NCBI RefSeq assembly: GCF_000024545.1
Contig: NC_013947.1
Location: 5,208,001-5,272,000 of the forward strand
Direction: 5' to 3'
From: Stackebrandtia nassauensis DSM 44728
GTDB lineage: Bacteria > Actinomycetota > Actinomycetes > Mycobacteriales > Micromonosporaceae
Length of the DNA: 64,000 nt
Positions 1 through 64,000 of this stretch are shown here, in pieces. Position numbers and translations under genes: made by a program. Numbering within the stretch: the stretch's first letter is position 1; each line of letters starts with the position of its first letter. The notes under the pieces were generated by a model that was not told the origin of the DNA, did no database searches, and was given only the letters and a program-made list of their open reading frames with translations.

Positions 1-2
1 TG

Positions 3-872
3 CCGCTGGGTTCGGTGCTGGGTGTTCCGGCCGGGACGTTCCTCGGATCGCTGGCGGGCTGGCGGGCGGCCTTCGCGGTCATGACGGCGGTGAGTGTCGC
101 GGTGCTGGTCGCGTTGGCGCTGTCGCTGCCGGGGCTGCCGCCGCTGCGCGTCACGGGTGCGGCGGTGTTGCGGGAACTGTTGCGGCGCAAGGCGGTTCGG
201 TATGGGCTGTTGGTCACGGCGGTCGTCGTGGTCGCGCATTTCGCCACCTACACGTATGTGACGCCGCTGTTGGTGGAGGTCAACGCGGTGGACGTGGGGC
301 TGATCAGCACGCTGCTGCTGGTGTACGGCGTGGCCGGGGTGGCGGGCAACTTCGTGGCGGGCGCGGTGATGGCGCGCGGCCACCGGGCGGTGTTCGCCGT
401 GGCAGCGCTGGTGCTGGCGGCGGCGACGTTGCTGCTGCCGTTGGCGGGCAACGGGATCGTGCCCGTTGCCGGGCTGCTGGTCCTGTGGGGGCTGGCTTAC
501 GGCGCGGTTCCGGCGTGTTCGCAGACCTGGTTCGCGCGGGCCGCCCCGGACGCGCCCGAGGCGGCGACCGTCGTGTTCACCGCGTCGTTCCAGGCCGCGC
601 TGTCGGCCGGGGCGCTGGTGGGCGGCGTGGTGGTGGACGCGACCTCGACGGTGACGGTGATGCTGGCCGGTTCCGGCCTCGCGGTCGTCGCGGCGGCGCT
701 CATCGCCGCTACGAGAGGTTCGCGCCGGATTCGCGTGTTATGTCTGGTACGACAACCTTTCGACACCCGGCGGCGTCTTGGGGGTCGTGATGGACAGGCC
801 GTCCATCAGCAGACGAACTCCAAGGAGCAAGCGTGCGAAAGCGCTATCTGGTCGCGGCGGCGACCGTGGTGA
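3..872 (+). CDS. MFS transporter, C-terminal part (runs off left edge)
   Basis: The reading frame is open from the first bases, so the N-terminal half lies outside the window. What remains shows about seven hydrophobic helices and the G-V-P-x-G-T pattern of drug and sugar efflux MFS proteins (AraJ/CmlA-like), consistent with a proton-driven exporter in the plasma membrane; the substrate is unknown. After the last helix (about residue 235 of the visible part) comes a polar Arg-rich tail of about 50 residues that is unusual for the family. The tail overlaps the start of the next gene by 40 bp. It may be a real extension or the product of a frameshift that removed the normal stop. Confidence is high for the family, lower for the tail. 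Confidence 0.85.
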   Translation, partial: PLGSVLGVPAGTFLGSLAGWRAAFAVMTAVSVAVLVALALSLPGLPPLRVTGAAVLRELLRRKAVRYGLLVTAVVVVAHFATYTYVTPLLVEVNAVDVGLISTLLLVYGVAGVAGNFVAGAVMARGHRAVFAVAALVLAAATLLLPLAGNGIVPVAGLLVLWGLAYGAVPACSQTWFARAAPDAPEAATVVFTASFQAALSAGALVGGVVVDATSTVTVMLAGSGLAVVAAALIAATRGSRRIRVLCLVRQPFDTRRRLGGRDGQAVHQQTNSKEQACESAIWSRRRPW

Positions 873-2764
873 TGCTGTCCGGCGTCACCGCGTGGGTCTA
901 CGCCGATCCGGCCGCGCCGGACCCGAATCCGACCGCCGACGCTGGCGGCGATGCCACCGTCGTCCTGCCGACCGGCGACACGGTCACCCTGCTGCCCGGC
1001 GGCGGCGTCGCGGTACGTCCCGGTGACGGCCGGGCCGATGCTGGTTTCTTCCGCGCCGGGGGCACCACGGACTTCATCATGGTGCCGATGGACCAGGCCG
1101 CCGACATCGCGTCCGGCGAGCGGGATCCCCGGCGGTACAACGTCTCCGCGTTGCTGCGGGAGGGACAGCACGACGCCGCGAAGGCGCCGAAGTCGCGACT
1201 GGACGATCGCGAGTACGACGGTTACGCGCCCGCATCACCCGGCACGCGGGACTCGGCCGCGAACCAGAAGGTCACCATCACGCTCAAGGACCGCCACGGC
1301 AAGGCCCCCGAGTACACCGACGTGTTGTGGAGCGCCCTGGGCGGCGAAGCCTTCGAAAAGTTGACCTTCGACGAGAACGGCGTCAGTACCACCGAACTGC
1401 CCGCCGGAACCTACGATCTGCAACTCATCTTCGGTACGCAGTCCGACCAGAGCGGCGATGTCATCGAGGGGATCTCGACGTTCACCGTCGCCGACGAACC
1501 GGTGGACCTCACCATCGACGGCGCGAAGGCGCAGCCGGTGACCGCCGAGGTGGACGCGAAGGACGCCGAACCGCAGACACGCAAGGTCGACATGTACGCC
1601 AAGGGATCCAACGTCGGCGTCTACACCCTGACCGGCGGGAAGCACGACCACTATGTGCTGCCGACGAAGAGCGGCGCGTCCGAAGGCGTGAGCTTCAACT
1701 TCGGCACCAGTCTGACCAGCCCGAAGGGCGCGGACGAGCCCTACAGCTACCAGCTCGCGTTCCCCGGCGCCGACGGCGTGCCGGAGGATCTGTCCTTTGA
1801 GGTGCCCGACGAGCAGCTGGCGGAGGTCGCGACCGACTTCCAGTCGCTGGGCACCGAATCGGCGGCGGGGTACTGCTTCGCGGGTATTCCCCCGGACATC
1901 GGGATCGGCTTCCAGAACTGCATTGAGACCAGCTTTCCGGTACCGGGTGACCAGACCGTCCGCTACACCCCCGAGCCGGTGAAGTGGCACGGGTACACCA
2001 GGGTCGGCGCGAGCGAGAGCACCATGGTCACGTTCGGGACCACCGTCGAGGGAACGACGTATCCGGCGGGGCCGGGCGAGCAGTCGTTCAACACTGCGCC
2101 GCTGACCATCGGGCTGATGGAGAACGGCGCTATGCGGATGTCCCAGGGACTGGGGGTCACGCCCGCGATGATGAACCACTTCGACAGCGACAGTTTGGGC
2201 TACGGCAGAGGGTACTCAGGGTCCATCACACTCTCCGAAGGGGACACACAGCTGGGCCACTACGAGGGCGTCCTGGACAACTCCGGCGGCGGTTTCGATC
2301 TCGAACCCGATGCCAGCGGCCGGTTCACGCTGACCGTCGACGGCAAGCGCGAGGCCGACGATGTGACGCCGCTGAACACCCACAGCACCGCGACGTGGGA
2401 GTTCGACTGCCCCAAGGCCCCCGGGGACGACGAGGCCGAGACCGTGGCGGCCTCCTATGTGGTGCTGGCCGCCGACGGCGTGACCGACGGCTACGCCCAG
2501 GCGGGCGAGAAGCAGAAGGTCACGATGGAGTACCGGCCCCAGAACGCCGACGTGGACACGAAACTCACCGACCTGAAGTTCGAGGTGTCCTATGACGACG
2601 GTGACAGCTGGGACGAGGTCAAAATCGAACGCGACGGCGACTCGGCCACCGCCGAGCTCGACCATCCGTCCGGCGCGAAGTTCGTGTCGGTGCGGTTCAC
2701 CGCCACCGACGACACCGGAAGCGAACTGAGCCAGCAGACGATCCGCTCCTACGGCCTGAAGTAG
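833..2764 (+). CDS. Secreted protein with subtilase-propeptide-like N-terminus
   Basis: A 643-residue protein, GTG start preceded by AAGGAG. Residues 1-25 form a Sec signal peptide (MRKRY, hydrophobic core, then AWVYA-DP). Residues about 42-105 (TVTLLPGGGVAVRPGDGR, a VPMDQA segment, then RRYNVSALLREG) closely resemble the N-terminal prosegment of actinobacterial S8 subtilases. No Asp/His/Ser subtilase triad is visible afterwards. The rest reads as beta-rich repeats: a segment with DVLWSALGG and LPAGTYDLQL (carboxypeptidase-regulatory or Ig-like), a middle part with a Cys pair near CFAGIPP and NCIETS, and a C-terminal Ig-like domain (SYDDGDSWDEV). It is probably exported and acts outside the cell, but I cannot assign a function. 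A strong hairpin follows the stop, so it is likely the last gene of its transcript. Confidence 0.8.
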   Translation: MRKRYLVAAATVVMLSGVTAWVYADPAAPDPNPTADAGGDATVVLPTGDTVTLLPGGGVAVRPGDGRADAGFFRAGGTTDFIMVPMDQAADIASGERDPRRYNVSALLREGQHDAAKAPKSRLDDREYDGYAPASPGTRDSAANQKVTITLKDRHGKAPEYTDVLWSALGGEAFEKLTFDENGVSTTELPAGTYDLQLIFGTQSDQSGDVIEGISTFTVADEPVDLTIDGAKAQPVTAEVDAKDAEPQTRKVDMYAKGSNVGVYTLTGGKHDHYVLPTKSGASEGVSFNFGTSLTSPKGADEPYSYQLAFPGADGVPEDLSFEVPDEQLAEVATDFQSLGTESAAGYCFAGIPPDIGIGFQNCIETSFPVPGDQTVRYTPEPVKWHGYTRVGASESTMVTFGTTVEGTTYPAGPGEQSFNTAPLTIGLMENGAMRMSQGLGVTPAMMNHFDSDSLGYGRGYSGSITLSEGDTQLGHYEGVLDNSGGGFDLEPDASGRFTLTVDGKREADDVTPLNTHSTATWEFDCPKAPGDDEAETVAASYVVLAADGVTDGYAQAGEKQKVTMEYRPQNADVDTKLTDLKFEVSYDDGDSWDEVKIERDGDSATAELDHPSGAKFVSVRFTATDDTGSELSQQTIRSYGLK

Positions 2765-2768
2765 CGGC

Positions 2769-2806
2769 CCCGTGGGCCGCCGGATCACCGTCCGGCGGCC
2801 CACGGG
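2769..2806 (+). terminator. Intrinsic-type terminator hairpin
   Basis: A perfect 16-bp stem (arms 2769-2784 and 2791-2806) with a 6-nt loop TCACCG, directly after the secreted-protein gene. There is no U-tract, which is common for actinobacterial terminators. Confidence 0.8.
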
Positions 2807-2874
2807 CTTAACGGCGCTTAATATTCGGCGTCACGCTATGGCCTCCACACCCCACCCGACGATACGATCCAGCC

Positions 2875-3054
2875 ATGGACACCCTTCTATCGAGCCGCGC
2901 CCTGGGTTACCTGTCCATCCTGCTGTTCATGGTGGCCGCGTTCTTCGCGCTCATCGAATTCTTCGTCACCGCCCTGGTCGTGCTGATCGCCTCGGCGATC
3001 ATCGTCACCGGACTGTGGCAGCTACGACTCGCGTTGGCGCGCCGTCACTCCTGA
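2875..3054 (+). CDS. Small membrane protein, 59 aa
   Basis: An ATG ORF of 59 residues. The protein begins MDTLLSSRALGYL, has two hydrophobic segments (about residues 10-27 and 29-48) separated only by a Glu-Phe-Phe turn, and ends in a basic tail (RLALARRHS), which suggests a hairpin membrane protein with a cytoplasmic positive tail. It is convergent with glnE and overlaps its stop by 10 bp. The ribosome binding site is weak (CCAGCC upstream). The hydrophobic pattern and codon use look coding, but there is no recognised family, so the call is moderate. Confidence 0.5.
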   Translation: MDTLLSSRALGYLSILLFMVAAFFALIEFFVTALVVLIASAIIVTGLWQLRLALARRHS

Positions 3055-5966
3055 CCGAAGAAGATGTGCTCCGCCGCCGTGTGGGCGCGGCGGGCCTGGC
3101 GCAGGTACTCGTCGACGAACTCCCCCGCGTCGCCGTCCCCGGCCGGGCCCATGGCCGCGAGCATCGCGGCCAGTTCCGGGCCGTGCCGGGGCAGCTGGTC
3201 GGAGGCGGTGCCGCGAGCCAGCGTGAGGGCGTCGCGGATGCCCGAGGCCGCCAGCCACGACTCCCGCAGCGCGACGGCGTCCTTGGCGTCGACCAGCCCG
3301 GCCGTCTCGGCGGCGGACAGTGCCGCCAGTGTGGATGTGGTGCGCAGCGCGGGAACGGCGTGGCCGTGGGTCAGTTGCAGCAGCTGCACGCTCCACTCCA
3401 CATCGGTCAGACCGCCGGGGCCGAGCTTGACATGGGTGGGGCGGTCGGCGCCGCGCGGCAGCCGTTCGGTGTCGACCCGGGCCTTGATCCGGCGAAGCTC
3501 CACCAGCGACTCAGCGCTGAGCCCGGCCGCCGGATACCGTTCGGCGTCGGCGATCGCGAGGAACTCGGCGGCCACCTTCGGGTCTCCGGCGCAGTAGCGG
3601 GCCCGCAGCAGTGCCTGCGCCTCCCACACCCGCGACCAGCGGGAGTAGTAGCGGCGGTAGGCCGACAGGCTGCGGGTCACCGGGCCCTGGCGTCCCTCGG
3701 GGCGCAGGCTGACGTCCACGTTCAGCGGCGGTTCGTGGGCCGGGGCCGACAGCAGCCGCCGCATCGTCTCCACAACGGACGCCGCGGCGGCGGCCCGTTC
3801 GGGGGTGTCGCCGTCGAAGACGAACAGGACGTCGGCGTCGGAGGCGTAGGAGTTCTCCCGGCCGCCCAACCGTCCCATCCCGATGAGCGCCAACCGGACA
3901 TCGTCGTCCACTGTCGACTTTGCGATGGTCAGTGCCGTGTGCAGCACCGCGTCGGTCAGATCCGACAGCGCCACCCCGACCTGACCGACTTCGATGTGGC
4001 CCAGCAGATCGGCGCACGCGATGCGCAACAGTTCCCGGCGCCGCATCGCCCGCACCGCCGCGATCGCGGCCTCCGGGCTGTCGTGCCGGGCGGCGGCCGC
4101 GGCCATGCCGCCGCGCAGTACCTCGGCGTCGCGGGGCCGCAGATCGTTGTCCTCGGCCAAGAGCCGCAGCGCCGCCGGGTCGCGCGTCAGCAGGTCGGTG
4201 AAGTACCGGGAGGTGGCCAACAGCCGGGCCAGCCGCAACGCGATCGGCCCGCCGTCGCGCAGCAGTCGCAGGTACCAGGGGCTGCCGCCCAGCTTCTCCG
4301 ACACCTTGCGGTACGACAGCAGTCCGCGATCGGGCTCGGGGGCGCGCGCGAACTCGCCCAGCAGCACCGGCAGCAGCGTGCGCTGGATCGCGGCCGTGCG
4401 GGAGATGCCGCTGGTCAACGCGGAGATGTGCCGCAACGCGCCGTCGGGGTCGGCGAAGCCGAGCACCTCCAGCCGGGCCCGGGCGGCCGACGGGGCCAGC
4501 CGCAGCCCGTCGGCGGGGATCTCGGCGACGGCGTCCAGAAGCGGCCGGTAGAACAGCTTCTCGTGCAGTTTGCGGGCCGCGGCGGCGTGTTTGCGCCACT
4601 CGGTGCGGAACTCCTCGACGTCGCGGAAACCCAGTACCCGGGCCAGCCAGTAGGTGTCGTCGTCATCGTCGGGGACCCGGTGGGTGCGGCGCAGCTTCTG
4701 TAGTTGCAGCCGGTGTTCGACGGTCCGCAGGAAGCAGTAGGCGTCGGTGAGGGCCTCGCCGTCGGCGCGGGCCAGATAGCCGCCGTCGGTCAACGCCCGC
4801 AGACCATCCAGGGTGGACCTGACCCGCAGCTTGGCGTCTCCGCGTCCGTGCACGAGTTGCAACAGCTGGACGGCGAACTCGATGTCCCGCAGGCCCCCGG
4901 AGCCGAGCTTGATCTGGTATTCGGCGGCGCCGGGTGGCAGCGTGGCCACGACGCGGCGCCGCATCGCGCGGATGTCGTCCACAGCGTTGGGTTTGTCCAC
5001 AGCGGACCAGATCAGCGGCTCGACCTCGGCCAGCCAACGTTCGGCCAGCTCGAGGTCACCGGTGACGGGCCGGGCCTTGAGCAGCGCCTGGAACTCCCAC
5101 GTGTGGGCCCAGCGCCGGTAGTACGCGAGGTAGCTGTCGACGGTGCGCACCAGCGCGCCGTTGCGGCCCTCGGGGCGCAGCCCGGCGTCGACCTCCCACG
5201 CGGCCTGCTGGCAGATCGACATGAGCCGCGCGGCCCGTCGAGCGGCCAGGTCGAGATCGCCCTCAGCGACGAACAGGACGTCCACGTCGGACACGTAGTT
5301 GAGCTCGCGGGCGCCGGTCTTGCCCATCGCGATCACGGCCAAGCTGGTGTCCCCGGGCACCTCGGCTTCGGCGATGCGCAGCGCGCCTGTCAGGGTGGCG
5401 TCGGCGAGGTCGGACAGCTCGCCGGTGACCCGCGCGAGTTCCCCGTCGCCGGTGAGGTCGTCGGCGGTGATGCGCAGCAGCGCGCGACAGTAGGCGGCTC
5501 GCAGCTCGGCGGCGTCGGCGGAGGTGCGGACCTGCTCCAGATCGGCGGGCCCGACAGCGGGCGAGCCCGACGCGCCGTCGGCGGGCGACTGCCGGAGCCC
5601 AGCCGAGCTGGAGGATTCCGGCTCGTCGTCGGCTGGCGCTGGCCGCGTCTTCGCGGTGCCGTTGGCGGGCGTTCGCGGCGACCCCGACAAGCCGTGGGCA
5701 GCTGCGGGCTGCTGCGGCGAGCCGTCGGCTAGCGCCTGCCGGAGCCCGGCTGGGCCGGAAGCGTCCGACCCGTCGCCGTCTGAGTTGTTGGGCCGCAACG
5801 CTTTCCACAGCCCGGGGCTGGCGACCAAACGGTCGCCGAGCGTCTCGGACGCGGCCAGCACGGCGGTCAACCGACGATGCAGTTCGATGTTCGCCGACGA
5901 GGCGGCCACGGCCTCCGGATCCGCCTCGCGCAGCCGCGCCAGCTGCCTGGCTATCAAGTCCCGCAT
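3045..5966 (-). CDS. glnE: Bifunctional glutamine synthetase adenylyltransferase / adenylyl-removing enzyme
   Basis: This enzyme adenylylates and deadenylylates glutamine synthetase in response to nitrogen status. It has two nucleotidyltransferase-type domains, each with a PII-uridylyltransferase-like helical part. The first has the motif ELNYVSDVDV (residues 221-230), the second GGRENSYASDADV (about 700-712), both carrying the metal-binding D-x-D. At 973 residues it is near family size, but its N-terminus is about 50 residues shorter than in mycobacterial GlnE. An in-frame TAG lies seven codons before the ATG, so the start cannot move upstream. GGGAGG sits just before the ATG. Residues about 61-140 are a Ser/Pro/Ala/Gly-rich linker, unusual for GlnE, containing two copies of AGLRQ followed by ADG. 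No glutamine synthetase gene is in the window. Confidence 0.95.
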   Translation of the reverse strand: MRDLIARQLARLREADPEAVAASSANIELHRRLTAVLAASETLGDRLVASPGLWKALRPNNSDGDGSDASGPAGLRQALADGSPQQPAAAHGLSGSPRTPANGTAKTRPAPADDEPESSSSAGLRQSPADGASGSPAVGPADLEQVRTSADAAELRAAYCRALLRITADDLTGDGELARVTGELSDLADATLTGALRIAEAEVPGDTSLAVIAMGKTGARELNYVSDVDVLFVAEGDLDLAARRAARLMSICQQAAWEVDAGLRPEGRNGALVRTVDSYLAYYRRWAHTWEFQALLKARPVTGDLELAERWLAEVEPLIWSAVDKPNAVDDIRAMRRRVVATLPPGAAEYQIKLGSGGLRDIEFAVQLLQLVHGRGDAKLRVRSTLDGLRALTDGGYLARADGEALTDAYCFLRTVEHRLQLQKLRRTHRVPDDDDDTYWLARVLGFRDVEEFRTEWRKHAAAARKLHEKLFYRPLLDAVAEIPADGLRLAPSAARARLEVLGFADPDGALRHISALTSGISRTAAIQRTLLPVLLGEFARAPEPDRGLLSYRKVSEKLGGSPWYLRLLRDGGPIALRLARLLATSRYFTDLLTRDPAALRLLAEDNDLRPRDAEVLRGGMAAAAARHDSPEAAIAAVRAMRRRELLRIACADLLGHIEVGQVGVALSDLTDAVLHTALTIAKSTVDDDVRLALIGMGRLGGRENSYASDADVLFVFDGDTPERAAAAASVVETMRRLLSAPAHEPPLNVDVSLRPEGRQGPVTRSLSAYRRYYSRWSRVWEAQALLRARYCAGDPKVAAEFLAIADAERYPAAGLSAESLVELRRIKARVDTERLPRGADRPTHVKLGPGGLTDVEWSVQLLQLTHGHAVPALRTTSTLAALSAAETAGLVDAKDAVALRESWLAASGIRDALTLARGTASDQLPRHGPELAAMLAAMGPAGDGDAGEFVDEYLRQARRAHTAAEHIFFGQE

Positions 5967-5980
5967 CGCACCTCCCTCGA

Positions 5981-6095
5981 CCAGCTACTCCGACCCACGT
6001 CGGCCAATCCAGCCACCACGGCCGACGTCAGCCAAGCTCCAGCTACGTTCCACGTCGACCAAGCTCCAGCCGTTACTGCCCACGTCGGCCAAGCT
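5981..6095. repeat. Four imperfect 27-30 bp direct repeats upstream of glnE
   Basis: Units lie at 5981-6008, 6009-6038, 6039-6065 and 6066-6095. Each begins CCAGC(C/T) and ends with a variant of CACGTCGGCCAAGCT. They abut without spacers. On the minus strand they read as an in-frame repeat (W-S-L-A-D-V-G like) in the glnE frame, cut off from glnE by a TAG. They could be a decayed coding repeat or a protein-binding array. Confidence 0.65.
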
Positions 6096-6157
6096 TATGC
6101 AAGCCGTCAGACCGCCGAGCCGGACCACCGCACGATACGAGGGCGTGCCACAACATG

Positions 6158-6187
6158 AAGGTGCCCTCGCCGAAGCAGGGGCACCTT
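6158..6187 (-). terminator. Hairpin after the XRE-DUF397 operon
   Basis: A perfect 9-bp stem AAGGTGCCC / GGGCACCTT (6158-6166 and 6179-6187) with a 12-nt loop, just beyond the stop of the DUF397 gene in its direction of transcription. Confidence 0.6.
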
Positions 6188-6198
6188 GGATACGACGT

Positions 6199-6393
6199 CT
6201 AGTTGTCGAGCCGTCCGGCTTTCAAGTCGGCCAGAAGCGCGGAGAACTCGGTTCCGGGGATGTCAAGAATCGGGGAGGCATCGCCAAGCTTGCTGTCGCG
6301 GACTTGGAATTCGCCGAGGTTGTGCCGGGTCTCCACACATTGACTTCCCGTGCCGCCACCGCTGCGACTGGACTTGCGCCAGGGACCGGTCAT
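6199..6393 (-). CDS. DUF397 domain protein
   Basis: A 64-residue protein starting MTGPWRKSSRSGG, with the family hallmarks: W-R-K-S-S-x-S near the N-terminus, the C-V-E motif, V-R-D-S-K in the middle and an F-x-x-L-L-x-x-L-K-x-G-R-L end. DUF397 proteins are small actinobacterial proteins usually encoded next to a helix-turn-helix partner and thought to work with it in developmental or stress regulation (WhiJ/Scr1-type pairs). The start overlaps the stop of the upstream XRE gene by 4 bp (ATGA), indicating translational coupling. A longer open frame reaching 6489 exists, but the domain begins at this ATG. Confidence 0.9.
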   Translation of the reverse strand: MTGPWRKSSRSGGGTGSQCVETRHNLGEFQVRDSKLGDASPILDIPGTEFSALLADLKAGRLDN

Positions 6394-7205
6394 AGTTGCA
6401 TCTCCTCCATCAGCACCGCGATGTCCAGGGTCTCTTGCAAGATCCGTTTGTAGAGTGCCACCACGGCGGCGCGCTCGTGATACTGGCACTCCGCTCGCGA
6501 TTCTACGTACGCCACCTCCGGGTACGCGCCTGACTTGAACTCCAGCAGCGTGTAATTGCCCCCCATCGACGGATACGATCCTGCCGAGTACGGAACGACG
6601 CGGATGGCCACGTTGGGTTTCTCCGCGAGCTTGCGCAGGTGGACCATCTGTTCGGCCATGACCTCGGGGCCGCCGACTTGGCGGCGCACAGCCGCCTCAC
6701 TCATGACCAGCACCACCTCAGGCGCGGGATCACGCTGCCAGAACCGTTTCTTGCGCTGAGCTCGAAACGTCTGCGTGTGGTCGAGTTCGGCACCTTTGAG
6801 CCCCCAACCGACTTGAATCGCTCGGGTGTACGCGTCGGTTTGGAACAGTCCGTTGACGTATTCGACCTCGAAGAACGACAGCTTCGTGGCCGCGCCCTCA
6901 AGGTCAAGATAAGGCTGGAACTGTTGCGGGACATCGAAAGGCACATACCAGCCCGAGCGCAGACAGTCCTTGGCCATCCGGACCAGCTCGTTGCGTAGCG
7001 CCGTGTCGGCGCCCAGAAGCTCGGCCAGCTCCTTGATCTCAGGCCACGACGGTTTGGGTTGTCGACCGGCTTCGATGTAGTAGAGCTTGGACTTGCCCAT
7101 GATGTCGGCGACTTCGATGTCCTCCACGGTCTTACCCGAGGCGTGGCGCAGCTCCCGAAGCCGGATACCGAGTTGCTTTCGCGTGAACAGTGGACCTTCT
7201 ACCAT
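6390..7205 (-). CDS. XRE-family regulator with DUF5753 domain
   Basis: 271 residues. A helix-turn-helix occupies about residues 8-65 (RKQLGIRLRELRHASGKT, then KSKLYYIEAGRQPKPSW). The remainder is a DUF5753-type domain (SFFEVEYVNGLFQTDAYTRA, RQ-R-Q repeats, VVPYSAGSYPSMGG). Proteins of this type pair with small DUF397 partners, here encoded immediately downstream with a 4-bp overlap. It is a likely DNA-binding regulator of its own locus or of development; the 123-bp gap upstream should hold its promoter. Targets cannot be told from the sequence. Confidence 0.92.
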   Translation of the reverse strand: MVEGPLFTRKQLGIRLRELRHASGKTVEDIEVADIMGKSKLYYIEAGRQPKPSWPEIKELAELLGADTALRNELVRMAKDCLRSGWYVPFDVPQQFQPYLDLEGAATKLSFFEVEYVNGLFQTDAYTRAIQVGWGLKGAELDHTQTFRAQRKKRFWQRDPAPEVVLVMSEAAVRRQVGGPEVMAEQMVHLRKLAEKPNVAIRVVPYSAGSYPSMGGNYTLLEFKSGAYPEVAYVESRAECQYHERAAVVALYKRILQETLDIAVLMEEMQL

Positions 7206-7328
7206 TCACAAATTATCGACCAAGAGCGCGCTGAACTGGGGTTTCACACACCTTCCAATATTTGGAGGGTACGTCTCCGAAATCCGAACGCCCCAGGCTC
7301 AACGACACCGAGTCTTGGCTCGACGGCA

Positions 7329-8015
7329 TCAGTCCAACAGCGGCAGCGGGCTACTTGCCGTACGTCCCTGAGCCAAAGCGGCGAAGCGATCGATGATCGG
7401 ACGCCAGGTCTCGGCCAGGTGCTCGGTGACCGCGTCGACGCGGCGGGCCAACTCACCGTCGCCGTCCAGACCCAGCACCATGGCGCCGTCGAACTCCACA
7501 TGGGACTGTATGCCCCAGGCGCGGTCGCCGATGCGGAAGATCTCGGGCTCGCCGTCGGGGGTGGCGGCCAGCAGGCGAGCGTCGGGGGGCAGGTCGGTGA
7601 GAGTCTCGTGCCGCCAGCGGATCACGTCGATGGCCATCGGGGCGGTGCCGAACAGGGGATCGTCGGCGGCGGCGTCACGGCGGCCGATGAGCCGAGGGCC
7701 CGGGTTGAACGACTCGACCGGTGTGGTCGTGGCCCCGAACGAGGTGGCCAGGGAGCGGGCCGAGGAGCAGAAGGCCAGCAGCGGGAGCCGGTCGGCGACC
7801 GTGGTGCGCAGCAGCGCCGTCAGCTCCGGCGTCCAGGCCGCCCCGCGTCCGCCGCCAAGGGCGATGAGGGCGTCGTGGTGGTCCACTCGCTCGGGGATCG
7901 CGTCGCCGGTGTGCGGGCGCAGCACTTCGGGTTCCAGCCCCGCGTCGATCAGCCAGGTCTCCAGCCGCCCGAGGTGCCAGGTGGGCGCGTTTTCGATAAC
8001 CATCGCGGTAGTCAC
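7329..8015 (-). CDS. Class I glutamine amidotransferase-like protein
   Basis: 228 residues with the triad pattern of class I glutamine amidotransferases: a nucleophile Cys at about residue 83 (LLAFCSSARSLA, replacing the usual GxCxGxQ-like elbow) and a His/Glu pair in GIQSHVEFD (about 170). The oxyanion-type GGGRGA loop is at about 54. Relatives hydrolyse glutamine or act on gamma-glutamyl compounds; no synthetase partner is fused or adjacent, so it may be a stand-alone amidotransferase-like hydrolase. The nucleophile elbow departs from consensus, which lowers confidence in a standard glutaminase role. It lies 37 bp downstream of the metallophosphoesterase gene on the same strand and may share its transcript. 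Confidence 0.82.
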   Translation of the reverse strand: MTTAMVIENAPTWHLGRLETWLIDAGLEPEVLRPHTGDAIPERVDHHDALIALGGGRGAAWTPELTALLRTTVADRLPLLAFCSSARSLATSFGATTTPVESFNPGPRLIGRRDAAADDPLFGTAPMAIDVIRWRHETLTDLPPDARLLAATPDGEPEIFRIGDRAWGIQSHVEFDGAMVLGLDGDGELARRVDAVTEHLAETWRPIIDRFAALAQGRTASSPLPLLD

Positions 8016-8052
8016 GCCTCGAGCGTAGTCACCGGAGATCGCCGACGGTGGC

Positions 8053-9219
8053 TTAGCGGGCGGCCGCGAGTGTGATCAACGTGATCTCCGGCGGCGAGCC
8101 GACCCGGATCGCCGGACCCCAGAAGCCGGTCCCCCGGGTGACGTACAGCTGGGTGTCGCCGACCGTGCCGTGACCCGCCATGACCGGCTGCCCGATCGAG
8201 GTGAGCAGCCCGGCCGGGAAGAACTGGCCGCCGTGGGTGTGCCCCGACAGTTGCAGGTCGACGCCGTACTTCTGGGCCTCGTATGCCTGGGCCGGTTGGT
8301 GGGCCAGCAGCACCACCGGACGGTCCGGGTCGCGGTCGCCCAGCGCGCGCTCGTAGTCCGGCGGGTCGCCGACGTTGTCGCCGGAGGAGTCGTTGACGCC
8401 CGCGAGGTCGAAGTGCGGCAGCTCGACGCGTTCGTTGCGAAGCGTCCGGATTCCCAGGTCCCGCAGGTATTCCACCCAGTTGTCGAAGTCGAACAGGTAC
8501 TCGTGGTTGCCCAGTGAGAAGTAGACGCCGTGCCGGGCGCGCAGGTCGCCTAGCGGTGCCACGGCCGGGCCCAGGTCGGCGACCGTGCCGTCGATGAGGT
8601 CGCCGGGAATCACCACGACGTCCGGTTTCTCGGCGTTGACGCGTTCGACGATGCCGCTGATGTTGCCCCGCCCCAGGAACGGCCCGACGTGGGTGTCGGC
8701 CACCAGCGCGATCCGGAACCCCTCGCCCGCATCGGCCAGGCCCCGCAGCCGGATCGTGATCCGTTCCAGCCGGGCGGAGGAGAACGCCTGCGTCATCCCG
8801 TAGCCGACGGTGGTCACGGCGACGGCTCCGGCGCCGATCGCGACGCCGCGCGCCAGGAACCGGCGCCGCGACGCGACGGCCTCGGGTGTCTCGGGTTCGG
8901 CTCCCCGGCGCCGGATCTTGCGTGCCACGAACAGCACCAGCCGCAGCAGTTCCCCGGCGACCAGCGCCAGCAGCAGGTACACCAGCAGTCCGTACCAGAT
9001 GAACCCCGGCCAGGTGATCCACGCGCCCTCGGTGGGGCTGAGGGTGTGCATCGCGATCAGCGCGCCGGGCACCGTCGGCGCCATCACCGCCAGCGCGATC
9101 GTGGCCGCCTTGCGCCACCGGCCGGGCGGCATCGCGCAGCGCACCAGCCGCCACCACAGATACCCGTGCACCAGCACCCACGCCACCGACTGCGGCCACA
9201 CCCAGAACGGAATCTCCAT
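8053..9219 (-). CDS. Membrane-anchored metallophosphoesterase (YkuE/YaeI-like)
   Basis: About 388 residues from the chosen ATG (MEIPFWVWPQ), which puts the first membrane helix at the N-terminus. A second in-frame ATG at 9309 would add 30 polar residues and cannot be excluded. Three or four helices are followed by a twin-Arg-like stretch (ASRRRFLARGVAIGAGA) and a calcineurin-like phosphoesterase domain with all metal motifs: DTHVG, GDLIDG, GNHEY, HQP and GHTHGGQ. The family includes phosphodiesterases acting on lipid phosphates such as UDP-diacylglucosamine-like substrates; the substrate here is unknown. The RRRFLARG stretch might be a Tat signal after the helices. The gene is divergent from an LD-carboxypeptidase, so a role at the envelope is plausible. 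Confidence 0.9.
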   Translation of the reverse strand: MEIPFWVWPQSVAWVLVHGYLWWRLVRCAMPPGRWRKAATIALAVMAPTVPGALIAMHTLSPTEGAWITWPGFIWYGLLVYLLLALVAGELLRLVLFVARKIRRRGAEPETPEAVASRRRFLARGVAIGAGAVAVTTVGYGMTQAFSSARLERITIRLRGLADAGEGFRIALVADTHVGPFLGRGNISGIVERVNAEKPDVVVIPGDLIDGTVADLGPAVAPLGDLRARHGVYFSLGNHEYLFDFDNWVEYLRDLGIRTLRNERVELPHFDLAGVNDSSGDNVGDPPDYERALGDRDPDRPVVLLAHQPAQAYEAQKYGVDLQLSGHTHGGQFFPAGLLTSIGQPVMAGHGTVGDTQLYVTRGTGFWGPAIRVGSPPEITLITLAAAR

Positions 9220-9361
9220 CGCCCAACCCTTGGTCCATATTGAATTGCGAACTCTGGAATCGTATGGACTCCAATGGCTGCCGACGTCGGTCAGCGGGCG
9301 GCTTCCCATCTACCCCCGTCGACGTAGCCGAAGTGGGGCAGGGCCGGTATCGTGCCCGCTT

Positions 9362-10294
9362 ATGGCCCACAACGTGATTCGCCCACCCCGGCTGCGCTCC
9401 GGCGACACCGTCCGGCTGATCTCGCCGTCCGGCCCGCCCGAGAACGGCAAGCTGGAGTCGGGGATCGCGCTGTTGAAGTCATGGGGCCTGACGGTGCAGG
9501 TCTCGCCGCACGCCTACGACCGGCACGGCTACCTGGCCGGTACCGACGAGGTCCGGGCCGCCGAACTCAACGCGGCGCTGCGCGATCCCGAGGTGCGGGG
9601 CCTGTTCTGCACCCGGGGCGGTTATGGGCTGTCGCGCATGGTCGACGCGGTCGACACCGACGCGGCGAAGGCCGATCCGAAACCGGTGGTGGGCTACAGC
9701 GACATCACGGCGCTGTTCAACACCCTGTACGTCCACAGTGGGATCACGGGTGTGCACGGGCCGGTCATGACGTCGTTCATCTCCGACCGCGACGCGAGTG
9801 TCGGCGAAGCGCTGCGCCAGGCGGTCATGACCGACGAGGACGTGAAACTGACCCCGCATCCCGACGAGCCCACCGGCGTCCTCACCCAGGGGGACGCGGC
9901 GGTGAGCGGTCGGCTGCTGGGCGGGAACCTGTCGCTGGTCGTCGACGCCGTGGGCACCCGCACCTGTCCCGACTACACCGGCGCGATCCTGTTCTGCGAG
10001 GAGGTCAACGAGGAGCCGTACCGGCTCGACCGCATCCTCACCCAGTTGCGCCGCGCCGGAACCCTCGACGGGATCGTCGGCATCGCGATCGGCCAGTTCA
10101 CCGGCTGCGTCGACGAGGACTGGGACTGGGACGCGGTGGACGTGCTGGGCGACCGGCTCAGTGACCTGGGCGTGCCGATCCTCGGCGGCCTGCGCTTCGG
10201 CCACGGCAAGGATCCCTTCACCGTCCCCTTCGGAACGATGGCGACGCTGGATCCCGTGAACCGCACCCTGACCGCTCAGTCCGCCGTCAGCTGA
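9362..10294 (+). CDS. LD-carboxypeptidase (peptidase family S66)
   Basis: 310 residues. Family S66 enzymes cut the L,D bond of cytoplasmic murein tetrapeptides during peptidoglycan recycling, or confer self-resistance to peptide-nucleotide antibiotics (MccF-like members). The Ser-Glu-His triad is visible: Ser in VVGYSDITAL (about residue 117), Glu in ILFCEEVNEEPYRLDR (about 220) and His in LRFGHGKDPF (about 285). The FCTRGGYG motif near residue 82 is also typical. The ATG is chosen because the protein begins directly with the conserved PPRLRSGDTVRLISPS segment. There is no signal peptide, so the protein is cytoplasmic. It ends in a hairpin shared with the convergent YbaB-like gene. Confidence 0.93.
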   Translation: MAHNVIRPPRLRSGDTVRLISPSGPPENGKLESGIALLKSWGLTVQVSPHAYDRHGYLAGTDEVRAAELNAALRDPEVRGLFCTRGGYGLSRMVDAVDTDAAKADPKPVVGYSDITALFNTLYVHSGITGVHGPVMTSFISDRDASVGEALRQAVMTDEDVKLTPHPDEPTGVLTQGDAAVSGRLLGGNLSLVVDAVGTRTCPDYTGAILFCEEVNEEPYRLDRILTQLRRAGTLDGIVGIAIGQFTGCVDEDWDWDAVDVLGDRLSDLGVPILGGLRFGHGKDPFTVPFGTMATLDPVNRTLTAQSAVS

Positions 10295-10306
10295 GCGGTT
10301 CCGGGC

Positions 10307-10327
10307 CCGCCGGTCACCGACCGGCGG
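10307..10327. terminator. Bidirectional hairpin between convergent genes
   Basis: A 9-bp stem CCGCCGGTC / GACCGGCGG (10307-10315, 10319-10327) with a 3-nt loop, overlapping the stop of the minus-strand gene and lying 13 bp after the plus-strand stop. Confidence 0.55.
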
Positions 10328-10844
10328 CGGGCACCCGGTCCGGACTGAAGACCTCCCAGTGGATCCGCCGCACCCGGCGGCTCCAGTCGGCCATCACGTT
10401 CATGAACGCGCCGTGGATCTCGGCGGTGAACTGTTCCTCCGACAGCCGCGACAGCGCGCCGTCGGCGATCTTGAACCGCCACTCCGACAGGCCCCGGGTC
10501 TTGGCCCGCACCATCCCCTGAGCCGATTCGCCGAGGGCGACGGTCTCGTCCCGGCGCCGTCGCACGATGCGTCCCGCCTCGGTGTCCACATCGCTCGCGT
10601 CGGCCATGACCGTCATGTCGTGCGCTTCCATGACGGACATGTACCCCTGCCGGTAGCCCGACATGACCAGCGTGAACAGTTGGGACAGTTGGGTTTCCAG
10701 GGTTCGCGCGTCGTAGCGTTCGTAGGAGCCGGGCCGGAAGTGGACGGTCACCTCGCGCCGTCGGCGCACCGTGGCGGCGAGCTGGTTGTCGGGCGAGACG
10801 ACACTGATCGTCAACCCCGCCAGGCTATCGGCGATCTCTCCCAT
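10314..10844 (-). CDS. YbaB/EbfC-like DNA-binding protein
   Basis: 176 residues. The N-terminal 90 residues resemble actinobacterial YbaB-type nucleoid proteins found near type VII secretion substrates: SVVSPDNQLAATVRRRREVTVHFRPGSYERYD, split here as SPDNQLAATV and VTVHFRPGSY, followed by a helix LETQLSQLFTLVMSGYRQGY. The C-terminal half (FKIADGALSRLSEEQF) is not recognised. It is divergent from two genes encoding type VII-like substrates, across a 194-bp promoter region. Such YbaB-like genes often sit beside WXG100-type genes in actinobacteria, suggesting a regulatory or chaperone role there. The family call is by pattern only. Confidence 0.6.
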   Translation of the reverse strand: MGEIADSLAGLTISVVSPDNQLAATVRRRREVTVHFRPGSYERYDARTLETQLSQLFTLVMSGYRQGYMSVMEAHDMTVMADASDVDTEAGRIVRRRRDETVALGESAQGMVRAKTRGLSEWRFKIADGALSRLSEEQFTAEIHGAFMNVMADWSRRVRRIHWEVFSPDRVPAAGR

Positions 10845-11038
10845 GGGTCGGACCTCCTGTCCGCTGGCTGTTCCACAGCCACCACTGTCGACGTTACGAA
10901 CCGGTATCTGTGTCTATATCACCATTTCAGGCCAACCCGTCGGAGAAACGTGTCCACATGTCACGATTGACCGATTCCTCACTCGCGTTCCGTGATTTTC
11001 CGACATAACGTGACAGGAACACAACGGAGGAGAGGGCC

Positions 11039-11560
11039 ATGACGCTTTCCGCAGACGTCACGAACCTTTACACGGCCGGTCGCACCTTCCTGCCCCAGGC
11101 GGCCGAGAAGTACGGCGAGGGCGCCCAGGAGATACACAAGACGGGGCAGCTGGACGAGAGCGCCTTCCGGCGCGACAAGGTCACCAACGCGGACGGAACC
11201 CGCAAACCACACTGGACCGACGATCCCCGCAACGGCGGCAAGGACCAGTTCACCACCGTTTCCGACCTCGGCCGGATGCAGCCGCAGTGGAGCGAGCTGC
11301 GGAACATGTTGCAGGACCAGGTTCTCGTGGTGACGCGCAACAGCCTGGTACGGGCGGGTTCGGCGCTGTGCCAGATCGCCGAACACTACGCCGCCACCGA
11401 CGGCGAAGCCCGCGACGCCCTGGAGAAGGTGCGCGCCAACCTGAACACGACCAGCGACCCGACCTACCGGCCGCCGAGCTACATCCCCGAAGCACCCCGG
11501 CACGACGACCCGCATCCCGAACCCGACAACGGCAACGACAACCCCCGCGGCCCCAGGTGA
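11039..11560 (+). CDS. Type VII secretion substrate-like protein (EspC/WXG100-type helices)
   Basis: 173 residues, ATG start behind GGAGGAGAG. The protein is mostly helical. Its C-terminal helix GSALCQIAEHYAATDGEA matches the A-L-x-x-I-A-x-x-Y-x-x-T-D pattern of EspC-like and WXG100-like exported proteins. A helix with W-S-E (QPQWSELRNML) precedes it. The tail (residues 147-173) is a Pro/Asp/His-rich disordered stretch. There is no signal peptide. It lies 13 bp before the next helical gene, so the two are probably co-transcribed and may dimerise as ESX substrates do. No EccC ATPase or other secretion component is in the window, so secretion is inferred only. Confidence 0.6.
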   Translation: MTLSADVTNLYTAGRTFLPQAAEKYGEGAQEIHKTGQLDESAFRRDKVTNADGTRKPHWTDDPRNGGKDQFTTVSDLGRMQPQWSELRNMLQDQVLVVTRNSLVRAGSALCQIAEHYAATDGEARDALEKVRANLNTTSDPTYRPPSYIPEAPRHDDPHPEPDNGNDNPRGPR

Positions 11561-11573
11561 AGGACGAGGAACC

Positions 11574-12557
11574 ATGGGAGACGAACTCCAGAGCAAGGTC
11601 GACGGCATCCTCAACCAGATCCCGCAGTACTCCAGCGGCGACGTGGAGTCCTGGGCGGAGAAGGTCAAGTCCGCCGCCAAGGCCAAGAACGGCACCACCG
11701 ACTACCCCTACCCGGACGAGTACTTCGAGTGGATCGTCCCGTACTTCGAACGGTTCCACCAGCGGATGCCCAGCACCGCCGAGGCCATGGTCATCGAACT
11801 GGGCGTGGTGCGGGAGAAGATCCTGTCCGCGGCCCCGATCATCAAGGCCGGAACCGACAAGGCGCTGACCAACTGGGAGGGCTACGCCGCCAACTCGTTC
11901 ACGAACTTCTACATCGGCGCGTTCACGGCCAGCCCCAGCTGCATCGACGCGCAGGTCGCGGTCATCGACGAGCTGCGCGCAGCACTGTGGGTCTACATCG
12001 GAATCCTCAAGAGCATGCGCAGTGAGGCCGTCGAGATCGCCAAGGCCACCATCGCGACCTTCGAGTCCTGGGACGAGTGGCTGTGGTTCGGGTCCGACGG
12101 GCAGTTCCTGGCGGGCATCGCCGGTGCCGTGGCCACCCTGTTCGGCGTGATCACCGCGACCGCCACGGCGGGCGTGTCACTGGCCATCATCGGCGGCGCC
12201 GCCTCGGCGTCCAACGCCTTCATCGCGAAGCACAGGGCCGACGAGGAGGCCAGCAAGAAGACCATCGGCGGCGACACCGTCGCCGACGTCCTCAACAACA
12301 TGGCCGACCGGCTCAACGAGCTCGACACCCGCTGCACCGACGCCGAGGACGCCATCGCCACCGACCTGTCCAGCAGTGTCGAAGCCGTCGGCAAGATCCT
12401 CGCCAGCGACAACGCCACCACGCTGATGCGATTGGTGCCCAACGAGATCGGCGACGACAACCCGCTCGACGCCGGTCAGCCGGGTAACACCGACACCACC
12501 GACGTCACCGACCCCAAGGACAATCCGATCCCCGAGTTCCGGCCCACGGCCGAGTAG
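11574..12557 (+). CDS. WXG-like large helical protein, candidate type VII substrate
   Basis: 327 residues, ATG behind AAGGACGAGGA. Residues 1-180 are helical with a central NWEGYAANSF (about residue 101), a W-x-G turn as in WXG100 proteins. Residues about 180-215 hold a glycine/alanine-rich hydrophobic hairpin (FLAGIAGAVATLFGVI, then VSLAIIGGAASASNAFI), followed by a coiled-coil-like helix with VADVLNNMADRLNELD and a disordered acidic Pro/Asp tail. The hydrophobic hairpin flanked by long helices resembles LXG or toxin-like type VII effectors, but no catalytic domain is visible. It is the second gene of a two-gene unit divergent from a YbaB-like gene. The function is not established. Confidence 0.6.
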   Translation: MGDELQSKVDGILNQIPQYSSGDVESWAEKVKSAAKAKNGTTDYPYPDEYFEWIVPYFERFHQRMPSTAEAMVIELGVVREKILSAAPIIKAGTDKALTNWEGYAANSFTNFYIGAFTASPSCIDAQVAVIDELRAALWVYIGILKSMRSEAVEIAKATIATFESWDEWLWFGSDGQFLAGIAGAVATLFGVITATATAGVSLAIIGGAASASNAFIAKHRADEEASKKTIGGDTVADVLNNMADRLNELDTRCTDAEDAIATDLSSSVEAVGKILASDNATTLMRLVPNEIGDDNPLDAGQPGNTDTTDVTDPKDNPIPEFRPTAE

Positions 12558-12561
12558 CGGT

Positions 12562-12596
12562 GGGCCGGGCCCCGGCGAAGAACCGGGGCCCGGCCC
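12562..12596. terminator. Strong hairpin between convergent genes
   Basis: A perfect 14-bp stem (12562-12575 and 12583-12596) with loop CGAAGAA, between the WXG-like gene and the end of leuS; it can serve both strands. Confidence 0.75.
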
Positions 12597-12600
12597 GTCG

Positions 12601-15453
12601 TCACACGACGATCGACACCATCCGGCCGGACACGACGATGACCTTCTTCGGCTCCCGGCCGCTCAGCGCCGCGACGATCTTCTCGGTGCCCAGGGCGGCT
12701 TCCCGGACCGCGTCCTGGTCGGCCTCGGCCGAGACCTCGACACGGTCGCGGACCTTGCCGTTGATCTGCACCGGGTAGGTGACGGTCTCCACGACCAGGA
12801 ACCGCTCGTCGGCGACCGGGAAGTCGGCGTTGGCCAGCGATTCGCCGTGCCCCAGCCGACGCCACAGTTCCTCGGCGACATGCGGGACGAACGGCGCCGC
12901 CATCAGCACCTGGGCCTCGGCCACCGAGCGCGGCACCTCGGCCAGGCCGACGACGTGGTTGTTCAGCGTGATCAGTTTGGCGATCGCGGTGTTGACCCGC
13001 AGCGCGTCCATATCGGCGTGGACGCCGTCGATGGTGCGGTGCAGCAGCTTCTGGGTCTCGGCGTCGGCCTCGACGTCGGCGACCTTGACCTCGCCGGTCT
13101 CCTCGTCGATGATGTTGCGCCACAGGCGTTGCAGGAACCGCTGCGAGCCGACGACCGCCCTAGTCTCCCAGGGACGGGACACCTCCAGCGGGCCCATGCT
13201 CATCTCGTACAACCGGAAGGTGTCGGCGCCGTACTGCTCGCACATCTGGTCGGGCGTGACCACGTTGCGCTGCGACTTGCCCATCTTGCCGTACTCGCGG
13301 TTGACCTCCTGGCCGTCGTGGAAGAACCGGCCGTCCTCCTCCACGACCTCGGCCGCCGGTACGTAGGCGCCGCGCGAGTCGGTGTACGCGTAGGCCTGGA
13401 TCATGCCCTGGTGGATCAGCTTGCGGAACGGTTCCCGGCTGGAGACGTGCCCCAGGTCGAACAGGACCTTCTGCCAGAACCGGTCGTACAGCAGGTGCAG
13501 GACCGCGTGCTCGGAGCCGCCGACGTACAGGTCGACGCCGCCGCAGTCGGTCTCGGAGTTCGGCCCCATCCAGTACTTCTCGTTGACGGGGTCGGCCAGG
13601 GCCTCCTCGTTGAACGGGTCGGTGTAACGCAGCTGGTACCAGCAGGAACCGGCCCAGTTGGGCATGGTGTTGACCTCGCGCCGATACTTCTTCGGCCCGT
13701 CGCCCAAATCCAGGGTGACCTCGACCCAGTCGCCCGCGCGGCCCAGCGGCGGCTCGGGCGCGGAGTCGGCGTCGTCGGGTTCGTAGGTCTTGGGCGAGAA
13801 GTCGTCCAGTTCGGGCAGTTCGACCGGCAGCATCGACTCCGGCAGCGCCACCGGCAGTCCGGTCTCGTCGAACACGATCGGGAACGGCTCGCCCCAGTAA
13901 CGCTGCCGCGAGAACAGCCAGTCCCGCAGCCGGTAGGTGGTGGTGCCCTCGCCGTGCCCCGACGCGGTCAGCCACTCGGTGATGGCCTGTTTGGCCTCGA
14001 CGACGCCCATCCCGTTCAGGCTGGGCGCCCCGGTCGTCACGGCCTCGGCGGGCGAGTTGACCGCCGGGCCCTCGCCGGTGTAGGCCTTGCCCTCGAAGCC
14101 CTCCGACGGCTGCACGGTGCGGATGATCGGCAGCCCGAATGCCTCGGCGAACTCCCAGTCGCGTTCGTCCTGGCCCGGCACCGCCATGATCGCGCCGGTG
14201 CCGTAACCGGCCAGCACGTAGTCGGCGATGAACACCGGCACCGAGTCGCCGCTCACCGGGTTGGTGGCGTAGGCGCCGATGAAGACGCCGGTCTTCTCCT
14301 TGGCGTCGGCCTGCCGCTCCACGTCGGTCTTGGCGGCGGCGAAGGCCCGGTAGGCGGCGACCGCCTCGGCGGGGGTCGCCTCGCCGGAGGTCCAGCGCGC
14401 GTCGGTACCGGCGGGCCAGGTCGCGGCCGTCAGCGTGTCGACCAGTTCGTGCTCGGGCGCCAGCACCATGTAGGTGGCGCCGAACAGGGTGTCGGGCCGG
14501 GTGGTGAACACCGTGATGTCCCCGGCCTCGGTGCCGAAGCGGACGTGGGCGCCGGTGGAGCGACCGATCCAGTTGCGCTGCAACCGGATCGTCGAGTCGG
14601 GCCAGTCGACGTCGTCCAGGTCCTCCAGCAGCCGGTCCGCGTAGGCGGTGATCCGCATCATCCACTGCTTCAGCTTGCGGGTGTATACCGGGAAGTTGCC
14701 GCGCTCGCTGCGCCCCTCCGCGGTTACCTCCTCATTGGACAGGACGGTGCCCAGGCCGGGACACCAGTTGACCGGCGCCTCGGAGACGTAGGCCAGCCGG
14801 TGGTCGTCCACGATACGGCGGCGCTCCACCTCGGACAGTTCACTCCAGGCGCGGCCGTCGGGAGTGGCGCGGGTCCCGGCGTCGAACTCGGCGATCAGCT
14901 CCGCGATCGGACGGGCCTTACGGGCTTCGGTGTCGTACCAGGAGTTGAAGATCTGCAGGAAGATCCACTGCGTCCACTTGTAGTAGTCGGGATCCGAGGT
15001 GGCGAAGCTGCGCACCGTGTCATAGGCCATGCCCAGCCGCCGCAGCTGCCGCCGGTAGGTGGCGATGTTGTCCTCGGTGATCTTGGCCGGGTGCTGGCCG
15101 GTGGTGATCGCGTACAGCTCCGTGGGCAGGCCGAAGGCGTCGAAACCCATCGGGTGCAGGACGTTGTACCCGGTCATGCGCTTGTACCGGGCGAAGCAGT
15201 CGGTGGCGATGTACCCGAACGGGTGCCCCACGTGCAGTCCCGCCCCCGACGGGTACGGGAACATGTCCATCACGAACAGCTTCGGGGCCCCGGCGCGCGG
15301 GTCGTCCGGATTGGCCAGTTTCCCGGTCGGGTTGGGAGCGTTGAAGACGCCGCGCTCCTCCCAGTGGTCCTGCCAGGCGGGCTCGATGCGCGCCGCCAGG
15401 GCGGCGTCATAGCGGTGCGCCGGGATGCGGTCGGCGGCGTGCGTGTCACTCAT
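12601..15453 (-). CDS. leuS: Leucyl-tRNA synthetase
   Basis: 950 residues, a normal length for bacterial LeuRS with the CP1 editing domain. It charges tRNA-Leu with leucine in the cytoplasm. The HIGH signature appears as HVGH in [16 protein letters not shown] (about residue 75) and KMSKS as KMGKS (about 725). The editing-domain threonine-rich segment ([15 protein letters not shown]) and the zinc-site region are in the expected order. ATG with AGAGGA about 6 nt upstream. About 130 bp of leader precede it, carrying a leader peptide with three Leu codons and a terminator followed by six Ts, so expression is very probably controlled by leucyl-tRNA supply through attenuation. Confidence 0.98.
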
Positions 15454-15491
15454 GAAATGTCCTCTTTATCCTTTACGCGTAGTCCGGGCAC

Positions 15492-15516
15492 AAAAAATCC
15501 CCTCACACAGGAGGGG
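15492..15516 (-). terminator. Attenuator terminator in the leuS leader
   Basis: On the minus strand the RNA reads CCCCUC, a 6-nt loop, GAGGGG, then A and six Us. It is the only hairpin noted in this window with a proper U-run. It sits 39 bp upstream of the leuS ATG and 30 bp after the leader-peptide stop. The left arm can instead pair with part of an upstream segment (see the leader peptide). Confidence 0.88.
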
Positions 15517-15546
15517 TCGCCGTGCCGTCGCGGGTTCTGCTTCGCG

Positions 15547-15585
15547 TCAGCACGGCCTCATAAGGAGCAGCACGCGCCTGGTCAT
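15547..15585 (-). CDS. leuS leader peptide, 12 aa
   Basis: The ORF encodes MTRRVLLLMRPC, with three consecutive leucine codons CTG CTC CTT. A 7-bp complementarity joins the last sense codons (GCCGTGC, 15550-15556) to GCACGGC (15519-15525). Adjacent GAGG can also pair with the CCTC of the terminator arm, forming an alternative antiterminator. A ribosome stalled at the Leu codons would favour that structure and leuS transcription; a ribosome reaching the stop would cover it and let the terminator form. The predicted promoter puts the transcription start at the A of this ATG, so the peptide is probably translated from a leaderless mRNA. The mechanism is inferred from sequence only. Confidence 0.82.
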   Translation of the reverse strand: MTRRVLLLMRPC

Positions 15586-15592
15586 GCCCCAG

Positions 15593-15621
15593 AGTCTATC
15601 GCAGCACCACACCGACGTCAT
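15593..15621 (-). promoter_or_regulatory. Predicted leuS promoter
   Basis: Minus strand: -35 ATGACG (15616-15621, four of six to TTGACA), 17-bp spacer, -10 TAGACT (15593-15598). Seven bases separate the -10 from the leader ATG, which would be the transcription start. Confidence 0.6.
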
Positions 15622-15757
15622 TCCGGTTCGGTTTCGCCCTGAAACGCCCGAACCGACCGACTCGTTGTCGAAATTTGTCCGGTCCGGTCATGCTGGCCAC
15701 CCCGAGACACCTGACACACTTGGGGATTACGACCCCTATCCCCGAAGGAGGACGCCG

Positions 15758-16765
15758 GTGTCAGCACAGCCCATCGGCACGACATCCCCGGCTGCCGCCC
15801 AGCCAATGAGCTCCACCGAGTTCAAGGCCGCCGTCGACGCCGTCATCGGCAACATCGAGCGCGTCATCGAGGGCAAGACGGCGATCGTCCGGCTGGCCTT
15901 CTCCGTGCTCCTGGCCGAGGGCCACCTGCTGATCGAGGACGTGCCAGGCGTCGGCAAGACGATGCTGGCCAAGTCGATGGCCACCACCATCCACTGCTCG
16001 GTGCGCCGGATCCAGTTCACGCCCGACCTGTTGCCCAGCGACGTCACCGGGGTGACGATCTTCAACCAGGACACCCACGAGTTCACGTTCAAACCCGGCG
16101 CGGTGTTCGCCAACCTCGTCGTGGGCGACGAGATCAACCGGGCCTCCCCCAAGACCCAGTCGGCGCTGCTGGAGTGCATGGAGGAACGCCAGGTCACCGT
16201 CGACGGCAACACCTACAAGCTGCGGGCGCCGTTCATGGTGATGGCGACCCAGAACCCGATCGAGATGGAGGGGACCTACCCGCTGCCCGAGGCGCAGCGC
16301 GACCGGTTCACCGCCCGCATCGCCATCGGCTACCCCGACGCCGCCGCCGAGCTGAAGATGCTGGACGTGCACGGCACCACCAACCCGCTCAACCAGTTGC
16401 AGCCGGTCGTCGACGAGGCCACCATCCAGCGGATGATCGAGTACGTGCGCGGCATCCACGTCTCCGACGCCATCAAGCAGTACGCGATCGCGCTGGTCAA
16501 CGCCACCCGGCAGGCGCCGGAGCTGCGGCTGGGCGCCAGTCCCCGTTCGGTGCTGCAACTGTTGCGCACCGCCCGGGCCATCGCCGCCTTCGAGGGCCGC
16601 GACTTCGTGCTCCCCGACGACGTGCAGGCGCTGTCGGTGCCGGTGCTGGCCCACCGGCTGCTTCCCACCTCGGACGCGCAGCTGGCGCACCGCACCACCG
16701 ACGCGATCATCTCCGACATCGTGCACCGGCTGCCGGTCGCCCCCGGTGCGCCCATCAGGCGCTGA
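15758..16765 (+). CDS. MoxR-family AAA+ ATPase
   Basis: 335 residues from a GTG preceded by AAGGAGG. MoxR ATPases act as chaperone-like factors that help assemble or activate partner proteins, usually encoded with DUF58 and transglutaminase-like genes as here. Walker A is GVGKTM (about residue 65), Walker B VVGDEINRAS (about 121), sensor 1 MATQNPIEMEG (about 164) and the arginine-finger region LPEAQRDRF follows. The C-terminal lid domain includes GASPRSVLQLLRTARA. The open frame continues upstream to 15425, but that part has no family similarity and overlaps the leuS leader. It is the first gene of a three-gene operon. Confidence 0.93.
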   Translation: MSAQPIGTTSPAAAQPMSSTEFKAAVDAVIGNIERVIEGKTAIVRLAFSVLLAEGHLLIEDVPGVGKTMLAKSMATTIHCSVRRIQFTPDLLPSDVTGVTIFNQDTHEFTFKPGAVFANLVVGDEINRASPKTQSALLECMEERQVTVDGNTYKLRAPFMVMATQNPIEMEGTYPLPEAQRDRFTARIAIGYPDAAAELKMLDVHGTTNPLNQLQPVVDEATIQRMIEYVRGIHVSDAIKQYAIALVNATRQAPELRLGASPRSVLQLLRTARAIAAFEGRDFVLPDDVQALSVPVLAHRLLPTSDAQLAHRTTDAIISDIVHRLPVAPGAPIRR

Positions 16766-16771
16766 TGCGCC

Positions 16772-18070
16772 GTGAGAGAGGCACTGACCAACCTGACCAT
16801 CCGGGGCAAGAGCCTGATGTCCGTCGGACTGGCCCTGATCGTGCTGTCGATCCTGCTGGGTGAGAAGGACCTGCTGCGGGTGGCGGTGCTGGTGGCGTTG
16901 CTGCCGTTCGCCTCGGCGTTCGTGCTGTCGCGCACCCGGTACAACATCGTGGCGCACCGCAGTCTGCAACCGCCGCGGATCGCGGCCGGGCAGCAGGCGC
17001 GGGTGACGCTGCGGCTGCGCAACCTGTCGCGCATCCCCACCGGCTCGATGATGCTGGAGGACAACCTCCCCTACGCGCTGGGCTCGCGGCCCCGGCTGGT
17101 GCTGGAGCGGCTGTTGGGCGGCGGCGGCAGCAAGGTCTCGTACTCGGTGGGCTCGGACTTTAGGGGCCGCTACGAGATCGGGCCGCTGACGGTGCGGCTG
17201 ACCGACCCGTTCGGGCTGGTCGAGGTGACCCGCACCTACCTGGTCAGCGACCATCTGACCGTCACCCCGCCGATCCTGCCGCTGCCGCCGGTGCGGCTGC
17301 CGGGCGAGTTCTCCGGACGCGGCGAGACCCGGGCCCGCGCGGTGGCGGTGCACGGCGAGGACGACGCGGCCACCCGCGAGTACCGGCACGGCGACGACCT
17401 GCGCCGGGTGCACTGGCCGTCCACCGCCCACAGTGGCGAGTTGATGGTGCGGCGCGAGGAACAGCCCTGGGACAGCCGGGCCACGGTCCTGTTGGACGTC
17501 CGCGCCGCCGGGCACCGCGGCGAGGGACCGACCTCCTCCTTCGAATGGGGAGTGTCGGCGGCGGCCAGCATCGTCAACCACCTGCGGCGCGGCGGATACC
17601 AGCTGCGACTGGTCACCGAGGACATCGAGGTCGAACCCGACCCCACCAGCGACGGCTCCCTCATGGACTATCTGGCCGGGGTGCAGCCGCATCGGCAGGG
17701 CTCGGTGGCCAAACTGCTGGAACGGGCAGGGCAGGGCGACACCGGCGGTCTGCTCATCGCCGCGATCGGTTCACTGTCGACACAGGAGGCCGAACGGCTG
17801 GCCGGGCTGCACTCCAGCGCGGGCAACCGGGTGGCGCTGCTCATCGACTCCATGTCCTGGCTGAGCCTCACCGGACACGCCCGCGCCGAGGCCGAGAAGG
17901 CGTACCAGCTGACCACGGCGACCCTGATGCGCGGCGGCTGGCGGGTGGTCCCGATCCGCAACGGCGACAACCTCGCCGTGCGCTGGCGTGACCTGTCGCG
18001 CGGACGGCACGGCTTCGCGCACCGCGCGGCCATGGCCGAGACCGTCGCCCCCCAGGGAGGACCCCGATGA
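16772..18070 (+). CDS. DUF58 domain protein
   Basis: 432 residues, GTG start 6 bp after the MoxR stop. Two membrane helices occupy residues about 10-55; the rest is cytoplasmic or surface-exposed. The DUF58 signature is clear: REYRHGDDLRRVHWPSTA (about residue 205), followed by GELMVRREEQ. The downstream part resembles a von Willebrand A-like fold, typical of DUF58 proteins that work with MoxR ATPases. Its stop overlaps the ATG of the transglutaminase gene (ATGA). The biological role of this module is not settled; cell-envelope assembly or stress is the usual suggestion. Confidence 0.92.
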   Translation: MREALTNLTIRGKSLMSVGLALIVLSILLGEKDLLRVAVLVALLPFASAFVLSRTRYNIVAHRSLQPPRIAAGQQARVTLRLRNLSRIPTGSMMLEDNLPYALGSRPRLVLERLLGGGGSKVSYSVGSDFRGRYEIGPLTVRLTDPFGLVEVTRTYLVSDHLTVTPPILPLPPVRLPGEFSGRGETRARAVAVHGEDDAATREYRHGDDLRRVHWPSTAHSGELMVRREEQPWDSRATVLLDVRAAGHRGEGPTSSFEWGVSAAASIVNHLRRGGYQLRLVTEDIEVEPDPTSDGSLMDYLAGVQPHRQGSVAKLLERAGQGDTGGLLIAAIGSLSTQEAERLAGLHSSAGNRVALLIDSMSWLSLTGHARAEAEKAYQLTTATLMRGGWRVVPIRNGDNLAVRWRDLSRGRHGFAHRAAMAETVAPQGGPR

Positions 18071-20451
18071 AGCAACAACGCATGACCAGTCTGGTCGCCG
18101 GGGTGGCGCTGCTGTTGGGCTGCGCGCCGCTGACCGTCATCTACCGGGGCCTGTTCGACTGGATGATCCCGGTCGCGTTCACCACCGCGCTGATCATCGG
18201 CGCCTCGGTCGGGGCGCGGGCGCTGCGCTGGAACGCGGTGTTGCAGACCCTGGCGATGTTCGCGGCGCTGCTGCTGTCGTGCACGTGGCAGTACTCCAAC
18301 GGCGGCGCGCTGTTGGGACTGCTGCCGGGACCGGGCACCTTCAAGAACTTCGGCGTCCTGATGGGACAGGCCGGGGAGGACATCCAAAAACAGCTGATCC
18401 CGGTGGAGAGCACCCAGGCGCTGGTGTTCCTGCTCGTCGTCGGGATCGGCGCGCTGGCCATCCTCACCGAGGTCTTCGTGTCGGTCATGCGGATCCCGGC
18501 GCTGGTCGGGATTCCGCTGCTGTTGCTGTACCTGATCCCGATGCCGCTGCTGAAGCAGGAGATCCCGTGGCTGCTGTTCGTCCCCGGCGCGCTGGGTTTC
18601 CTGTGGCTGTTGATGACCGACAACATCGACCGGGTGCGCCGCTACGGCCGCCGCTTCAGCGGTGACGGCCGCGGCATCGACCGCTGGGAACCGTCCCCAT
18701 TGGCCGGAACCGGACGCTGGCTGGCCGGACTGGTCGTGCTGGCGGCACTGGTGCTGCCGCTGATGGTGCCGGGCGTCAACTCCAACCTGCTGGCCGGGAT
18801 CGGCACCGGCGGCGGCCCCGGCATCGGCGGTGACGGCAGCACGCTGGCCCCGTGGGCGAACCTCGAGGGCTCGCTGAACAAGACCAGCGGCGCGGTCGTC
18901 GGTTATGTCAAGACCAACCAGAAGTCCGACACCGGATACCTGAAGATGTACGCGCTCAGCGAGCTGACCGAGGACGGCTTCAGCGACAAGGTGAGCCCCA
19001 GTTCGCTGTCGTACCCGGCCGAGGAGGGGCTGCGCACCGACCACACCGAGGAGGTCGAGTCGGACGAGTACCGCGCCGAGGTTCGGCTCACCGGCCTGGA
19101 CAACAACGCGCTGCCCATGTTCAGCTACGCCACCAATGTGGACCTGGACCGTGACGTCTCCGACGAGTGGGACTTCGACCCGGTCTCGGACACCGTGACG
19201 TCCAAGGACGCCACGTCCAAGGGCATGAGCTACGCCTTCGACTACACCCGGTACCAGTACACCGACAAGGCGCTGCGCACCGCGCCGGACGTGTCGGAGA
19301 ACTCCGAGGCCTACCGGCTCAACACCGACCGCCCGGCGATCAAGTCGGTCAAGAAGCTGACCAAGGAACGCATCGCGGGCAAGGAGACCCAGTTCGACAA
19401 GGTGCGGTCGATCTTCAGCTACTTCTCCTCGAAGAACGGCTTCAAGTACGAGCTGCAGACCAAGGCCGACAACTCGGCCAGCGACATCGAGAACTTCCTG
19501 AAATACCGCGAGGGGTACTGCCAGCAGTACGCCGCCGCCATGGGCTGGATGGTGCGCGAGGCCGGGATCCCGGCCCGGGTCGCGCTCGGCATCACGCCGG
19601 GTGCCAAGACCAGCAAGGGATACGAGCTCAACACCGACAACTTCCACGCCTGGGTCGAGGTCTACTACGAGGGCTTCGGCTGGGTCCCCTACGACCCCAC
19701 CCCCGCCAGCGGCGTCGCCGGTTCCCAGGACAGCGACTGGGCTCCCGACCCCAACAAGCCGGACGAGTCCGACTCCGGCGACGAGGGGAACAACAACGAG
19801 AACGGTGGCGACAACGAGCAGGGCGGCAACAACGAGCAGAACCCCAACCAGCGTCCCGACGGCTCCGGCAACACCTACAAGCCGCCACCACTGGCGGCCA
19901 GGCTCCCGGCGCCGACATGGCCGTACTGGCTGGCCGGTGCCGCGCTTGCGAGCCTGGCGGTGATCACGCCGGGCGTGGTGCGCTCGCTGCGCCGCAACCG
20001 ACGACTGTCCCTACCGGATTCACGGCCGGAGGCCGCCGCCGAGTCGGCCTGGCGGGAACTGTGCGATTCGCTGACGGACCTGCGGATCCGCTTCGACGAA
20101 TCCGAGACCGCCCGGTCGCTGGCCAACCGGCTCATCGGCGAGTACCAGCTCGACGGGGCCGCCGCCGCGGGCCTGCGGCACCTGGCCGCGGCACAGGAGC
20201 ACTCCCGTTACGCGCCAGCGCCCCCCACGGGCCTGACGCTGCGCAAGGCGGTGCGGGCGGCCCGGTTCGGCCTCGCGGCCCGGCAGTCCCGGTTCGCGCA
20301 GCTGCGGGCCGACCTGGCCCCGGCCTCGCTGTTGTCGAGCTGGGCCTGGGGACTGCGCGACGCGAGTTCGTCGGTCGGCAACGCCCGCACCCGTGGTGCC
20401 CGGGCGCTGGGCCGACTGATACCCCGACGACGATCCACAGTGACCCGTTAG
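18067..20451 (+). CDS. Membrane transglutaminase-like protein (TgpA/DUF3488 type)
   Basis: 794 residues. About five or six helices fill residues 1-245, then comes an extracytoplasmic region with a transglutaminase-like core: Cys in GYCQQYAAAMGWM (about residue 483), His in NFHAWVEVYYEGFGW (about 525) and Asp in YDPTP (about 541). The complete triad suggests an active thiol enzyme. A low-complexity acidic Asn/Gly/Glu stretch (about 560-610) leads to a last helix (WPYWLAGAALASLAVI) and a cytoplasmic DUF4129-like tail of about 130 residues. Third gene of the MoxR operon, overlapping DUF58 by 4 bp and ending in a strong terminator. Bacterial relatives are linked to the cell envelope; the substrate is unknown. 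Confidence 0.92.
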   Translation: MKQQRMTSLVAGVALLLGCAPLTVIYRGLFDWMIPVAFTTALIIGASVGARALRWNAVLQTLAMFAALLLSCTWQYSNGGALLGLLPGPGTFKNFGVLMGQAGEDIQKQLIPVESTQALVFLLVVGIGALAILTEVFVSVMRIPALVGIPLLLLYLIPMPLLKQEIPWLLFVPGALGFLWLLMTDNIDRVRRYGRRFSGDGRGIDRWEPSPLAGTGRWLAGLVVLAALVLPLMVPGVNSNLLAGIGTGGGPGIGGDGSTLAPWANLEGSLNKTSGAVVGYVKTNQKSDTGYLKMYALSELTEDGFSDKVSPSSLSYPAEEGLRTDHTEEVESDEYRAEVRLTGLDNNALPMFSYATNVDLDRDVSDEWDFDPVSDTVTSKDATSKGMSYAFDYTRYQYTDKALRTAPDVSENSEAYRLNTDRPAIKSVKKLTKERIAGKETQFDKVRSIFSYFSSKNGFKYELQTKADNSASDIENFLKYREGYCQQYAAAMGWMVREAGIPARVALGITPGAKTSKGYELNTDNFHAWVEVYYEGFGWVPYDPTPASGVAGSQDSDWAPDPNKPDESDSGDEGNNNENGGDNEQGGNNEQNPNQRPDGSGNTYKPPPLAARLPAPTWPYWLAGAALASLAVITPGVVRSLRRNRRLSLPDSRPEAAAESAWRELCDSLTDLRIRFDESETARSLANRLIGEYQLDGAAAAGLRHLAAAQEHSRYAPAPPTGLTLRKAVRAARFGLAARQSRFAQLRADLAPASLLSSWAWGLRDASSSVGNARTRGARALGRLIPRRRSTVTR

Positions 20452-20459
20452 CCTCACCC

Positions 20460-20487
20460 GGCCCCCGCGAAGAGATTCGCGGGGGCC
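20460..20487 (+). terminator. Terminator of the MoxR-DUF58-transglutaminase operon
   Basis: A perfect 12-bp stem GGCCCCCGCGAA / TTCGCGGGGGCC (20460-20471, 20476-20487) with a GAGA tetraloop, 8 bp after the stop, followed by GATATTTC. Confidence 0.82.
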
Positions 20488-20490
20488 GAT

Positions 20491-20534
20491 ATTTCACTGA
20501 ATAGACGATTTTAAACCTGTTTATTCGCTGAAAT
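20491..20534. promoter_or_regulatory. AT-rich dyad, candidate operator
   Basis: Inverted repeat ATTTCACTGAATA (20491-20503) and TATTCGCTGAAAT (20522-20534), 11 of 13 matching, with an 18-bp AT-rich spacer. It lies in the 281-bp gap ahead of the permease operon and is the most AT-rich stretch nearby. The rest of the gap shows no gene. Confidence 0.5.
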
Positions 20535-20732
20535 CCGCCCGCCGGAAAACGAGTCCTGCGTCACACGCTGGGCAATTACCGTCGGCCTGACCGAACGGCT
20601 GATTACCCGCCACCGGATCCTCACTTGTGGTTAATGGCTATATTCGCCGGGACCGGCCGCACGTTAACCGGCTGCTCACCTCGGCATGTACCACGGCCCC
20701 GCATCACTTCGGACGTATGGGAAGGACCATAG

Positions 20733-22220
20733 GTGTCCACTACAGACGGCATCGAGAGGTTCGGCTATCGGCAGGAACTGAGACGAACGGTCGGATTCGC
20801 CGATCTCGTCTTCTACGGGCTGATCTTCATGGTGCCGATCGCGCCGTTCGGCATCTTCGGCACCGCGTTCCAGATCTCGCACGGCATGGTGGCGCTGGCC
20901 TACCTCGTCGCGCTGATCGCGCTGATGTTCACCGCCTGGTCCTACGCGCGGATGTCGGCCGAGTTCCCCATGACCGGCGGCGTCTACAACTACGCCGGAC
21001 GCGGCATCAGCGCCCCGGTGGGCTTCCTGTCCGGCTGGATGATCCTGCTGGACTACCTGCTGCTGCCGATCCTGCTGTACATCATCGCCGCCATCGCGAT
21101 GGCCAGCATCGTCCCCGCGGTTCCCGTGTGGATCTGGCTGCTGGTGTTCATCGCCGTCAACACCGTCATCAACGCCACCGGCATGAAGATGACCATCGGC
21201 GTGATCCGGCTGTTCATCGTCGGCGAGATGCTGGTGCTGGCGCTGTTCCTCGTCTTGGGCGTCAGCGCCGTCCTCAGCGGCAAGGCCGAGTTCTCCTTCG
21301 ACCCGATATTCAACCCCGGCGAGTTCAGTTTCGGACTGGTCCTGGGAGCCGCCTCGATCACGGTGCTGTCCTTCCTCGGCTTCGACGGCATCGCCCTTCT
21401 GGCGGAGGAGAACCGTGGCAGGGCCAAGCAACTGGGCCGGGCCATGGCGCTGGCACTCATGCTCGCGGGCCTGCTGTTCATCGCCCAGACCTGGGTGGCG
21501 GCACTGCTGGTGCCCGACCCCGAAGCGCTCATCAACGCCGACCCGTCGGTGCGGCCCGCCGACCAGCAGCTGCTGGACAACGCGTTCTACAACTCCGCCG
21601 AGGTCGCCGGCGGCTCGTTCCTGTTCACGACCTGCGCCCTGGCCACCGCGCTGGCCTGGGGCATCGCCGACACCATGGTCGCCCAGGTCGCCAGCTCCCG
21701 GCTCATCTACGCGATGGCCCGCGACCGGCAGCTGCCCCGGTTCCTGTCCAAGGTCTCGGTACGGTTCGCCGTGCCCACCAACGCGATCTACCTGGCCGCC
21801 GCCCTGTCGCTGGTGGTCGGCATGACCGTCTTCGAGTTCGCCGGCGCCGGACCGGGCATCTTCAAACTCCTGGGCATCACCGCCACCGGCAACTCGGTCG
21901 GCTTCCTCACCTCGATCATCAACTTCGGGGCCATCTGCTCCTTCCTGGCGCTGCACGTGGCCGTCATCTGGCACTTCGTGTTCAAGAAGCGCTCCCGCAG
22001 ACTGTTCAGCGACCTGGTGATCCCACTGTGCGGACTCGGCGTGCTGGGATCGGTGGCCTACTTCAACAGCGCCCCCGCGCAGTTCACCGGCCTGGTGTGG
22101 TTGGGGATAGGGTTGATCATCTTGATCGGCCTTTACGTGGCGGGACGCAAACCCACCCTGACGCGCACCCTCGATGAGCAGGGCGACTCGTTTCACGCCG
22201 CGCCGAAACGGCACGCGTGA
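20733..22220 (+). CDS. APC-family amino acid permease
   Basis: 495 residues with about 12 membrane helices, beginning with the conserved helix 1 region FADLVFYGLIFMVPIAPFGI and the APC motif EFPMTGGVYNYAGR (about residue 76). A second typical stretch, SFLGFDGIALLAEENRGRAKQLGRA, here cited as GFDGIALLAEE (about 215), matches helix 6 and the loop of APC transporters. It should import amino acids, amines or related compounds by proton coupling. GTG start with GGAAGGACC upstream. It is the first gene of a probable operon with a GPP34 protein and an acetamidase/formamidase, so the imported substrate may be an amide or amine related to that enzyme. Confidence 0.9.
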   Translation: MSTTDGIERFGYRQELRRTVGFADLVFYGLIFMVPIAPFGIFGTAFQISHGMVALAYLVALIALMFTAWSYARMSAEFPMTGGVYNYAGRGISAPVGFLSGWMILLDYLLLPILLYIIAAIAMASIVPAVPVWIWLLVFIAVNTVINATGMKMTIGVIRLFIVGEMLVLALFLVLGVSAVLSGKAEFSFDPIFNPGEFSFGLVLGAASITVLSFLGFDGIALLAEENRGRAKQLGRAMALALMLAGLLFIAQTWVAALLVPDPEALINADPSVRPADQQLLDNAFYNSAEVAGGSFLFTTCALATALAWGIADTMVAQVASSRLIYAMARDRQLPRFLSKVSVRFAVPTNAIYLAAALSLVVGMTVFEFAGAGPGIFKLLGITATGNSVGFLTSIINFGAICSFLALHVAVIWHFVFKKRSRRLFSDLVIPLCGLGVLGSVAYFNSAPAQFTGLVWLGIGLIILIGLYVAGRKPTLTRTLDEQGDSFHAAPKRHA

Positions 22221-22246
22221 TTCATCCCTATCCGTAGGAAAAACCT

Positions 22247-22903
22247 GTGAATGACCGTCTCCCGGTTCGCGATGAGCTGTACCTGTTGGCACACAACGAA
22301 TCTGGTAAACCGCTCATCGCGATGCCACTGCTGGGTCTCGGCCTGGCCGCCGCGCTGCTCATCGAGCTGACCATGTCCCGTCACGTCGACGTCGACTTCG
22401 ACAAGGTCGTGACGAGGCCGCAGCCCGCCAACTTCTCGCAACGCTCCCTGTCCAGCATCGCCAACAACGCACTGTCCGAACTGTACCGTTCCCGCAACCG
22501 GCCGCCGAGCCCGGTCAACGTCCTCTTGGTGTGGAGCGAGGACATCTACGAACGTGTGCGCGGCGAACTGCTGGCCGCCAACCTGGTCTCCCCCATCACC
22601 GTCCGCCGCTTCGGCCTGCTGTCGGGCACCGAGTACCGCTCCGACGAGGCCGCCATCGTGCGCTCCCGCACGGCGCTGCGCCGCGTCGTCATGTCCGAGG
22701 CCAGCCCCTCGGCCGAGGACGCCGCACTGTGCGGGCTGCTCGTCGACCTGCAACTGGAGCGCAGCCTGCACCTCAACGTCAACGCCGGTTGGCTGCGGCA
22801 GATGCTCAAGTCCATCGGCGCCCGCCAGCCGATCCCGATCCGGCGGATCGTCGACGCGCTCACCGAGGCGGTGCGGTACAAATCCACACACGGCACCATC
22901 TGA
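22247..22903 (+). CDS. GPP34 (GOLPH3/Vps74-like) family protein
   Basis: 218 residues, GTG start behind TAGGAA. The N-terminus LPVRDELYLLAHNESGKP and the following PLLGLGLAAALLIELTM are the hallmarks of the GPP34 family, related to eukaryotic GOLPH3, which binds phosphatidylinositol 4-phosphate on Golgi membranes. Bacterial members are common in actinobacteria and their job is unknown. The LNVNAGWLRQML and IPIRRIVDALTEAVRY segments complete the helical domain. No signal peptide; it is probably peripheral on the membrane. It sits 26 bp after the permease and 19 bp before the amidase, so all three are likely expressed together. Confidence 0.85.
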   Translation: MNDRLPVRDELYLLAHNESGKPLIAMPLLGLGLAAALLIELTMSRHVDVDFDKVVTRPQPANFSQRSLSSIANNALSELYRSRNRPPSPVNVLLVWSEDIYERVRGELLAANLVSPITVRRFGLLSGTEYRSDEAAIVRSRTALRRVVMSEASPSAEDAALCGLLVDLQLERSLHLNVNAGWLRQMLKSIGARQPIPIRRIVDALTEAVRYKSTHGTI

Positions 22904-22922
22904 ACTCCAGGGAAGGGAAACC

Positions 22923-23942
22923 ATGGGAATCGAACCGGTCGACATCGACCCCAAGCCCGAGCAGCTCACCTACACCTTCGGCGGCGGCCAACCGCTGGCC
23001 CGGGTCAAGCCCGGCGTCCCGCTGCGGCTGTACACCGAGGACTGCTTCGGCGGCCGGATCCGCACCCCCGACGACCTTCCCTCCAAAGTGGTCAACTTCC
23101 CGTACGTCAACCCGGTCACCGGCCCCTTCTACGTCGAGGGCGCCGAACCCGGCGACACCCTGGCCCTCCACTTCGCGTCCATCACCCCGGCCCGCGACTG
23201 GGCCTCCGCCGCCACCCTGCCCCACTTCGGCGCGCTCACCAGCACCAGCCACACCGCCACCCTCCAGGACCCGCTCCCCGAACGCGTCTGGATCTACGAC
23301 GTGAACCGCGAAGCGGGCACGGTCACCTACCGCGCGGCCAACAGCGACTTCACCGTCGACCTCCCCCTCGACCCGATGCACGGCACCGTCGGCGTGGCCC
23401 CGGCCCACGGCGAGGTCCGCAGCACCATCGTCCCCGACGCCCACGGCGGCAACATGGACAGCCCACTCCTGCGCGCCGGGGTCACGGTCTACCTCGGCGT
23501 CAACGTGGACGGCGCCATGTTCGCCATCGGCGACGGCCACTGCCGCCAGGGCGCGGGCGAACTGACCGGCACCGCGGTCGAGGCGGCCATGCGCACCGTC
23601 GTCATCCCCGAGGTCATCAAGGGCCACGCCACCCCCTGGCCCCGCTTCGAATCCGACACCGCACTGATGTCCACGGGCTCCACCCGCCCCCTGGAGGACG
23701 CGTTCCGCATCAGCCAACACGACCTGGTCGGCTGGGTCGGCGCCCTCACCGACCTGGACACGATGGACGCCTACCAGCTCCTCAGCCAAGCGGGCCAAGC
23801 CCCGGTCGCCAACGTCTGCGACCCCAACTACACGATGGTGGCCGCCGTCGACAAGCGCTACCTCCCCAAGGCCACGGCCTACGAGGGCGTACACGCCCAC
23901 CTACGCGACACAGCCCGCACCGCTGGCTTGACCAGCGACTGA
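22923..23942 (+). CDS. Acetamidase/formamidase family hydrolase
   Basis: 339 residues, ATG behind GGGAAACC. The FmdA/AmdA family hydrolyses short amides such as formamide or acetamide to the acid and ammonia. Characteristic segments are NPVTGPFYVEGAEPGDTL (about residue 62), PMHGTVGVAP (about 154), HGGNMDSPLLRAGVTVYL (about 177) and GDGHCRQGAGELTGTA (about 202), the last containing metal-site and Glu residues conserved in the family. It ends with the CDPNYTMVAAVDKRYLP element. Last gene of the permease-GPP34-amidase unit. The substrate may be an amino-acid-derived amide given the permease, but this is inference. Confidence 0.9.
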   Translation: MGIEPVDIDPKPEQLTYTFGGGQPLARVKPGVPLRLYTEDCFGGRIRTPDDLPSKVVNFPYVNPVTGPFYVEGAEPGDTLALHFASITPARDWASAATLPHFGALTSTSHTATLQDPLPERVWIYDVNREAGTVTYRAANSDFTVDLPLDPMHGTVGVAPAHGEVRSTIVPDAHGGNMDSPLLRAGVTVYLGVNVDGAMFAIGDGHCRQGAGELTGTAVEAAMRTVVIPEVIKGHATPWPRFESDTALMSTGSTRPLEDAFRISQHDLVGWVGALTDLDTMDAYQLLSQAGQAPVANVCDPNYTMVAAVDKRYLPKATAYEGVHAHLRDTARTAGLTSD

Positions 23943-23970
23943 CGACCGCCTGACTTGGGCGCAGGTTTTT

Positions 23971-23994
23971 GCCGCCGGACATCCGTCCGGCGGC
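23971..23994. terminator. Hairpin between convergent genes
   Basis: A perfect 10-bp stem GCCGCCGGAC / GTCCGGCGGC (23971-23980, 23985-23994) with loop ATCC. Five Ts precede it on the plus strand, which gives no U-tract for either direction, but the position between convergent genes fits. Confidence 0.65.
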
Positions 23995-24021
23995 ATTGGT
24001 GTTGCTCGGCTCGTTGGCCGG

Positions 24022-24426
24022 TTACTGCCAGCCGTTGTCGCGGCGGCGCCGCCAGCGCTCTTCGAGGCGGTCGCCCCAGGAGCTGCCGCCGCCGGGGTGA
24101 CGTTTGGTGGGTTTGCCGGTGCGGCGACGGGCCTTGCCGCCCACGGCCGACAGTTCGCCCGAGCCCTTGCGCTGGATGTGCAGGGCGACCAGGATTCCCA
24201 CGAAGGCCACCACCGCGCCGACCGCACCGATCCACAGGGAGTTGTTCATGACTCCCAGCACCATCACGATCAACCCCACGACGGAGATGAGCCCACCAAT
24301 AATCATGCGGCGACGGCCGCGATGGCGTGGATCGTGCGCTCGCACAGCCGAAGCGAACTTAGGATCGTCGGCGAGCGACCGCTCGATCTCGTCGAACACT
24401 CGTTGTTCATGTTCGGAGAGCGGCAC
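24022..24426 (-). CDS. DUF3040 domain membrane protein
   Basis: 134 residues starting MPLSEHEQRVFDEIERSLADD, the standard DUF3040 opening. Two membrane helices (about residues 40-60 and 63-83) follow a basic HDPRHRGRRR stretch; the tail is Arg/Gly-rich. DUF3040 proteins are small actinobacterial membrane proteins often found next to dinB or cell-division genes; their function is unknown. CAGGAGGAGTGCC sits before the ATG. It follows dinB on the same strand by 105 bp, with a dyad in between, so it probably has its own promoter. Confidence 0.88.
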   Translation of the reverse strand: MPLSEHEQRVFDEIERSLADDPKFASAVRAHDPRHRGRRRMIIGGLISVVGLIVMVLGVMNNSLWIGAVGAVVAFVGILVALHIQRKGSGELSAVGGKARRRTGKPTKRHPGGGSSWGDRLEERWRRRRDNGWQ

Positions 24427-24508
24427 GGCACTCCTCCTGCGGTCTACAGCGGTTGCGGTTTGACAACCGGTCTTCAGGTTTCCAAGTCTACGGTCAGATT
24501 GACGCGTC

Positions 24509-24528
24509 CGGAACCCGGTTCGGTTCCG
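24509..24528 (-). terminator. Short dyad after dinB
   Basis: CGGAACC (24509-24515) and GGTTCCG (24522-24528) with a 6-bp spacer, 4 bp beyond the dinB stop. It could be a weak terminator or a protein site for the following DUF3040 gene. Confidence 0.35.
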
Positions 24529-24531
24529 AAT

Positions 24532-25764
24532 TTAGCGGTCTTTGACCTCTTCCTCCAACAAACTAGCCGGTCGGACGATACGGGAACCATATCGGTCGCT
24601 CAGGGTGTCGATGGCGCGTTCCACATCACGCCACCCGTGCTCGGGAGAGTCGAGGGTGGGCTGCCAGCCACGGCCGCCGGAATCGGCCAGGCCCTCCAGC
24701 CGGACGCCGATGAGGCGGACCGGGCGGGTGACGTTGGCGGTGACGAGTTCGGCGGCCACCGTGTACACCTCTTTGGCCAGGTCGGTGGGTTCGATGAGGG
24801 TCCGGGAGCGGGACAGGGTGGTGAAGTCGGAGTAGCGGATCTTGACCGCGACGGTGCGGCCGGTGACGGCGGCCTTGCGGGCCCGGGCCGCGACCTGGCG
24901 GCTCAGCCGCAGCACGGTCTTGCGCAGTTCGTCGGCGTCGGCCACGTCCGCGTCGAAGGTCACCTCGGCGCTGACCGACTTGTCCACTCTGGTGGTTTCG
25001 ACCGAGCGGGGGTCGAGGCCGTTGGCGAGGGCGTACAGGTGGGCCGACGACGCCTTGCCGACCGCCGACTCCAGTTGCCGTTGGGTGGCGTGGGCGATGT
25101 CTGCCACCGTCTCCAGGCCGAGCCGCCGCAGGACCGCGGCGGTCTTCTCCCCCACGCCCCACAGCGCGGTGATCGGCAGCGGGTGCAGGAAGCCGAGGAT
25201 CCTGTCGCGCGGCACCACCGCCAGGCCGTCGGGTTTGGCCTGAGTGGAGGCCAGTTTGGCGATGAACTTGGTGGCCGCGACGCCGACGGTGCAGGTGATG
25301 CCGTGTTCGGCGTGGACCCGGGTCCGGATCTCGGCGGCGATGGCGCGGGCCGAACCGAACAGCCGGGCCGAGCCGCCGACGTCCAGGAACGCCTCGTCGA
25401 CCGACAGTTTCTCCACCAGCGGCGTGTACTCGGCGAAGATCGCCATGACGGACTTGGACACCCGGGAGTACTCGCGGCCGTCGGGGTGCAGGAACACCGC
25501 GTGCGGGCAGCGTTTGCGGGCCACGGCCATGGGCATGGCGCTGTTGACGCCGTAGGGCCGGGCCTCGTAGCTGGCCGCCGAGACCACGCCGCGCGGCCCC
25601 AGGCCGCCCACGACGACGGGTTTGCCGCGCAGTGCGGGACGGCGCGCGATCTCCACCGAGGCGAAGAACGCGTCCATGTCGACGTGCAGGATGGGGCAGC
25701 CGGTGTCGTCGAGGTCGGGCCCGAAGGAGTCCGAGGTAGCTGCCGAAGGCGTCGTGCGTCCCAC
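24532..25764 (-). CDS. dinB: DNA polymerase IV (Y-family)
   Basis: 410 residues. The translesion polymerase motifs are in place: HVDMDAFFASVE (residues 27-38, catalytic Asp residues and steric-gate aromatic), VVSAASYEARPYGV (about 60), KLSVDEAFLDV (about 118, catalytic Asp-Glu) and the thumb and little-finger domains (LWGVGEKTAAVLRRLG, then TVAVKIRYSDF). It extends past damaged bases and misaligned termini in the cytoplasm. It lies 22 bp downstream of the phosphodiesterase gene on the same strand and probably shares its transcript; I see no clear LexA box directly upstream. The C-terminus lacks an obvious beta-clamp QL-x-L-F peptide; it ends SLLEEEVKDR. Confidence 0.95.
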   Translation of the reverse strand: MGRTTPSAATSDSFGPDLDDTGCPILHVDMDAFFASVEIARRPALRGKPVVVGGLGPRGVVSAASYEARPYGVNSAMPMAVARKRCPHAVFLHPDGREYSRVSKSVMAIFAEYTPLVEKLSVDEAFLDVGGSARLFGSARAIAAEIRTRVHAEHGITCTVGVAATKFIAKLASTQAKPDGLAVVPRDRILGFLHPLPITALWGVGEKTAAVLRRLGLETVADIAHATQRQLESAVGKASSAHLYALANGLDPRSVETTRVDKSVSAEVTFDADVADADELRKTVLRLSRQVAARARKAAVTGRTVAVKIRYSDFTTLSRSRTLIEPTDLAKEVYTVAAELVTANVTRPVRLIGVRLEGLADSGGRGWQPTLDSPEHGWRDVERAIDTLSDRYGSRIVRPASLLEEEVKDR

Positions 25765-25786
25765 GGGTCCGCAGCGTACTCGCCGG

Positions 25787-26962
25787 TTACGACACTCGGT
25801 AACTCCACAGCGGAATCGCCAGCTCGGCGGCGGTGAGGCCGCCGTGGAATCCGACGAAGCTGTTCAGCGGTGGGATGTCGGAGTCGCCGCCGATGATGAC
25901 GTGGCGCCGGTTGCCGGTGACCACGACGTCGCCGATGCGGGGCAGGTGCTCCGGGGTGACCGTGCCGAACCGGCCGGTGGCCACCGCCTCGTCCCGGGTG
26001 AGGACCTCGACGCGGTCGCCCAGCGTCTCGCGCCAGGCGGCGGCCACGTCGGCCACAGCGCCCGGCCGGGTGTGGACGTAGCGGGACCGGGGTTCGCCGA
26101 CGACCAGGCGCACCCCGTCGCGCAGGTGAGGGTGGTCGGCCAGGTCGATGTGGTCCTCGCGGGGAACCTCGATCATGCCGTGGTCGGCGGTGACCAGCAG
26201 CGCGGCGTCGGCGGGCAGGCCGTTGGTGATGAGCCGCAGCAGCCGGTTGACGTTGGCCACGGCCGCGTGCCAGGGCGCCGAGCCGGGCCCGTAGCCGTGG
26301 CCGCGCTTGTCCACATAGCCGTAGTAGCAGTACACGAGCGAGCGGTCGCCCTGCGACAGCGCCTTGTGGACCTCCTGGGCGGTCTCGGCGAGACTGTCGG
26401 CGGGGGCGATGGCGCCGCCCCGGAAGATCGCCTCGGTGAGTCCGGCGTCGACGAACTCGGGCCGGTGCACGATCGTGGTCGCCACCCCCGCGGCGGCGGC
26501 GCGCTCGTAGCAGGTGGGCACCGGCTGCCAGGAGCGCGGATCGGGACCGTCGGGGCCCCAGGCGATATGGGTGAGCATGTCCTCGGTACCGGGGATGTTG
26601 ACCGTGAAGCCGGTCAGGCCGTGCTGGCCGGGCGCGACGCCGGTGTTGAGCGAGGCGATGCTGGTGGGGGTGGTGGATGGGTAGTTCGTGGTCAGTTCGC
26701 GCAGCGTGCCCAGTTCGCCGTCGACGGCGGCGGCCAGGTACTCGGAACTGGCGGCCGCCTCGCGCAGCAGGTGGTATCCAAGGCCGTCGACCAGCAGCAC
26801 CACGACGCGGCGGATGTCGGCCAGTTCGGCGTCGGCCAGGCCGAGGACGTCGTTGCCGTCCGGAACCTTGAGCGCCGCCAGCACCGACGGCAGGATGTCG
26901 CTCAGGGCGGCCTCCCCGTAGCGCGGCGAGGCGGGTTCATATAGTTCGGCGTCGATCTCCAT
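25787..26962 (-). CDS. Alkaline phosphatase-superfamily nucleotide pyrophosphatase/phosphodiesterase
   Basis: 391 residues with the two-metal site of type I phosphodiesterases: VLLVDGLGYHL (about residue 56), nucleophile Thr in YPSTTPTSIASLNTG (about 95), a YVDKRGHGYGP metal motif (about 217), LLVTADHGMIEVP (about 257) and FHGGLT near the end. Members cleave nucleotide or phospholipid phosphodiesters; the substrate is unknown. No signal peptide is visible, so it seems cytoplasmic. It is divergent from an ArsR-type regulator across 139 bp and is the first gene of a probable phosphodiesterase-dinB transcript. Confidence 0.9.
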   Translation of the reverse strand: MEIDAELYEPASPRYGEAALSDILPSVLAALKVPDGNDVLGLADAELADIRRVVVLLVDGLGYHLLREAAASSEYLAAAVDGELGTLRELTTNYPSTTPTSIASLNTGVAPGQHGLTGFTVNIPGTEDMLTHIAWGPDGPDPRSWQPVPTCYERAAAAGVATTIVHRPEFVDAGLTEAIFRGGAIAPADSLAETAQEVHKALSQGDRSLVYCYYGYVDKRGHGYGPGSAPWHAAVANVNRLLRLITNGLPADAALLVTADHGMIEVPREDHIDLADHPHLRDGVRLVVGEPRSRYVHTRPGAVADVAAAWRETLGDRVEVLTRDEAVATGRFGTVTPEHLPRIGDVVVTGNRRHVIIGGDSDIPPLNSFVGFHGGLTAAELAIPLWSYRVS

Positions 26963-27066
26963 GGTGGCGACGGTACTCGAATACGGATACGACTGCGGGT
27001 ACTGACAGCCCGTGAACCACCTGGAGTCGTTGGATTGTCACTATCCGAATAATTGCAGTAGAAGTC

Positions 27067-27095
27067 TTGTGGACCTCTTCGCGCGAGCATAGATT
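27067..27095 (+). promoter_or_regulatory. Predicted promoter for a leaderless regulator mRNA
   Basis: TTGTGG (27067-27072), 17-bp spacer, TAGATT (27090-27095). Only 6 bp separate the -10 from the ATG at 27102 and there is no ribosome binding site, which suggests a leaderless transcript. Confidence 0.4.
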
Positions 27096-27101
27096 TCCGG
27101 C

Positions 27102-27683
27102 ATGTCCGAGGTCAGACGCATCACCGATCCCGAAACTCTCAAGGCGCTCGCCCACCCGATGCGGCAGAAACTGCAACGGCTGCTGCTGCAACTGGGCCCG
27201 GCCACCGTCGGCACGCTCGCCGAGAAGGTCGACGGCGATCCGGGCCAGGTCAGCTACCACCTGCGCAAGCTCGCCGAGGCCGGGTTCATCGAGGAGGCGC
27301 CCGAACTGGTGCGGGACTTCCGGCAGCGGTGGTGGCGGGCGGTGCTGGAGCCGCATTCGTGGTCCTCGTCGGACTTCGAGTCCCCTGCGGGCCGCGTCCT
27401 GGTCAAGACGCTCAACGCGCAGTGGGTCGTCGAGCAGTTCCAGGCGGTGCGCGAAAGCCGCAAGTCCACCGCGAAGGAGCAGTTCGGCGAGGAATGGCAG
27501 GGAGCTTCCACCTCCAGCCAGTCGTTCCTGAGGCTCACCGCCGCCGAGACCATCGAGATGGTGGCCGAGTTCCAGGCGCTGTGCAAACGCTGGTCGCGCT
27601 ACAGCGAGGAGCACCGCGACGACGGCACGCCTGGACGCGAGAACGTCCGCTTCTTCTACCACACCTTTCCGGAGCGTCCCTGA
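27102..27683 (+). CDS. ArsR-like winged-helix regulator
   Basis: 193 residues. The N-terminal 75 residues form a winged helix of the ArsR type: LKALAHPMRQKLQRLLLQLG, here the ALAHPMRQKL segment, then TVGTLAEKVDGDPGQVSYHLRKLAEAGFI (recognition helix around QVSYHLRKL). The C-terminal part, with WWRAVLEPHS and helical stretches, is typical of ArsR regulators that sit in front of MFS exporters, and lacks the metal-binding Cys motifs of true ArsR/SmtB sensors. The stop overlaps the ATG of the MFS gene (TGATG), so the pair is translationally coupled; it probably controls that exporter. Confidence 0.9.
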   Translation: MSEVRRITDPETLKALAHPMRQKLQRLLLQLGPATVGTLAEKVDGDPGQVSYHLRKLAEAGFIEEAPELVRDFRQRWWRAVLEPHSWSSSDFESPAGRVLVKTLNAQWVVEQFQAVRESRKSTAKEQFGEEWQGASTSSQSFLRLTAAETIEMVAEFQALCKRWSRYSEEHRDDGTPGRENVRFFYHTFPERP

Positions 27684-28945
27684 TGTCACAAGCCCCCGCC
27701 ACCCCTGCCTCCGCTCCCGGCCCGGCTCGCGCCGACGCCCCGCCCGCACGCCCGGCCTACCGCGACGGCGCGTACCTGCGGTACACCGCCGGTCAGTCGA
27801 TCTCGATCGTCGGCGACCAGGTCTGGTACGTCGCGCTGTCGTGGGCGGCGGTGCAGCTCGCCTCGCCCGCCGTCGCGGGTCTGATCATGACCGTTTCGGC
27901 CCTGCCGAGGCTGATCCTGCTGTTGCTGGGCGGCGTCTATGTGGACCGCTTCGGGCCCAAGAAGCTCATGATCGGCAGCGACCTGCTGCGCGTCGTGGTG
28001 TCGCTGACGGCCGCCGCGATCGCCCTGGCCGCTCCGAGCATCGCGCTGCTGGTCGTGGTCGGGCTGGTCTTCGGCATCGTGTCGGCGGTGTTCATGCCCG
28101 CCGCCGGAGCCATGGGCCCGTTGCTGCTGAGCAAAGAACAGCAGACCGCGGGGGTGGCGTTGCGGGAGCTGTCCGGCCGGATCGCCCTGACGGTGGGGGC
28201 GCCGCTGGGCGGCCTGCTGGTCGCGGTCGGCGGACTCTCACTCGCCGCCACAGTGGACGCGTTCACCTTCGCGCTGTCGGCGTGGACGCTGTGGTCACTG
28301 CGGCCCCGGCAGGCCGCCAAATCCGACCGGCCCCCCGCCCCCACCGGCGCGGCGCTCAAGGAGGGGCTGTCCTACCTGTGGAACCACGGCCTGGTGCGCA
28401 ACCTCATGCTGGCCGGGCTGCTGGTGAACCTGGGCTTCGTCGGCCCGATGAACGTGGGTCTGGCGCTGCTGTCCGAGGCTCGCGGCTGGGGTGCCGGGGG
28501 CATCGGTTACATGCTGGCCGGTTTCGGTGGCGGCGCGGCCGTCAGCGCGCTGATCCTGTTGCGGTTCAAGCCGCGTCGGGCGACCGGCCTCATCATCGCG
28601 GCGTGCGCGGCGCTCCAGGCGGTCGCGGTGTTCGCGCTGGCGGTGGTGCCGACGGTGTGGTTGGCGGTCGCCGCGACCAGCGCGACCGGCCTGGTCTCGG
28701 GTGTCATGGGCGTCCTGATGGGCTCGCTGGTCCAGGTCAACACGGACGACGCCTACCGGGGCCGGGTGTCGAGTGTGTCGACCGTGCTCAACTACGGCAT
28801 CACGCCGCTGGCGGTCGCGGGCAGCGGCATCGCGGTGGCCACCGCCGGGATGACGGCGACCTTCGCGGTCAGTGCCGCGCTGATCCTTGCCGGTGGCCTG
28901 GCATGCGTCGCCCGCCGCGACCTGCGCACCGCCCAGCTGCCGTAA
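27683..28945 (+). CDS. MFS exporter
   Basis: 420 residues, about 12 membrane helices after a 37-residue Ala/Pro-rich N-terminus. It starts its core with YLRYTAGQSISIVGDQVWYVAL split as GQSISIVGDQVWYVAL, the hallmark of the MFS group containing macrolide and enterobactin exporters (MefA/EntS-like). Motif A appears as GGVYVDRFGPKKLM (about residue 88). It is translationally coupled to the ArsR-like regulator, so export of a toxic compound sensed by that regulator is likely, but the substrate is unknown. The open frame extends upstream in the regulator; the start is set by the coupling overlap. Confidence 0.9.
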   Translation: MSQAPATPASAPGPARADAPPARPAYRDGAYLRYTAGQSISIVGDQVWYVALSWAAVQLASPAVAGLIMTVSALPRLILLLLGGVYVDRFGPKKLMIGSDLLRVVVSLTAAAIALAAPSIALLVVVGLVFGIVSAVFMPAAGAMGPLLLSKEQQTAGVALRELSGRIALTVGAPLGGLLVAVGGLSLAATVDAFTFALSAWTLWSLRPRQAAKSDRPPAPTGAALKEGLSYLWNHGLVRNLMLAGLLVNLGFVGPMNVGLALLSEARGWGAGGIGYMLAGFGGGAAVSALILLRFKPRRATGLIIAACAALQAVAVFALAVVPTVWLAVAATSATGLVSGVMGVLMGSLVQVNTDDAYRGRVSSVSTVLNYGITPLAVAGSGIAVATAGMTATFAVSAALILAGGLACVARRDLRTAQLP

Positions 28946-28967
28946 CGCCGCGACGGCCGCGACCGGG

Positions 28968-29726
28968 CTACCCGACGGGCTTGCGAGCCAGCACGTGGAT
29001 GTGCGTCGCGATGTCCCGATACGGCGCCAGGGCGGCCGTCGCGGCCTCGAACTCCCGCAAGGCTTGCGCCGCACCGGGTTCGGTGTCCCGGCCGCCCGGC
29101 GTCATGTCCGCCAGCACCTGCACCCCGTGCCGCTGCTCCACGGTCAGCCCGCCGCTGGCCACCAACGTCACCAGTTCCTCCGGATCGAAGCGGCGGCACA
29201 ACGTGTCCCGCTCCCCCACGCGTCCGTCCGGGTCGTTCAGCAACGCCATCGCCGCCGACAGGTTCCCGATCAGCGCGCGCGACAGCACCGCCCCGACCCG
29301 GTTGGCTCCCAGGATGCTCGCCGCTCCGCCCGGGGCCAGCACCGAGGCGATCGCGTCCATCGACAGTTGCGGCGAGTCGACCATCTCCAGCACGCTGTGG
29401 CACAGCACCAGCCGCACGCTGCCGGGCTCGACGAGTCCGGTGAGCGCGTCGGTGTCGCCCTGCACCGCCGTGACGCGTTCGGCGACCCCGGCGTCGGCCG
29501 CGCGCCGCGTCAGTCCCGCCAGCGCGTTGGGGCTGGGGTCGACGACGGTGACCTCGTATCCGGCCTGCGCCAACGGAACCGCGAACCCGCCGGTTCCGCC
29601 GCCGACGTCGACCACCCGACAGGGACCCTCCACAGTGTCACAGTCCATGGGCCGGGCCAGTTCGCCGGTCACGACCGACCACACCACGGCCAACCGCGAC
29701 GACGGCACGGCTTTCAACGCATCCAC
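28968..29726 (-). CDS. SAM-dependent methyltransferase
   Basis: 252 residues from a GTG start (VDALKAVPSSRLAVVW); an upstream ATG at 29768 would add 14 residues but would reach into the promoter region of the divergent gene. The Rossmann SAM-binding motif VVDVGGGTGGFAVPLA is at about residue 37, followed by VTVVDPSPNAL and the LVLCHSVLEMVD motif. Class I methyltransferase of the UbiE/methyltransf_11 kind. The acceptor is unknown. The gene is convergent with the MFS exporter and divergent from another methyltransferase. Confidence 0.88.
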   Translation of the reverse strand: MDALKAVPSSRLAVVWSVVTGELARPMDCDTVEGPCRVVDVGGGTGGFAVPLAQAGYEVTVVDPSPNALAGLTRRAADAGVAERVTAVQGDTDALTGLVEPGSVRLVLCHSVLEMVDSPQLSMDAIASVLAPGGAASILGANRVGAVLSRALIGNLSAAMALLNDPDGRVGERDTLCRRFDPEELVTLVASGGLTVEQRHGVQVLADMTPGGRDTEPGAAQALREFEAATAALAPYRDIATHIHVLARKPVG

Positions 29727-29785
29727 GCCGCAGAGCCTAGCCCAGGGCTCCGGGTATCGTTGCCCCACGCCAAAGTGGAGGATTC

Positions 29786-30442
29786 ATGCGACCCGATCCC
29801 GACGCCCACACCCGCGAGCTGGCCGCCAAGGCCACGACCGACCCGACCGGCTGGTTCGAGGAGCTGTACGCCGAGGCCGCCGACGGCCGCGCCACCGTCC
29901 CGTGGGACCGGGGCGTACCCGCCGCGCTGCTGGCCGAGTGGGCGCGTGACCTGGACGGCACCGGCAAACGCGCCATGGTCGTCGGCTGCGGGCTGGGCCG
30001 CGACTCCGAGTTCATCGCGAGCCTGGGCTTCGACACGGTCGCCTTCGACGTCTCCGCGACCGCGATCGCCACGACCAAGGCCCGGCACCCGGATTCGAGG
30101 GTCGACTATGTCACCGCCGACCTGCTGGACCTGCCCGGCGACTGGCGGCACGCCTTCGACCTCGTCGTGGAGGACATGACCGTGCAGTCGCTGCCCGATC
30201 CGCCCCGTGCCCAGGCGATCGCCAACATCCCGCCGCTGGTCGGCCCCGGCGGCACGCTGCTGGTGGTGGCCGCCGCGAACCTCACCGGTGCCGCCACCGA
30301 CGGCCCGCCCTGGCCGCTGGTCCGCGCCGAGATCGACGCCTTCGCGACCGACGGCCTGCGGGCGGCGAACGTCGAGTGCGTTCCCGACGCCACCGACCCG
30401 GCGATCAACCGGTGGCGGGCCGAGTTCCGGCGCCCCTCCTGA
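29786..30442 (+). CDS. TPMT-like SAM-dependent methyltransferase
   Basis: 218 residues. The pattern W-F-E-E-L-Y, then TVPWDRGVPAALLAEWA and AMVVGCGLGRDSEFIASLG, fits the thiopurine S-methyltransferase-like family, including bacterial enzymes that methylate halides, thiols, selenium or tellurium compounds. SAM motif I is VVGCGLGRDSE (about residue 65); acidic FDVSATAI follows at about 88. ATG with GTGGAGGATTC upstream. It is followed by RraA-like and RpiB-like genes on the same strand, separated by a 91-bp gap that makes a separate promoter possible. Confidence 0.87.
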   Translation: MRPDPDAHTRELAAKATTDPTGWFEELYAEAADGRATVPWDRGVPAALLAEWARDLDGTGKRAMVVGCGLGRDSEFIASLGFDTVAFDVSATAIATTKARHPDSRVDYVTADLLDLPGDWRHAFDLVVEDMTVQSLPDPPRAQAIANIPPLVGPGGTLLVVAAANLTGAATDGPPWPLVRAEIDAFATDGLRAANVECVPDATDPAINRWRAEFRRPS

Positions 30443-30533
30443 GCCCCGATCGGCTCGGCCGGTCCCCCGGCCGTCCCGTGATCCGGCTCGCTTGAGCGTC
30501 CGCGACCACCCCGGCTTGGGTAACCTCAGCGCT

Positions 30534-31151
30534 GTGACCACCGGATTCGAGAACGTACCCACCACCGCCCTCGCCGACGTCCTGGGCCGCGCCCAGGTCA
30601 TGGACACCGGGATCCGTCCACTGTGGCAACCGGTTCCGTCCGTCGCGGGCCCGGCGTTCACGGTGCGCTGCCCGCCCGGCGACAACCTGATGCTGCACGC
30701 CGCGATCTACCGGGCCGAGCCCGGTGCGGTCATCGTCGTCGAATCCGGCGACCTCGACTACGCGCTGGCGGGCGGCAACGTCTGCGCGGTCGCGCAGCGG
30801 CGTGGCGTCGCGGCCTTCGTCGTCGACGGACTCATCCGCGACCTGGCCGAAGTCCGCGACAACGGCTTCCCCGTGTTCGCACGCGGCGTCATCCCGATCC
30901 CGGGCACCAAGAAGGCCGTTGCCCCGCTCAACGGCGAAGTGCGATGCGGTGGCGTCACCGTCAACGGCGGCGACATCGTCGTGGCCGACGAGGAAGGCGT
31001 CGTCGTCACCCCGTTCGCCCGCCGCGACGAGGTGGTCGCCGCCGCGCGCGAGAAGCTCGCCAAGGAGGAGGCGCAAACGCTCGACGACTGGGAGGCCGAG
31101 CACCGCGCCCGTATCGACAAGATCCTCACCGACAACAACTTCGAAGGCTGA
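30534..31151 (+). CDS. RraA-family protein (possible aldolase)
   Basis: 205 residues from a GTG. The family pattern is clear: TTALADVLGRAQ (about residue 9), the GGNVCAVAQRRGVAAFVVDGLIRD block (cited here as GGNVCAVAQRRGVAAF and DGLIRD, about 78-101) and PVFARGVIP. The R-x-x-x-x-x-x-x-x-D catalytic arrangement of HMG/CHA aldolases lies in this block. RraA homologues are either inhibitors of RNase E or class II pyruvate aldolases acting on 4-hydroxy-4-methyl-2-oxoglutarate; proteins of this family outside proteobacteria are usually the latter or unknown. The C-terminal helix is charged. It precedes an RpiB-like gene by 29 bp, suggesting joint carbohydrate or keto-acid metabolism. Confidence 0.85.
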   Translation: MTTGFENVPTTALADVLGRAQVMDTGIRPLWQPVPSVAGPAFTVRCPPGDNLMLHAAIYRAEPGAVIVVESGDLDYALAGGNVCAVAQRRGVAAFVVDGLIRDLAEVRDNGFPVFARGVIPIPGTKKAVAPLNGEVRCGGVTVNGGDIVVADEEGVVVTPFARRDEVVAAAREKLAKEEAQTLDDWEAEHRARIDKILTDNNFEG

Positions 31152-31180
31152 ACCCGACGAGCGAAGGGTAGAACTGGGGC

Positions 31181-31624
31181 ATGCGTATTTCCGTAGCCGC
31201 CGACTGCACCGACGGCGTCGCCGGGTCGCTTATCCAGGCGCTGGAATCCCGGGGGCACACGGTGATCCCGCACGGCATCCTCGCCGAGGACGACCGCGAC
31301 GACTGGGCCTGGTGCTGCGCCGCAGCAGCCGCCGACGTGGCGGCGGGCCGGGCCGATCAGGGACTGGTCGCCTGCTGGACCGGCACCGGAGCCTCGATCG
31401 CCGCCAACAAGGTCGACGGCGTCCGAGCGGCCCTGTGCACCGACGCGGCCACCGCCGACGGTGCCCGCAAGTGGAACGACGCGAACGTGCTGGCGTTGAG
31501 CCTGCGACTGACCTCGGCACCGCAGCTGGAGGAGATCCTGGACGCCTGGTTCGGCGGTCAGCCCAGCACCGACGCCGATGACGCGGCGAACATCCGCCAC
31601 CTGGGCGAACTCGAACGCCGCTGA
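31181..31624 (+). CDS. RpiB/LacA-LacB-family sugar-phosphate isomerase
   Basis: 147 residues. RpiB-type isomerases interconvert aldose and ketose phosphates. The core ACWTGTGASIAANKV (about residue 64) keeps the catalytic Cys and the anion-binding GTG loop, and GARKWNDANVLALS (about 95) is the second signature. The N-terminus MRISVAADCTDGVAGSLI is shorter in its D-H motif than classical RpiB (which has D-H-x-G), so it belongs to the divergent actinobacterial branch and the substrate is uncertain. ATG start, 29 bp after the RraA-like gene; the two may act in one pathway. It converges on the beta-propeller gene with a 4-bp gap. Confidence 0.85.
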   Translation: MRISVAADCTDGVAGSLIQALESRGHTVIPHGILAEDDRDDWAWCCAAAAADVAAGRADQGLVACWTGTGASIAANKVDGVRAALCTDAATADGARKWNDANVLALSLRLTSAPQLEEILDAWFGGQPSTDADDAANIRHLGELERR

Positions 31625-31628
31625 CGGG

Positions 31629-33095
31629 TCAGTCGATCGCGTACAGCTTGATGTCGCCGTTGTCGAGGGTGGCCACCCAGTCGTCGCCGCTGCCCGCGCA
31701 CTGGCCCGGGTAGGCCTCGATGTCGCCGCTCTTGATGCCGATCCGCGCCCAGCACGGCTCCTCGTCGTAGCCTTCGTACATGCTGGACACGACGTACCCG
31801 CCGATGAACCCGGGGCCGTCGTGACCGGACACATCCGGTGCGGCCCAACGCTTCTTGTCCTTGCCGGTGTTGTAGAGGACCAGCTTGTCCCCCTGCGTCA
31901 CCAGCGCGTGCTTCCCGGTGGCCCGCACGGGATCAGCCTTCTTCGGGGCGGTCCATGCGACATCGCCGGTGGCGAGGTCGACCACGACGGGCCTGCCCTT
32001 GCCGTTGAGCCCCATGATCCGGCCCTCATACGCGTCGGGAAGGTCGTTGCAGTCCGAACCGTCGGCCTCCATGGGAGTGCCGACCTCGCGCTTCCAGGTC
32101 TGTGATCCGCTGTAGACGTTCCAGGCGGTCACGGCGACCTCGCAGCCGTCGGCGGGGTTGTCGTCGTGGCCGACGCGTACCAGCGTGTCCTTCGCGAGCA
32201 GCGGCGAACCGCCGTCGTCGTAACCGGCGCCGAGCACCGCGCCGCTGCCGGTGTCCAGCACGCTGATCCTGATGTCGCCTCCGCTCGTCACATGGCTTTG
32301 CAGCACCACGAACGCGCCGCCGGGGTCGGCGTCGATGACCTGGGTGCTGGCGTACGTCGGCGTCGACCAACGCACCGCGCCGGTGCGCGCGTCATGGGCC
32401 GAGATCACGCATTCGCCCAGTTCGCCGTCCTGGCCTCCCTGGCACACCGACAGGTACGCGGCGTCGCCGACCAGTTCGACGAAGGACGCCTCCGCGTTGG
32501 TCCACAGTTTCTTGCCCGTCGCCGGATCGACGAAGTCGGTGATCTTGTGACCCGGCCATGAGTCCTCGTCGGGGTCGTCCCGGCTGAACGCGACCGAGCT
32601 GTCACCGATGATCGCCTTCTCGTCGCTTTCGTCGACCTCGCGGTCCCAGACCCGCTTGCCCTTGCCGTCGAGCCCGGACACGGTGTCGTCGCTCCCGTTC
32701 ACCACATACCCGTCGCCCACGGGGAGCAGTTCGGAACCGTCTTCGACGTCCACGCCACTGCTGGTCCACCGTGGCTTGTCGTCCACGAGCGGGTGGTCCT
32801 TCTCGTCGTCCGGCTCGGGTTCGTCCTCGGACGGCAGTTCCACCGGCTGCTCGTCCAGCAACGGGACGGTGCGCCCGGTGTCGACCGCGACGTCGGGGCC
32901 AGGCTGCCCCGAACCGCTGGTGAACACCACCGTCAGCACCACGGCGAGCACGACCATCCCGGCGGCGGCCCCGGCGAGGAGCCGGGTGCGGGGATTGGCT
33001 CGCCGCACCAACGCCAGCGCCACGGCCGCCGCGTCTCGCACCGACGCGGGGCGCGGCAGCGGGTCCTGCGGCGGCGTTGACTCATCGGAATTCAT
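31629..33095 (-). CDS. Membrane-anchored PQQ-like beta-propeller protein
   Basis: 488 residues. A cytoplasmic segment of about 40 residues and one helix (LLAGAAAGMVVLAVVLTVVF, about residues 39-58) anchor an extracytoplasmic domain. That domain has repeats with the W-x-x-x-V, G-L-x-G-x and V-D-x-A-T-G-x-x-x-W patterns of PQQ-enzyme-like beta-propellers (VDPATGKKLW, SAHDARTGAVRWS, VDLATGDVAWTA). An acidic Asp/Glu-rich linker follows the helix. There are no catalytic residues of quinoprotein dehydrogenases visible, so a binding or scaffold role is more likely. It is divergent from two paralogous membrane proteins, an arrangement that suggests a common envelope process. Confidence 0.8.
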   Translation of the reverse strand: MNSDESTPPQDPLPRPASVRDAAAVALALVRRANPRTRLLAGAAAGMVVLAVVLTVVFTSGSGQPGPDVAVDTGRTVPLLDEQPVELPSEDEPEPDDEKDHPLVDDKPRWTSSGVDVEDGSELLPVGDGYVVNGSDDTVSGLDGKGKRVWDREVDESDEKAIIGDSSVAFSRDDPDEDSWPGHKITDFVDPATGKKLWTNAEASFVELVGDAAYLSVCQGGQDGELGECVISAHDARTGAVRWSTPTYASTQVIDADPGGAFVVLQSHVTSGGDIRISVLDTGSGAVLGAGYDDGGSPLLAKDTLVRVGHDDNPADGCEVAVTAWNVYSGSQTWKREVGTPMEADGSDCNDLPDAYEGRIMGLNGKGRPVVVDLATGDVAWTAPKKADPVRATGKHALVTQGDKLVLYNTGKDKKRWAAPDVSGHDGPGFIGGYVVSSMYEGYDEEPCWARIGIKSGDIEAYPGQCAGSGDDWVATLDNGDIKLYAID

Positions 33096-33205
33096 CGATC
33101 TTCCTCATCCTCGGGTGGCGTCGACACGATAGCCTGCTCACGCCACAACCGCTGGTTGCGCGACGGTCGTACTATGCCCGGTGCGAACCCACCCCAGGAG
33201 CCCCC

Positions 33206-34375
33206 GTGGACACCGAGACCGATTCCCCGCGAGTCGACGAGCCCGAAACCGGACCGTCGGCTCCCGTCGTCGTGGACGACGACCGGGTACCGCTGCGCGT
33301 CAAGATCGGCTGGTTCGCCGGGATCGCCGCCGGGCTGGTCGGCCTGGGGACGTTCCAGGTGGTCAGCAGCGAGGCGAACTCCCCCGAGGGAGTGGTGACG
33401 GGGTTCTTCGAGGCGCTCACGGCCGGGGACGTCGACACCGCGTTGACCTATGTGGAACCGTCCGCGGTCCCGATCGGCGAGGAAGCCCGGTTCCTGACCC
33501 CCGCCGCCATCAACCGCGACTGGAAGGTCACCGCCATCGGCGATGCCGAAGCCAACGAGTACCAGACCGAGTTCGAGGTGGAGGTGACGATCGGCGGCCC
33601 CCGGGGCACCGCGTCGGGCAGCTTCACGGTGGCCGGGGACAAAGAGGACGGGTGGCTGCTGCAGGACCCGTTCGCACCGGTGATCTTCCCGCGCTCGCCG
33701 CTGCGATACCCGCAGGTCAACGGATACATCCCGAAGCCCCAGGCGAGCCGTGAGATAAGCAAGGGCACGGGATACCGACTGTTCCCCGGCATGTACACGT
33801 TCTACGAGGACATTCCCGAAACCCTGTCCGTCAAGGGAGTCAAGACGCTCGCCGCGTTTCCCACCGGCGAGCGCGCCGACTACACCGAGGGGACGTTCCA
33901 CCCCGGACGCGTCACGGCGAAGTCCAAGACGCTCGCGTCGGCCAACAACCGGATCAAGACGCTCGTCGACTCGTGCGCCGAACAGTCCGTCGCCGAGCCG
34001 TCCGGCTGCCCGTTCGGCGTCGGCGACTTCGTCAACACCAGCGACGGCAAGCACGTCGAGGAACTCCGCTCGCTGAGCTGGAAGGTCGAGGAATACCCGA
34101 AGGCCGGACTGGTCGACGCGCGCTTCGACGCCGACGGCGACACCTATGAGAACACCGGTTTCCGGGTCCTGACCAAGACCGCCGGAGCCGTGACGCTCAA
34201 GGGAACCGGCATCGACACCGACGACAAGACCACCAAGTTCAGCGTCCGCTGTCGCATCGACCTGGACAGCCTCGCCGCGACCGTCGACCCCAAGGGAGTG
34301 GTCACACTGTCGCCTCTCGCCAACACCGAGACCGACCGGGGATCCGGTTCCTGCGCCAAGGAGACCTCGCGGTGA
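33206..34375 (+). CDS. Membrane protein with NTF2-like stalk, first of a tandem pair
   Basis: 389 residues from a GTG with CAGGAG upstream. One membrane helix (about residues 36-52, GWFAGIAAGLVGLGTFQV) follows a short acidic N-terminus. Next is an NTF2/DUF4878-like domain (VVTGFFEALTAGDVDTALTY), then a beta-rich region. The Cys pair DSCAEQSVAEPSGCPFGVGDF and the C-terminal VRCRID and GSCAKE are shared with the next gene: C-(10-12)-C-P-F followed by a gap and a conserved W-K-V-x-x-Y-P (motif cited in pieces to stay short). It is probably surface-exposed. The function is not recognised. It is translationally coupled to its paralogue through a GTGA overlap. Confidence 0.75.
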   Translation: MDTETDSPRVDEPETGPSAPVVVDDDRVPLRVKIGWFAGIAAGLVGLGTFQVVSSEANSPEGVVTGFFEALTAGDVDTALTYVEPSAVPIGEEARFLTPAAINRDWKVTAIGDAEANEYQTEFEVEVTIGGPRGTASGSFTVAGDKEDGWLLQDPFAPVIFPRSPLRYPQVNGYIPKPQASREISKGTGYRLFPGMYTFYEDIPETLSVKGVKTLAAFPTGERADYTEGTFHPGRVTAKSKTLASANNRIKTLVDSCAEQSVAEPSGCPFGVGDFVNTSDGKHVEELRSLSWKVEEYPKAGLVDARFDADGDTYENTGFRVLTKTAGAVTLKGTGIDTDDKTTKFSVRCRIDLDSLAATVDPKGVVTLSPLANTETDRGSGSCAKETSR

Positions 34376-35499
34376 GGCGCCGCCTGATCAGGATCATCGC
34401 CAAGGTCATCCGGCGGCCGCGTTCCTGGCGCCGCGCGATGAGCGCCGGGTTGACCGCGCGCGCCTCGGCCGCGCTGTCGGCGCTGCTGGCCGGGCTGCTG
34501 CTGGCCTGGGCCGGGAGCTTCACGGTGCTGCCGCACCTCCAGTCCGGGCCCGCCGACCTCGTCGAGGACTACCTGAACGCGTTGCGGGACAAGGATGTCG
34601 AGGCCGCGCTCGACATCGCCGGCGCCCGGCTACCCTCCGGGGACCAGGCCGTCTTCCTCACCGAGAAGGCGTTGTCGTCCGACTGGCGCGTCGACTCTGT
34701 CCAGCAGCTGACCCCGGCCATCGACGCCGGAGTCGGTGTCACGGCGACGATCGCCGACGAGTCGGGCCGGGTCACCCGCGGCAAGTTCTTCGTGTCGGAC
34801 AAGAGCGGTGAATGGCGGATCCGCAACCCGTTCGTGAAGGTCACCCACCATGGCGTCCTGCCGTTGTCCTACCTGGACCTCAACGGCGTCTCGGCGGCGC
34901 TGCCCGACCCCGCCTCCGACCCCGAGGCGGGCACGTTCCCGGTCTTCCCCGGCTCCTACCGGCTGTACTCGGGCCAGGCGTCGCTGTTGACGACGGACCC
35001 GGGCCACGCGCTGCTGCTGCCGGGTGAAAGCGATGACAGCGATCCCCAGCCGCAGGGGCTGGACACCGCCGTCAGCGTCTCCGACAAGGGCGTCAAGGCC
35101 GCACAGAAGGCGGTGAACTCACTCATCGACACCTGCGCCGACTCCGATGAGGTGAATCCCCGCGACTGCCCGTTCGCGGGCGCCGACGACTTCGACGAGA
35201 TGACGGGCGACGACCGCGTACTCGGCGACGTGGAGGACGTCGAGTGGAAGGTCGGCGACTATCCCCGGATCGGGGTGACCGACAGCGACAGCGGCGTCTT
35301 CGGGCTGGTGCGGCACGACGACGCCACCATCAAGCTCAGCGGCACCGGCGTGGACCTCTACGGCAGCGAGAAGCGGGTGAAGTTCACCGTCAAGTGCTCC
35401 TACGATTTCGGCGACGCGAGAGCCACGTTGTCGGCGTCGGGAAAGTTCTCGATCACCTTCACCGACAACGCGAGCGCGTTCGCCGACTGCCAGCGGTGA
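34372..35499 (+). CDS. Membrane protein with NTF2-like stalk, second of a tandem pair
   Basis: 375 residues; GTG overlaps the stop of the preceding gene by 4 bp. A strongly basic N-terminus ([21 protein letters not shown], here RRRLIRIIAKVIRRPR) precedes a single helix (SAALSALLAGLLLAWAGSF), then an NTF2-like domain (LVEDYLNALRDKDVEAALDI) and beta-rich domain. The C-x-x-x-x-x-x-x-x-x-x-C-P-F motif (DTCADSDEVNPRDCPF) and EWKVGDYPRIGV correspond to those of the upstream gene, marking a tandem duplication with low overall identity. The most likely arrangement is a type II membrane protein with an extracytoplasmic domain. No family of known function was recognised. Confidence 0.75.
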   Translation: MRRRLIRIIAKVIRRPRSWRRAMSAGLTARASAALSALLAGLLLAWAGSFTVLPHLQSGPADLVEDYLNALRDKDVEAALDIAGARLPSGDQAVFLTEKALSSDWRVDSVQQLTPAIDAGVGVTATIADESGRVTRGKFFVSDKSGEWRIRNPFVKVTHHGVLPLSYLDLNGVSAALPDPASDPEAGTFPVFPGSYRLYSGQASLLTTDPGHALLLPGESDDSDPQPQGLDTAVSVSDKGVKAAQKAVNSLIDTCADSDEVNPRDCPFAGADDFDEMTGDDRVLGDVEDVEWKVGDYPRIGVTDSDSGVFGLVRHDDATIKLSGTGVDLYGSEKRVKFTVKCSYDFGDARATLSASGKFSITFTDNASAFADCQR

Positions 35500-35502
35500 G
35501 GG

Positions 35503-36699
35503 CTACAGCTTGTCCAGCGCCCGCATGAAGTCGATGACCAGGTCGTCGACGGCCTCGATGCCGCAGGAGATCCGCACCAGGTCGTCGGTGACGCCCACCG
35601 CCGCGCGGGCCTCGGCGGTCATGCCGCCGTGCGAGGTGACCGCCGGACGGGTGATCAGCGATTCGACACCGCCCAGGCTGGGTGCCGAGTAGGGCAGCTG
35701 CACCAGTTCGCACAGCGACTTGGCGGCTTCCAGACCACCGGCCGGACGGATGCTGAGCATGCCGCCGAATCCGGAGTGCCGGACGTCGCCGGTGCCGCCG
35801 GAGCCGGTGAACAGGGCGCGGGCGATCTCGTGGTCGGGGTGGGATTCCAGGCCCGGGTAGTTGACGACGTCGACCTTGGGGTGCGCCTCCAGGGCGGAGG
35901 CCAGCGCGAGCGCGTTGGCGTTTTGGGCCTTGACCCGCAGCGCGAGCGTCTTGAGTCCGCGCGCCAGCAGGAAACCCGCGTGGGCGTCGAGGCTGCCGCC
36001 GTAGTGGTTGAGGGTCTTGCGGACGGCGTTGACGCGGTCGGCCGAGCCCATGACGGCCCCGGCGACCAGGTCGGAGTGCCCGTTGAGGTACTTGGTGGCA
36101 CTGTGGATGCTCAGGTCGAACCCGGCCTTGATGGGCTGGAAGTTGACCGGGGTGGCGAAGGTGTTGTCGATGATGGACACGAGGCCGTGCTCGGTGGTGA
36201 AGTCGGCCACCTCGCCCAGCCGTCCGACCCGCATCAGCGGGTTGGTGATGGACTCGACGTAGAAGGCCTTCGTGTTGGGCTGTTTCGCGGGTTCCCAGGT
36301 GTCGGGGCGGTGCGGGTCGACGAAGGTGTAGCTCCAGCCGTTGTCGGCGGCGTGGTGGGTGATGAAGTCGTGGGTGCCGCCGTAGAGGGTGTCGCCGATC
36401 AGCAGGTGGTCACCGGCGCGCAGGACGCTGTGCAGGGCCGCGGTGATGGCGGCCATGCCGGAGGCGGTGGCCAGCGCCGCCTCGGATCCCTCCAGTATGG
36501 CCAGTTTGTCGTGCAGGTAGACCTGGGACGGGGTGGAGTTCAGCCGCAGGTACTTGATGTCGTGGTAGTCCGTGCCTTCGTCCACTGAGTACACAGTGCC
36601 CTGGTAGATCGGGAACACCACCGATCCCTCCGGGCCGGGGCGGCGCTCGCCCGCGTGCACGGCGGTGGTCTCGATCTGGAATTCGTCGTGGTGTGACAT
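35503..36699 (-). CDS. PLP-dependent trans-sulfuration enzyme (Cys/Met metabolism family)
   Basis: 398 residues, ATG with CGGAGG upstream; an open frame runs on to 36795, but the family begins at MSHHDEFQIETTAVHAGE. This fold-type I family includes cystathionine gamma-synthase, gamma-lyase and beta-lyase. Visible are QTT-like region PIYQGTVYS, ATASGMAAITAAL (about residue 78), IIDNTFATPV (about 158) and the PLP Lys in SIHSATKYLNGHSDL (about 182). The C-terminus has SLGGVESL and the HASM-type RISCGIE segment. Which reaction it performs cannot be settled by eye; a cystathionine synthase or lyase role is most likely. It lies 58 bp downstream of rpsD on the same strand. Confidence 0.9.
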   Translation of the reverse strand: MSHHDEFQIETTAVHAGERRPGPEGSVVFPIYQGTVYSVDEGTDYHDIKYLRLNSTPSQVYLHDKLAILEGSEAALATASGMAAITAALHSVLRAGDHLLIGDTLYGGTHDFITHHAADNGWSYTFVDPHRPDTWEPAKQPNTKAFYVESITNPLMRVGRLGEVADFTTEHGLVSIIDNTFATPVNFQPIKAGFDLSIHSATKYLNGHSDLVAGAVMGSADRVNAVRKTLNHYGGSLDAHAGFLLARGLKTLALRVKAQNANALALASALEAHPKVDVVNYPGLESHPDHEIARALFTGSGGTGDVRHSGFGGMLSIRPAGGLEAAKSLCELVQLPYSAPSLGGVESLITRPAVTSHGGMTAEARAAVGVTDDLVRISCGIEAVDDLVIDFMRALDKL

Positions 36700-36757
36700 G
36701 CGAACCTCCGAGGAGTCGGCTGGGCACGGACTACCCCGAATGCTGCCATGCGCCCGA

Positions 36758-37369
36758 TCAGCGGGAGTAGAACTCCACGACGAGCTGTTCGTCACAGACC
36801 ACCGGCACCTGGGCGCGCGGCGGTTCGGCGATCAGCCGGGCCTTGAGTTCGGGCAGTTTGGCCTCCAGGTAGCCCGGCAGCGGTCCGGATCCGGCCCAGG
36901 CTCCGGCGGCGGCCAGCTGGAACGGGGTCTTGTCGCGGCTGCCGGGGGCGACCTGGACGACGTCACCGGGCTTGAGCCGGTAGGAGGGTTTGTCGACGCG
37001 GCGGCCGTTGACCAGGAAGTGACGGTGCACCACCTGCTGCCGGGACTGGTAGATGGTGCGGGCGAAACCGGCGCGCAGCACGAAGGCGTCCAGACGGCGT
37101 TCCAGCAGCGAGACCAGGTTGTCGCCGGTCTTGCCGTCGCGGCGCACCGCCTCGGCGAAGGCGCGCTTCATCTGGGCCTCGCGGATGTTGTACTGCTCCC
37201 GCAGCCGCTGCTTCTCCAGCAGCCGTCGGCTGTAGTCGGATTCGGAACGGCGCCGACGGCCGTGCTGGCCGGGCGGGAACGGGCGGCGCTCGAAGTACTT
37301 GACGCATTTGGGGGTGAGCGCGATTCCCAGTGCCCGGGATCGTTTGGCTTTGGGTCGGGGCCGGTTCAC
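36758..37369 (-). CDS. rpsD: 30S ribosomal protein S4, lone gene
   Basis: 203 residues, GTG start behind CAGGAGG. S4 initiates 16S rRNA folding in the small subunit. The N-terminal RPKAKRSRALGIALTPKCVKYF and RRPFPPGQHGRRRR are typical, and the S4 RNA-binding domain RLDAFVLRAGFARTIYQSRQ is at about residue 92. Only one Cys is in the first part, so it is the zinc-free (C-minus) form. It is not in a ribosomal operon: neighbours are a trans-sulfuration enzyme and a DUF2470 gene. The 64-bp gap to the latter carries an iron-box-like site, so the gene may respond to iron. Whether another S4 gene exists in the genome is unknown from this window. Confidence 0.93.
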   Translation of the reverse strand: MNRPRPKAKRSRALGIALTPKCVKYFERRPFPPGQHGRRRRSESDYSRRLLEKQRLREQYNIREAQMKRAFAEAVRRDGKTGDNLVSLLERRLDAFVLRAGFARTIYQSRQQVVHRHFLVNGRRVDKPSYRLKPGDVVQVAPGSRDKTPFQLAAAGAWAGSGPLPGYLEAKLPELKARLIAEPPRAQVPVVCDEQLVVEFYSR

Positions 37370-37403
37370 TAATCCTCCTGTAGTTTGTTTAGGGTGACCT
37401 TAG

Positions 37404-37422
37404 TAAGCGTAGCCTAACCTAA
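37404..37422. promoter_or_regulatory. DtxR/IdeR-like iron box
   Basis: The sequence TAAGCGTAGCCTAACCTAA matches the palindromic iron-box consensus TTAGGTTAGCCTAACCTAA at 16 of 19 positions. A weaker overlapping site begins at 37389. It overlaps the ribosome-binding region of the DUF2470 gene and lies 34 bp before rpsD, so either or both genes may be iron-repressed. Confidence 0.68.
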
Positions 37423-37433
37423 GGAGTCGGGTC

Positions 37434-38171
37434 ATGTTCGTCGCCCCCGCCGAGCTCGCGCGCACCCTGACCGCCGGGCATCAGCCCGCGACCGTCCAGG
37501 TCGCCTGGAACGAGACCATGTGGACGGTCAACGCCTCCGCCGATTCCGAGGGCACACCGTTGTTGCTGCTGCCCGACGCGGACGGCCTGACCGCCGCGCT
37601 GCGCGACAGCCGCGGCATGGACACCGCCGTGGCGATGCGCTTCGACGACGAACCACCGCTGCCGTGCGCGCCGTGGCTGGGCAGCGCCTGGGTCGCGGGC
37701 TGGGCCGAGCCGGTGCCCGAGTCCGGACAGCGGCAGGCCGCGCTGGCGTTCTCGGAGGTCAACCCGGTGCCGGAACTGCTCGACGTGGGGCAGGGACACA
37801 CGATGTGGCGGGTGAACGTCGCCGAGGTGCGACTGCAGTGCGGCGACGAGCTGACCGACATCCCGGCCGCCGACTACGCCGCCGCCGAACCGGACCCGTT
37901 CTACCCGCTGGAGGTGGAACTGCTGCTGGACCTGTACGACCACCACCCGGAGGTGCTGCACGCCCTCACCCACCGCATCGAGCACCAGCTGCCCAGCGTG
38001 CGACGGGTGGCGCCGCTGCGGATGAACCGGCACGGCATCGTCGTCGACGTCCACTGCGCCGAGTCCGTCGACCCGCGCCGGTTCCTGATCCGGCACCGCC
38101 AGGGCGTCACCTGCGTCGACCAGGTGCTGGCCAGCCTGTGCCGCTGCGACTGCGCGGCCGCCGCGAACTGA
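37434..38171 (+). CDS. DUF2470 domain protein, possible haem/iron-related
   Basis: 245 residues, ATG behind CTAAGGAG. The C-terminal half, LDLYDHHPEVLHALTHRIEH and MNRHGIVVDVHCAESVDPR, is a DUF2470 domain, found alone or fused to split-barrel flavin/haem-binding proteins such as HugZ-like haem oxygenases. The N-terminal half (residues 1-150) is not recognised. The protein ends CRCDCAAAAN, a compact cysteine cluster. An iron-box-like sequence overlaps its ribosome binding site, supporting regulation by iron. Possible roles are haem handling or iron homeostasis, but the domain has no assigned reaction. Confidence 0.8.
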   Translation: MFVAPAELARTLTAGHQPATVQVAWNETMWTVNASADSEGTPLLLLPDADGLTAALRDSRGMDTAVAMRFDDEPPLPCAPWLGSAWVAGWAEPVPESGQRQAALAFSEVNPVPELLDVGQGHTMWRVNVAEVRLQCGDELTDIPAADYAAAEPDPFYPLEVELLLDLYDHHPEVLHALTHRIEHQLPSVRRVAPLRMNRHGIVVDVHCAESVDPRRFLIRHRQGVTCVDQVLASLCRCDCAAAAN

Positions 38172-38177
38172 GCCGGA

Positions 38178-38203
38178 GGCAGGGGCTGAACCTCAGCCCT
38201 GCC
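38178..38203. terminator. Hairpin between convergent genes
   Basis: Arms GGCAGGGGCTGA (38178-38189) and TCAGCCCTGCC (38193-38203) pair with one bulged G and a 3-nt loop; it lies after the DUF2470 stop and overlaps the end of the acyltransferase gene. Confidence 0.5.
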
Positions 38204-38930
38204 GCTGCCGTTCGATCCGCACCGCCTCGGCCTCGGCCGCCGAGGCGTCGGCCTTGTCCTTGAGCGCCTTGACCTTCGTGGCGTACTCGTCGACATAGTC
38301 CTGACCGGACAGTTCCATGAGGGCGTACATGATCTCGTCGGTGATGGCGCGCTCCACGGCGCGCTCCCCGGCCAGCCCCGCGTAGCGGGAGAAATCGATG
38401 GGTTCACCGATCTTGATGCGCACCCGGCCGATCTTGGGCAGCCGCTTGCCGATCGGCTGCAACTCGCCGGTGTTGATCATCGCCACCGGGATCACCGGCG
38501 CACCCGACTGCATCACCATCCGGCCCACGCCGGTCTTGCCCTTGTACAGCTTGCCGTCCGGAGACCTGGTGCCCTCGGGGTAGATGCCGAACAACTCCCC
38601 CTCGCGCAACACCCGCAACCCGGTGTCCAGGGCCGCCTGCGCCGCCGAGCCGCCGGTGCGGTCCAGCGGGATGCAGCCCACGCCGGAGAAGAAGAACCGG
38701 GAGAACCAGCCCTTGAAGCCCTTGCCGGTGAAGTAGTCCGACTTGGCCACGAAAATGATCTTGCGCCGCACCACGAGCGGGAGAAAGATGGAATCCGAGA
38801 ACGACACGTGGTTGCTGGCGATGATCGCGGCACCCTCCTTGGGAATGTTGGCGCCGCCTTCGACCTTGGGCCGATAGATCAGCCACAGCCACGGACCGAC
38901 AACGACCCATTTCAGTACCGAATACAGCAC
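38193..38930 (-). CDS. 1-acyl-glycerol-3-phosphate acyltransferase (PlsC-like)
   Basis: 245 residues. The acyltransferase block I is NHVSFSD (about residue 40, the H-x4-D catalytic pair), block II GCIPLDRTG (about 86), block III YPEGTRSPDGKLYKGKTG (about 117) and block IV APVIPVAMI (about 144). It transfers an acyl group to lysophosphatidate or a related lipid at the inner face of the membrane; one N-terminal hydrophobic helix (LKWVVVGPWLWLIY) helps anchor it. The C-terminal tail is charged and helical. It is convergent with the DUF2470 gene and divergent from a lipase-like hydrolase, a plausible lipid-metabolism neighbourhood. Confidence 0.92.
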   Translation of the reverse strand: MLYSVLKWVVVGPWLWLIYRPKVEGGANIPKEGAAIIASNHVSFSDSIFLPLVVRRKIIFVAKSDYFTGKGFKGWFSRFFFSGVGCIPLDRTGGSAAQAALDTGLRVLREGELFGIYPEGTRSPDGKLYKGKTGVGRMVMQSGAPVIPVAMINTGELQPIGKRLPKIGRVRIKIGEPIDFSRYAGLAGERAVERAITDEIMYALMELSGQDYVDEYATKVKALKDKADASAAEAEAVRIERQRQG

Positions 38931-39063
38931 GCTCGGCTCCTCATTCCAGTAGTACCTAGAGATTACTCAAGTCCGGCCCGCCCGCGCAGGCCCGAGGTAC
39001 CGTGCACACCAGCGACTGTGCCCGCGTGCGAAGATTCTCATCAGACGAAGAAAGGTGCGCCGC

Positions 39064-39840
39064 GTGACCGTACTCGACGGGGCCGAGGCGATCCACCTCG
39101 ACGCAGGCCCCGAGACCCCAGCATCCATTGTGGCGTGTCATGGTTTCTCCGGCACCCCCGCCTCCGTCCGGCCCTGGGCGGAACACATGCACAAATGCGG
39201 ATACACCGTGACCGCCCCCCGGTTGCCCGGGCACGGCACCCGGTGGCAGGACATGGCCGCCACCCGCTGGCCCGACTGGTACGGCGCCCTGGAACGCGCC
39301 TTCGACGACGCGCTCGCCCGCGACAAGCCGGTGTTCGTCCTGGGCCACTCCATGGGCGGGACGCTGGCGCTGCGGCTGGCGCAGCAGCGCGGCGCCGAGA
39401 TGGCCGGGCTGGTGCTGTGCAACCCCTCGCTGTTCGACAAACGCTGGATGGTGCGGTTCGGGGTGCCGGTCGTCAAGCACTTCATCCGCTCGGTGCCCGG
39501 CATCGGCAGCGACATCGCCAAACCCGACACCTTCGAGACCAGCTACCCCCGGGTCCCGCTGGCCGCCGTCCACTCGCTGTCGCAGCTGTGGCGGATCGTG
39601 TCCGCCGACCTGGCCAAGGTCACCCTGCCGATCCGGGTCTTCCACAGCGCCATCGACCACGTCGTCGAACCCCGCAACACCCAGCTGTTGCTGGCGGGCA
39701 TCCGCAGCACCGACGCCCGCGACCACATCCTGCCCCGCAGCTACCACGTGGCCACTTTGGACTACGACGCTCCCCAGCTGTGTGAGGGCACCGCCGCCTT
39801 CGTCGCCGAAAGGCTCAAGTCTCTACAGGAGACCTCATGA
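39064..39840 (+). CDS. Alpha/beta hydrolase (carboxylesterase or monoacylglycerol lipase type)
   Basis: 258 residues from a GTG with GAAAGG 9 nt upstream; an earlier GTG at 39055 would sit against that site. The Est30/monoacylglycerol-lipase pattern is present: VACHGFSGTPASVRPWAEHM (cited as HGFSGTPASVRPWAE), PRLPGHGTRW, nucleophile Ser in GHSMGGTLAL (about residue 98), acid Asp in HSAIDHVV (about 202) and His in RSYHVATLDYD (about 232). It probably hydrolyses short or medium acyl esters in the cytoplasm. The next gene starts within its stop (ATGA), so they are coupled. Confidence 0.9.
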   Translation: MTVLDGAEAIHLDAGPETPASIVACHGFSGTPASVRPWAEHMHKCGYTVTAPRLPGHGTRWQDMAATRWPDWYGALERAFDDALARDKPVFVLGHSMGGTLALRLAQQRGAEMAGLVLCNPSLFDKRWMVRFGVPVVKHFIRSVPGIGSDIAKPDTFETSYPRVPLAAVHSLSQLWRIVSADLAKVTLPIRVFHSAIDHVVEPRNTQLLLAGIRSTDARDHILPRSYHVATLDYDAPQLCEGTAAFVAERLKSLQETS

Positions 39841-40364
39841 CGAGACACTCCGACGACGACCCCGACCGAGACCGGGCCGGAGGCGCCGAGGAACCCGGCG
39901 AAGGAGCCGACCGGCTGGACCCCAGCGAGGTCGACGAGCGCTTCGCCGAACTCATCGCCGACCTGAAGGACGACACCCCCGGCTGGCCCGAGGACGAACC
40001 CAAGTCCGACGAACCCGCCCGCCGGGCCCACCCCTCCTCCGGTGACGACGACGAGCCGTCGCTGCTGGAACTGTGGGACACCGAGCTCGAGGACGATGAC
40101 GACGACGAGGAGGAGGACACCTACCGTCCGCCGCCGCCACCGCCGTTGCCGGTCCCCTCGCTCCCGGCGATCCTGGGCGTGCTGCTGATCATCGGCGGGC
40201 TGGTGCTGATCGTGCAGCCGAGCCTGCTGGACGTCGGCGAGGGCCTGGGCCGCACGACGGGCATCGCCGCGTTCGGCGGCGGCGTCCTGATGCTGATCTG
40301 GCGGCTGCGTCCCGAACCCGAGGACGGCGAGGACGACGACCCCGGCAACGGCGCGGTGGTGTGA
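39837..40364 (+). CDS. Acidic membrane protein
   Basis: 175 residues, ATG overlapping the hydrolase stop by 4 bp. Residues 1-95 are highly acidic (Asp/Glu-rich, including DDDDDEEED) and disordered, then a proline run (PPPPPPLPVP) leads to two membrane helices (LPAILGVLLIIGGLVLIVQP and TGIAAFGGGVLMLIWRL) and a short acidic tail. Topology suggests a cytoplasmic acidic domain and two helices. Similar small acidic membrane proteins occur downstream of esterases in actinobacteria, but I cannot name a family. Confidence 0.75.
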   Translation: MTRHSDDDPDRDRAGGAEEPGEGADRLDPSEVDERFAELIADLKDDTPGWPEDEPKSDEPARRAHPSSGDDDEPSLLELWDTELEDDDDDEEEDTYRPPPPPPLPVPSLPAILGVLLIIGGLVLIVQPSLLDVGEGLGRTTGIAAFGGGVLMLIWRLRPEPEDGEDDDPGNGAVV

Positions 40365-40474
40365 CACCGCGATCCGCCTGGGTCACCGCGACCGTGGTGT
40401 CCGGTTCGAGGTTCGCCAATTCCCCGTCGCTGTGACGCGCGTGAATTAGATTCCACTCCACGGGGGTGGCGGAC

Positions 40475-41956
40475 ATGCAGGTCGCGACGGTGATGCCGCA
40501 ACGGGTGCAGACATGGTGGGACGGGTTTTTGGCCAAGCGCGGCCGTCCGTTGACCACCGGCGACATCACGGTCGTCAAACCGCCGGAACTCAAGCGCGCC
40601 ACCGCCGCCGCGTCGGTCGGAAACTGCATGGAGTGGTACGACTTCGGGGTCTTCAGCTACCTGACCGCGACGATCGGCGCCGTGTTCTACCCGTCCGGCA
40701 ACCCGGTGGCCCAGCTGTTGGCCTCGTTCGCGACCTTCTCGGTGGCGTTTTTGGTGCGACCGCTGGGCGGCCTGTTCTTCGGCCCGCTGGGCGACCGTAT
40801 CGGACGCACGAAGGTACTGGCGGCCACGATGGTCCTGATGGCCGTGGGCACCTTCGCCATCGGCTTCATCCCCTCCTACGCGAGCATCGGCATCGCGGCG
40901 CCGATCCTCCTGCTGCTGGCCCGGATGCTCCAGGGTTTCTCCACCGGCGGCGAATACGGCGGCGCCAGCACCTTCACCGCCGAGTACGCGCCCGACCGGC
41001 GGCGCGGCTACTTCTGCAGCTTCCTGGACTTCGGCACCTTCATCGGCTACGCGATCGGCTCGGGCGTCGTCACGCTCATGACCCTGGCGCTGTCGGAGAC
41101 GGCGATGCTCAGCTGGGGCTGGCGGATCCCGTTCCTGGTGGCCGGACCACTGGGGCTGATCGGCCTGTACATCCGGCTGAAACTGGAGGACACCCCCGCG
41201 TACCAGCAGCAGGAGGAGGCCGTCGAGGCCGCCGAACCGCCGGTGGCGCATCCGATCCGCACCACGGTGCGCGACCACTGGCGGCCGCTTCTGGTGTGCA
41301 TGGGACTAGTGCTGCTGTACAACGTCACCAACTACATGGTCACCGCGTACCTGCCGACCTATCTGACCCAGGAACTGGGACAGCGGGCGCACATCGCCGA
41401 CATGTTCATCCTCGCGGCGATGGTGCTGGTCGTCGTGACCATCACCTTCATCGGACGCGCCAGCGATCGCTACGGCCGCAAGGTGACCTTCAACATCGGC
41501 GCGGTGGGGCTCGTCGTGCTGGCCCTCCCGTGCTTCTGGATGATGCGCGCCGGTGGCGTCGTGCTGCCACTGGCGGGGGTACTGGTGCTGGCGCTGCTGC
41601 TGGCGTTCTTCGCCGGAACCTCGGCCGCGACGCTGCCCGCGCTGTTCCCGACCCGGATCCGCTACACCGCCATGGCGGTGGGCTTCAACATCTCGGTCGC
41701 GGCCTTCGGCGGCACCACCCCGCTGGTCACCGAGGCGCTGGTGGCCTGGTCGGGCGACCTCATGGTTCCGGCGTACTACCTGATGGCGGCCGGGGCGATC
41801 GGGCTGATCGCGATCGCGTACCTGCCCGAGACGGCGGGCCTGCCGTTGGCAGGGGCACAGCCGCAGGTGGTCAGCTCCGGCGAGGCCCGGGAGCTGGTCA
41901 TGGTGACCCGGGAGTACTTCACCCGGCTGCTGCCGCCCCGCCGCAAACTGGCGTAG
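40475..41956 (+). CDS. MHS-type MFS transporter (ProP-like)
   Basis: 493 residues from ATG; an in-frame GTG at 40466 would add three. The metabolite:H+ symporter branch is marked by GNCMEWYDFGVFSYLTATIG (cited as MEWYDFGVF, about residue 50), motif A LGDRIGRTKVL (about 107) and GGEYGGASTF (about 163). Twelve membrane helices are expected. Members carry osmoprotectants, organic acids or shikimate; a ProP-like compatible-solute role is plausible from the N-terminus but the substrate is not certain. The gene is alone between the acidic membrane protein and a terminator shared with EamA. Residues 1-40 are cytoplasmic. Confidence 0.92.
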   Translation: MQVATVMPQRVQTWWDGFLAKRGRPLTTGDITVVKPPELKRATAAASVGNCMEWYDFGVFSYLTATIGAVFYPSGNPVAQLLASFATFSVAFLVRPLGGLFFGPLGDRIGRTKVLAATMVLMAVGTFAIGFIPSYASIGIAAPILLLLARMLQGFSTGGEYGGASTFTAEYAPDRRRGYFCSFLDFGTFIGYAIGSGVVTLMTLALSETAMLSWGWRIPFLVAGPLGLIGLYIRLKLEDTPAYQQQEEAVEAAEPPVAHPIRTTVRDHWRPLLVCMGLVLLYNVTNYMVTAYLPTYLTQELGQRAHIADMFILAAMVLVVVTITFIGRASDRYGRKVTFNIGAVGLVVLALPCFWMMRAGGVVLPLAGVLVLALLLAFFAGTSAATLPALFPTRIRYTAMAVGFNISVAAFGGTTPLVTEALVAWSGDLMVPAYYLMAAGAIGLIAIAYLPETAGLPLAGAQPQVVSSGEARELVMVTREYFTRLLPPRRKLA

Positions 41957-41962
41957 CGGCGA

Positions 41963-41990
41963 GGGCCGCGCGGCTGTCACCGCGCGGCCC
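41963..41990. terminator. Hairpin between convergent transporter genes
   Basis: A perfect 11-bp stem GGGCCGCGCGG / CCGCGCGGCCC (41963-41973, 41980-41990) with a 6-nt loop. Confidence 0.7.
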
Positions 41991-42001
41991 GGTCGGATGG
42001 G

Positions 42002-42913
42002 CTAGGACGCCTTCGCCAGTTCGGCTCGCGGCGTGGCCTGCGGGACGACGGCGGGCCGCCTCACCGAGGTGAGCTGTCCGGCGACGGTGGCGCCGAAGGC
42101 GACGACCATGCCCAGCAGTTGCAGCGGGGTCAGCGCCTCGCCCAGGACGATCCAGCCGACGGTCGCGGCGGTCAGCGGCGACAGCAGACCCAGGAAGCTC
42201 AACGGCGCCACCGACAGTCGCGAGATGCCCCGGAACCACAGCCAGTAGCCCAGCGCGGTGTTGACCAGGCCGAGGTAGACGTATCCGGCGACGTTGGTCA
42301 GGCTCAGCGCCGGAATGCCGCCCTCGATGATCAACGCGAACGGCAGCAGGAACAGGCCACCGGCCGTCAGCTGCCAGCCCGCCAGCGCCGCCGAACCGGC
42401 ACCGGTCGGGGCGCCCCAGCGTTTGGTGAGGGTGGTCGCCACGGCCATGGACGTGGCGGCGGCCAGTCCGGCGATCATGCCCAGCGCGTCGAGTTTCGCG
42501 GCGGCGTTGAGCATGACCATCGCGACTCCGGCGACCCCGGCGATGCCCAGCAGCCAGGTCCGCAGCCGCACCTTCTGGTTGAGGATCAGGATCGTCATGC
42601 CCGCGGTCACCAGTGGACCGATGGCCGAGACCACGGCGGCGACGCCGCCGGGCAGCCGGTAGGCGGCGATGAACAGCAACGCGAAGAAGGCCGCGATGTT
42701 CAGGGCCCCGATGACGCTGGCCTTCCACCACCACGAGCCCTGGGGAAGCTTGCGGGCCAACACGACCAACAGCAGCCCGGCGGGCAGGGCGCGCAACAGC
42801 GCGGTCAGCAGCGGACGGCCGGGCGGCAGCAGTTCGGTCGTGACGATGTAGGTGGTGCCCCACATGACGGGAGCCAGGGCGGTGATGGCGATATCGCGCA
42901 GTTCGCGGTTCAT
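42002..42913 (-). CDS. EamA-family (DMT) transporter
   Basis: 303 residues with about ten membrane helices in two homologous halves, each an EamA domain (first from ALAPVMWGTTYIVTTELLP, second near YVYLGLVNTALGYWLWFRGI). Members export amino acids, purines or drugs. It is divergent from a MarR-type regulator whose promoter region contains an inverted repeat, suggesting that the regulator controls this exporter. The C-terminal tail is short. Whether it exports a metabolite or a toxic compound cannot be read from the sequence. Confidence 0.92.
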   Translation of the reverse strand: MNRELRDIAITALAPVMWGTTYIVTTELLPPGRPLLTALLRALPAGLLLVVLARKLPQGSWWWKASVIGALNIAAFFALLFIAAYRLPGGVAAVVSAIGPLVTAGMTILILNQKVRLRTWLLGIAGVAGVAMVMLNAAAKLDALGMIAGLAAATSMAVATTLTKRWGAPTGAGSAALAGWQLTAGGLFLLPFALIIEGGIPALSLTNVAGYVYLGLVNTALGYWLWFRGISRLSVAPLSFLGLLSPLTAATVGWIVLGEALTPLQLLGMVVAFGATVAGQLTSVRRPAVVPQATPRAELAKAS

Positions 42914-42954
42914 GGCCGATCCTTTAGCTTTGGGGTGATTTACTTATATGCAAG

Positions 42955-42972
42955 TAGCTTAGTTGCAAGCTA
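42955..42972. promoter_or_regulatory. Inverted repeat, candidate MarR operator
   Basis: TAGCTT, 6-bp spacer, AAGCTA (42955-42960, 42967-42972). It overlaps the -35 of the predicted marR promoter. The A+T content stands out against the flanks, and AAGCTA recurs at 42982-42987. Confidence 0.55.
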
Positions 42973-42991
42973 ATTAATGTCAAGCTACTAT
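42963..42991 (+). promoter_or_regulatory. Predicted marR promoter
   Basis: TTGCAA (42963-42968), 17-bp spacer, TACTAT (42986-42991), with the start expected about 31-33 bp before the ATG. AAAGGAG is at 43013-43019. Confidence 0.55.
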
Positions 42992-43029
42992 GCTGTGGTC
43001 TCAGTAACACCCAAAGGAGCTGACCGGTA

Positions 43030-43551
43030 ATGGAGCCAGCACAATCACCGGCCGACGCGGTGGACGCGATCGTCGGGCAGTGGCGGCGGGAACGACCCGA
43101 TCTCGACCTGGACTCGATGGCGATCTTCGGACGCATCCACCGGGTCTCGGAACTGTCCCGACGCCGCTTGAAGAGCGTGTTCGCGCCCTTCGGCATCGGT
43201 CTGAGCGAGTTCGACGTCGTGGCGACCCTGCGCCGCTCCGGAGAGCCGTTCGAGTTGAGCCCCAAGGAACTCAGCCGCACCCTGATGCTCACCTCCGGCG
43301 GCCTCACCGGACGACTGGACAAGCTGGAGCGAGCCGGGCTGATCGAACGCAGGCCCGACCCCAGCGACCGCCGGGGCCTGCGCATCCGGCTCACCGAGGC
43401 GGGCTGGCGGGCCGCCGACGAGGCGGTCACCGCCGAGATCGACGAACTGGCGCGGGTGCTCAGCAGCGCGCTGTCACCGGCCGAGGCGCGGACCCTCGGC
43501 GAACTGCTGCGAAAACTGCACGGCCCCTACGCCGGAGATTCGCTCGACTGA
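43030..43551 (+). CDS. MarR-family regulator
   Basis: 173 residues. The winged-helix core is clear: FGRIHRVSELSRRRLKSVFAPFG (dimer helix, residues about 35-55), GLSEFDVVATLRRSG, LSPKELSRTLMLTSGGLTGRLD (recognition helix) and RPDPSDRRGLRIRLTEAG (wing). MarR proteins usually repress a neighbouring transporter and release DNA on binding a ligand. It is divergent from an EamA transporter across 116 bp that hold a dyad, and its gene ends at a strong hairpin. No cysteine ligand-sensing motif is seen. Confidence 0.93.
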   Translation: MEPAQSPADAVDAIVGQWRRERPDLDLDSMAIFGRIHRVSELSRRRLKSVFAPFGIGLSEFDVVATLRRSGEPFELSPKELSRTLMLTSGGLTGRLDKLERAGLIERRPDPSDRRGLRIRLTEAGWRAADEAVTAEIDELARVLSSALSPAEARTLGELLRKLHGPYAGDSLD

Positions 43552-43554
43552 CGG

Positions 43555-43597
43555 CGCGGCAGCGCTCGCCGCCCGGCACGGCGCGAGTGCTGCCGCG
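43555..43597 (+). terminator. Terminator of the marR gene
   Basis: Two 15-nt arms (43555-43569, 43583-43597) pair fully apart from one G-T wobble, with a 13-nt loop, 3 bp beyond the stop. The remaining 77 bp to the next gene hold its ribosome binding site. Confidence 0.72.
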
Positions 43598-43674
43598 GCC
43601 GGGTCCGGCTGGGCCGACACGCCGTTGCGACCCGGGCGTAGGCTGACCGGCAACCCGTCGCCAGGAGGTCCAGC

Positions 43675-44148
43675 ATGGCTGTCCGTCTCGTCAAAGGTGA
43701 CAAGGTCGCCGACTTCGCGCTCCCCGATCAGACCGGCACCACCCGCAAACTCAGCGAGTTCCTCGCCGAGGGACCGGTCGTGCTGTTCTTCTACCCCGCC
43801 GCCATGACCCGCGGCTGCACCATGGAGAGCTGCCACTTCCGCGACCTCGCCACCGAGTTCGCCGAGGTCGGCGCCCAGCGGGTGGGCATCAGCCGCGACC
43901 CCGTGGACAAACAGCGCAAGTTCGCCGAGATGAACGACTTCGACTACCCGCTGCTGTCCGACCGCGAGGGCGCGATCGCCGAACAGTTCGGCATCAAGCG
44001 GTCGATTCCGCTGGGGCCGTTGAGCATCAAGCGCAAGACCTTCGTCATCGACGTGGACCACACCATCATGGACGTGTTCCACAGCGAGATCAACATGAAC
44101 GGCCACGCCGACCAGGCGCTGGAGGTGCTCAGGCGGCGGGCGGGCTAG
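43675..44148 (+). CDS. Peroxiredoxin, BCP/PrxQ type
   Basis: 157 residues. Thiol peroxidases reduce peroxides in the cytoplasm using reduced thioredoxin or mycoredoxin. The motif YPAAMTRGCTMESCHFRD (about residue 42) contains the P-x-x-x-T-x-x-C active site with the peroxidatic Cys, and a second Cys five residues later as in PrxQ proteins. The thioredoxin-fold elements VVLFFYPA and RKTFVIDVDHTIMDVF are typical. ATG behind CCAGGAGG. Its stop overlaps that of the convergent hydrolase (CTAG shared). Arg in VGISRDPVDKQRKF lies in the expected region. Confidence 0.93.
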   Translation: MAVRLVKGDKVADFALPDQTGTTRKLSEFLAEGPVVLFFYPAAMTRGCTMESCHFRDLATEFAEVGAQRVGISRDPVDKQRKFAEMNDFDYPLLSDREGAIAEQFGIKRSIPLGPLSIKRKTFVIDVDHTIMDVFHSEINMNGHADQALEVLRRRAG

Positions 44149-44768
44149 CCGACGGCGGCCTGCTTGTTCTCCAGCCAGTCCAGGATGGCGTCCAGCGGGG
44201 CCTGCCAGCCCGGGTCGTTCATGAAGTCGTGGCCGACGCCGGGGAACAGCAGCGGCGTCCCGCCGTAGGCGCGGGCCGCGGTCTCCAGGCTCTTGGCCGA
44301 GGTCTTGCGGTCGTCGGGGCTCCCGGCGACCAGGACCCGGGGCGAACCGACCGGGTCACCCGGGGCGGCCTTGACACCCTTGGGCGCCAACAGGACCGCC
44401 GCGGCGGCCGGGTAGCGGGCCAGCGCGTGCGCGACCAGTGCCGCGCCCTTGTCGTGCCCGATGAGGATGGCCTGCCGGGGCAGCTGTGCGGCGGTCTGCA
44501 CCAGGTCGTGCACCATGGCCTGCCGTCCACCGGCCTCCTTGGGGGTGGAGCCCTGGCCCCGGACGCTGACGGCGTAGGCGCCGTGACCGCGCGAGGCGAT
44601 GTGCGGCAGCCAGTGCTCGGTGAACGCCGCCGCGCCCCTGGCGTCGCCGGTGACGCACAGGACCGGCGCGGCCTGCTCCTCGGCCTCGGACAGCACCTGC
44701 GCCAGCTCGCGTTTGACCGGCGTCACCGGCAGCGCGCGATAACGCTGTCGCCACAGTTCCATGCTCAT
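44145..44768 (-). CDS. Alpha/beta hydrolase with Asp at the nucleophile position
   Basis: 207 residues, a compact alpha/beta hydrolase. The nucleophile elbow reads ILIGHDKGAALVAHA (about residue 104): Asp replaces the usual Ser, as in haloalkane dehalogenases and epoxide hydrolases, though the context is not the exact GHDWGG. The acid is probably Asp in AGSPDDRKT (about 153) and the His is in PGVGHDF (about 181). The 4-bp overlap with the stop of the upstream monooxygenase shows translational coupling; monooxygenase plus hydrolase pairs often process an ester or epoxide formed by oxygenation. Activity is not certain. Confidence 0.85.
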   Translation of the reverse strand: MSMELWRQRYRALPVTPVKRELAQVLSEAEEQAAPVLCVTGDARGAAAFTEHWLPHIASRGHGAYAVSVRGQGSTPKEAGGRQAMVHDLVQTAAQLPRQAILIGHDKGAALVAHALARYPAAAAVLLAPKGVKAAPGDPVGSPRVLVAGSPDDRKTSAKSLETAARAYGGTPLLFPGVGHDFMNDPGWQAPLDAILDWLENKQAAVG

Positions 44769-46132
44769 CGGGCACCGTCCGATTCCTTGTCAAGGGTCTC
44801 AATGATGCGAGCCACCGAGTCGAGGTAACGGTCGTGCGAGACCTCGAGCCGGTGCCGGTCGGAGTCGTTCATCTCCGCGTCCACGTAACGGTTTCCGGCC
44901 TCGGTGACGACCTGGCCGCGAAAGGCCTTGGCCCGTTCCGGGTCGGACACCCGCACGTGCAGCCACTTCGCGATGGCCACCGTCTGCCAGTGCACCAGCG
45001 GGAAGATGCCGACGTCGGCCTGCAACAGCCCCGCCACGAACAGCGTCTCCGACGCGGGCGAGAACATCTGCGCGAACAGTCGCGGGAAGCCGCCGGTCTC
45101 GCGTCCGGCGCCCAGCAGTTCGTCGTCGCAGAAGTCGTAGCGGGGACGGTAGCCGGTGGCCATGACGACGAGGTCGGGCTCGATGGTGGACTCGTCGGTG
45201 AACACCACCTTGCGACCGTCGAAGCGCGCGATGTCGGGTTTGGGCTCCAGGGCCCCGTGTCCGATGTGGTGCAGGATGTGGCTGTTGACGATGGGGTGCG
45301 ACTGTCCGAAACGGTGGTCGGGGGCGGGCAGTCCGAACCGGACCGGGTCGCCGCCGATCTTCTTGATCGCGTACTCGGTCACCTTGCGCCGCAAGCCTTT
45401 GGGCAGCCACGACAGGCGCTGCGCGGTCTTGTCGGCGGGCAGTCCGAGCATGTACTTGGGCGTGTACCAGTAGCCGCGCCGGGTGGACTGCCAGGTCCGT
45501 TTGGCGGTGATCGCCGATTCGCCGGCGATGTCGCAGCCGGAGTTCCCGGCGCCGACGATCAGCACCTTCTTGCCGCGCAGCTGCGACGAGTCCTGGTAGG
45601 ACACCGAGTGGATGATCTCGCCGCGATAGGCCTGCTGGCCGGGGTACTCCGGCAGGAACGGGTCCCAGTTGTGCCCGTTGGCGATGACGACGGCGGCGTA
45701 GCGCAGTCTGCGGGCGGCGCTGCCGGACATCGGTTTGACGACGACGTCGAAGCGGCCGCGTTCGGCGTTCTCGATGCGCTCGATCTCGCTGCCAAACCAG
45801 ATGTGCTCGCGCAGTCCGAAGTGGTCGGCGTAGCTCTCCAGGTAGGACAGCACCTTGCTGTGGTGTGGATAGTCCGGCCAGTCGTCGGGCATCGGGAAGT
45901 CGGGGAACTCGGTCTGGGTCCGCGACGAGACCAAGTGGGTGTTGGCGTAGGTGGGGCTGCGGCGCTTCTTGATGTTCCAGGAGCCGCCGATCTCGGTCTC
46001 CTGCTCGTAACAGTCCACATTGAAGCCGTGTTCGCGCAGGTTCTTGACCGCCACCAGGCCCGCCATCCCGGCACCGATGACACACACCGCGTCCCCGCGA
46101 TCGTATGCGGCGTCCACGCCGTACTCCGACAT
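44765..46132 (-). CDS. Flavin-containing monooxygenase (Baeyer-Villiger type)
   Basis: 455 residues from ATG with GGAAGGTG upstream; a frame extends to 46201 but the FAD motif sits right after this start. The two dinucleotide motifs are VCVIGAGMAGLVAVKNL (FAD, about residue 16) and VLIVGAGNSGCDIAGE (NADPH, about 190). The FMO fingerprint F/Y-x-G-x-x-x-H-x-x-x-Y is seen as YRGEIIHSVSYQD (about 170), and the ATGYRPRYDF motif near 345 is conserved. It oxygenates N, S or ketone groups using NADPH and O2. It is coupled to a hydrolase that may act on its product. The C-terminus is hydrophilic. Confidence 0.92.
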   Translation of the reverse strand: MSEYGVDAAYDRGDAVCVIGAGMAGLVAVKNLREHGFNVDCYEQETEIGGSWNIKKRRSPTYANTHLVSSRTQTEFPDFPMPDDWPDYPHHSKVLSYLESYADHFGLREHIWFGSEIERIENAERGRFDVVVKPMSGSAARRLRYAAVVIANGHNWDPFLPEYPGQQAYRGEIIHSVSYQDSSQLRGKKVLIVGAGNSGCDIAGESAITAKRTWQSTRRGYWYTPKYMLGLPADKTAQRLSWLPKGLRRKVTEYAIKKIGGDPVRFGLPAPDHRFGQSHPIVNSHILHHIGHGALEPKPDIARFDGRKVVFTDESTIEPDLVVMATGYRPRYDFCDDELLGAGRETGGFPRLFAQMFSPASETLFVAGLLQADVGIFPLVHWQTVAIAKWLHVRVSDPERAKAFRGQVVTEAGNRYVDAEMNDSDRHRLEVSHDRYLDSVARIIETLDKESDGAR

Positions 46133-46306
46133 CGCAACACCTTCCACAACAACCGCGACAACTCGACGCGCCGCAGCGTACCGGTTTCCGTCGATGAACA
46201 CCAGACCGCGTATGGCGTTTGTATGAACCCGCTACGCCGGACGTGGTAGACCGGGGCACTCCCCCAGGTGCACGCGGGATGATCACCCGCCGCATACGGT
46301 GGACGC

Positions 46307-47362
46307 ATGCGACGCGACGACATCGACAGGAAAGGCCCCAAATGGTGGCCGTGGTGGCTGCTGCGGTTCCCGTGGATCCTGGTGCCGTTCCCGGTCGCGT
46401 TCATTCAGCTGATCGGGATCCGCGGCGCGGCCATGTGGGCCGAATGCGGCGGCGGCGAACACGGCTGGGGGCCGGGACGCGAGGAGTCGCCGCACTGCGA
46501 CTGGCAGGACACGTCGGTGGATCCGGTGGCGTTCGTGCTGGCGCTGATCGGTCCGGTGGCGTTGTTCGCGGTGCGCGGCTTCCCGCGCACCGTGGTGGCG
46601 GTGTGCGCGCTCATCACCGCCGTGTACTACCCGCTCGGCCTCCCGCCCGGGCCGATCTACCTGTCGCTCATCGCGGCGCTGCTGGCCTGGCTGTTCAAGG
46701 TGCGCTCCGAGCGCAACGCCCAGGCGAAGGCGGCGCAGCGGGCGCAGGCCCAGCAGCGCGCGGGCGCGGAACGGCTGCGCATCGCCCAGGAGCTGCACGA
46801 CGTGCTGGCGCACCACATCTCGCTCATCAACGTCCAGTCCGGAGTCGCGCTGCACCTGGTGGACGAGAAACCCGAACAGACCCGGGTGGCGCTGTCGGCG
46901 ATCAAGGGCGCCAGCAAGGAGGCGCTGACGGCGCTGCGCGGGGCACTGGACGCGTTGCGCAGCACCGACGACGCGGCGCCCCGCTCCCCCACCGACGGCC
47001 TGGCCAAACTGGACGCGCTGGTCGACAGCGTCCGCAACGCCGGCATCGAGGTCGACGTGACCGTCACCGGGCAGCAGCGCGAACTCGACCCCGTTGTGGA
47101 CCTGGCGGCGCTGCGCATCATCCAGGAGTCACTGACCAATGTGCTGCGACACTCCAACGCCCGGCACGTGCGGATCCGCATCGACCACGGCGACAGTCTG
47201 GACATCACGGTCGCCGACGACGGCGGCGGCGGCGTTCCCATCCCGGGCAACGGCCTGACGGGCATGAACGAGCGCGCCACCGCCGTCGGCGGCACCTGCA
47301 CCGCCGGACCGGCCGCGGCGGGCGGCTTCGCGGTGCACGCGCGGCTGCCGGGCGTAGGTTAA
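46307..47362 (+). CDS. Sensor histidine kinase (NarL/DesK-type)
   Basis: 351 residues. Residues about 12-140 contain four or five short membrane helices with a loop rich in Cys, Gly and Trp (MWAECGGGEHGWGPG...HCDW) that could be a ligand-sensing surface. A coiled linker leads to the HisKA_3 box ELHDVLAHHISLINVQSGVA with the phospho-accepting His at about residue 163. The HATPase_c domain has the N-box VLRHSNARHV (about 278) and G-box DDGGGGVPIPGNGLTGM. It signals to the response regulator encoded 4 bp downstream. The sensed signal is unknown. Confidence 0.94.
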   Translation: MRRDDIDRKGPKWWPWWLLRFPWILVPFPVAFIQLIGIRGAAMWAECGGGEHGWGPGREESPHCDWQDTSVDPVAFVLALIGPVALFAVRGFPRTVVAVCALITAVYYPLGLPPGPIYLSLIAALLAWLFKVRSERNAQAKAAQRAQAQQRAGAERLRIAQELHDVLAHHISLINVQSGVALHLVDEKPEQTRVALSAIKGASKEALTALRGALDALRSTDDAAPRSPTDGLAKLDALVDSVRNAGIEVDVTVTGQQRELDPVVDLAALRIIQESLTNVLRHSNARHVRIRIDHGDSLDITVADDGGGGVPIPGNGLTGMNERATAVGGTCTAGPAAAGGFAVHARLPGVG

Positions 47363-47366
47363 ACGC

Positions 47367-48041
47367 ATGAGCGACGTGATCCGGGTACTGCTGGCCGACG
47401 ACCAGGCACTGGTGCGCGCGGGTTTCCGGGCCCTGCTGGACTCCTGCGACGACATCTCGGTGGTCGGCGAGGCCAACGACGGCGAGGAGGCGTTCCGCCT
47501 CATCCGCGACATGGTTCCCGACGTGGTCCTGATGGACATCCGGATGCCGGGCCTGGACGGGCTCGCGGCCACCGCGAAGATCACCGCCGAGGCGTCGCTG
47601 ACCAGCGTCCGCATCATCATCCTGACGACCTTCGACCTCGACGAGTACGTCTTCGAGGCGCTGCGCTCGGGCGCCAGCGGCTTCCTCGTCAAGGACACCG
47701 AACCGGTGGAACTGCTGCAGGCGGTGCGGGTGGTGGCGCGCGGCGACGCGCTGCTGTCGCCCGGCGTCACCCGACGGCTGGTCGCCGAGTTCGCGCAGCG
47801 CGCGAAGGAACCGGTGTCGGCCAAGAAACTGGAGCAGCTGACCGAACGCGAGCGCGAAGTGGTGGCGCTGGCCGGAACCGGCCTGTCCAATGAGGAGATC
47901 GGCGCGAAGCTGTTCCTCAGTCCCGCCACCGCCAAGACCCACATCAGCCGGGCCATGATCAAGCTCGGCGCCCGCGACCGGGCCCAGCTGGTGGTGTTCG
48001 CCTACGAGTCCGGCCTGGTGCGTCCGGGCTGGCTGGGGTGA
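47367..48041 (+). CDS. LuxR-family response regulator
   Basis: 224 residues. A receiver domain (residues 4-120) has the acidic pair LLADDQALV, the phospho-acceptor Asp in VVLMDIRMPGLDG (about residue 54), Thr in IIILTTFDL and Lys in SGFLVKDTEP. A linker of about 30 residues leads to a LuxR/GerE HTH (LTEREREVVALAGTGLSNEE and AKTHISRAMIKLGARDR). It forms a two-component system with the kinase gene just upstream (ATG 4 bp after its stop). A hairpin follows, so the pair is likely bicistronic. Targets are not evident. Confidence 0.95.
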   Translation: MSDVIRVLLADDQALVRAGFRALLDSCDDISVVGEANDGEEAFRLIRDMVPDVVLMDIRMPGLDGLAATAKITAEASLTSVRIIILTTFDLDEYVFEALRSGASGFLVKDTEPVELLQAVRVVARGDALLSPGVTRRLVAEFAQRAKEPVSAKKLEQLTEREREVVALAGTGLSNEEIGAKLFLSPATAKTHISRAMIKLGARDRAQLVVFAYESGLVRPGWLG

Positions 48042-48061
48042 TCCCCCTACGCCTGTGGTGG

Positions 48062-48095
48062 TAGGTCGGCAGACTCCCGCCGTCCGATGCCGACC
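48062..48095 (+). terminator. Hairpin after the two-component operon
   Basis: AGGTCGGCA (48062-48070) pairs with TGCCGACCT (48087-48095), a 9-bp stem with a 16-nt loop, 20 bp after the stop. Confidence 0.5.
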
Positions 48096-48157
48096 TGGGG
48101 TTTCGCGAGGAGTGTTGGTGGCACAAGACCGACACACCACACCGAAAGCCGGTAGCC

Positions 48158-48439
48158 ATGAACACTTATCACGAAGCAGTCATGACCGTCGCCTCCCAGG
48201 ACGGCCCGTGGAACCACGACGGACCGTGGCACCACGGCGGTGGCGGCCCCTGGTTCCTGCTGGTCCCGCTGTTCTGGATCGCCGTCGTCGTCGCGATCGT
48301 CGCGATCGTGCGACGCCGCAACGGACACTGGACCCGCAACCACGGCGCCGAGGGCGTGCTGCGGGAGCGTTTCGCCCGCGGCGAGATCCCCGAAGAGGAA
48401 TACCGTCAGCGTCTGGAAGTGCTGCGCGCCAAGAAGTAA
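48158..48439 (+). CDS. SHOCT domain membrane protein
   Basis: 93 residues. A His/Gly/Trp-rich start (DGPWNHDGPWHHGGGGPW) precedes one helix (FLLVPLFWIAVVVAIVAIV) and a C-terminal SHOCT domain (VLRERFARGEIPEEEYRQRLEVL). SHOCT regions bind oligomeric partners and occur in small membrane proteins whose function is unknown. The N-terminal His cluster could bind metal, an inference only. A second in-frame ATG at residue 9 could be the true start. It sits after a two-component system and is convergent with an MFS gene. Confidence 0.82.
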   Translation: MNTYHEAVMTVASQDGPWNHDGPWHHGGGGPWFLLVPLFWIAVVVAIVAIVRRRNGHWTRNHGAEGVLRERFARGEIPEEEYRQRLEVLRAKK

Positions 48440-48453
48440 CCCGATGGTTCGCG

Positions 48454-49674
48454 CTATCCCGGCCCCGCGCAAGCGGCGGTCGGGACCTTCGCGTGAGCGG
48501 CCCGGTGCTCGGCCCGCCAGTCCCGCCAGGCCAGCGGGCACAGCGCCAGGATCGCGATCGCCACCACCCCGAAGGCCGAGGACAGGCTCAGTCCGGCCAC
48601 CAGCAACCCGATCAGCAGCCCGCCCACGCCGGTGCCGCCGTCGTAGGCGATGTTCCACACGATGCTGGCCAGCCCGTGCCCACCCGGCCCCGAGCGCCGG
48701 AACATCACCACCAGCGTGTCGTTCTGCAAGCCGCCGAACCCGGCCCCGTACACGGTGGCACCCACAATGGCCAGTCCGTCGAACCCGTAGAAGATCGCCA
48801 CGGCCGTGACACCCATACCCACCGCCGCGACCGCCGCCGAGGGCAACAGCATCCGCCCCGGCCCCAACCGGTCCGACACCATCCCCGACACCCACCGAGC
48901 CCCGACCAGCCCCGCCGCCATGGTCAACAGCGCCACCGCCGCCGCGTCCGGCGAGGTCAGCGCCAACGGGATGAACGTGAACATGCCCCCCAGCGCACAG
49001 GCGACCGCCGTCATCACCGTGAAGGGCCCCGACATCGCCCACAACCGTTGCCGCACACCATCCCCGGACGCTTCATCGACCGGCGTGATGTCGTCGACCC
49101 GCTTCCCCGACTGCGCCCACATCGCCGGAGCCGCCAGGATCGCCGCCACCGCGGTGAACACGAACACCGTGTCGTACCCGATCCGCTCGGCCATCGACAC
49201 GGCCAACGGCAGACTCCCGAACTGGCTCACCCCGATGGCCACCCCGTAGGCGGCGATGGCCCGCCCCCGCTGCACGGCGGGCACCAACTCCGCGGCCAGC
49301 GCGCTCCCGGCCACGGTCACCATCCCGAACCCGAACCCCCGCACTGCCGAGACGGCCAACACCCACGCCAGGTCCGTCGACAACAGATACCCGAACGTCG
49401 GCACCCCCAACAGCAACGCTCCCACCGCGAACAGGTGCCGCAACGCGAACCGCCGCAACAACCCGCCCATCCCCAACTGCAACGCCACGGTGGCGCCCAT
49501 CATCGTGGCCGTGATCGCCCCGACCCCACTGGCGCTGGTCCCGGCATCGGCCGACCACAGGGGAACGACGGACAACAGCGCCATCACGTTCGTGAAGGCA
49601 CCCAGGCTCGCGACCATCATCAGGATGAAGTCGCGCCCGGTCAATCCCAGCGGTTTGGCGACGGATGCGGACAT
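48454..49674 (-). CDS. MFS transporter
   Basis: 406 residues from ATG (MSASVAKPLGLTGRDFI); GTG at 49686 would add four. About 12 membrane helices. Motif A-like loops are GLLRRFALRHLFAVG (about residue 75) and the second-half repeat MVSDRLGPGRML (about 262). It is likely a proton-linked exporter or metabolite transporter. The gene is convergent with the SHOCT gene and its upstream region borders the DUF3817 gene, which lies on the same strand. Substrate not recognised. Confidence 0.9.
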   Translation of the reverse strand: MSASVAKPLGLTGRDFILMMVASLGAFTNVMALLSVVPLWSADAGTSASGVGAITATMMGATVALQLGMGGLLRRFALRHLFAVGALLLGVPTFGYLLSTDLAWVLAVSAVRGFGFGMVTVAGSALAAELVPAVQRGRAIAAYGVAIGVSQFGSLPLAVSMAERIGYDTVFVFTAVAAILAAPAMWAQSGKRVDDITPVDEASGDGVRQRLWAMSGPFTVMTAVACALGGMFTFIPLALTSPDAAAVALLTMAAGLVGARWVSGMVSDRLGPGRMLLPSAAVAAVGMGVTAVAIFYGFDGLAIVGATVYGAGFGGLQNDTLVVMFRRSGPGGHGLASIVWNIAYDGGTGVGGLLIGLLVAGLSLSSAFGVVAIAILALCPLAWRDWRAEHRAAHAKVPTAACAGPG

Positions 49675-49748
49675 CGCCCCACCCAATCAACGTTTTCCAT
49701 GCAGACGCAAGCATCAGCCCCGGAATGTGACGAGGCTGACCGCTCCCC

Positions 49749-50072
49749 CTACACCCCCACGGGAACCCGCGTCTCCTTACGGGCCCGGAAATCCCGGGCC
49801 ACCCACCGCTCGAACCCGATCGACGCCAGCGGCGGAATCGAGCACACCAACCCGGCCACGACCCGCTTCGCCGACCACGAGTACTGCCGCGCCAACACGA
49901 GCACGAACGTCACGTACCCCATGAACAGCACCCCGTGCACCGGCCCGAAGATCTTCACCCCGATCTCGTTGCCGCCGCCGTAGTGCTTGAAGTACATCCC
50001 GATCAACAAACCCACCCACGAAACGGCTTCGGCGATGGCAACGGCGATGAACAGGCGATATGGACCAGGCAC
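49749..50072 (-). CDS. DUF3817 membrane protein
   Basis: 107 residues from a GTG with GAAGGAG 8 nt upstream; the frame continues to 50468 with no domain support. The protein has three helices, with the DUF3817 signature LFIAVAIAEAVSWVGLLIGMYF followed by GPVHGVLFMGYVTFVLVLA (cited in two pieces). Small membrane proteins of this family are common in actinobacteria, of unknown function. The C-terminus is basic (ARKETRVPVGV). It is transcribed in the same direction as the MFS gene downstream, with a 74-bp gap. Confidence 0.85.
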   Translation of the reverse strand: MPGPYRLFIAVAIAEAVSWVGLLIGMYFKHYGGGNEIGVKIFGPVHGVLFMGYVTFVLVLARQYSWSAKRVVAGLVCSIPPLASIGFERWVARDFRARKETRVPVGV

Positions 50073-50177
50073 CGGGGAAACTCCTTCTACGCAAAGTAAA
50101 ACCTCGGCCCACTCTAGCGCGCCCCCACCATCCCCCGCCGCTACGGCGGGAGCGTCCGTCCGGCCGTTCACACGGTT

Positions 50178-50205
50178 GTGCCCTCGACCAGGGGATCGAG
50201 GGCAC
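50178..50205 (-). terminator. Terminator after the aminotransferase gene
   Basis: A perfect 10-bp stem GTGCCCTCGA / TCGAGGGCAC (50178-50187, 50196-50205) with an 8-nt loop, 13 bp beyond the stop. A smaller hairpin, CCCGCCG / CGGCGGG, lies at 50134-50150. Confidence 0.68.
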
Positions 50206-50218
50206 TGAGAACACCGTG

Positions 50219-51469
50219 TCAGCGAGTCAGGTCTTTGAGGACCTCGTCGAGTCGGTCCAGGGCTTTGGCGATCCACGGCAGCATCAGCGGGTAGGCCGAG
50301 CGCAACGCCGCCTCGCGTTGGGCGTCGGTCTGGCCGTAGAGCTGGCTGGTGGCCACGCGGAGTTTGAGTTCCTTGATGCCGTCGCCGAACGCGCTGCCCG
50401 GCAGGACCCCGACCGCGTAGCGGTCGAGGAGGAGTTCGCTGAGGTCGGCCCCGGTCTTGACCGACCACTTGGCCTCCAGGTGGGAGCGGTAGGGGGCCAG
50501 GTCCGGGTAGAGGTAGAAGCCGCCGTCGGGGACGGCGACCTCGGCTCCGGCCGCGCCGAAGTGGCCCGCGACCGCGCGGGCGACGGTGGCGTGGAGGCGG
50601 CGGGAGTCGGCGATGTGGTCGCGCAGTTCGGCCGGTTCGGTGTAGGCGTAGGCCGCCGCGTGCTGAACGGGGGCCGAGGGGCTGGACCAGATCTCGCTGG
50701 CGATGGTGAGCATGCGTTCGCGCAGTTCGTCGCCGAGCGCGGAGTCGGGTACGCGGGCCACGCCGATGCGCCAGCCGCCCAGGGCCAGCGATTTGGACAG
50801 GCCGGTGGTGATGATTGTGCGCTCGGGAGCGATGTCGGCCGGGCTGACGTAGGCGCGGCCCGCGTCGAAGACGAGGTCGCGGTAGATCTCGTCGGCGATG
50901 ATGACCAGGTCGTACTCGCGGGCGATGTCGCAGGCCCGGTGGATGATCTCGGGTGCGGCCAGGGTTCCCGTCGGGTTGTCCGGCAGGGTCATGACCATGG
51001 CGCGCACGTCCCGGCCGATGGTGCGGGCGTGGTCCAGGTAGTCCTTGAGGCGCTGCGGGTCCGGGACGCCGCCGTCGCCGGGGATCGTGGGCACGTACAG
51101 GGGCGTGGCGCCGAGCATCTCGACCTGGGCGCCGTAGCTGACCCAGCTGGGCTGCGGCAGTACGACGTCGCCGCCGACCGCCATGAGCGCGGCGTACAGG
51201 AGCGGTTTGCTACCGGGCCCGGCGATCACCTGGGACGGTTCGGTGCGAAGGTCGCGGCGGCTCCAGTATCCGGCGGCGGCCTCGCGCAGTTGCGGCACGC
51301 CCGCCACCGAGCCGTAGCCGTTGCGTCCGGCGTATCGGGACAGTCGGTCGGTGAGACTGCGGTGGACGGGAAGACCCGCCTCGCCGAACCCCAGTGGAAG
51401 GACGTATTTCCCGGACTCTCGTTTGGCACGGATGGCTTCGTTGACGGCCAAGGTGGCTGAGACGGGCAC
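50219..51469 (-). CDS. Class I/II PLP-dependent aminotransferase
   Basis: 416 residues, GTG start with CAGGAG upstream. The fold-type I aminotransferase pattern is complete: YGSVAGVPQLREAAAGYW (about residue 52), PSWVSYGAQVEMLGA (about 107), the PDNPTG motif in TLPDNPTGTLAAPE (about 164), ADEIYRDLVF (about 190) and the PLP Lys in TTGLSKSLALGGWRIG (about 224). It transfers an amino group between an amino acid and a keto acid. It is divergent from a LysR regulator, a common way such genes are controlled. Substrate not determined; it belongs to the aspartate-aminotransferase-like group. Confidence 0.93.
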   Translation of the reverse strand: MPVSATLAVNEAIRAKRESGKYVLPLGFGEAGLPVHRSLTDRLSRYAGRNGYGSVAGVPQLREAAAGYWSRRDLRTEPSQVIAGPGSKPLLYAALMAVGGDVVLPQPSWVSYGAQVEMLGATPLYVPTIPGDGGVPDPQRLKDYLDHARTIGRDVRAMVMTLPDNPTGTLAAPEIIHRACDIAREYDLVIIADEIYRDLVFDAGRAYVSPADIAPERTIITTGLSKSLALGGWRIGVARVPDSALGDELRERMLTIASEIWSSPSAPVQHAAAYAYTEPAELRDHIADSRRLHATVARAVAGHFGAAGAEVAVPDGGFYLYPDLAPYRSHLEAKWSVKTGADLSELLLDRYAVGVLPGSAFGDGIKELKLRVATSQLYGQTDAQREAALRSAYPLMLPWIAKALDRLDEVLKDLTR

Positions 51470-51538
51470 CGAAAACTCCTGTTATATACGTTATGTGTAC
51501 TTGTATTGGTGATCCTTACCCAGTGTTGAGCCGAATTA

Positions 51539-51577
51539 GCGTAAGCACAAGCGGAAGTTTCTGAGCGTAAGCATAAG
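51539..51577. promoter_or_regulatory. Direct repeats in the LysR/aminotransferase promoter region
   Basis: GCGTAAGCACAAG (51539-51551) and GCGTAAGCATAAG (51565-51577) are 12 of 13 identical with 26 bp between starts. They lie 9-47 bp before the LysR start in the 116-bp divergent gap and may be LysR binding sites. Confidence 0.5.
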
Positions 51578-51585
51578 ATGGAGTA

Positions 51586-53607
51586 ATGCTAGATCCGAGA
51601 AGACTGCGATTGCTCCATGAGTTCGCCATTCAGGGCAGCATCGCCGCCGCCGCCGATGCCTTGGGATACACGGCATCCGCCGTCTCACAACAGCTCGCCG
51701 CCCTGGAGAAGGAGGCCGGAGTGGCCCTTTTGGACCGTACTGCCCGTAGTGCCGTCCTCACCGAGAATGGTGAGCGACTTGTCTCACATATTGGTGGCAT
51801 CCTCGCCGCGATCGAGGCCGCCGAGGCCGACCTGGCCGCCCAGGAGGCGATCCCCAGTGGACGGGTCGTGGTCGCCGCCTACCCGAGCGCGGCGGTCGCG
51901 TTGGCGCCGCCGGTGGCGCGGCGGTTGCGGCGGCACAGCGCCATCAGCCTGGAGTTGCGACAGGGCGAGGCCTCGCAGAGCCTCAACGAGGTGCGGTCCG
52001 GGGACATCGACATCGCCCTCGTCGACGACTGGACCGGCAGCCGCCGACCGAAACAGGCAGGGACCCTGTCTTTTCACTACCTGTGTCACGACCCGCTGGT
52101 GCTCGTGGTGCCGCGCGGGCATCAGTTGGCGGGGGCCGAGCAGGTGCACCTGTCGGAGTTGACCGACGAGACCTGGATCGCGGCGCTGGAGACCGAGCCG
52201 TCCCGGCTGGCCCTGGACCGGGTGCTGCGCACCGCCGGGGTCAGCGTGCCGATCCCGTGGCAGTTCGAGGGCACCGACACCATCCTGACCCTGGTGGCCC
52301 GAGGGCTGGGCATCTCGATCGTGCCCCGGATGGCCGTGGCCGACCGGCACTACCACGTGGAGGTGCTGGAGCTACCGCAGCCGCTGGTGGGGCGGGACGT
52401 CTACGCGGTGCACCGCACCGCCAGCGCCGAGCGCCCGGCGGTCGCGACGGTGCTGAAGCTGTTGAGCGACGCCGCCCAGCGCGCCTCGTTAGCCAGCGGC
52501 CTCGGCTCCCGACTCGGCCGCGGCTGCCGCCTCGGCCTCCTCGCCGTAGGCCGCCGCCAGCCGCGAGCTGCTGCCGAAGACGTCGTCGCGGGCGATGTGC
52601 AGCGCCGACAGCACCGCACCGGTCACCACGGGGTTGTCCGGCAGTGTGGACGGGACGATGTCGGTGACCGTCGCGTCCAGGGTGGACAGATGCGCGGCGA
52701 CCCGGTCGGCCAGCACCGAGGCCCCGGCGCGTCCGATGTCGCCCGACATCACGATCAGCCCCGGGTCGACGACGGCGACCAGCCCCAGCGCCCCCAGCGC
52801 GATGCGGGCCGCGAGCGCGTCGACGAAGGAGGTGGAGGCCATGTCGTCGGCCTCGCAGGCGCGCGCGACCACCTCGGCGACCGGGCCGGTCTCGACGCCG
52901 TGGTCGGCGGCCAGCGCCAGCACCGCCTCGGAGGAGACCAGCGAGTGGAAGCCGCCGGAGGCGCGGCCCGGCGCGGGCAGGTGGGCGCCCGGCAGCGCCA
53001 GTTTGCCGACCTCGCCGGAGCCGCCGGAGGCGCCGTGCCGCAGCGCGCCGTCCAGGATCACCGAGGCGCCGACGCTGCGGTCCAGCCACAGCACCGCCAG
53101 GTCCCGGCGTCCGGCCCCGGCGCCGTGGTGCAGTTCGGCGGTCCCGGCCAGGTCGGCCTCGTTCTCGAAGGCGATCGGGACGTCGAGCGCGTCGATGAGG
53201 CCGGGCAGCAGTTCGGCGTCCCAGCCGGGGAACTCGTAGCCCGGCAGCAGTTCGGCGGTGTTCTGGTTGATGAAGCCGGGGGCGGCGACCACGACGGTGT
53301 GCAGCGCCGAGACCTCCCGGTCGAGTTTGCGGACCGCGTCGGCCACGGCGCGCCGGATCAGGGACGCCAGAGTGTGATCCGGGTTAATCGTGCGGCGGCT
53401 CTCAGCCACGATCGCGCCGCCCAGATCGGCCAGCGCGACGTGAATTGTGCCACCGCGCAGGTCCACACCGGCCACATGTACGTAATCGGCCACGAGACCG
53501 TACACTTTGGCGTTCGGTCCGCGACGCTTCTTTCCGGACTCGCCGACTTGCTTCACCAGACCACCCTCTTGCAGGCGTTCTATCAGATCCGCGATAGACG
53601 GTCGTGA
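51586..53607 (+). CDS. LysR-family regulator, ORF runs on past the expected C-terminus
   Basis: The first 300 residues are a complete LysR-type regulator: HTH at residues 3-62 (LRLLHEFAIQGSIAAAADAL, TASAVSQQLAALEKEAG) and an effector-binding domain ending near KLLSDAAQRAS. The normal stop is missing: at 52489 the frame reads TTA, a very rare codon here, while TAG follows in the next frame. The ORF then goes on for about 370 codons antisense to the ROK gene, with Gly/Arg/Asp-rich sequence of no known family. Either a one-base insertion (TTAG for TAG) or genuine read-through explains this. The functional gene is probably 51586 to about 52491. It is divergent from an aminotransferase that it may control. 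Confidence 0.7.
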   Translation: MLDPRRLRLLHEFAIQGSIAAAADALGYTASAVSQQLAALEKEAGVALLDRTARSAVLTENGERLVSHIGGILAAIEAAEADLAAQEAIPSGRVVVAAYPSAAVALAPPVARRLRRHSAISLELRQGEASQSLNEVRSGDIDIALVDDWTGSRRPKQAGTLSFHYLCHDPLVLVVPRGHQLAGAEQVHLSELTDETWIAALETEPSRLALDRVLRTAGVSVPIPWQFEGTDTILTLVARGLGISIVPRMAVADRHYHVEVLELPQPLVGRDVYAVHRTASAERPAVATVLKLLSDAAQRASLASGLGSRLGRGCRLGLLAVGRRQPRAAAEDVVAGDVQRRQHRTGHHGVVRQCGRDDVGDRRVQGGQMRGDPVGQHRGPGASDVARHHDQPRVDDGDQPQRPQRDAGRERVDEGGGGHVVGLAGARDHLGDRAGLDAVVGGQRQHRLGGDQRVEAAGGAARRGQVGARQRQFADLAGAAGGAVPQRAVQDHRGADAAVQPQHRQVPASGPGAVVQFGGPGQVGLVLEGDRDVERVDEAGQQFGVPAGELVARQQFGGVLVDEAGGGDHDGVQRRDLPVEFADRVGHGAPDQGRQSVIRVNRAAALSHDRAAQIGQRDVNCATAQVHTGHMYVIGHETVHFGVRSATLLSGLADLLHQTTLLQAFYQIRDRRS

Positions 53608-53742
53608 AAGTCCTGTCAGTTCCCGCAACTGTGGAGCGCTCAGGCGTCCATGTTCGACGAGCAGATCGAGGGCGAGTCGATCGTTGATCGCGCGGGCCAT
53701 CTGGGGGCTGGCCGGATTTCCAGTCATTTTCTCTCTTTTCAT
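52489..53742 (-). CDS. ROK-family transcriptional regulator
   Basis: 417 residues. A winged helix (residues about 20-75, RLSAPQLRELTGLSRPSIADL) precedes a ROK sugar-kinase-like domain with VHVAGVDLRGGTIHVALADL and FENEADLAGTAELHHG segments. The Cys-x-Cys-G-x-x-x-Cys zinc motif of classical ROK proteins is missing: the equivalent part reads LALPGAHLPAPGRASG. It ends in an Ala/Glu-rich stretch. ROK regulators respond to sugars; the neighbouring divergent MFS gene, with an operator-like dyad in between, is the likely target. An alternative start is ATG at 53727. Confidence 0.9.
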   Translation of the reverse strand: MKREKMTGNPASPQMARAINDRLALDLLVEHGRLSAPQLRELTGLSRPSIADLIERLQEGGLVKQVGESGKKRRGPNAKVYGLVADYVHVAGVDLRGGTIHVALADLGGAIVAESRRTINPDHTLASLIRRAVADAVRKLDREVSALHTVVVAAPGFINQNTAELLPGYEFPGWDAELLPGLIDALDVPIAFENEADLAGTAELHHGAGAGRRDLAVLWLDRSVGASVILDGALRHGASGGSGEVGKLALPGAHLPAPGRASGGFHSLVSSEAVLALAADHGVETGPVAEVVARACEADDMASTSFVDALAARIALGALGLVAVVDPGLIVMSGDIGRAGASVLADRVAAHLSTLDATVTDIVPSTLPDNPVVTGAVLSALHIARDDVFGSSSRLAAAYGEEAEAAAAAESGAEAAG

Positions 53743-53764
53743 CAGGGAGCCTGCCTGTTATTTT

Positions 53765-53787
53765 TTAGTTGGTCGCCCACCCACTAA
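53765..53787. promoter_or_regulatory. Inverted repeat, candidate ROK operator
   Basis: TTAGTTGGT (53765-53773), 5-bp spacer, ACCCACTAA (53779-53787), eight of nine paired. It lies in the 78-bp gap between the ROK gene and the MFS gene and resembles the TTAGTTT-type half-sites of XylR/ROK operators. Confidence 0.6.
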
Positions 53788-53820
53788 TTGTCCGGCGGCA
53801 GGTCTTAAAGGAGGTCAGAG

Positions 53821-55218
53821 TTGAAGCACCGTCGTGCCTTGAACAGTGTGGCAGTCATCTTCGCCGTGCACGGCGCCGTGTCAGGGACGTTCGCCACCCG
53901 TGTGCCGTGGATCTCCGACCGCCTCCACCTCACCGCCGGGGCGCTGGGTCTGGCCTTGGTCTGCTCGGCCCTGGGTGCCGTCCTCATCATGCCGGTCGCC
54001 TCGCGACTGGTCGCCATGATCGGTCAGCGTCGCACCACGCGCGCCGCCGTCATCGCCTACGCCGCGACGCTCGCCGTGCCGGCCTTCATGCCCAATACCT
54101 ACCTCCTGGGTCTGTCCCTGTGGGTGATGGGCGCGGCCGCGGGCATCTGCGACGTCGCGATGAAGTCACAGGCAAACGACGTGGAACGTCGGATGGGGCG
54201 CGCCGTCATGTCGCGACTGTACGGACTGTGGAGCCTCGGCGTCCTGGCGGGCGCCGGAATGGGCACCGCGGCGACCTTCGCCGGCCTCGACGCGCGGCTG
54301 CACTTCGTGTGGACCGCGGGCACGCTGCTGGTCATCGGCGGTGCCGCCTCCATCACCGTCCCGCGCGGCGTGTCGGCCCCGGTCGCCAAGGCGGCCCAGG
54401 CCCGGGCCCGCACCCGCATCGCCCGCCCCACCCGGGTGCTGGCGATCGCCGCGATCATCGGCGGCTGCGCCTCCTTCGCCGAGGCGACGGTGCACAGCTT
54501 CAGCGCCATCTACATCACCGAGGTGACCGGCGGCAGCGTCGGCGCCGGCTCGGTCGCGTTCGTCGGCTTCGTCGCCTCGATGGCGGTCGGACGACTGTCC
54601 GGCGACGCCCTGGTCAGCAAGTTCGGCCCGGTGCGGGTGGTGCAGACCGGCGGCCTGCTGGCCTTCGCGGGCACCGCGCTGTCGGTGGTGGCCTGGCACC
54701 CGGCCCCGGCGCTGCTGGCCTTCGCGATGGTCGGCCTGGGCATCGCCGCGATCGTCCCGGTCGCGCTCAGCGTGGGTTCCCGCGAGACCGAGACCCCGGG
54801 CCAGGGCATCACGATCGTGCTGGCCGCCGCGCAGCTGGGCTGCGTCGTCGCGCCGGGAACCATCGGCGCGGTGTCGGGCGCGCTGTCGCTGCCGGTGGCC
54901 TTCGCGGTCACCGCCGCGGTCATCATCCCGCTGGTGTTCGGCGCGACCGCGCTGCGGATCCGCGTCGCCGCCCCGGCCGCCGAACCGGTTGCCGAGGCCG
55001 TCGAGCCGGTGGCCGCGCCGATCGCGGCTCCGCTGATCGAGCTGGCCGAACCGGCCCGTCCCGGCGCCGCCGTCGGCATCGTCTCGATGTCCGCCATCGC
55101 GGCGGCTCGGCCGATCGGCTTCGACGACGCCACCGTCAAGCTGGCCGTGGCCCGGCGCGACACCGAGCCCGCCGAACTGATCCACACCGGCGAGATCCCG
55201 GTGGCAGTGGCGGCCTGA
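53821..55218 (+). CDS. MFS transporter, TTG start
   Basis: 465 residues. The TTG at 53821 has an excellent AAAGGAGG site 6 bp before it and opens with KHRRALNSVAVIFAVHGAVSG. About 12 membrane helices occupy residues 5-380, with a signature ATRVPWISDRLHLTAGALGL and the loop VGRLSGDALVSKFGPV, typical of the FucP/YbjJ-like group of sugar or unknown transporters. The C-terminal 85 residues (AAPAAEPVAEAVEPVAAP onward) form a cytoplasmic Ala/Pro/Glu-rich tail. It is divergent from a ROK regulator, so sugar or sugar-derivative transport under that regulator is plausible. Confidence 0.9.
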   Translation: MKHRRALNSVAVIFAVHGAVSGTFATRVPWISDRLHLTAGALGLALVCSALGAVLIMPVASRLVAMIGQRRTTRAAVIAYAATLAVPAFMPNTYLLGLSLWVMGAAAGICDVAMKSQANDVERRMGRAVMSRLYGLWSLGVLAGAGMGTAATFAGLDARLHFVWTAGTLLVIGGAASITVPRGVSAPVAKAAQARARTRIARPTRVLAIAAIIGGCASFAEATVHSFSAIYITEVTGGSVGAGSVAFVGFVASMAVGRLSGDALVSKFGPVRVVQTGGLLAFAGTALSVVAWHPAPALLAFAMVGLGIAAIVPVALSVGSRETETPGQGITIVLAAAQLGCVVAPGTIGAVSGALSLPVAFAVTAAVIIPLVFGATALRIRVAAPAAEPVAEAVEPVAAPIAAPLIELAEPARPGAAVGIVSMSAIAAARPIGFDDATVKLAVARRDTEPAELIHTGEIPVAVAA

Positions 55219-55263
55219 TCCTCCCCTGGACGCGGGCGGACGAGTAGTTCGGCCGCCCGCACA

Positions 55264-55294
55264 GCGGCCACGGCCATGCCCAAGCCGTGGCCGC
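55264..55294 (+). terminator. First of two hairpins after the MFS gene
   Basis: An 11-bp perfect stem GCGGCCACGGC / GCCGTGGCCGC (55264-55274, 55284-55294) with a 9-nt loop. Confidence 0.68.
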
Positions 55295-55321
55295 CCCAAG
55301 ACCTGTCCTCGGGTGCACATG

Positions 55322-55359
55322 GTCCCCGGATTCCGGTTCCCCATCCGGAATCCGGGGAC
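55322..55359 (+). terminator. Second, stronger hairpin
   Basis: A perfect 15-bp stem (55322-55336, 55345-55359) with an 8-nt loop, followed by TTCTC. Together with the preceding hairpin it insulates the next gene. Confidence 0.75.
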
Positions 55360-55411
55360 TTCTCATGCACTACTCTGTCGCGGCCAGAATCCTTACCCCC
55401 CGGAGATTCGC

Positions 55412-56050
55412 ATGAACGACACCGTAGAAACCGTCTTCTTTTGCTTCGGCCTGCCCGTCCTTCTCATCGGGCTGGCCTACCTGATGATCTTCGAACCGAT
55501 ACGCCGCAGACGAAAGAAAGCGGTCTCAGCCGGGTCGGCCTGGGCGAAACGCCACGGCTGGCGGTACCAGAAGGCCGACAACGCGCTGGTCGGACGGTGG
55601 CAGGGGGAACCGTTCCGCAACCGCGGCGGCGCCGCCGACGTCCTCTATGGCGTCCATCGCGGACGCAACATCATGATGTTCACCTACGGCTATCACGAGG
55701 CCGGAGTGGTGACGCAGTCCGAGTCGTTCTACACGATCGTGGCCGTCGGTCTGGGCTCGCAGCGGCCGTGGCTCCAGCTCAAGCCGCGCGACGAACCGCG
55801 GTCACACCAGCTGTTCGACGTGTTCGACATCCAAAGCCAGGACAACCAGTACTCCAACCACGTGTTCCAGTCCGGGCTGGCCGACTGGCTGCTCAACGAC
55901 CCGCGCTCCCGGCAGCAGCCGGTGCGGTTCGAGAACGCCGACCTGCTCAGCTGGTGGGGCGGGCCGATCGACTGCGACGAGGCCTTCGCCACGGCCGAGT
56001 TCCTGTGCGACCTCGCCGACCGGGTTCCCGACGCGGCCCGGCACCACTGA
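55412..56050 (+). CDS. Hypothetical membrane protein, 212 aa
   Basis: ATG behind CCGGAG, in place of an upstream ATG at 55313 whose region lies inside the hairpins. One hydrophobic helix (about residues 7-29, VFFCFGLPVLLIGLAYLMIF) is followed by a basic RRRRKK stretch and a soluble domain of about 170 residues (GWRYQKADNALVGRWQGEPF, ... LFDVFDIQSQDNQYSNHVFQ cited in parts). Similar proteins in actinobacteria consist of a single anchor plus a globular cytoplasmic domain; I do not recognise the fold. Expressed separately from nadE, which is convergent. Confidence 0.75.
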   Translation: MNDTVETVFFCFGLPVLLIGLAYLMIFEPIRRRRKKAVSAGSAWAKRHGWRYQKADNALVGRWQGEPFRNRGGAADVLYGVHRGRNIMMFTYGYHEAGVVTQSESFYTIVAVGLGSQRPWLQLKPRDEPRSHQLFDVFDIQSQDNQYSNHVFQSGLADWLLNDPRSRQQPVRFENADLLSWWGGPIDCDEAFATAEFLCDLADRVPDAARHH

Positions 56051-56066
56051 CACCGTCCGGCGTGGA

Positions 56067-57827
56067 CTACGCCCGCGAGTCGCCCTCGCGGAACCGGTTG
56101 GTGATCGGCAACCGCCGGTCGCGGCCGAAGGACTTGCCGGTGACCTTGGTTCCCGGCGCCGACTGGCGGCGCTTGTACTCGGCGATGTCGACCAACCGCA
56201 GAATCCGGTCCACTATGGCCGGGTCGTGTCCGGCGGCCACCAGGTCGTCGCGACCGGCGTCGCCGTCGACGTACCCGGCCAGGATCGCGTCCAGCACTTC
56301 GTAGGGCGGCAGCGAGTCCGTGTCGACCTGGTCGGGGCGCAGCTCGGCCGACGGCGGTTTGGTGATGATGTTGTCGGGGATCGGCGCCACCTCGCCCCGT
56401 CGCTTGGCCTCGGCGTTGCGCCACTTGGCCAGCTCGAACACCAGCGTCTTGGGGACGTCCTTGATCGGCGCGTAACCACCGACCGCGTCACCGTACAGTG
56501 TGGAGTAGCCGACGGCGTACTCGCTCTTGTTCCCCGCCGCCAGCACCAGGTGTCCATGCTGGTTCGACAGCGCCATCCAGATGACACCGCGCACCCGCGC
56601 CTGCAGGTTCTCCACCGCGACCCCCGACAGCGACAGCTGCGACAGGTAGGCGTCCACGATGGTCTGGATCGGTTCGACGAGGTAGTGCAGCCCGGTGCGC
56701 TGCGCCAGGTCGGCGGCGTCGTCGCGGGAGTGCTGCGAGGAGTACTGGCTCGGGTTGGACACGGCGTGCACCCGGTCCGGGCCCAGCGCGTCGACGGCCA
56801 GCGCCGCGACCACGGCCGAGTCGATGCCGCCCGACAGTCCGAACAGCACCGAGGCGAAGCCGTTCTTGTCCACATAGTCGCGAAGGCCGAGCGTCAGCGC
56901 GCCCCACACCTCGGCCAGGTCGGACAGCGGCTCGGTCTTGACCGGCGTGATCAGGTTGCGGCGCAACGGCAGTGAACCGCCGGAGATCTCGGTGTGGCGC
57001 ACCGCCATCGCCGCGTCGGTCACCTCCGGTACGTCACCGGCGTCGTCGAAGGTCAGGTCGGCCAGCAGCAGTTCCTCGGTGAACCGGGGACCGCGCAGCA
57101 CCAGTTCACCGTCGGCCTTGACGATCATGGTGTCGCCGTCGAAGACGAGTTCGTCCTGGCCGCCGATGACGTTGACGTAGGCGACGGTGGCGTTCGCCTC
57201 GGCGGCGCGCCGCTTCACCAGCGACAGCCGGGTGTCGTCCTTGTCGCGCTCGAACGGCGAGGCGTTGATGTTGACGACCAGCCCGACCCCGGCCTGCCGG
57301 GCCACCGCGAACGGTCCGCCGGGCTGCCAGATGTCCTCGCACACCGTCACCGCGACGTCCACACCGCCGACCCGCACCACCTCCAGCGTGTCGCCGGAGA
57401 CGAAGTACCGGTCCTCGTCGAAGACGCCGTAGTTGGGCAGGTGGTGCTTGAAGTACCGGGTCACGACCCGGCCGGAGTGCAGGACGGCCAGCGCGTCGCG
57501 CGGTCCGACCCCGGGATCGGCGTCGGCGTCCATGCGCGCCGGGCCGTCGGCGTCCAGATAACCGACCACGACGACGATGCCGCCCAGCCCGGCCTCGGCC
57601 AGCTCACTCGCCAGCCGCTCCACCCGCTGTCGGCTGGCCCGCACGAACGACTCCCGGAACACCAGGTCCTCCACCGGGTACCCGGTCAGCATCATCTCGC
57701 CGAACGCCACCATGTGGGCCCCGGCCCTCTTGGCCCGCGCGGTCCACTCGACGACGGCGGCGGCGTTGCCGTCGAGGTCGCCGACGGTGGAGTTGGTCTG
57801 GGCCAGTGCGAGGCGAAGCGTGCGCAT
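56067..57827 (-). CDS. nadE: Glutamine-dependent NAD(+) synthase
   Basis: 586 residues from the ATG at 57827 (MRTLRLALAQTNSTVGDLDG). The final step of NAD synthesis: ATP-dependent amidation of deamido-NAD, with ammonia from glutamine. The N-terminal nitrilase-like glutaminase domain has Glu in FGEMMLTGYPVEDLVF (about residue 45), Lys in the KHHLPNYGVFDEDRYF stretch (about 117) and the nucleophile Cys in VAVTVCEDIWQPGG (about 155). The C-terminal synthetase domain starts with the P-loop FGLSGGIDSAVVAALAV (about 325). It is cytoplasmic. A hairpin separates it from the TIGR03086 gene on the same strand. Confidence 0.96.
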   Translation of the reverse strand: MRTLRLALAQTNSTVGDLDGNAAAVVEWTARAKRAGAHMVAFGEMMLTGYPVEDLVFRESFVRASRQRVERLASELAEAGLGGIVVVVGYLDADGPARMDADADPGVGPRDALAVLHSGRVVTRYFKHHLPNYGVFDEDRYFVSGDTLEVVRVGGVDVAVTVCEDIWQPGGPFAVARQAGVGLVVNINASPFERDKDDTRLSLVKRRAAEANATVAYVNVIGGQDELVFDGDTMIVKADGELVLRGPRFTEELLLADLTFDDAGDVPEVTDAAMAVRHTEISGGSLPLRRNLITPVKTEPLSDLAEVWGALTLGLRDYVDKNGFASVLFGLSGGIDSAVVAALAVDALGPDRVHAVSNPSQYSSQHSRDDAADLAQRTGLHYLVEPIQTIVDAYLSQLSLSGVAVENLQARVRGVIWMALSNQHGHLVLAAGNKSEYAVGYSTLYGDAVGGYAPIKDVPKTLVFELAKWRNAEAKRRGEVAPIPDNIITKPPSAELRPDQVDTDSLPPYEVLDAILAGYVDGDAGRDDLVAAGHDPAIVDRILRLVDIAEYKRRQSAPGTKVTGKSFGRDRRLPITNRFREGDSRA

Positions 57828-57846
57828 ACGGCCATTGTCTCCATAC

Positions 57847-57872
57847 GGCGCCCGGGTGTGCCGCCGGGCGCC
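57847..57872 (-). terminator. Hairpin upstream of nadE
   Basis: GGCGCCCGG (57847-57855) and CCGGGCGCC (57864-57872) form a 9-bp stem with an 8-nt loop between the stop of the TIGR03086 gene and the nadE start. Confidence 0.55.
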
Positions 57873-57889
57873 GCGACAGTGGCGGGCCT

Positions 57890-58462
57890 CTAGTCGGGGC
57901 GGCGGCCGGTGACGCCGAGGATGCGGTGCAGCAGCGGCGCGTCGGCCGGTACCGCGACCTCGGGTCCGTAGACGCCCATCTGGCGTCCGGTCTCGGCGTT
58001 GGCGGCGACCTCGGCGAACGTGAACGCGAGCACGTCCTCGTCCCAGGTCGCCTGCTGTCCGGTCGCCTGGGCGAGGTCCCAGCCGTGGATGACCAGTTCG
58101 CCCAGTACCATGCCGCCGACCATGCTGGCCGGGATCTCGTGCGGGCCGCCCATGCTCGCGACCCCCTGCCAGGCCTCGGGCCGACTCCACGCGGCGACGG
58201 TGCGGTTCAGCTGTGCGACCAGATCACCGGACCAGTCGGCCGCGGTGAGGTCGACGTCCGCTTCGGACTCCGCCGGTGGCGGCACGGTCTCCTTGCGTCC
58301 GGCGGCTTCCAGGCTCGGCCCCCAGAACAGCATGTGGTTGACCAGTTTGCGGACGTCGTACTCGGCGCACGGCGTGGCGGCGTCGAGCTGGTCGGGTTTG
58401 ATGTTGTCGACGATGGTCGCGAAGGGCTGATACGCCCGCGACACCAGTTTGTCTCCGTTCAC
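57890..58462 (-). CDS. TIGR03086-family (DinB-like) protein
   Basis: 190 residues from a GTG (VNGDKLVSRAYQPFATIVDNI); other starts at 58513 or 58522 would add up to 20 residues. The TIGR03086/mycothiol-dependent maleylpyruvate-isomerase-like signature is TPCAEYDVRKLVNHMLFWG (about residue 31), with metal-binding His residues here and in ELVIHGWDLAQATGQ (about 122). Family members are four-helix DinB-like metalloproteins, some mycothiol-dependent; the reaction is not assigned. It is divergent from an AraC regulator whose ATG lies 62 bp away, and may be controlled by it. Confidence 0.87.
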   Translation of the reverse strand: MNGDKLVSRAYQPFATIVDNIKPDQLDAATPCAEYDVRKLVNHMLFWGPSLEAAGRKETVPPPAESEADVDLTAADWSGDLVAQLNRTVAAWSRPEAWQGVASMGGPHEIPASMVGGMVLGELVIHGWDLAQATGQQATWDEDVLAFTFAEVAANAETGRQMGVYGPEVAVPADAPLLHRILGVTGRRPD

Positions 58463-58524
58463 TAGGCCACGGTAGGCGCGGCGAAGGCCGAACGCATTGA
58501 ACAAAGACGACATATTCTCCACCC

Positions 58525-59442
58525 ATGTCCCGGGACGAGCGCGAGCTGAACTGGCGGCGGTTCCAGCGGCACGACTTCCCGGAACCGTCGCCGGACCTGG
58601 CGCCGTACGTGACCCGGTACTGGATCGTGGACTGGGACTACGCCCGCCCGTACCGGCAGCTGATCGTCCCGTACCCGAAGGTGCAGCTGTCGTTCATCGG
58701 CGACACCGTCGAGGTGCACGGCGTGTCCAGCGGGCACGTGTTCAAGGAGCTCGACGGCCGCGGCCGGGTGTTCGGGGTGGAGTTCCAGGCGGGCTGTTTC
58801 CGTCCGTTCCTGGGCGCGCCGGTGCAGTCGATCACCGACCGGTCGATCCCGGCGACCGACGTCTTCGACGCGATCCCCGACACCGTCGACGTGTCCACGG
58901 TGGAGGCGATGCTGCGGGCCAACCTGCCCTCGCCACCGCCCGAGACGCCGCTGGCCGCGCGCATCGTCGAACGCATCGCCGCCGAACCGGCGATCACCCG
59001 CGCCGACGACCTGGCGCGCGAATACCGGATCACGCTGCGGCAGCTGCAACGCCAGTTCGCCGAGCACGTCGGCATCGGTCCCAAGTGGGTGATCCGCCGG
59101 TACCGGCTTCGCGAGGCGACCGAGCGGATGGCCACCGGCGAACGCGTCGACTGGGGTGCGCTGGCCGCCGAACTCGGCTTCGCCGACCAGGCGCACTTCA
59201 CCCGCGACTTCACCAAGATGTTCGGTGAGACGCCGACGCGCTACGCCGAACGGTACTTAGGCGCTCAGCCCAGTTCCAACGTGGCGATACGGCCCTTGGG
59301 TCCCGACGCCCAGCAAGCGAACTTGGCGCACTCGACACTGTCGAAGGCGCCGTCGTCGAAGCGGTGCCAGTCGCGTCCGTTGTCGACGGTCAGGTCGCTG
59401 CCGGTCGGGCCGACGGTGATCGCGATCGAACCGGCCACATAG
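58525..59442 (+). CDS. AraC-family regulator, ORF runs on past the expected end
   Basis: 305 residues. The N-terminal domain of about 150 residues (LAPYVTRYWIVDWDY, VFGVEFQAGCFRPFLGAPV) is of the DUF6597 type. The C-terminal AraC HTH domain reads RQLQRQFAEHVGIGPKWVIR, REATERMATGE and AAELGFADQAHFTRDFTKMF, ending at GETPTRYAERYLG, where such proteins stop. Here the next codons read TTA GGC GCT CAG and the frame continues for about 60 residues antisense to the beta-propeller gene. A TAG is present one frame over. The extension is probably not functional, or reflects a small frameshift. It is divergent from the TIGR03086 gene. Confidence 0.85.
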   Translation: MSRDERELNWRRFQRHDFPEPSPDLAPYVTRYWIVDWDYARPYRQLIVPYPKVQLSFIGDTVEVHGVSSGHVFKELDGRGRVFGVEFQAGCFRPFLGAPVQSITDRSIPATDVFDAIPDTVDVSTVEAMLRANLPSPPPETPLAARIVERIAAEPAITRADDLAREYRITLRQLQRQFAEHVGIGPKWVIRRYRLREATERMATGERVDWGALAAELGFADQAHFTRDFTKMFGETPTRYAERYLGAQPSSNVAIRPLGPDAQQANLAHSTLSKAPSSKRCQSRPLSTVRSLPVGPTVIAIEPAT

Positions 59443-60338
59443 GCCACCGAGGAGCGGTACTGGCCCGGCTCCCCCGGCGACAGCGCGAAGTTCTCGACAC
59501 CCTTGCGGGTGTAGGCGGCGGCGTCTTTCACCGCGTCGGGGGTGGTGTAGTCGCCGCCGACCAGGATCGCGCGTTTGGTGTCGCGGAACGCGGCGGCGTA
59601 GATGCCCGCCGACGGCCCGCTGGCCACCGGCGTGTCGTGGGCTTCCCAGCTCTGGCCCCGGTCGGGGGTGTGGATGACGCGCGCGGTCTCGCCGCCGCCG
59701 GTGACGAGGTAGCCGTTCCTCTTGTCGGCGGCGACCAGGCACTGTCCACTGGCGGCGAACGCGAACTCGCCCGCAAGGGCTTCGGGCGACCGCTCGGGCG
59801 GCAGCATGTCCCAGCTGTGGCCGCCGTCGTCGGTGGTGATGAAGCGGATCCGGCCGTCGACAGGGTCGCTCATGGCGACACCGTGTTTGGCGTCGAAGAA
59901 GGCCATGCAGTCGTAGAACGCCTTGGGTTCGGCGTTGGTGAACGAGTTGTGCCAGCTGTCGCCGCCGTCGTCGGTGACGTACACCCGCGACGCCTCGCCC
60001 TCCCCGATCGACAGCGCGACGGCGTGTTCGTCGTCGTAGGCCTCGATGTCCCGGAACTCCAGGCCCTCGGCCCCGGCCGGGGAGACGTTGTCCCAGCTGT
60101 CACCGCCGTCGGTGGTGCGCAGCACCGTGCCCTTGGTTCCGGCGACCCAGGCGGTGTCGTCGTCGACGGCCGCCAGGCCCCGGAACTGGTTGTCGACCCC
60201 GGTGTCGGTCAGCTGCCAGCTGAGGTTCGAGGCTTTGAATCCGTCGTGGGCGTGGGCGGGGGTGGCCAGGGTGATCGCGGCGAGGCTCGCGGTCGCGACA
60301 CACACGGGCAGTACGTGTCGCTTCAGGACTCGGTTCAT
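59265..60338 (-). CDS. Secreted beta-propeller protein (YCF48/sialidase-like repeats)
   Basis: 357 residues with a Sec signal peptide (RHVLPVCVATASLAAITLA, cleavage after TPAHAH). Repeats with T-x-D-G-G-x-S-W (TTDGGDSWDNVSP, TDDGGDSWHNSF, TDDGGHSWDMLPP, TPDRGQSWEAHD) are the Asp-box motifs of YCF48/BNR-type propellers, found in photosystem-assembly-like and oxidoreductase proteins. One Cys pair is near the C-terminus (ECAKFACWAS). It is exported, with unknown ligand. Its 3' end overlaps the AraC run-on by 178 bp. It lies 79 bp after phnE on the same strand. Confidence 0.85.
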   Translation of the reverse strand: MNRVLKRHVLPVCVATASLAAITLATPAHAHDGFKASNLSWQLTDTGVDNQFRGLAAVDDDTAWVAGTKGTVLRTTDGGDSWDNVSPAGAEGLEFRDIEAYDDEHAVALSIGEGEASRVYVTDDGGDSWHNSFTNAEPKAFYDCMAFFDAKHGVAMSDPVDGRIRFITTDDGGHSWDMLPPERSPEALAGEFAFAASGQCLVAADKRNGYLVTGGGETARVIHTPDRGQSWEAHDTPVASGPSAGIYAAAFRDTKRAILVGGDYTTPDAVKDAAAYTRKGVENFALSPGEPGQYRSSVAYVAGSIAITVGPTGSDLTVDNGRDWHRFDDGAFDSVECAKFACWASGPKGRIATLELG

Positions 60339-60417
60339 GCCGACACCGTATCAACAGCGGCACACATGTGGATATGTCTGTGGACTGGACGCGGCTCGCG
60401 CGCGACCGGTCCGACGA

Positions 60418-62184
60418 TCAGGCGGCGCCGCCGCTCTTGGCCCCGGCGGTGCGCCGCAGCCACATCGCGATCAGTTCGATGGTCATGACGACACCGAAGA
60501 TCATCAGCGTGATCGTCGTGACCGTTTCGAACTCGCGCACCCGGGAGGCCTGCAACAGGTAGTAGCCGATACCACCGCTGCCGACGATGCCCAGGATCGT
60601 GGCGGCGCGGAAGTTGACGTCCAGCTGGTACAGGATGTGGCCGATGAACGCGGGCAGGGCCTGCGGCAGTGTCGCCGCGAAGAACACCCGCACCCGCGAG
60701 GCACCGGTGGCGCGCAGCGCCTGTTCGACGCCGGGATCGACCTCCTCGAGCGAGTCGGCGACCAGCTTGCCCAGCAGACCGATCGCGCCGATGGCCAAGG
60801 CGAAGGCGCCCGCCACCGTTCCCAGTCCGACGATGATGACGAACAGGATGGCCAGCACCAGTTCGGGAACGCCTCGCACACACACGATGAAGATCCGGAA
60901 GATCTTGGCGATCACCGAGTTGGGGGCGACGTTGCGCGCGGCCAGGCAGCCGACCGGCAGCGCGAGCACCAGGCCTATGACCAGGGCGGCCATCGCGATG
61001 ACGAAGGTCTCGAACAACGAGAACCACAGTTCCGACATCGCGACCCCGCCGGTTCCCGGCGGCCACAGTCGCGACATGGTGTCGATGAAGCCGACGCCAC
61101 CGCCGATCCCGGTGAAGTCGACGACCACATAGACCACCGAGACTCCCGCGATCGCGAGGCCCAACAGCATGTACGTGAACCGGCGGATCCGCCGGAACGT
61201 CCACGGTGGTGAGATGCGTTGGGAAGCCACGGCCACGGCGCCCCGCGGCGCGGGGACCTTGACCTCCTCCTTCGGCCTGCGGCCGGTCAGCTTGCGCCCG
61301 ATCCACCGGAACAGCCGGACGAAACCGAAACGCGAGGGCTCTGCCCCGGCGGGACCCAGCAGCATCTTGCGCACGGCGCCGGAGATCAGCTCCATGATGA
61401 TGATGAGGACCAGGATGATCAGTGCCAGCGCCAGCGCGCGCCGGTACTGGAGGCTTTCGACGGCGTCCTTGATCTCCTTGCCGATGCCCGCGACGCCGAC
61501 GTAACCCAGCAGCACCGAGATGCGCAGGTTGATGTCGAGGCGGTGCATGGCGGTGGCGACGAACGCGGGCAGCACCTGCGGCAGCACGCCGCCGATGAGC
61601 TGCTGTCGACGGGTGGCGCCCGCCGCCCGCAGCGCGGTACGGGGCCCCTCGTCGATCTGCTCGATCGCGTCGCCGTACATCTTGCCGATCATGCCGATGG
61701 AGTGCAGGCCCATGGCCAGCACGCCCGGCAGGATGCCCAGCCCGAAGATGCGCACGAAGATGATGGCCAGGACGATGTCGGGGATGGCGCGGGCCACGAC
61801 GATGACGCCCCGAGATCCCAGCCGGGCGGCGATGTTGGGCGAGGTGTTGGCGGCGGCCCAGAACGCCAGCGGCGCACTGAGCACCATGGACAGCAGCGTC
61901 GCCGAGATGACGATCGCCAGCGTCTGTGCGATCAGGACCGCGGTCTCCCCCAGCGGCGGGAAGGACAGCGGGGTGGCCCGGGAGACGAATTCGATGCCGT
62001 TGCTGACGCTGTCGGCAAGGGTGGCGAAGTTGATGCCCAGATAGTTCAGCGACCACAGGCCGAACACCAACAGGACACCGACCACAATGGTGGCCAGGAT
62101 CGTGTTGAGCCGCAACGGCGCCAACGTGCGCCTGCTCGGTACGGGCGCGGGTGCCTTCGGTGGTGCTTCCAGTTGTGTCGACAT
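60418..62184 (-). CDS. phnE: Phosphonate-type ABC transporter permease, fused double PhnE
   Basis: 588 residues from ATG. Two PhnE permease domains lie in one chain: the first with EQIDEGPRTALRAAGATRRQ (EAA loop, about residue 165) and RLDINLRISVLLGYVGVAGIG, the second with EEVDPGVEQALRATGASRVR (about 475) and QLDVNFRAATILGIVGSGGIG. Each domain has about six helices. The two halves normally come from separate genes and form the translocation path. It works with PhnC and PhnD encoded upstream; the phnC stop is only 7 bp before its start. Probable substrates are phosphonates, phosphite or phosphate esters. Confidence 0.94.
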   Translation of the reverse strand: MSTQLEAPPKAPAPVPSRRTLAPLRLNTILATIVVGVLLVFGLWSLNYLGINFATLADSVSNGIEFVSRATPLSFPPLGETAVLIAQTLAIVISATLLSMVLSAPLAFWAAANTSPNIAARLGSRGVIVVARAIPDIVLAIIFVRIFGLGILPGVLAMGLHSIGMIGKMYGDAIEQIDEGPRTALRAAGATRRQQLIGGVLPQVLPAFVATAMHRLDINLRISVLLGYVGVAGIGKEIKDAVESLQYRRALALALIILVLIIIMELISGAVRKMLLGPAGAEPSRFGFVRLFRWIGRKLTGRRPKEEVKVPAPRGAVAVASQRISPPWTFRRIRRFTYMLLGLAIAGVSVVYVVVDFTGIGGGVGFIDTMSRLWPPGTGGVAMSELWFSLFETFVIAMAALVIGLVLALPVGCLAARNVAPNSVIAKIFRIFIVCVRGVPELVLAILFVIIVGLGTVAGAFALAIGAIGLLGKLVADSLEEVDPGVEQALRATGASRVRVFFAATLPQALPAFIGHILYQLDVNFRAATILGIVGSGGIGYYLLQASRVREFETVTTITLMIFGVVMTIELIAMWLRRTAGAKSGGAA

Positions 62185-62191
62185 CGCCCGG

Positions 62192-63001
62192 TTACTCGTC
62201 CCCCGCCGCGCTGGCGACGGTCTCGGCACCGACCCGGGCGTAGATCGACATCGCGTCGGACAGGTCGATGTCGGCGACCGGAGTGTCCATGACGACCTGT
62301 CCACTGTGCAGGCCGATGATCCGGTCACCCCAGGCCAGCGCCAGTTCGACCTGGTGCAGGCTGCACAGGACGGTCAGCTGGTCCTCGGCGGCCACCTTCT
62401 TGATCAGCTGCATGACCTGGTGCGAGGACTCCGGGTCCAGTGAGGCCACCGGCTCGTCGGCCAGCAGCACCTCGGGGCGTTGCAGCATCGCCCGCGCGAT
62501 CGCTACCCGCTGCTGCTGTCCGCCCGACAGGGTGTCGGCGCGCTGGAAGGCGCGGTCGGCCAAGCCCACCCGGTCCAGCTGCTCCAGCGCGTCCAGCCGC
62601 ACCTGCTTGGGATAGGTCGGCAGGCCCAGTCGCGGGCCCTTCAGCCGTCCCAGCGCCCCGGTGCAGACGTTCTCCAGCACGGTGAGCGTCGGCACCAGGT
62701 GGAACTGCTGGAACACGAAACCGACCCGGCGCCGCAGTTTGCGCAGCTCGCGGGGTCGGGCAGCGGTCACGTTGACCCCCAGCACCTCCACCTCACCGCT
62801 GGAGGGCAGGTGGAGTCCGTCCACATGACGCAGCAGGGTGGACTTGCCGGACCCCGAAAGGCCCAGCAACACGACCACCTCGCCGAAACCGGCCGAGAAG
62901 CTCACCTCGTCCAACGCGGTGACATCCGGCGCGAAGACCTTGGTGACGTTGTTGAATCTGATCGCCTCGTCGCCAGTGGCGAGGTGGTCGTTGCTGTTCA
63001 C
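62192..63001 (-). CDS. phnC: Phosphonate-type ABC transporter ATP-binding protein
   Basis: 269 residues. Walker A GLSGSGKSTLLRHVDGL (about residue 39), Q-loop VFQQFHLVPTLTVLENV (about 85), signature DTLSGGQQQRVAIARAM (about 157), Walker B VLLADEPVASLD (about 178) and the H-loop (LCSLHQVELAL) are intact, matching PhnC more closely than general amino-acid ATPases. It energises uptake through the fused PhnE permease. GTG or ATG at 63001 follows the phnD stop by about 32 bp. It is cytoplasmic and membrane-associated. Confidence 0.95.
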   Translation of the reverse strand: MNSNDHLATGDEAIRFNNVTKVFAPDVTALDEVSFSAGFGEVVVLLGLSGSGKSTLLRHVDGLHLPSSGEVEVLGVNVTAARPRELRKLRRRVGFVFQQFHLVPTLTVLENVCTGALGRLKGPRLGLPTYPKQVRLDALEQLDRVGLADRAFQRADTLSGGQQQRVAIARAMLQRPEVLLADEPVASLDPESSHQVMQLIKKVAAEDQLTVLCSLHQVELALAWGDRIIGLHSGQVVMDTPVADIDLSDAMSIYARVGAETVASAAGDE

Positions 63002-63033
63002 TGTCGTCCTTTTGGAGTGCGGGTCGCGGAGCG

Positions 63034-63978
63034 TTACTCGATCTTTTCGCAGGCGTCGATCTTGGTCTCTTCACAGACCTCGGTCAGCGAGTCGTAGTAG
63101 CTTTCCTCGACCGGCTCCCAGCCGAAGATCCGCTGGTCGGTCAGGTCGCACTTGCCCTTCTCGCAGAAGCCTTCCTTGACCAGGTAGTCCTGGTTGGCCT
63201 TGGTCTCGAAGACCTTCTTGATCTTGTCCTTGAGGCCCTTCTCCAGGCCGTTGTAGACGGTGATCGGCGGCTCGGCGATGGTGTCGGACTTCCACACGAC
63301 CTTCAGGTCGCCCTTCTTGATGTCGCCCTTCTCGATGAGGGTCTCATCCACCATACTGTCCAGTGCGAAACCGGCCTCGCACTCCTTCTTCGAGACGGCG
63401 ATGGCGGAGGCGTCGTGGCCACCGGCCATGACCGGCTCCCAGTCGTCCTTCTTGACGCCCGCCTTCATCAGGCCCGCCACCGGGTACAGGTAACCGGAGG
63501 TGGACGACTCGTCGACGAAGCACAGCTTCTTGCCCGCGAAGTCCTTGATGTCCTTGATCTTCGAGCCCTTGGGGACGATGCCGTAGGCCTGGTAACCCGG
63601 CTCGGCACCCTTCGCCTTCACCATGGCGCCCAGGACATCGATGTCCGATCCGTTCTGCAGCGCCTGGTAGTAGGCCAGGGCCCCGTACTGCGCGATGTGG
63701 ATCTTGCCGTTGCGCTGCCCCTCGATGACGGCCGCGTAACTGGTGGAGGGCTTGAACTTGACCTTCATGTCAAGTTCCTTCTCCAGCATCTTGACGACCG
63801 GCTCGTAGGTGTTGGACAGGTCGGTGCCCTCCTCGGCGGGCACACCGCTGATCACCAGTTCGTCCGGGGTTTCACCCTTGCCGTCCTTGTCGCCGACGGC
63901 GCTCTCACCGCATGCCGACAGGCCCAGGACGGCGATCGCGCCCAACGCTGAAAGCCTGAGCAATAGACCTTTTCTCAT
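63034..63978 (-). CDS. phnD: Phosphonate-type ABC transporter substrate-binding lipoprotein
   Basis: 314 residues, ATG with AAGGAG upstream. A lipoprotein signal ends in the lipobox GLSACGES (Cys at about residue 23). The PhnD fold is marked by FKPSTSYAAVIEGQRNGKIH (cited as TSYAAVIEGQRNGK), IAQYGALAYYQAL and the ESSTSGYLYPVAGL substrate-binding loop (about 168). Four Cys residues near the C-terminus (FCEKGKCDL, VCEETKIDAC) may form disulphides. It captures the ligand outside the cell and hands it to PhnE. First gene of phnDCE; only 22 bp of upstream DNA are in the window, so its promoter is not visible. Confidence 0.95.
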   Translation of the reverse strand: MRKGLLLRLSALGAIAVLGLSACGESAVGDKDGKGETPDELVISGVPAEEGTDLSNTYEPVVKMLEKELDMKVKFKPSTSYAAVIEGQRNGKIHIAQYGALAYYQALQNGSDIDVLGAMVKAKGAEPGYQAYGIVPKGSKIKDIKDFAGKKLCFVDESSTSGYLYPVAGLMKAGVKKDDWEPVMAGGHDASAIAVSKKECEAGFALDSMVDETLIEKGDIKKGDLKVVWKSDTIAEPPITVYNGLEKGLKDKIKKVFETKANQDYLVKEGFCEKGKCDLTDQRIFGWEPVEESYYDSLTEVCEETKIDACEKIE

Positions 63979-64000
63979 GGGGACTCCTTCAGTCCACTGG

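Follow-up and report, generated by a model that had tools for sequence, protein, structure and literature searches.

A putative leaderless leader-peptide attenuator upstream of leuS in Stackebrandtia nassauensis and the leucine codons avoided by the gene behind it

The leuS gene of Stackebrandtia nassauensis lies on the minus strand of the 64,000-nucleotide stretch of DNA analysed here (the window), within a genome that consists of a single contig of 6,841,557 bp. Its 950-residue product is identified as leucine--tRNA ligase by the profile TIGR00396 (E=9.7e-264). Elsewhere in the genome the LeuRS protein finds one weak partial match only (E=9.9e-11, 34% identity), and its nearest relative in a scan of named genome contigs is that of the MAG Candidatus Stackebrandtia faecavium (L003). 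A preliminary description of this DNA had placed a complete leader-peptide attenuator before the gene, with an ATG 7 nt after a -10 box, a leader ORF containing CTG CTC CTT, a hairpin and a run of six T. All of these are present, and they are listed here with the other parts of the locus.

About 15615-15621, minus strand: weak -35-like ATGACG/TGACGT (read from the sequence)
15593..15598, minus strand: -10 box TAGACT, 7 nt from the ATG at 15585 (read from the sequence)
15547..15585, minus strand: leader ORF MTRRVLLLMRPC followed by a stop, 12 codons, probably leaderless (sequence, peptides at other loci, chance control)
15562..15570, minus strand: putative sensor codons CTG CTC CTT, with CTT at 15564-15562 (last Leu codon conserved)
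15546..15556, minus strand: segment 2, GCCGTGCTGAC, 5' arm of the 2:3 stem, overlapping the leader stop codon (covariation of helix 1)
15519..15529, minus strand: segment 3, 3' arm of the stem, 2 nt short of the terminator (covariation, gap parse)
15499..15516, minus strand: terminator hairpin CCCCTC-CTGTGT-GAGGGG (terminator scan, folding, covariation of helix 2)
15492..15497, minus strand: U-tract of six T, with one A before it (read from the sequence)
15486..15491, minus strand: hexamer GTGCCC directly 3' of the U-tract (alignment A1)
12601..15453, minus strand: leuS, ATG at 15453, 64 Leu codons, none of them CTC or CTT (profile match, codon count)

The 7-bp antiterminator pairing that had been proposed between 15550-15556 and 15519-15525 is also found, GCCGTGC at 15556-15550 facing GCACGGC at 15525-15519, and the helix to which it belongs covaries. 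The folded stem comprises nine contiguous pairs and an inner 4-bp helix. In the energy model, RNA running from the leader ATG as far as the U-tract forms the 2:3 stem and the terminator, 2 nt apart, with values for each alone of -22.7 and -10.9 kcal/mol, respectively.

Of the promoter suggested previously, the -10 box TAGACT stands, while the -35 is weak and a consensus scan of positions 12000-16500 gave no promoter here. In Streptomyces lividans, -35 regions are reported to be weakly conserved, with the form nTGACn (PMC8079986). The gap between TANNNT and the leader start measures 6-7 nt in 94 of the 95 distinct leaders, in a search that demanded TANNNT and permitted gaps of 4-9 nt. This conserved spacing, together with the S. 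lividans counterpart leuL2, which is reported to be leaderless (PMC8079986), makes it probable that the leuS leader ORF is likewise leaderless, as had been suggested, with a transcription start that we infer. Leaderlessness alone is no novelty, since S. lividans is reported to have several leader ORFs of this kind (PMC8079986). At eight loci that lack the attenuator (L108, L151, L161, L162, L165, L166, L167 and L173), leuS itself was seen by eye to lie 6-7 nt after a TANNNT box; from the sequence, leuS at these loci looks leaderless, promoter and leaderless start having been retained in the absence of the attenuator.

The leuS loci compared comprise the best 80 of 381 named-contig matches, the locus of the genome itself and those of 30 relatives; L002, another synthetase, was left out, a count for L227 made on the wrong strand was discarded, and some organisms are counted twice (e.g. 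L003 and L084). A pattern composed of TANNNT, a gap of 4-9 nt, ATG or GTG and a short ORF with LL occurs at 99 of 110 leuS loci, the present one included, a count that leans to close kin because the 80 named loci are the nearest of the 381. Among the 11 misses, L071 has no upstream DNA, four were recovered by a covariance model and six are without the element, and removal of four duplicates leaves 95 distinct leaders. A stricter search, with a gap of 6-7 nt, finds the arrangement in 101 of 108 leuS upstreams versus none of their 108 reverse complements, against a chance level of 0.28 per 108 (mean of 50 Markov shuffles), and when LLL is required the figures are 80 of 108 upstreams versus none among reverse complements and shuffles. 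The leader peptide has 12 residues in 64 of the 95 distinct leaders, and in 94 of 99 parsed loci the 8 nt past the stem include 5-7 T. The comparison with related genomes that the preliminary description had proposed as a check finds the Leu codons, the hairpin and the U-run conserved at most leuS loci.

In alignment A1, which contains 50 leaders, helix 1 (the 2:3 stem) is paired in 96.0% of cells with 6 of 10 pairs changed on both sides, and helix 2 (the terminator) in 93.4% of cells with 5 of 7 pairs so changed; jointly, the two helices are paired in 94.9% of cells and 11 of 17 pairs have changed on both sides. On each of five measures, none of 500 shuffles reaches these values, and slid versions of the helices pair 38-56% of cells. 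A covariance model, R1, built from 50 sequences with the window's own element among them, has a single match at E<=1 in the 6.84-Mb genome, which is the leuS leader, and it gives 71.7 bits to the Streptomyces locus L049, which lies outside the model. Matches at E<=0.001 occur in 22 of 296 genomes across the phylum (the present genome included), in a survey whose stricter filters lost some weak matches. Sixteen of these 22 are directly upstream of leuS and the other six, all weak (E 1.3e-5 to 8.4e-4), precede the acetolactate synthase gene ilvB, identified by profile in one case and by 65-72% identity to the genome's own ilvB piece in all six.

Attenuators of leuS were predicted in Streptomyces avermitilis and S. 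coelicolor by Seliverstov et al. in 2005, who term them classical (PMC1262725), and the 2021 reannotation of S. lividans TK24 places the leaderless leuL2, MRAVRLLLSEPR, before leuS, with a hairpin and uridines (PMC8079986). This exact peptide occurs at ten of the Streptomyces loci examined here. The kind of attenuator is therefore already known, and the Stackebrandtia element belongs to it, sharing the 12-codon LLL leader, the hairpin and the uridines (PMC1262725, PMC8079986). Five Streptomyces elements (L052, L063, L068, L075 and L080) align with it in A1 in position, leader, stem and terminator, but differ in having a GCCGCGC/GCGCGGC stem, mostly CTT CTG CTT as Leu codons, and CATTTC in place of RTGYCC. 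The parts of the text of PMC1262725 and PMC8079986 available to us make no mention of a rule for CTT or of codon use in leuS, and in partial coverage of the literature no paper was found on leuS leader peptides outside Streptomyces (Micromonospora).

The leaders of ilvB in the relatives follow the same flush plan, with a gap between stem and terminator of -3 to +5 nt in the 25 of 30 loci that were resolved (gaps of -3 to +8 were searched); in two of these the parse has stem and terminator sharing 1-3 bases. The genome's own ilvB leader (L174, near 4641525), which was not parsed but read by eye, contains GTA GTA CTT ACC TAG and a stem flush with its terminator. The nearest published mechanism is the 'fast attenuator' of Corynebacterium glutamicum ilvBNC, whose leader begins about 1 nt from the transcript start and employs CUU and GUA as control codons (PMC11857589). 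In common with the leuS element, its antiterminator and terminator are adjacent; however, the two hairpins of ilvBNC share a GCC trinucleotide, whereas those of the leuS element share no base, and the gene controlled is another (PMC11857589). Mycobacterial ilvB1NC similarly carries an upstream ORF with branched-chain codons and a terminator, and replacement of its LVVI codons by AAAA is reported to have abolished induction, but it differs in the gene, in its 166-nt leader and in structures proposed to be mutually exclusive (PMC13236596). The E. coli leaders leuL, thrL, trpL and hisL also combine regulatory codons, a stem and a terminator, but there the 5' arm of the terminator is sequestered when the ribosome stalls (mostly 0.18-0.33 free, as detailed below).

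The last Leu codon of the leader is CTT in 94 of the 95 distinct leaders and CTC in the remaining one, and the penultimate is CTC in 41, CTT in 36 and CTG in 18; in the leuS bodies behind the same loci, CTT and CTC make up 0.37% and 3.0% of Leu codons. Where CTT has been lost, CTC was found instead in the cases seen (L013, L149, L156, L158 and L127). The leaders of family group f105 (L149, L156 and L158) read CTC CTC CTC, have weak model scores of 22-31 bits and stand before leuS genes with 31-35% CUC/CUU. The genome encodes one tRNA-Leu gene each for the anticodons CAA, TAA, GAG, CAG and TAG, among ten long tRNAs that were read out of 45 tRNA matches; these come from a tRNA family search, used in place of a sequence pattern that matched a reversed control more often. 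Codons CUC and CUU are read by tRNA-Leu(GAG). Modelling of E. coli indicates that, on leucine starvation, the most variable Leu codons are CUU, CUC and CUA (PMC3783181), with which the CTT and CTC sensor codons would fit by analogy, and a CUA-to-CUG change in the leu leader of Salmonella typhimurium is cited as lowering sensitivity (PMC1183508). The rule for CTT, the codon avoidance of leuS described below and the plan common to ilvB are absent from the earlier reading of this DNA.

The geometry of the element departs from that of the textbook attenuator. The 2:3 stem and the terminator arm are separated by 0-4 nt and share no bases in 98 parsed loci (parser range -2 to +6; the 99th, L019, was mis-parsed and left out). 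In partition functions the two helices co-form with a probability of about 1. The 5th percentile of terminator probability is 0.998 without a ribosome, again 0.998 for a stall at Leu codon 1, and 0.829 when segment 2 is masked, such that masking does not favour the terminator. Besides L019, four outliers (L011, L049, L065 and L098) fall below 0.7 in some state. A second folding test considered transcripts ending just before the 3' arm of the terminator (n=98), with the edges of the ribosome footprint taken from general knowledge. The 5' arm of the terminator was free with a median of 0.967, 0.935 and 0.827 for stalls at the first, second and third Leu codon and 0.638 for the stop state. By the same script, the stalled E. 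coli thr, trp, leu and his leaders leave this arm free at 0.18, 0.29, 0.33 and 0.31 (for a stall at the last codon concerned, 0.47 in thr and 0.40 in his), and in the stop state at 0.99, 0.97, 0.99 and 0.32. The test thus recognises classical exchange in three of the E. coli leaders (thr, trp and leu), while his does not switch; it does not recognise it in the leuS element, for which the direction from stalled to stop is opposite to that of the three.

These results bear on how the element would work. We consider it likely that the element attenuates transcription of leuS through a leaderless leader-peptide ORF, and its reading in the preliminary description as a ribosome-mediated attenuator of leucine type is supported by the conserved Leu codons, spacing, stem and terminator. 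A ribosome would begin at the 5'-terminal AUG of the leader. With ample leucyl-tRNA it would reach the UGA and cover segment 2, so that the 2:3 stem would be barred and the terminator would halt transcription. In a shortage of leucyl-tRNA, above all of tRNA-Leu(GAG), it would stall within CTG CTC CTT, and the 2:3 stem could then form against the base of the terminator, allowing RNA polymerase to read through into leuS. As stem and terminator have no base in common, the stem would act by adjacency and not by taking bases of the terminator: a rigid helix abutting the terminator might impede closure of the terminator's final pairs inside the RNA exit channel, or the two might compete at their boundary. 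The response to leucine and the antiterminating role of the stem are both inferred. In favour of the attenuator we count its presence at 99 of 110 loci, the chance control, the covariation, the 16 of 22 model matches before leuS and the further six before ilvB, an operon already thought to be attenuated. Against it stand the co-formation of stem and terminator, the 5' arm left free when the ribosome stalls and the leuS medians above 0.10 CUC/CUU in 8 of 18 family groups that have the element. A ribosome at the last CTT would, on the footprint size we assume, also hide segment 2 over roughly its first 5 nt. A final point against is that changes of the regulatory codons in the S. coelicolor ilvB leader are cited as being without effect on regulation (PMC1262725).

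Other mechanisms were weighed against this one. In the classical scheme of E. coli trp, thr, leu and his, the 2:3 stem would extend into the 5' arm of the terminator and exclude it, and the general order of leader, 2:3 stem and terminator agrees with this, as do the term classical applied to the Streptomyces elements (PMC1262725) and the mutual exclusion proposed for ilvB1 (PMC13236596). Such an extension had been claimed for the present element, but in two registers at 50 loci it pairs 29.6% and 39.5% of cells, no better than shuffled, and the extension is rejected. Strand exchange is further disfavoured by the absence of shared bases across the 0-4 nt gap and by the terminator arm that stays free when the ribosome stalls. 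The extending bases would in addition presumably lie beneath the stalled ribosome. The trp/his/leu-type exchange put forward previously is thus not supported, on folding models and alignment, for this widespread actinobacterial attenuator, and we regard it as quite improbable. The 95 distinct leaders form a natural data set against it.

The inverse logic, in which the 2:3 stem would serve for pausing or as an anti-antiterminator, a stall at the last CTT frees segment 3 to hinder the terminator and release of the ribosome restores the stem and termination, is unlikely in our view. It would suit the start of segment 2 only 5 nt after the last CTT, with no gaps between them in A1, the lesser freedom of the terminator arm when segment 2 is masked (0.64), the pairing of segment 3 with the terminator loop in several folds and the hairpin called an antiantiterminator in C. 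glutamicum ilvBNC (PMC11857589). As a conserved structure, however, the pairing of segment 3 with the loop is ruled out by missing covariation (86.8% of cells versus 87.7% shuffled, 22 of 50 leaders being unpaired at one pair); moreover, the terminator still wins at most loci once its 3' arm is present, and segment 2 would also be hidden when the ribosome stands on the stop codon. A T-box, another described RNA family, or a constitutive terminator that stands beside an ORF by chance would be a scarcely credible explanation. T-boxes regulate many synthetase genes in Firmicutes (PMC1262725), but no Rfam family, the T-box included, matches the 64-kb window at gathering score, which bears out the earlier dismissal of a T-box, and the chance controls and the covariation argue against the remainder. 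At 12 leuS loci without the element, Rfam gave no match at E<=0.5.

The antitermination by adjacency favoured here concerns the leader, and the gene behind it shows a further property, which we consider the most interesting part of the locus and worth following. None of the 64 Leu codons of leuS is CUC or CUU, compared with a share of 23.4% in a sample of the genome (322 predicted ORFs, drawn from the window and from twenty further stretches of 20 kb), and of the 95 ORFs that have 40 or more Leu codons none has a lower share than leuS and one equals it. In a first set of genes the median CUC/CUU share is 0.0 for 117 leuS with the element, 0.21 for 13 without it and 0.32 for 30 ilvB pieces; in a second and wider set, which overlaps the first, it is 0.014 for 77 with and 0.21 for 42 without. 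By family group, medians of at most 0.10 are found in 10 of 18 groups with the element versus 1 of 13 without (Fisher p=0.008), and a tree-corrected regression over 118 of 119 leuS (one protein below 400 aa left out) keeps the effect, the slope after arcsine transformation being -0.28 with p=4e-6 under full Brownian correction; these p values are descriptive, because the CUC/CUU grouping was picked after seeing the leaders and the sets overlap. Full Brownian correction was the best fit of six lambda values, and element status changes 13 times by parsimony.

The exceptions lie on both sides. Among groups with the element, f10, f14, f16, f17, f50p, f105 and f118 have medians of 0.29-0.37 and f31p of 0.15, and among those without it f96 has a median of 0.023, five of its nine leuS having at most 0.023 CUC/CUU. 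Depletion and attenuator are linked, not inseparable. The five f96 genes (L332, L334, L336, L350 and L352) show no match to the model or to Rfam; they possibly have another regulator or have lost the attenuator. The MFS-transporter-like gene at 48454-49674 of the window (minus strand), with CUC or CUU at none of its 48 Leu codons, is the one that ties with leuS.

One explanation of the codon pattern is that CTT is fixed in the leader for reasons of RNA sequence and not as a codon, the avoidance in leuS being the usual codon bias that goes with high expression. In its favour, 15 of 30 ilvB upstreams likewise carry CTTA with a stop after it, and both the element-less f96 and the 8 of 18 element-bearing groups without strong depletion would suit this account. 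We nevertheless hold it to be rather unlikely. Of 18 codon families, Leu alone is clearly shifted when 22 element-bearing leuS are compared with ilvB of the same genomes and 13 element-less leuS, two other synthetase ORFs of the genome use CUC/CUU at 30 of 91 and 19 of 51 Leu codons, the association survives tree correction, and it is CTC that replaces CTT where this is lost. The alternative that we advance, tentatively and at somewhat less than even confidence, is a sense-and-spare arrangement in some actinobacterial lineages, whereby the attenuator senses the tRNA-Leu that reads CUC and CUU and leuS has been cleared of these codons, the switch of flush hairpins, with the antiterminator against the terminator base, being common to leuS and ilvB. 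Clearing leuS of CUC and CUU would leave the rescue enzyme translatable while the sensed tRNA is empty. In E. coli, leaders are reported to use starvation-sensitive codons, leuL being sensitive and the structural genes behind it robust, and selective charging of isoacceptors has been shown for biosynthetic operons; in the parts of these sources available to us, no synthetase gene that has shed its own sensor codons is described, the word 'synthetase' occurring 0 times in that of PMC3783181 (PMC1183508, PMC3783181). The codon signature ties what the leader senses to synonymous codon choice in the controlled gene, and the idea offers a mark, readable from genomes, for genes that need to be translated in starvation.

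Two further features of the leader were observed. The hexamer RTGYCC just 3' of the U-tract is kept in many leuS leaders of Micromonosporaceae type, and letters resembling GTTGCCC follow many ilvB terminators. A reading of RTGYCC as the start of a second upstream ORF, with the 3' arm of the terminator as Shine-Dalgarno sequence, was dropped because only 26 of 84 NTG candidates are in the leuS frame and their ends scatter. The terminator loop CTGYGY (15505-15510 in the window) is conserved in A1 and resembles an RNA polymerase pause consensus, TGYG; its distance of 11-12 nt from the 2:3 stem is that expected of a hairpin pause site.
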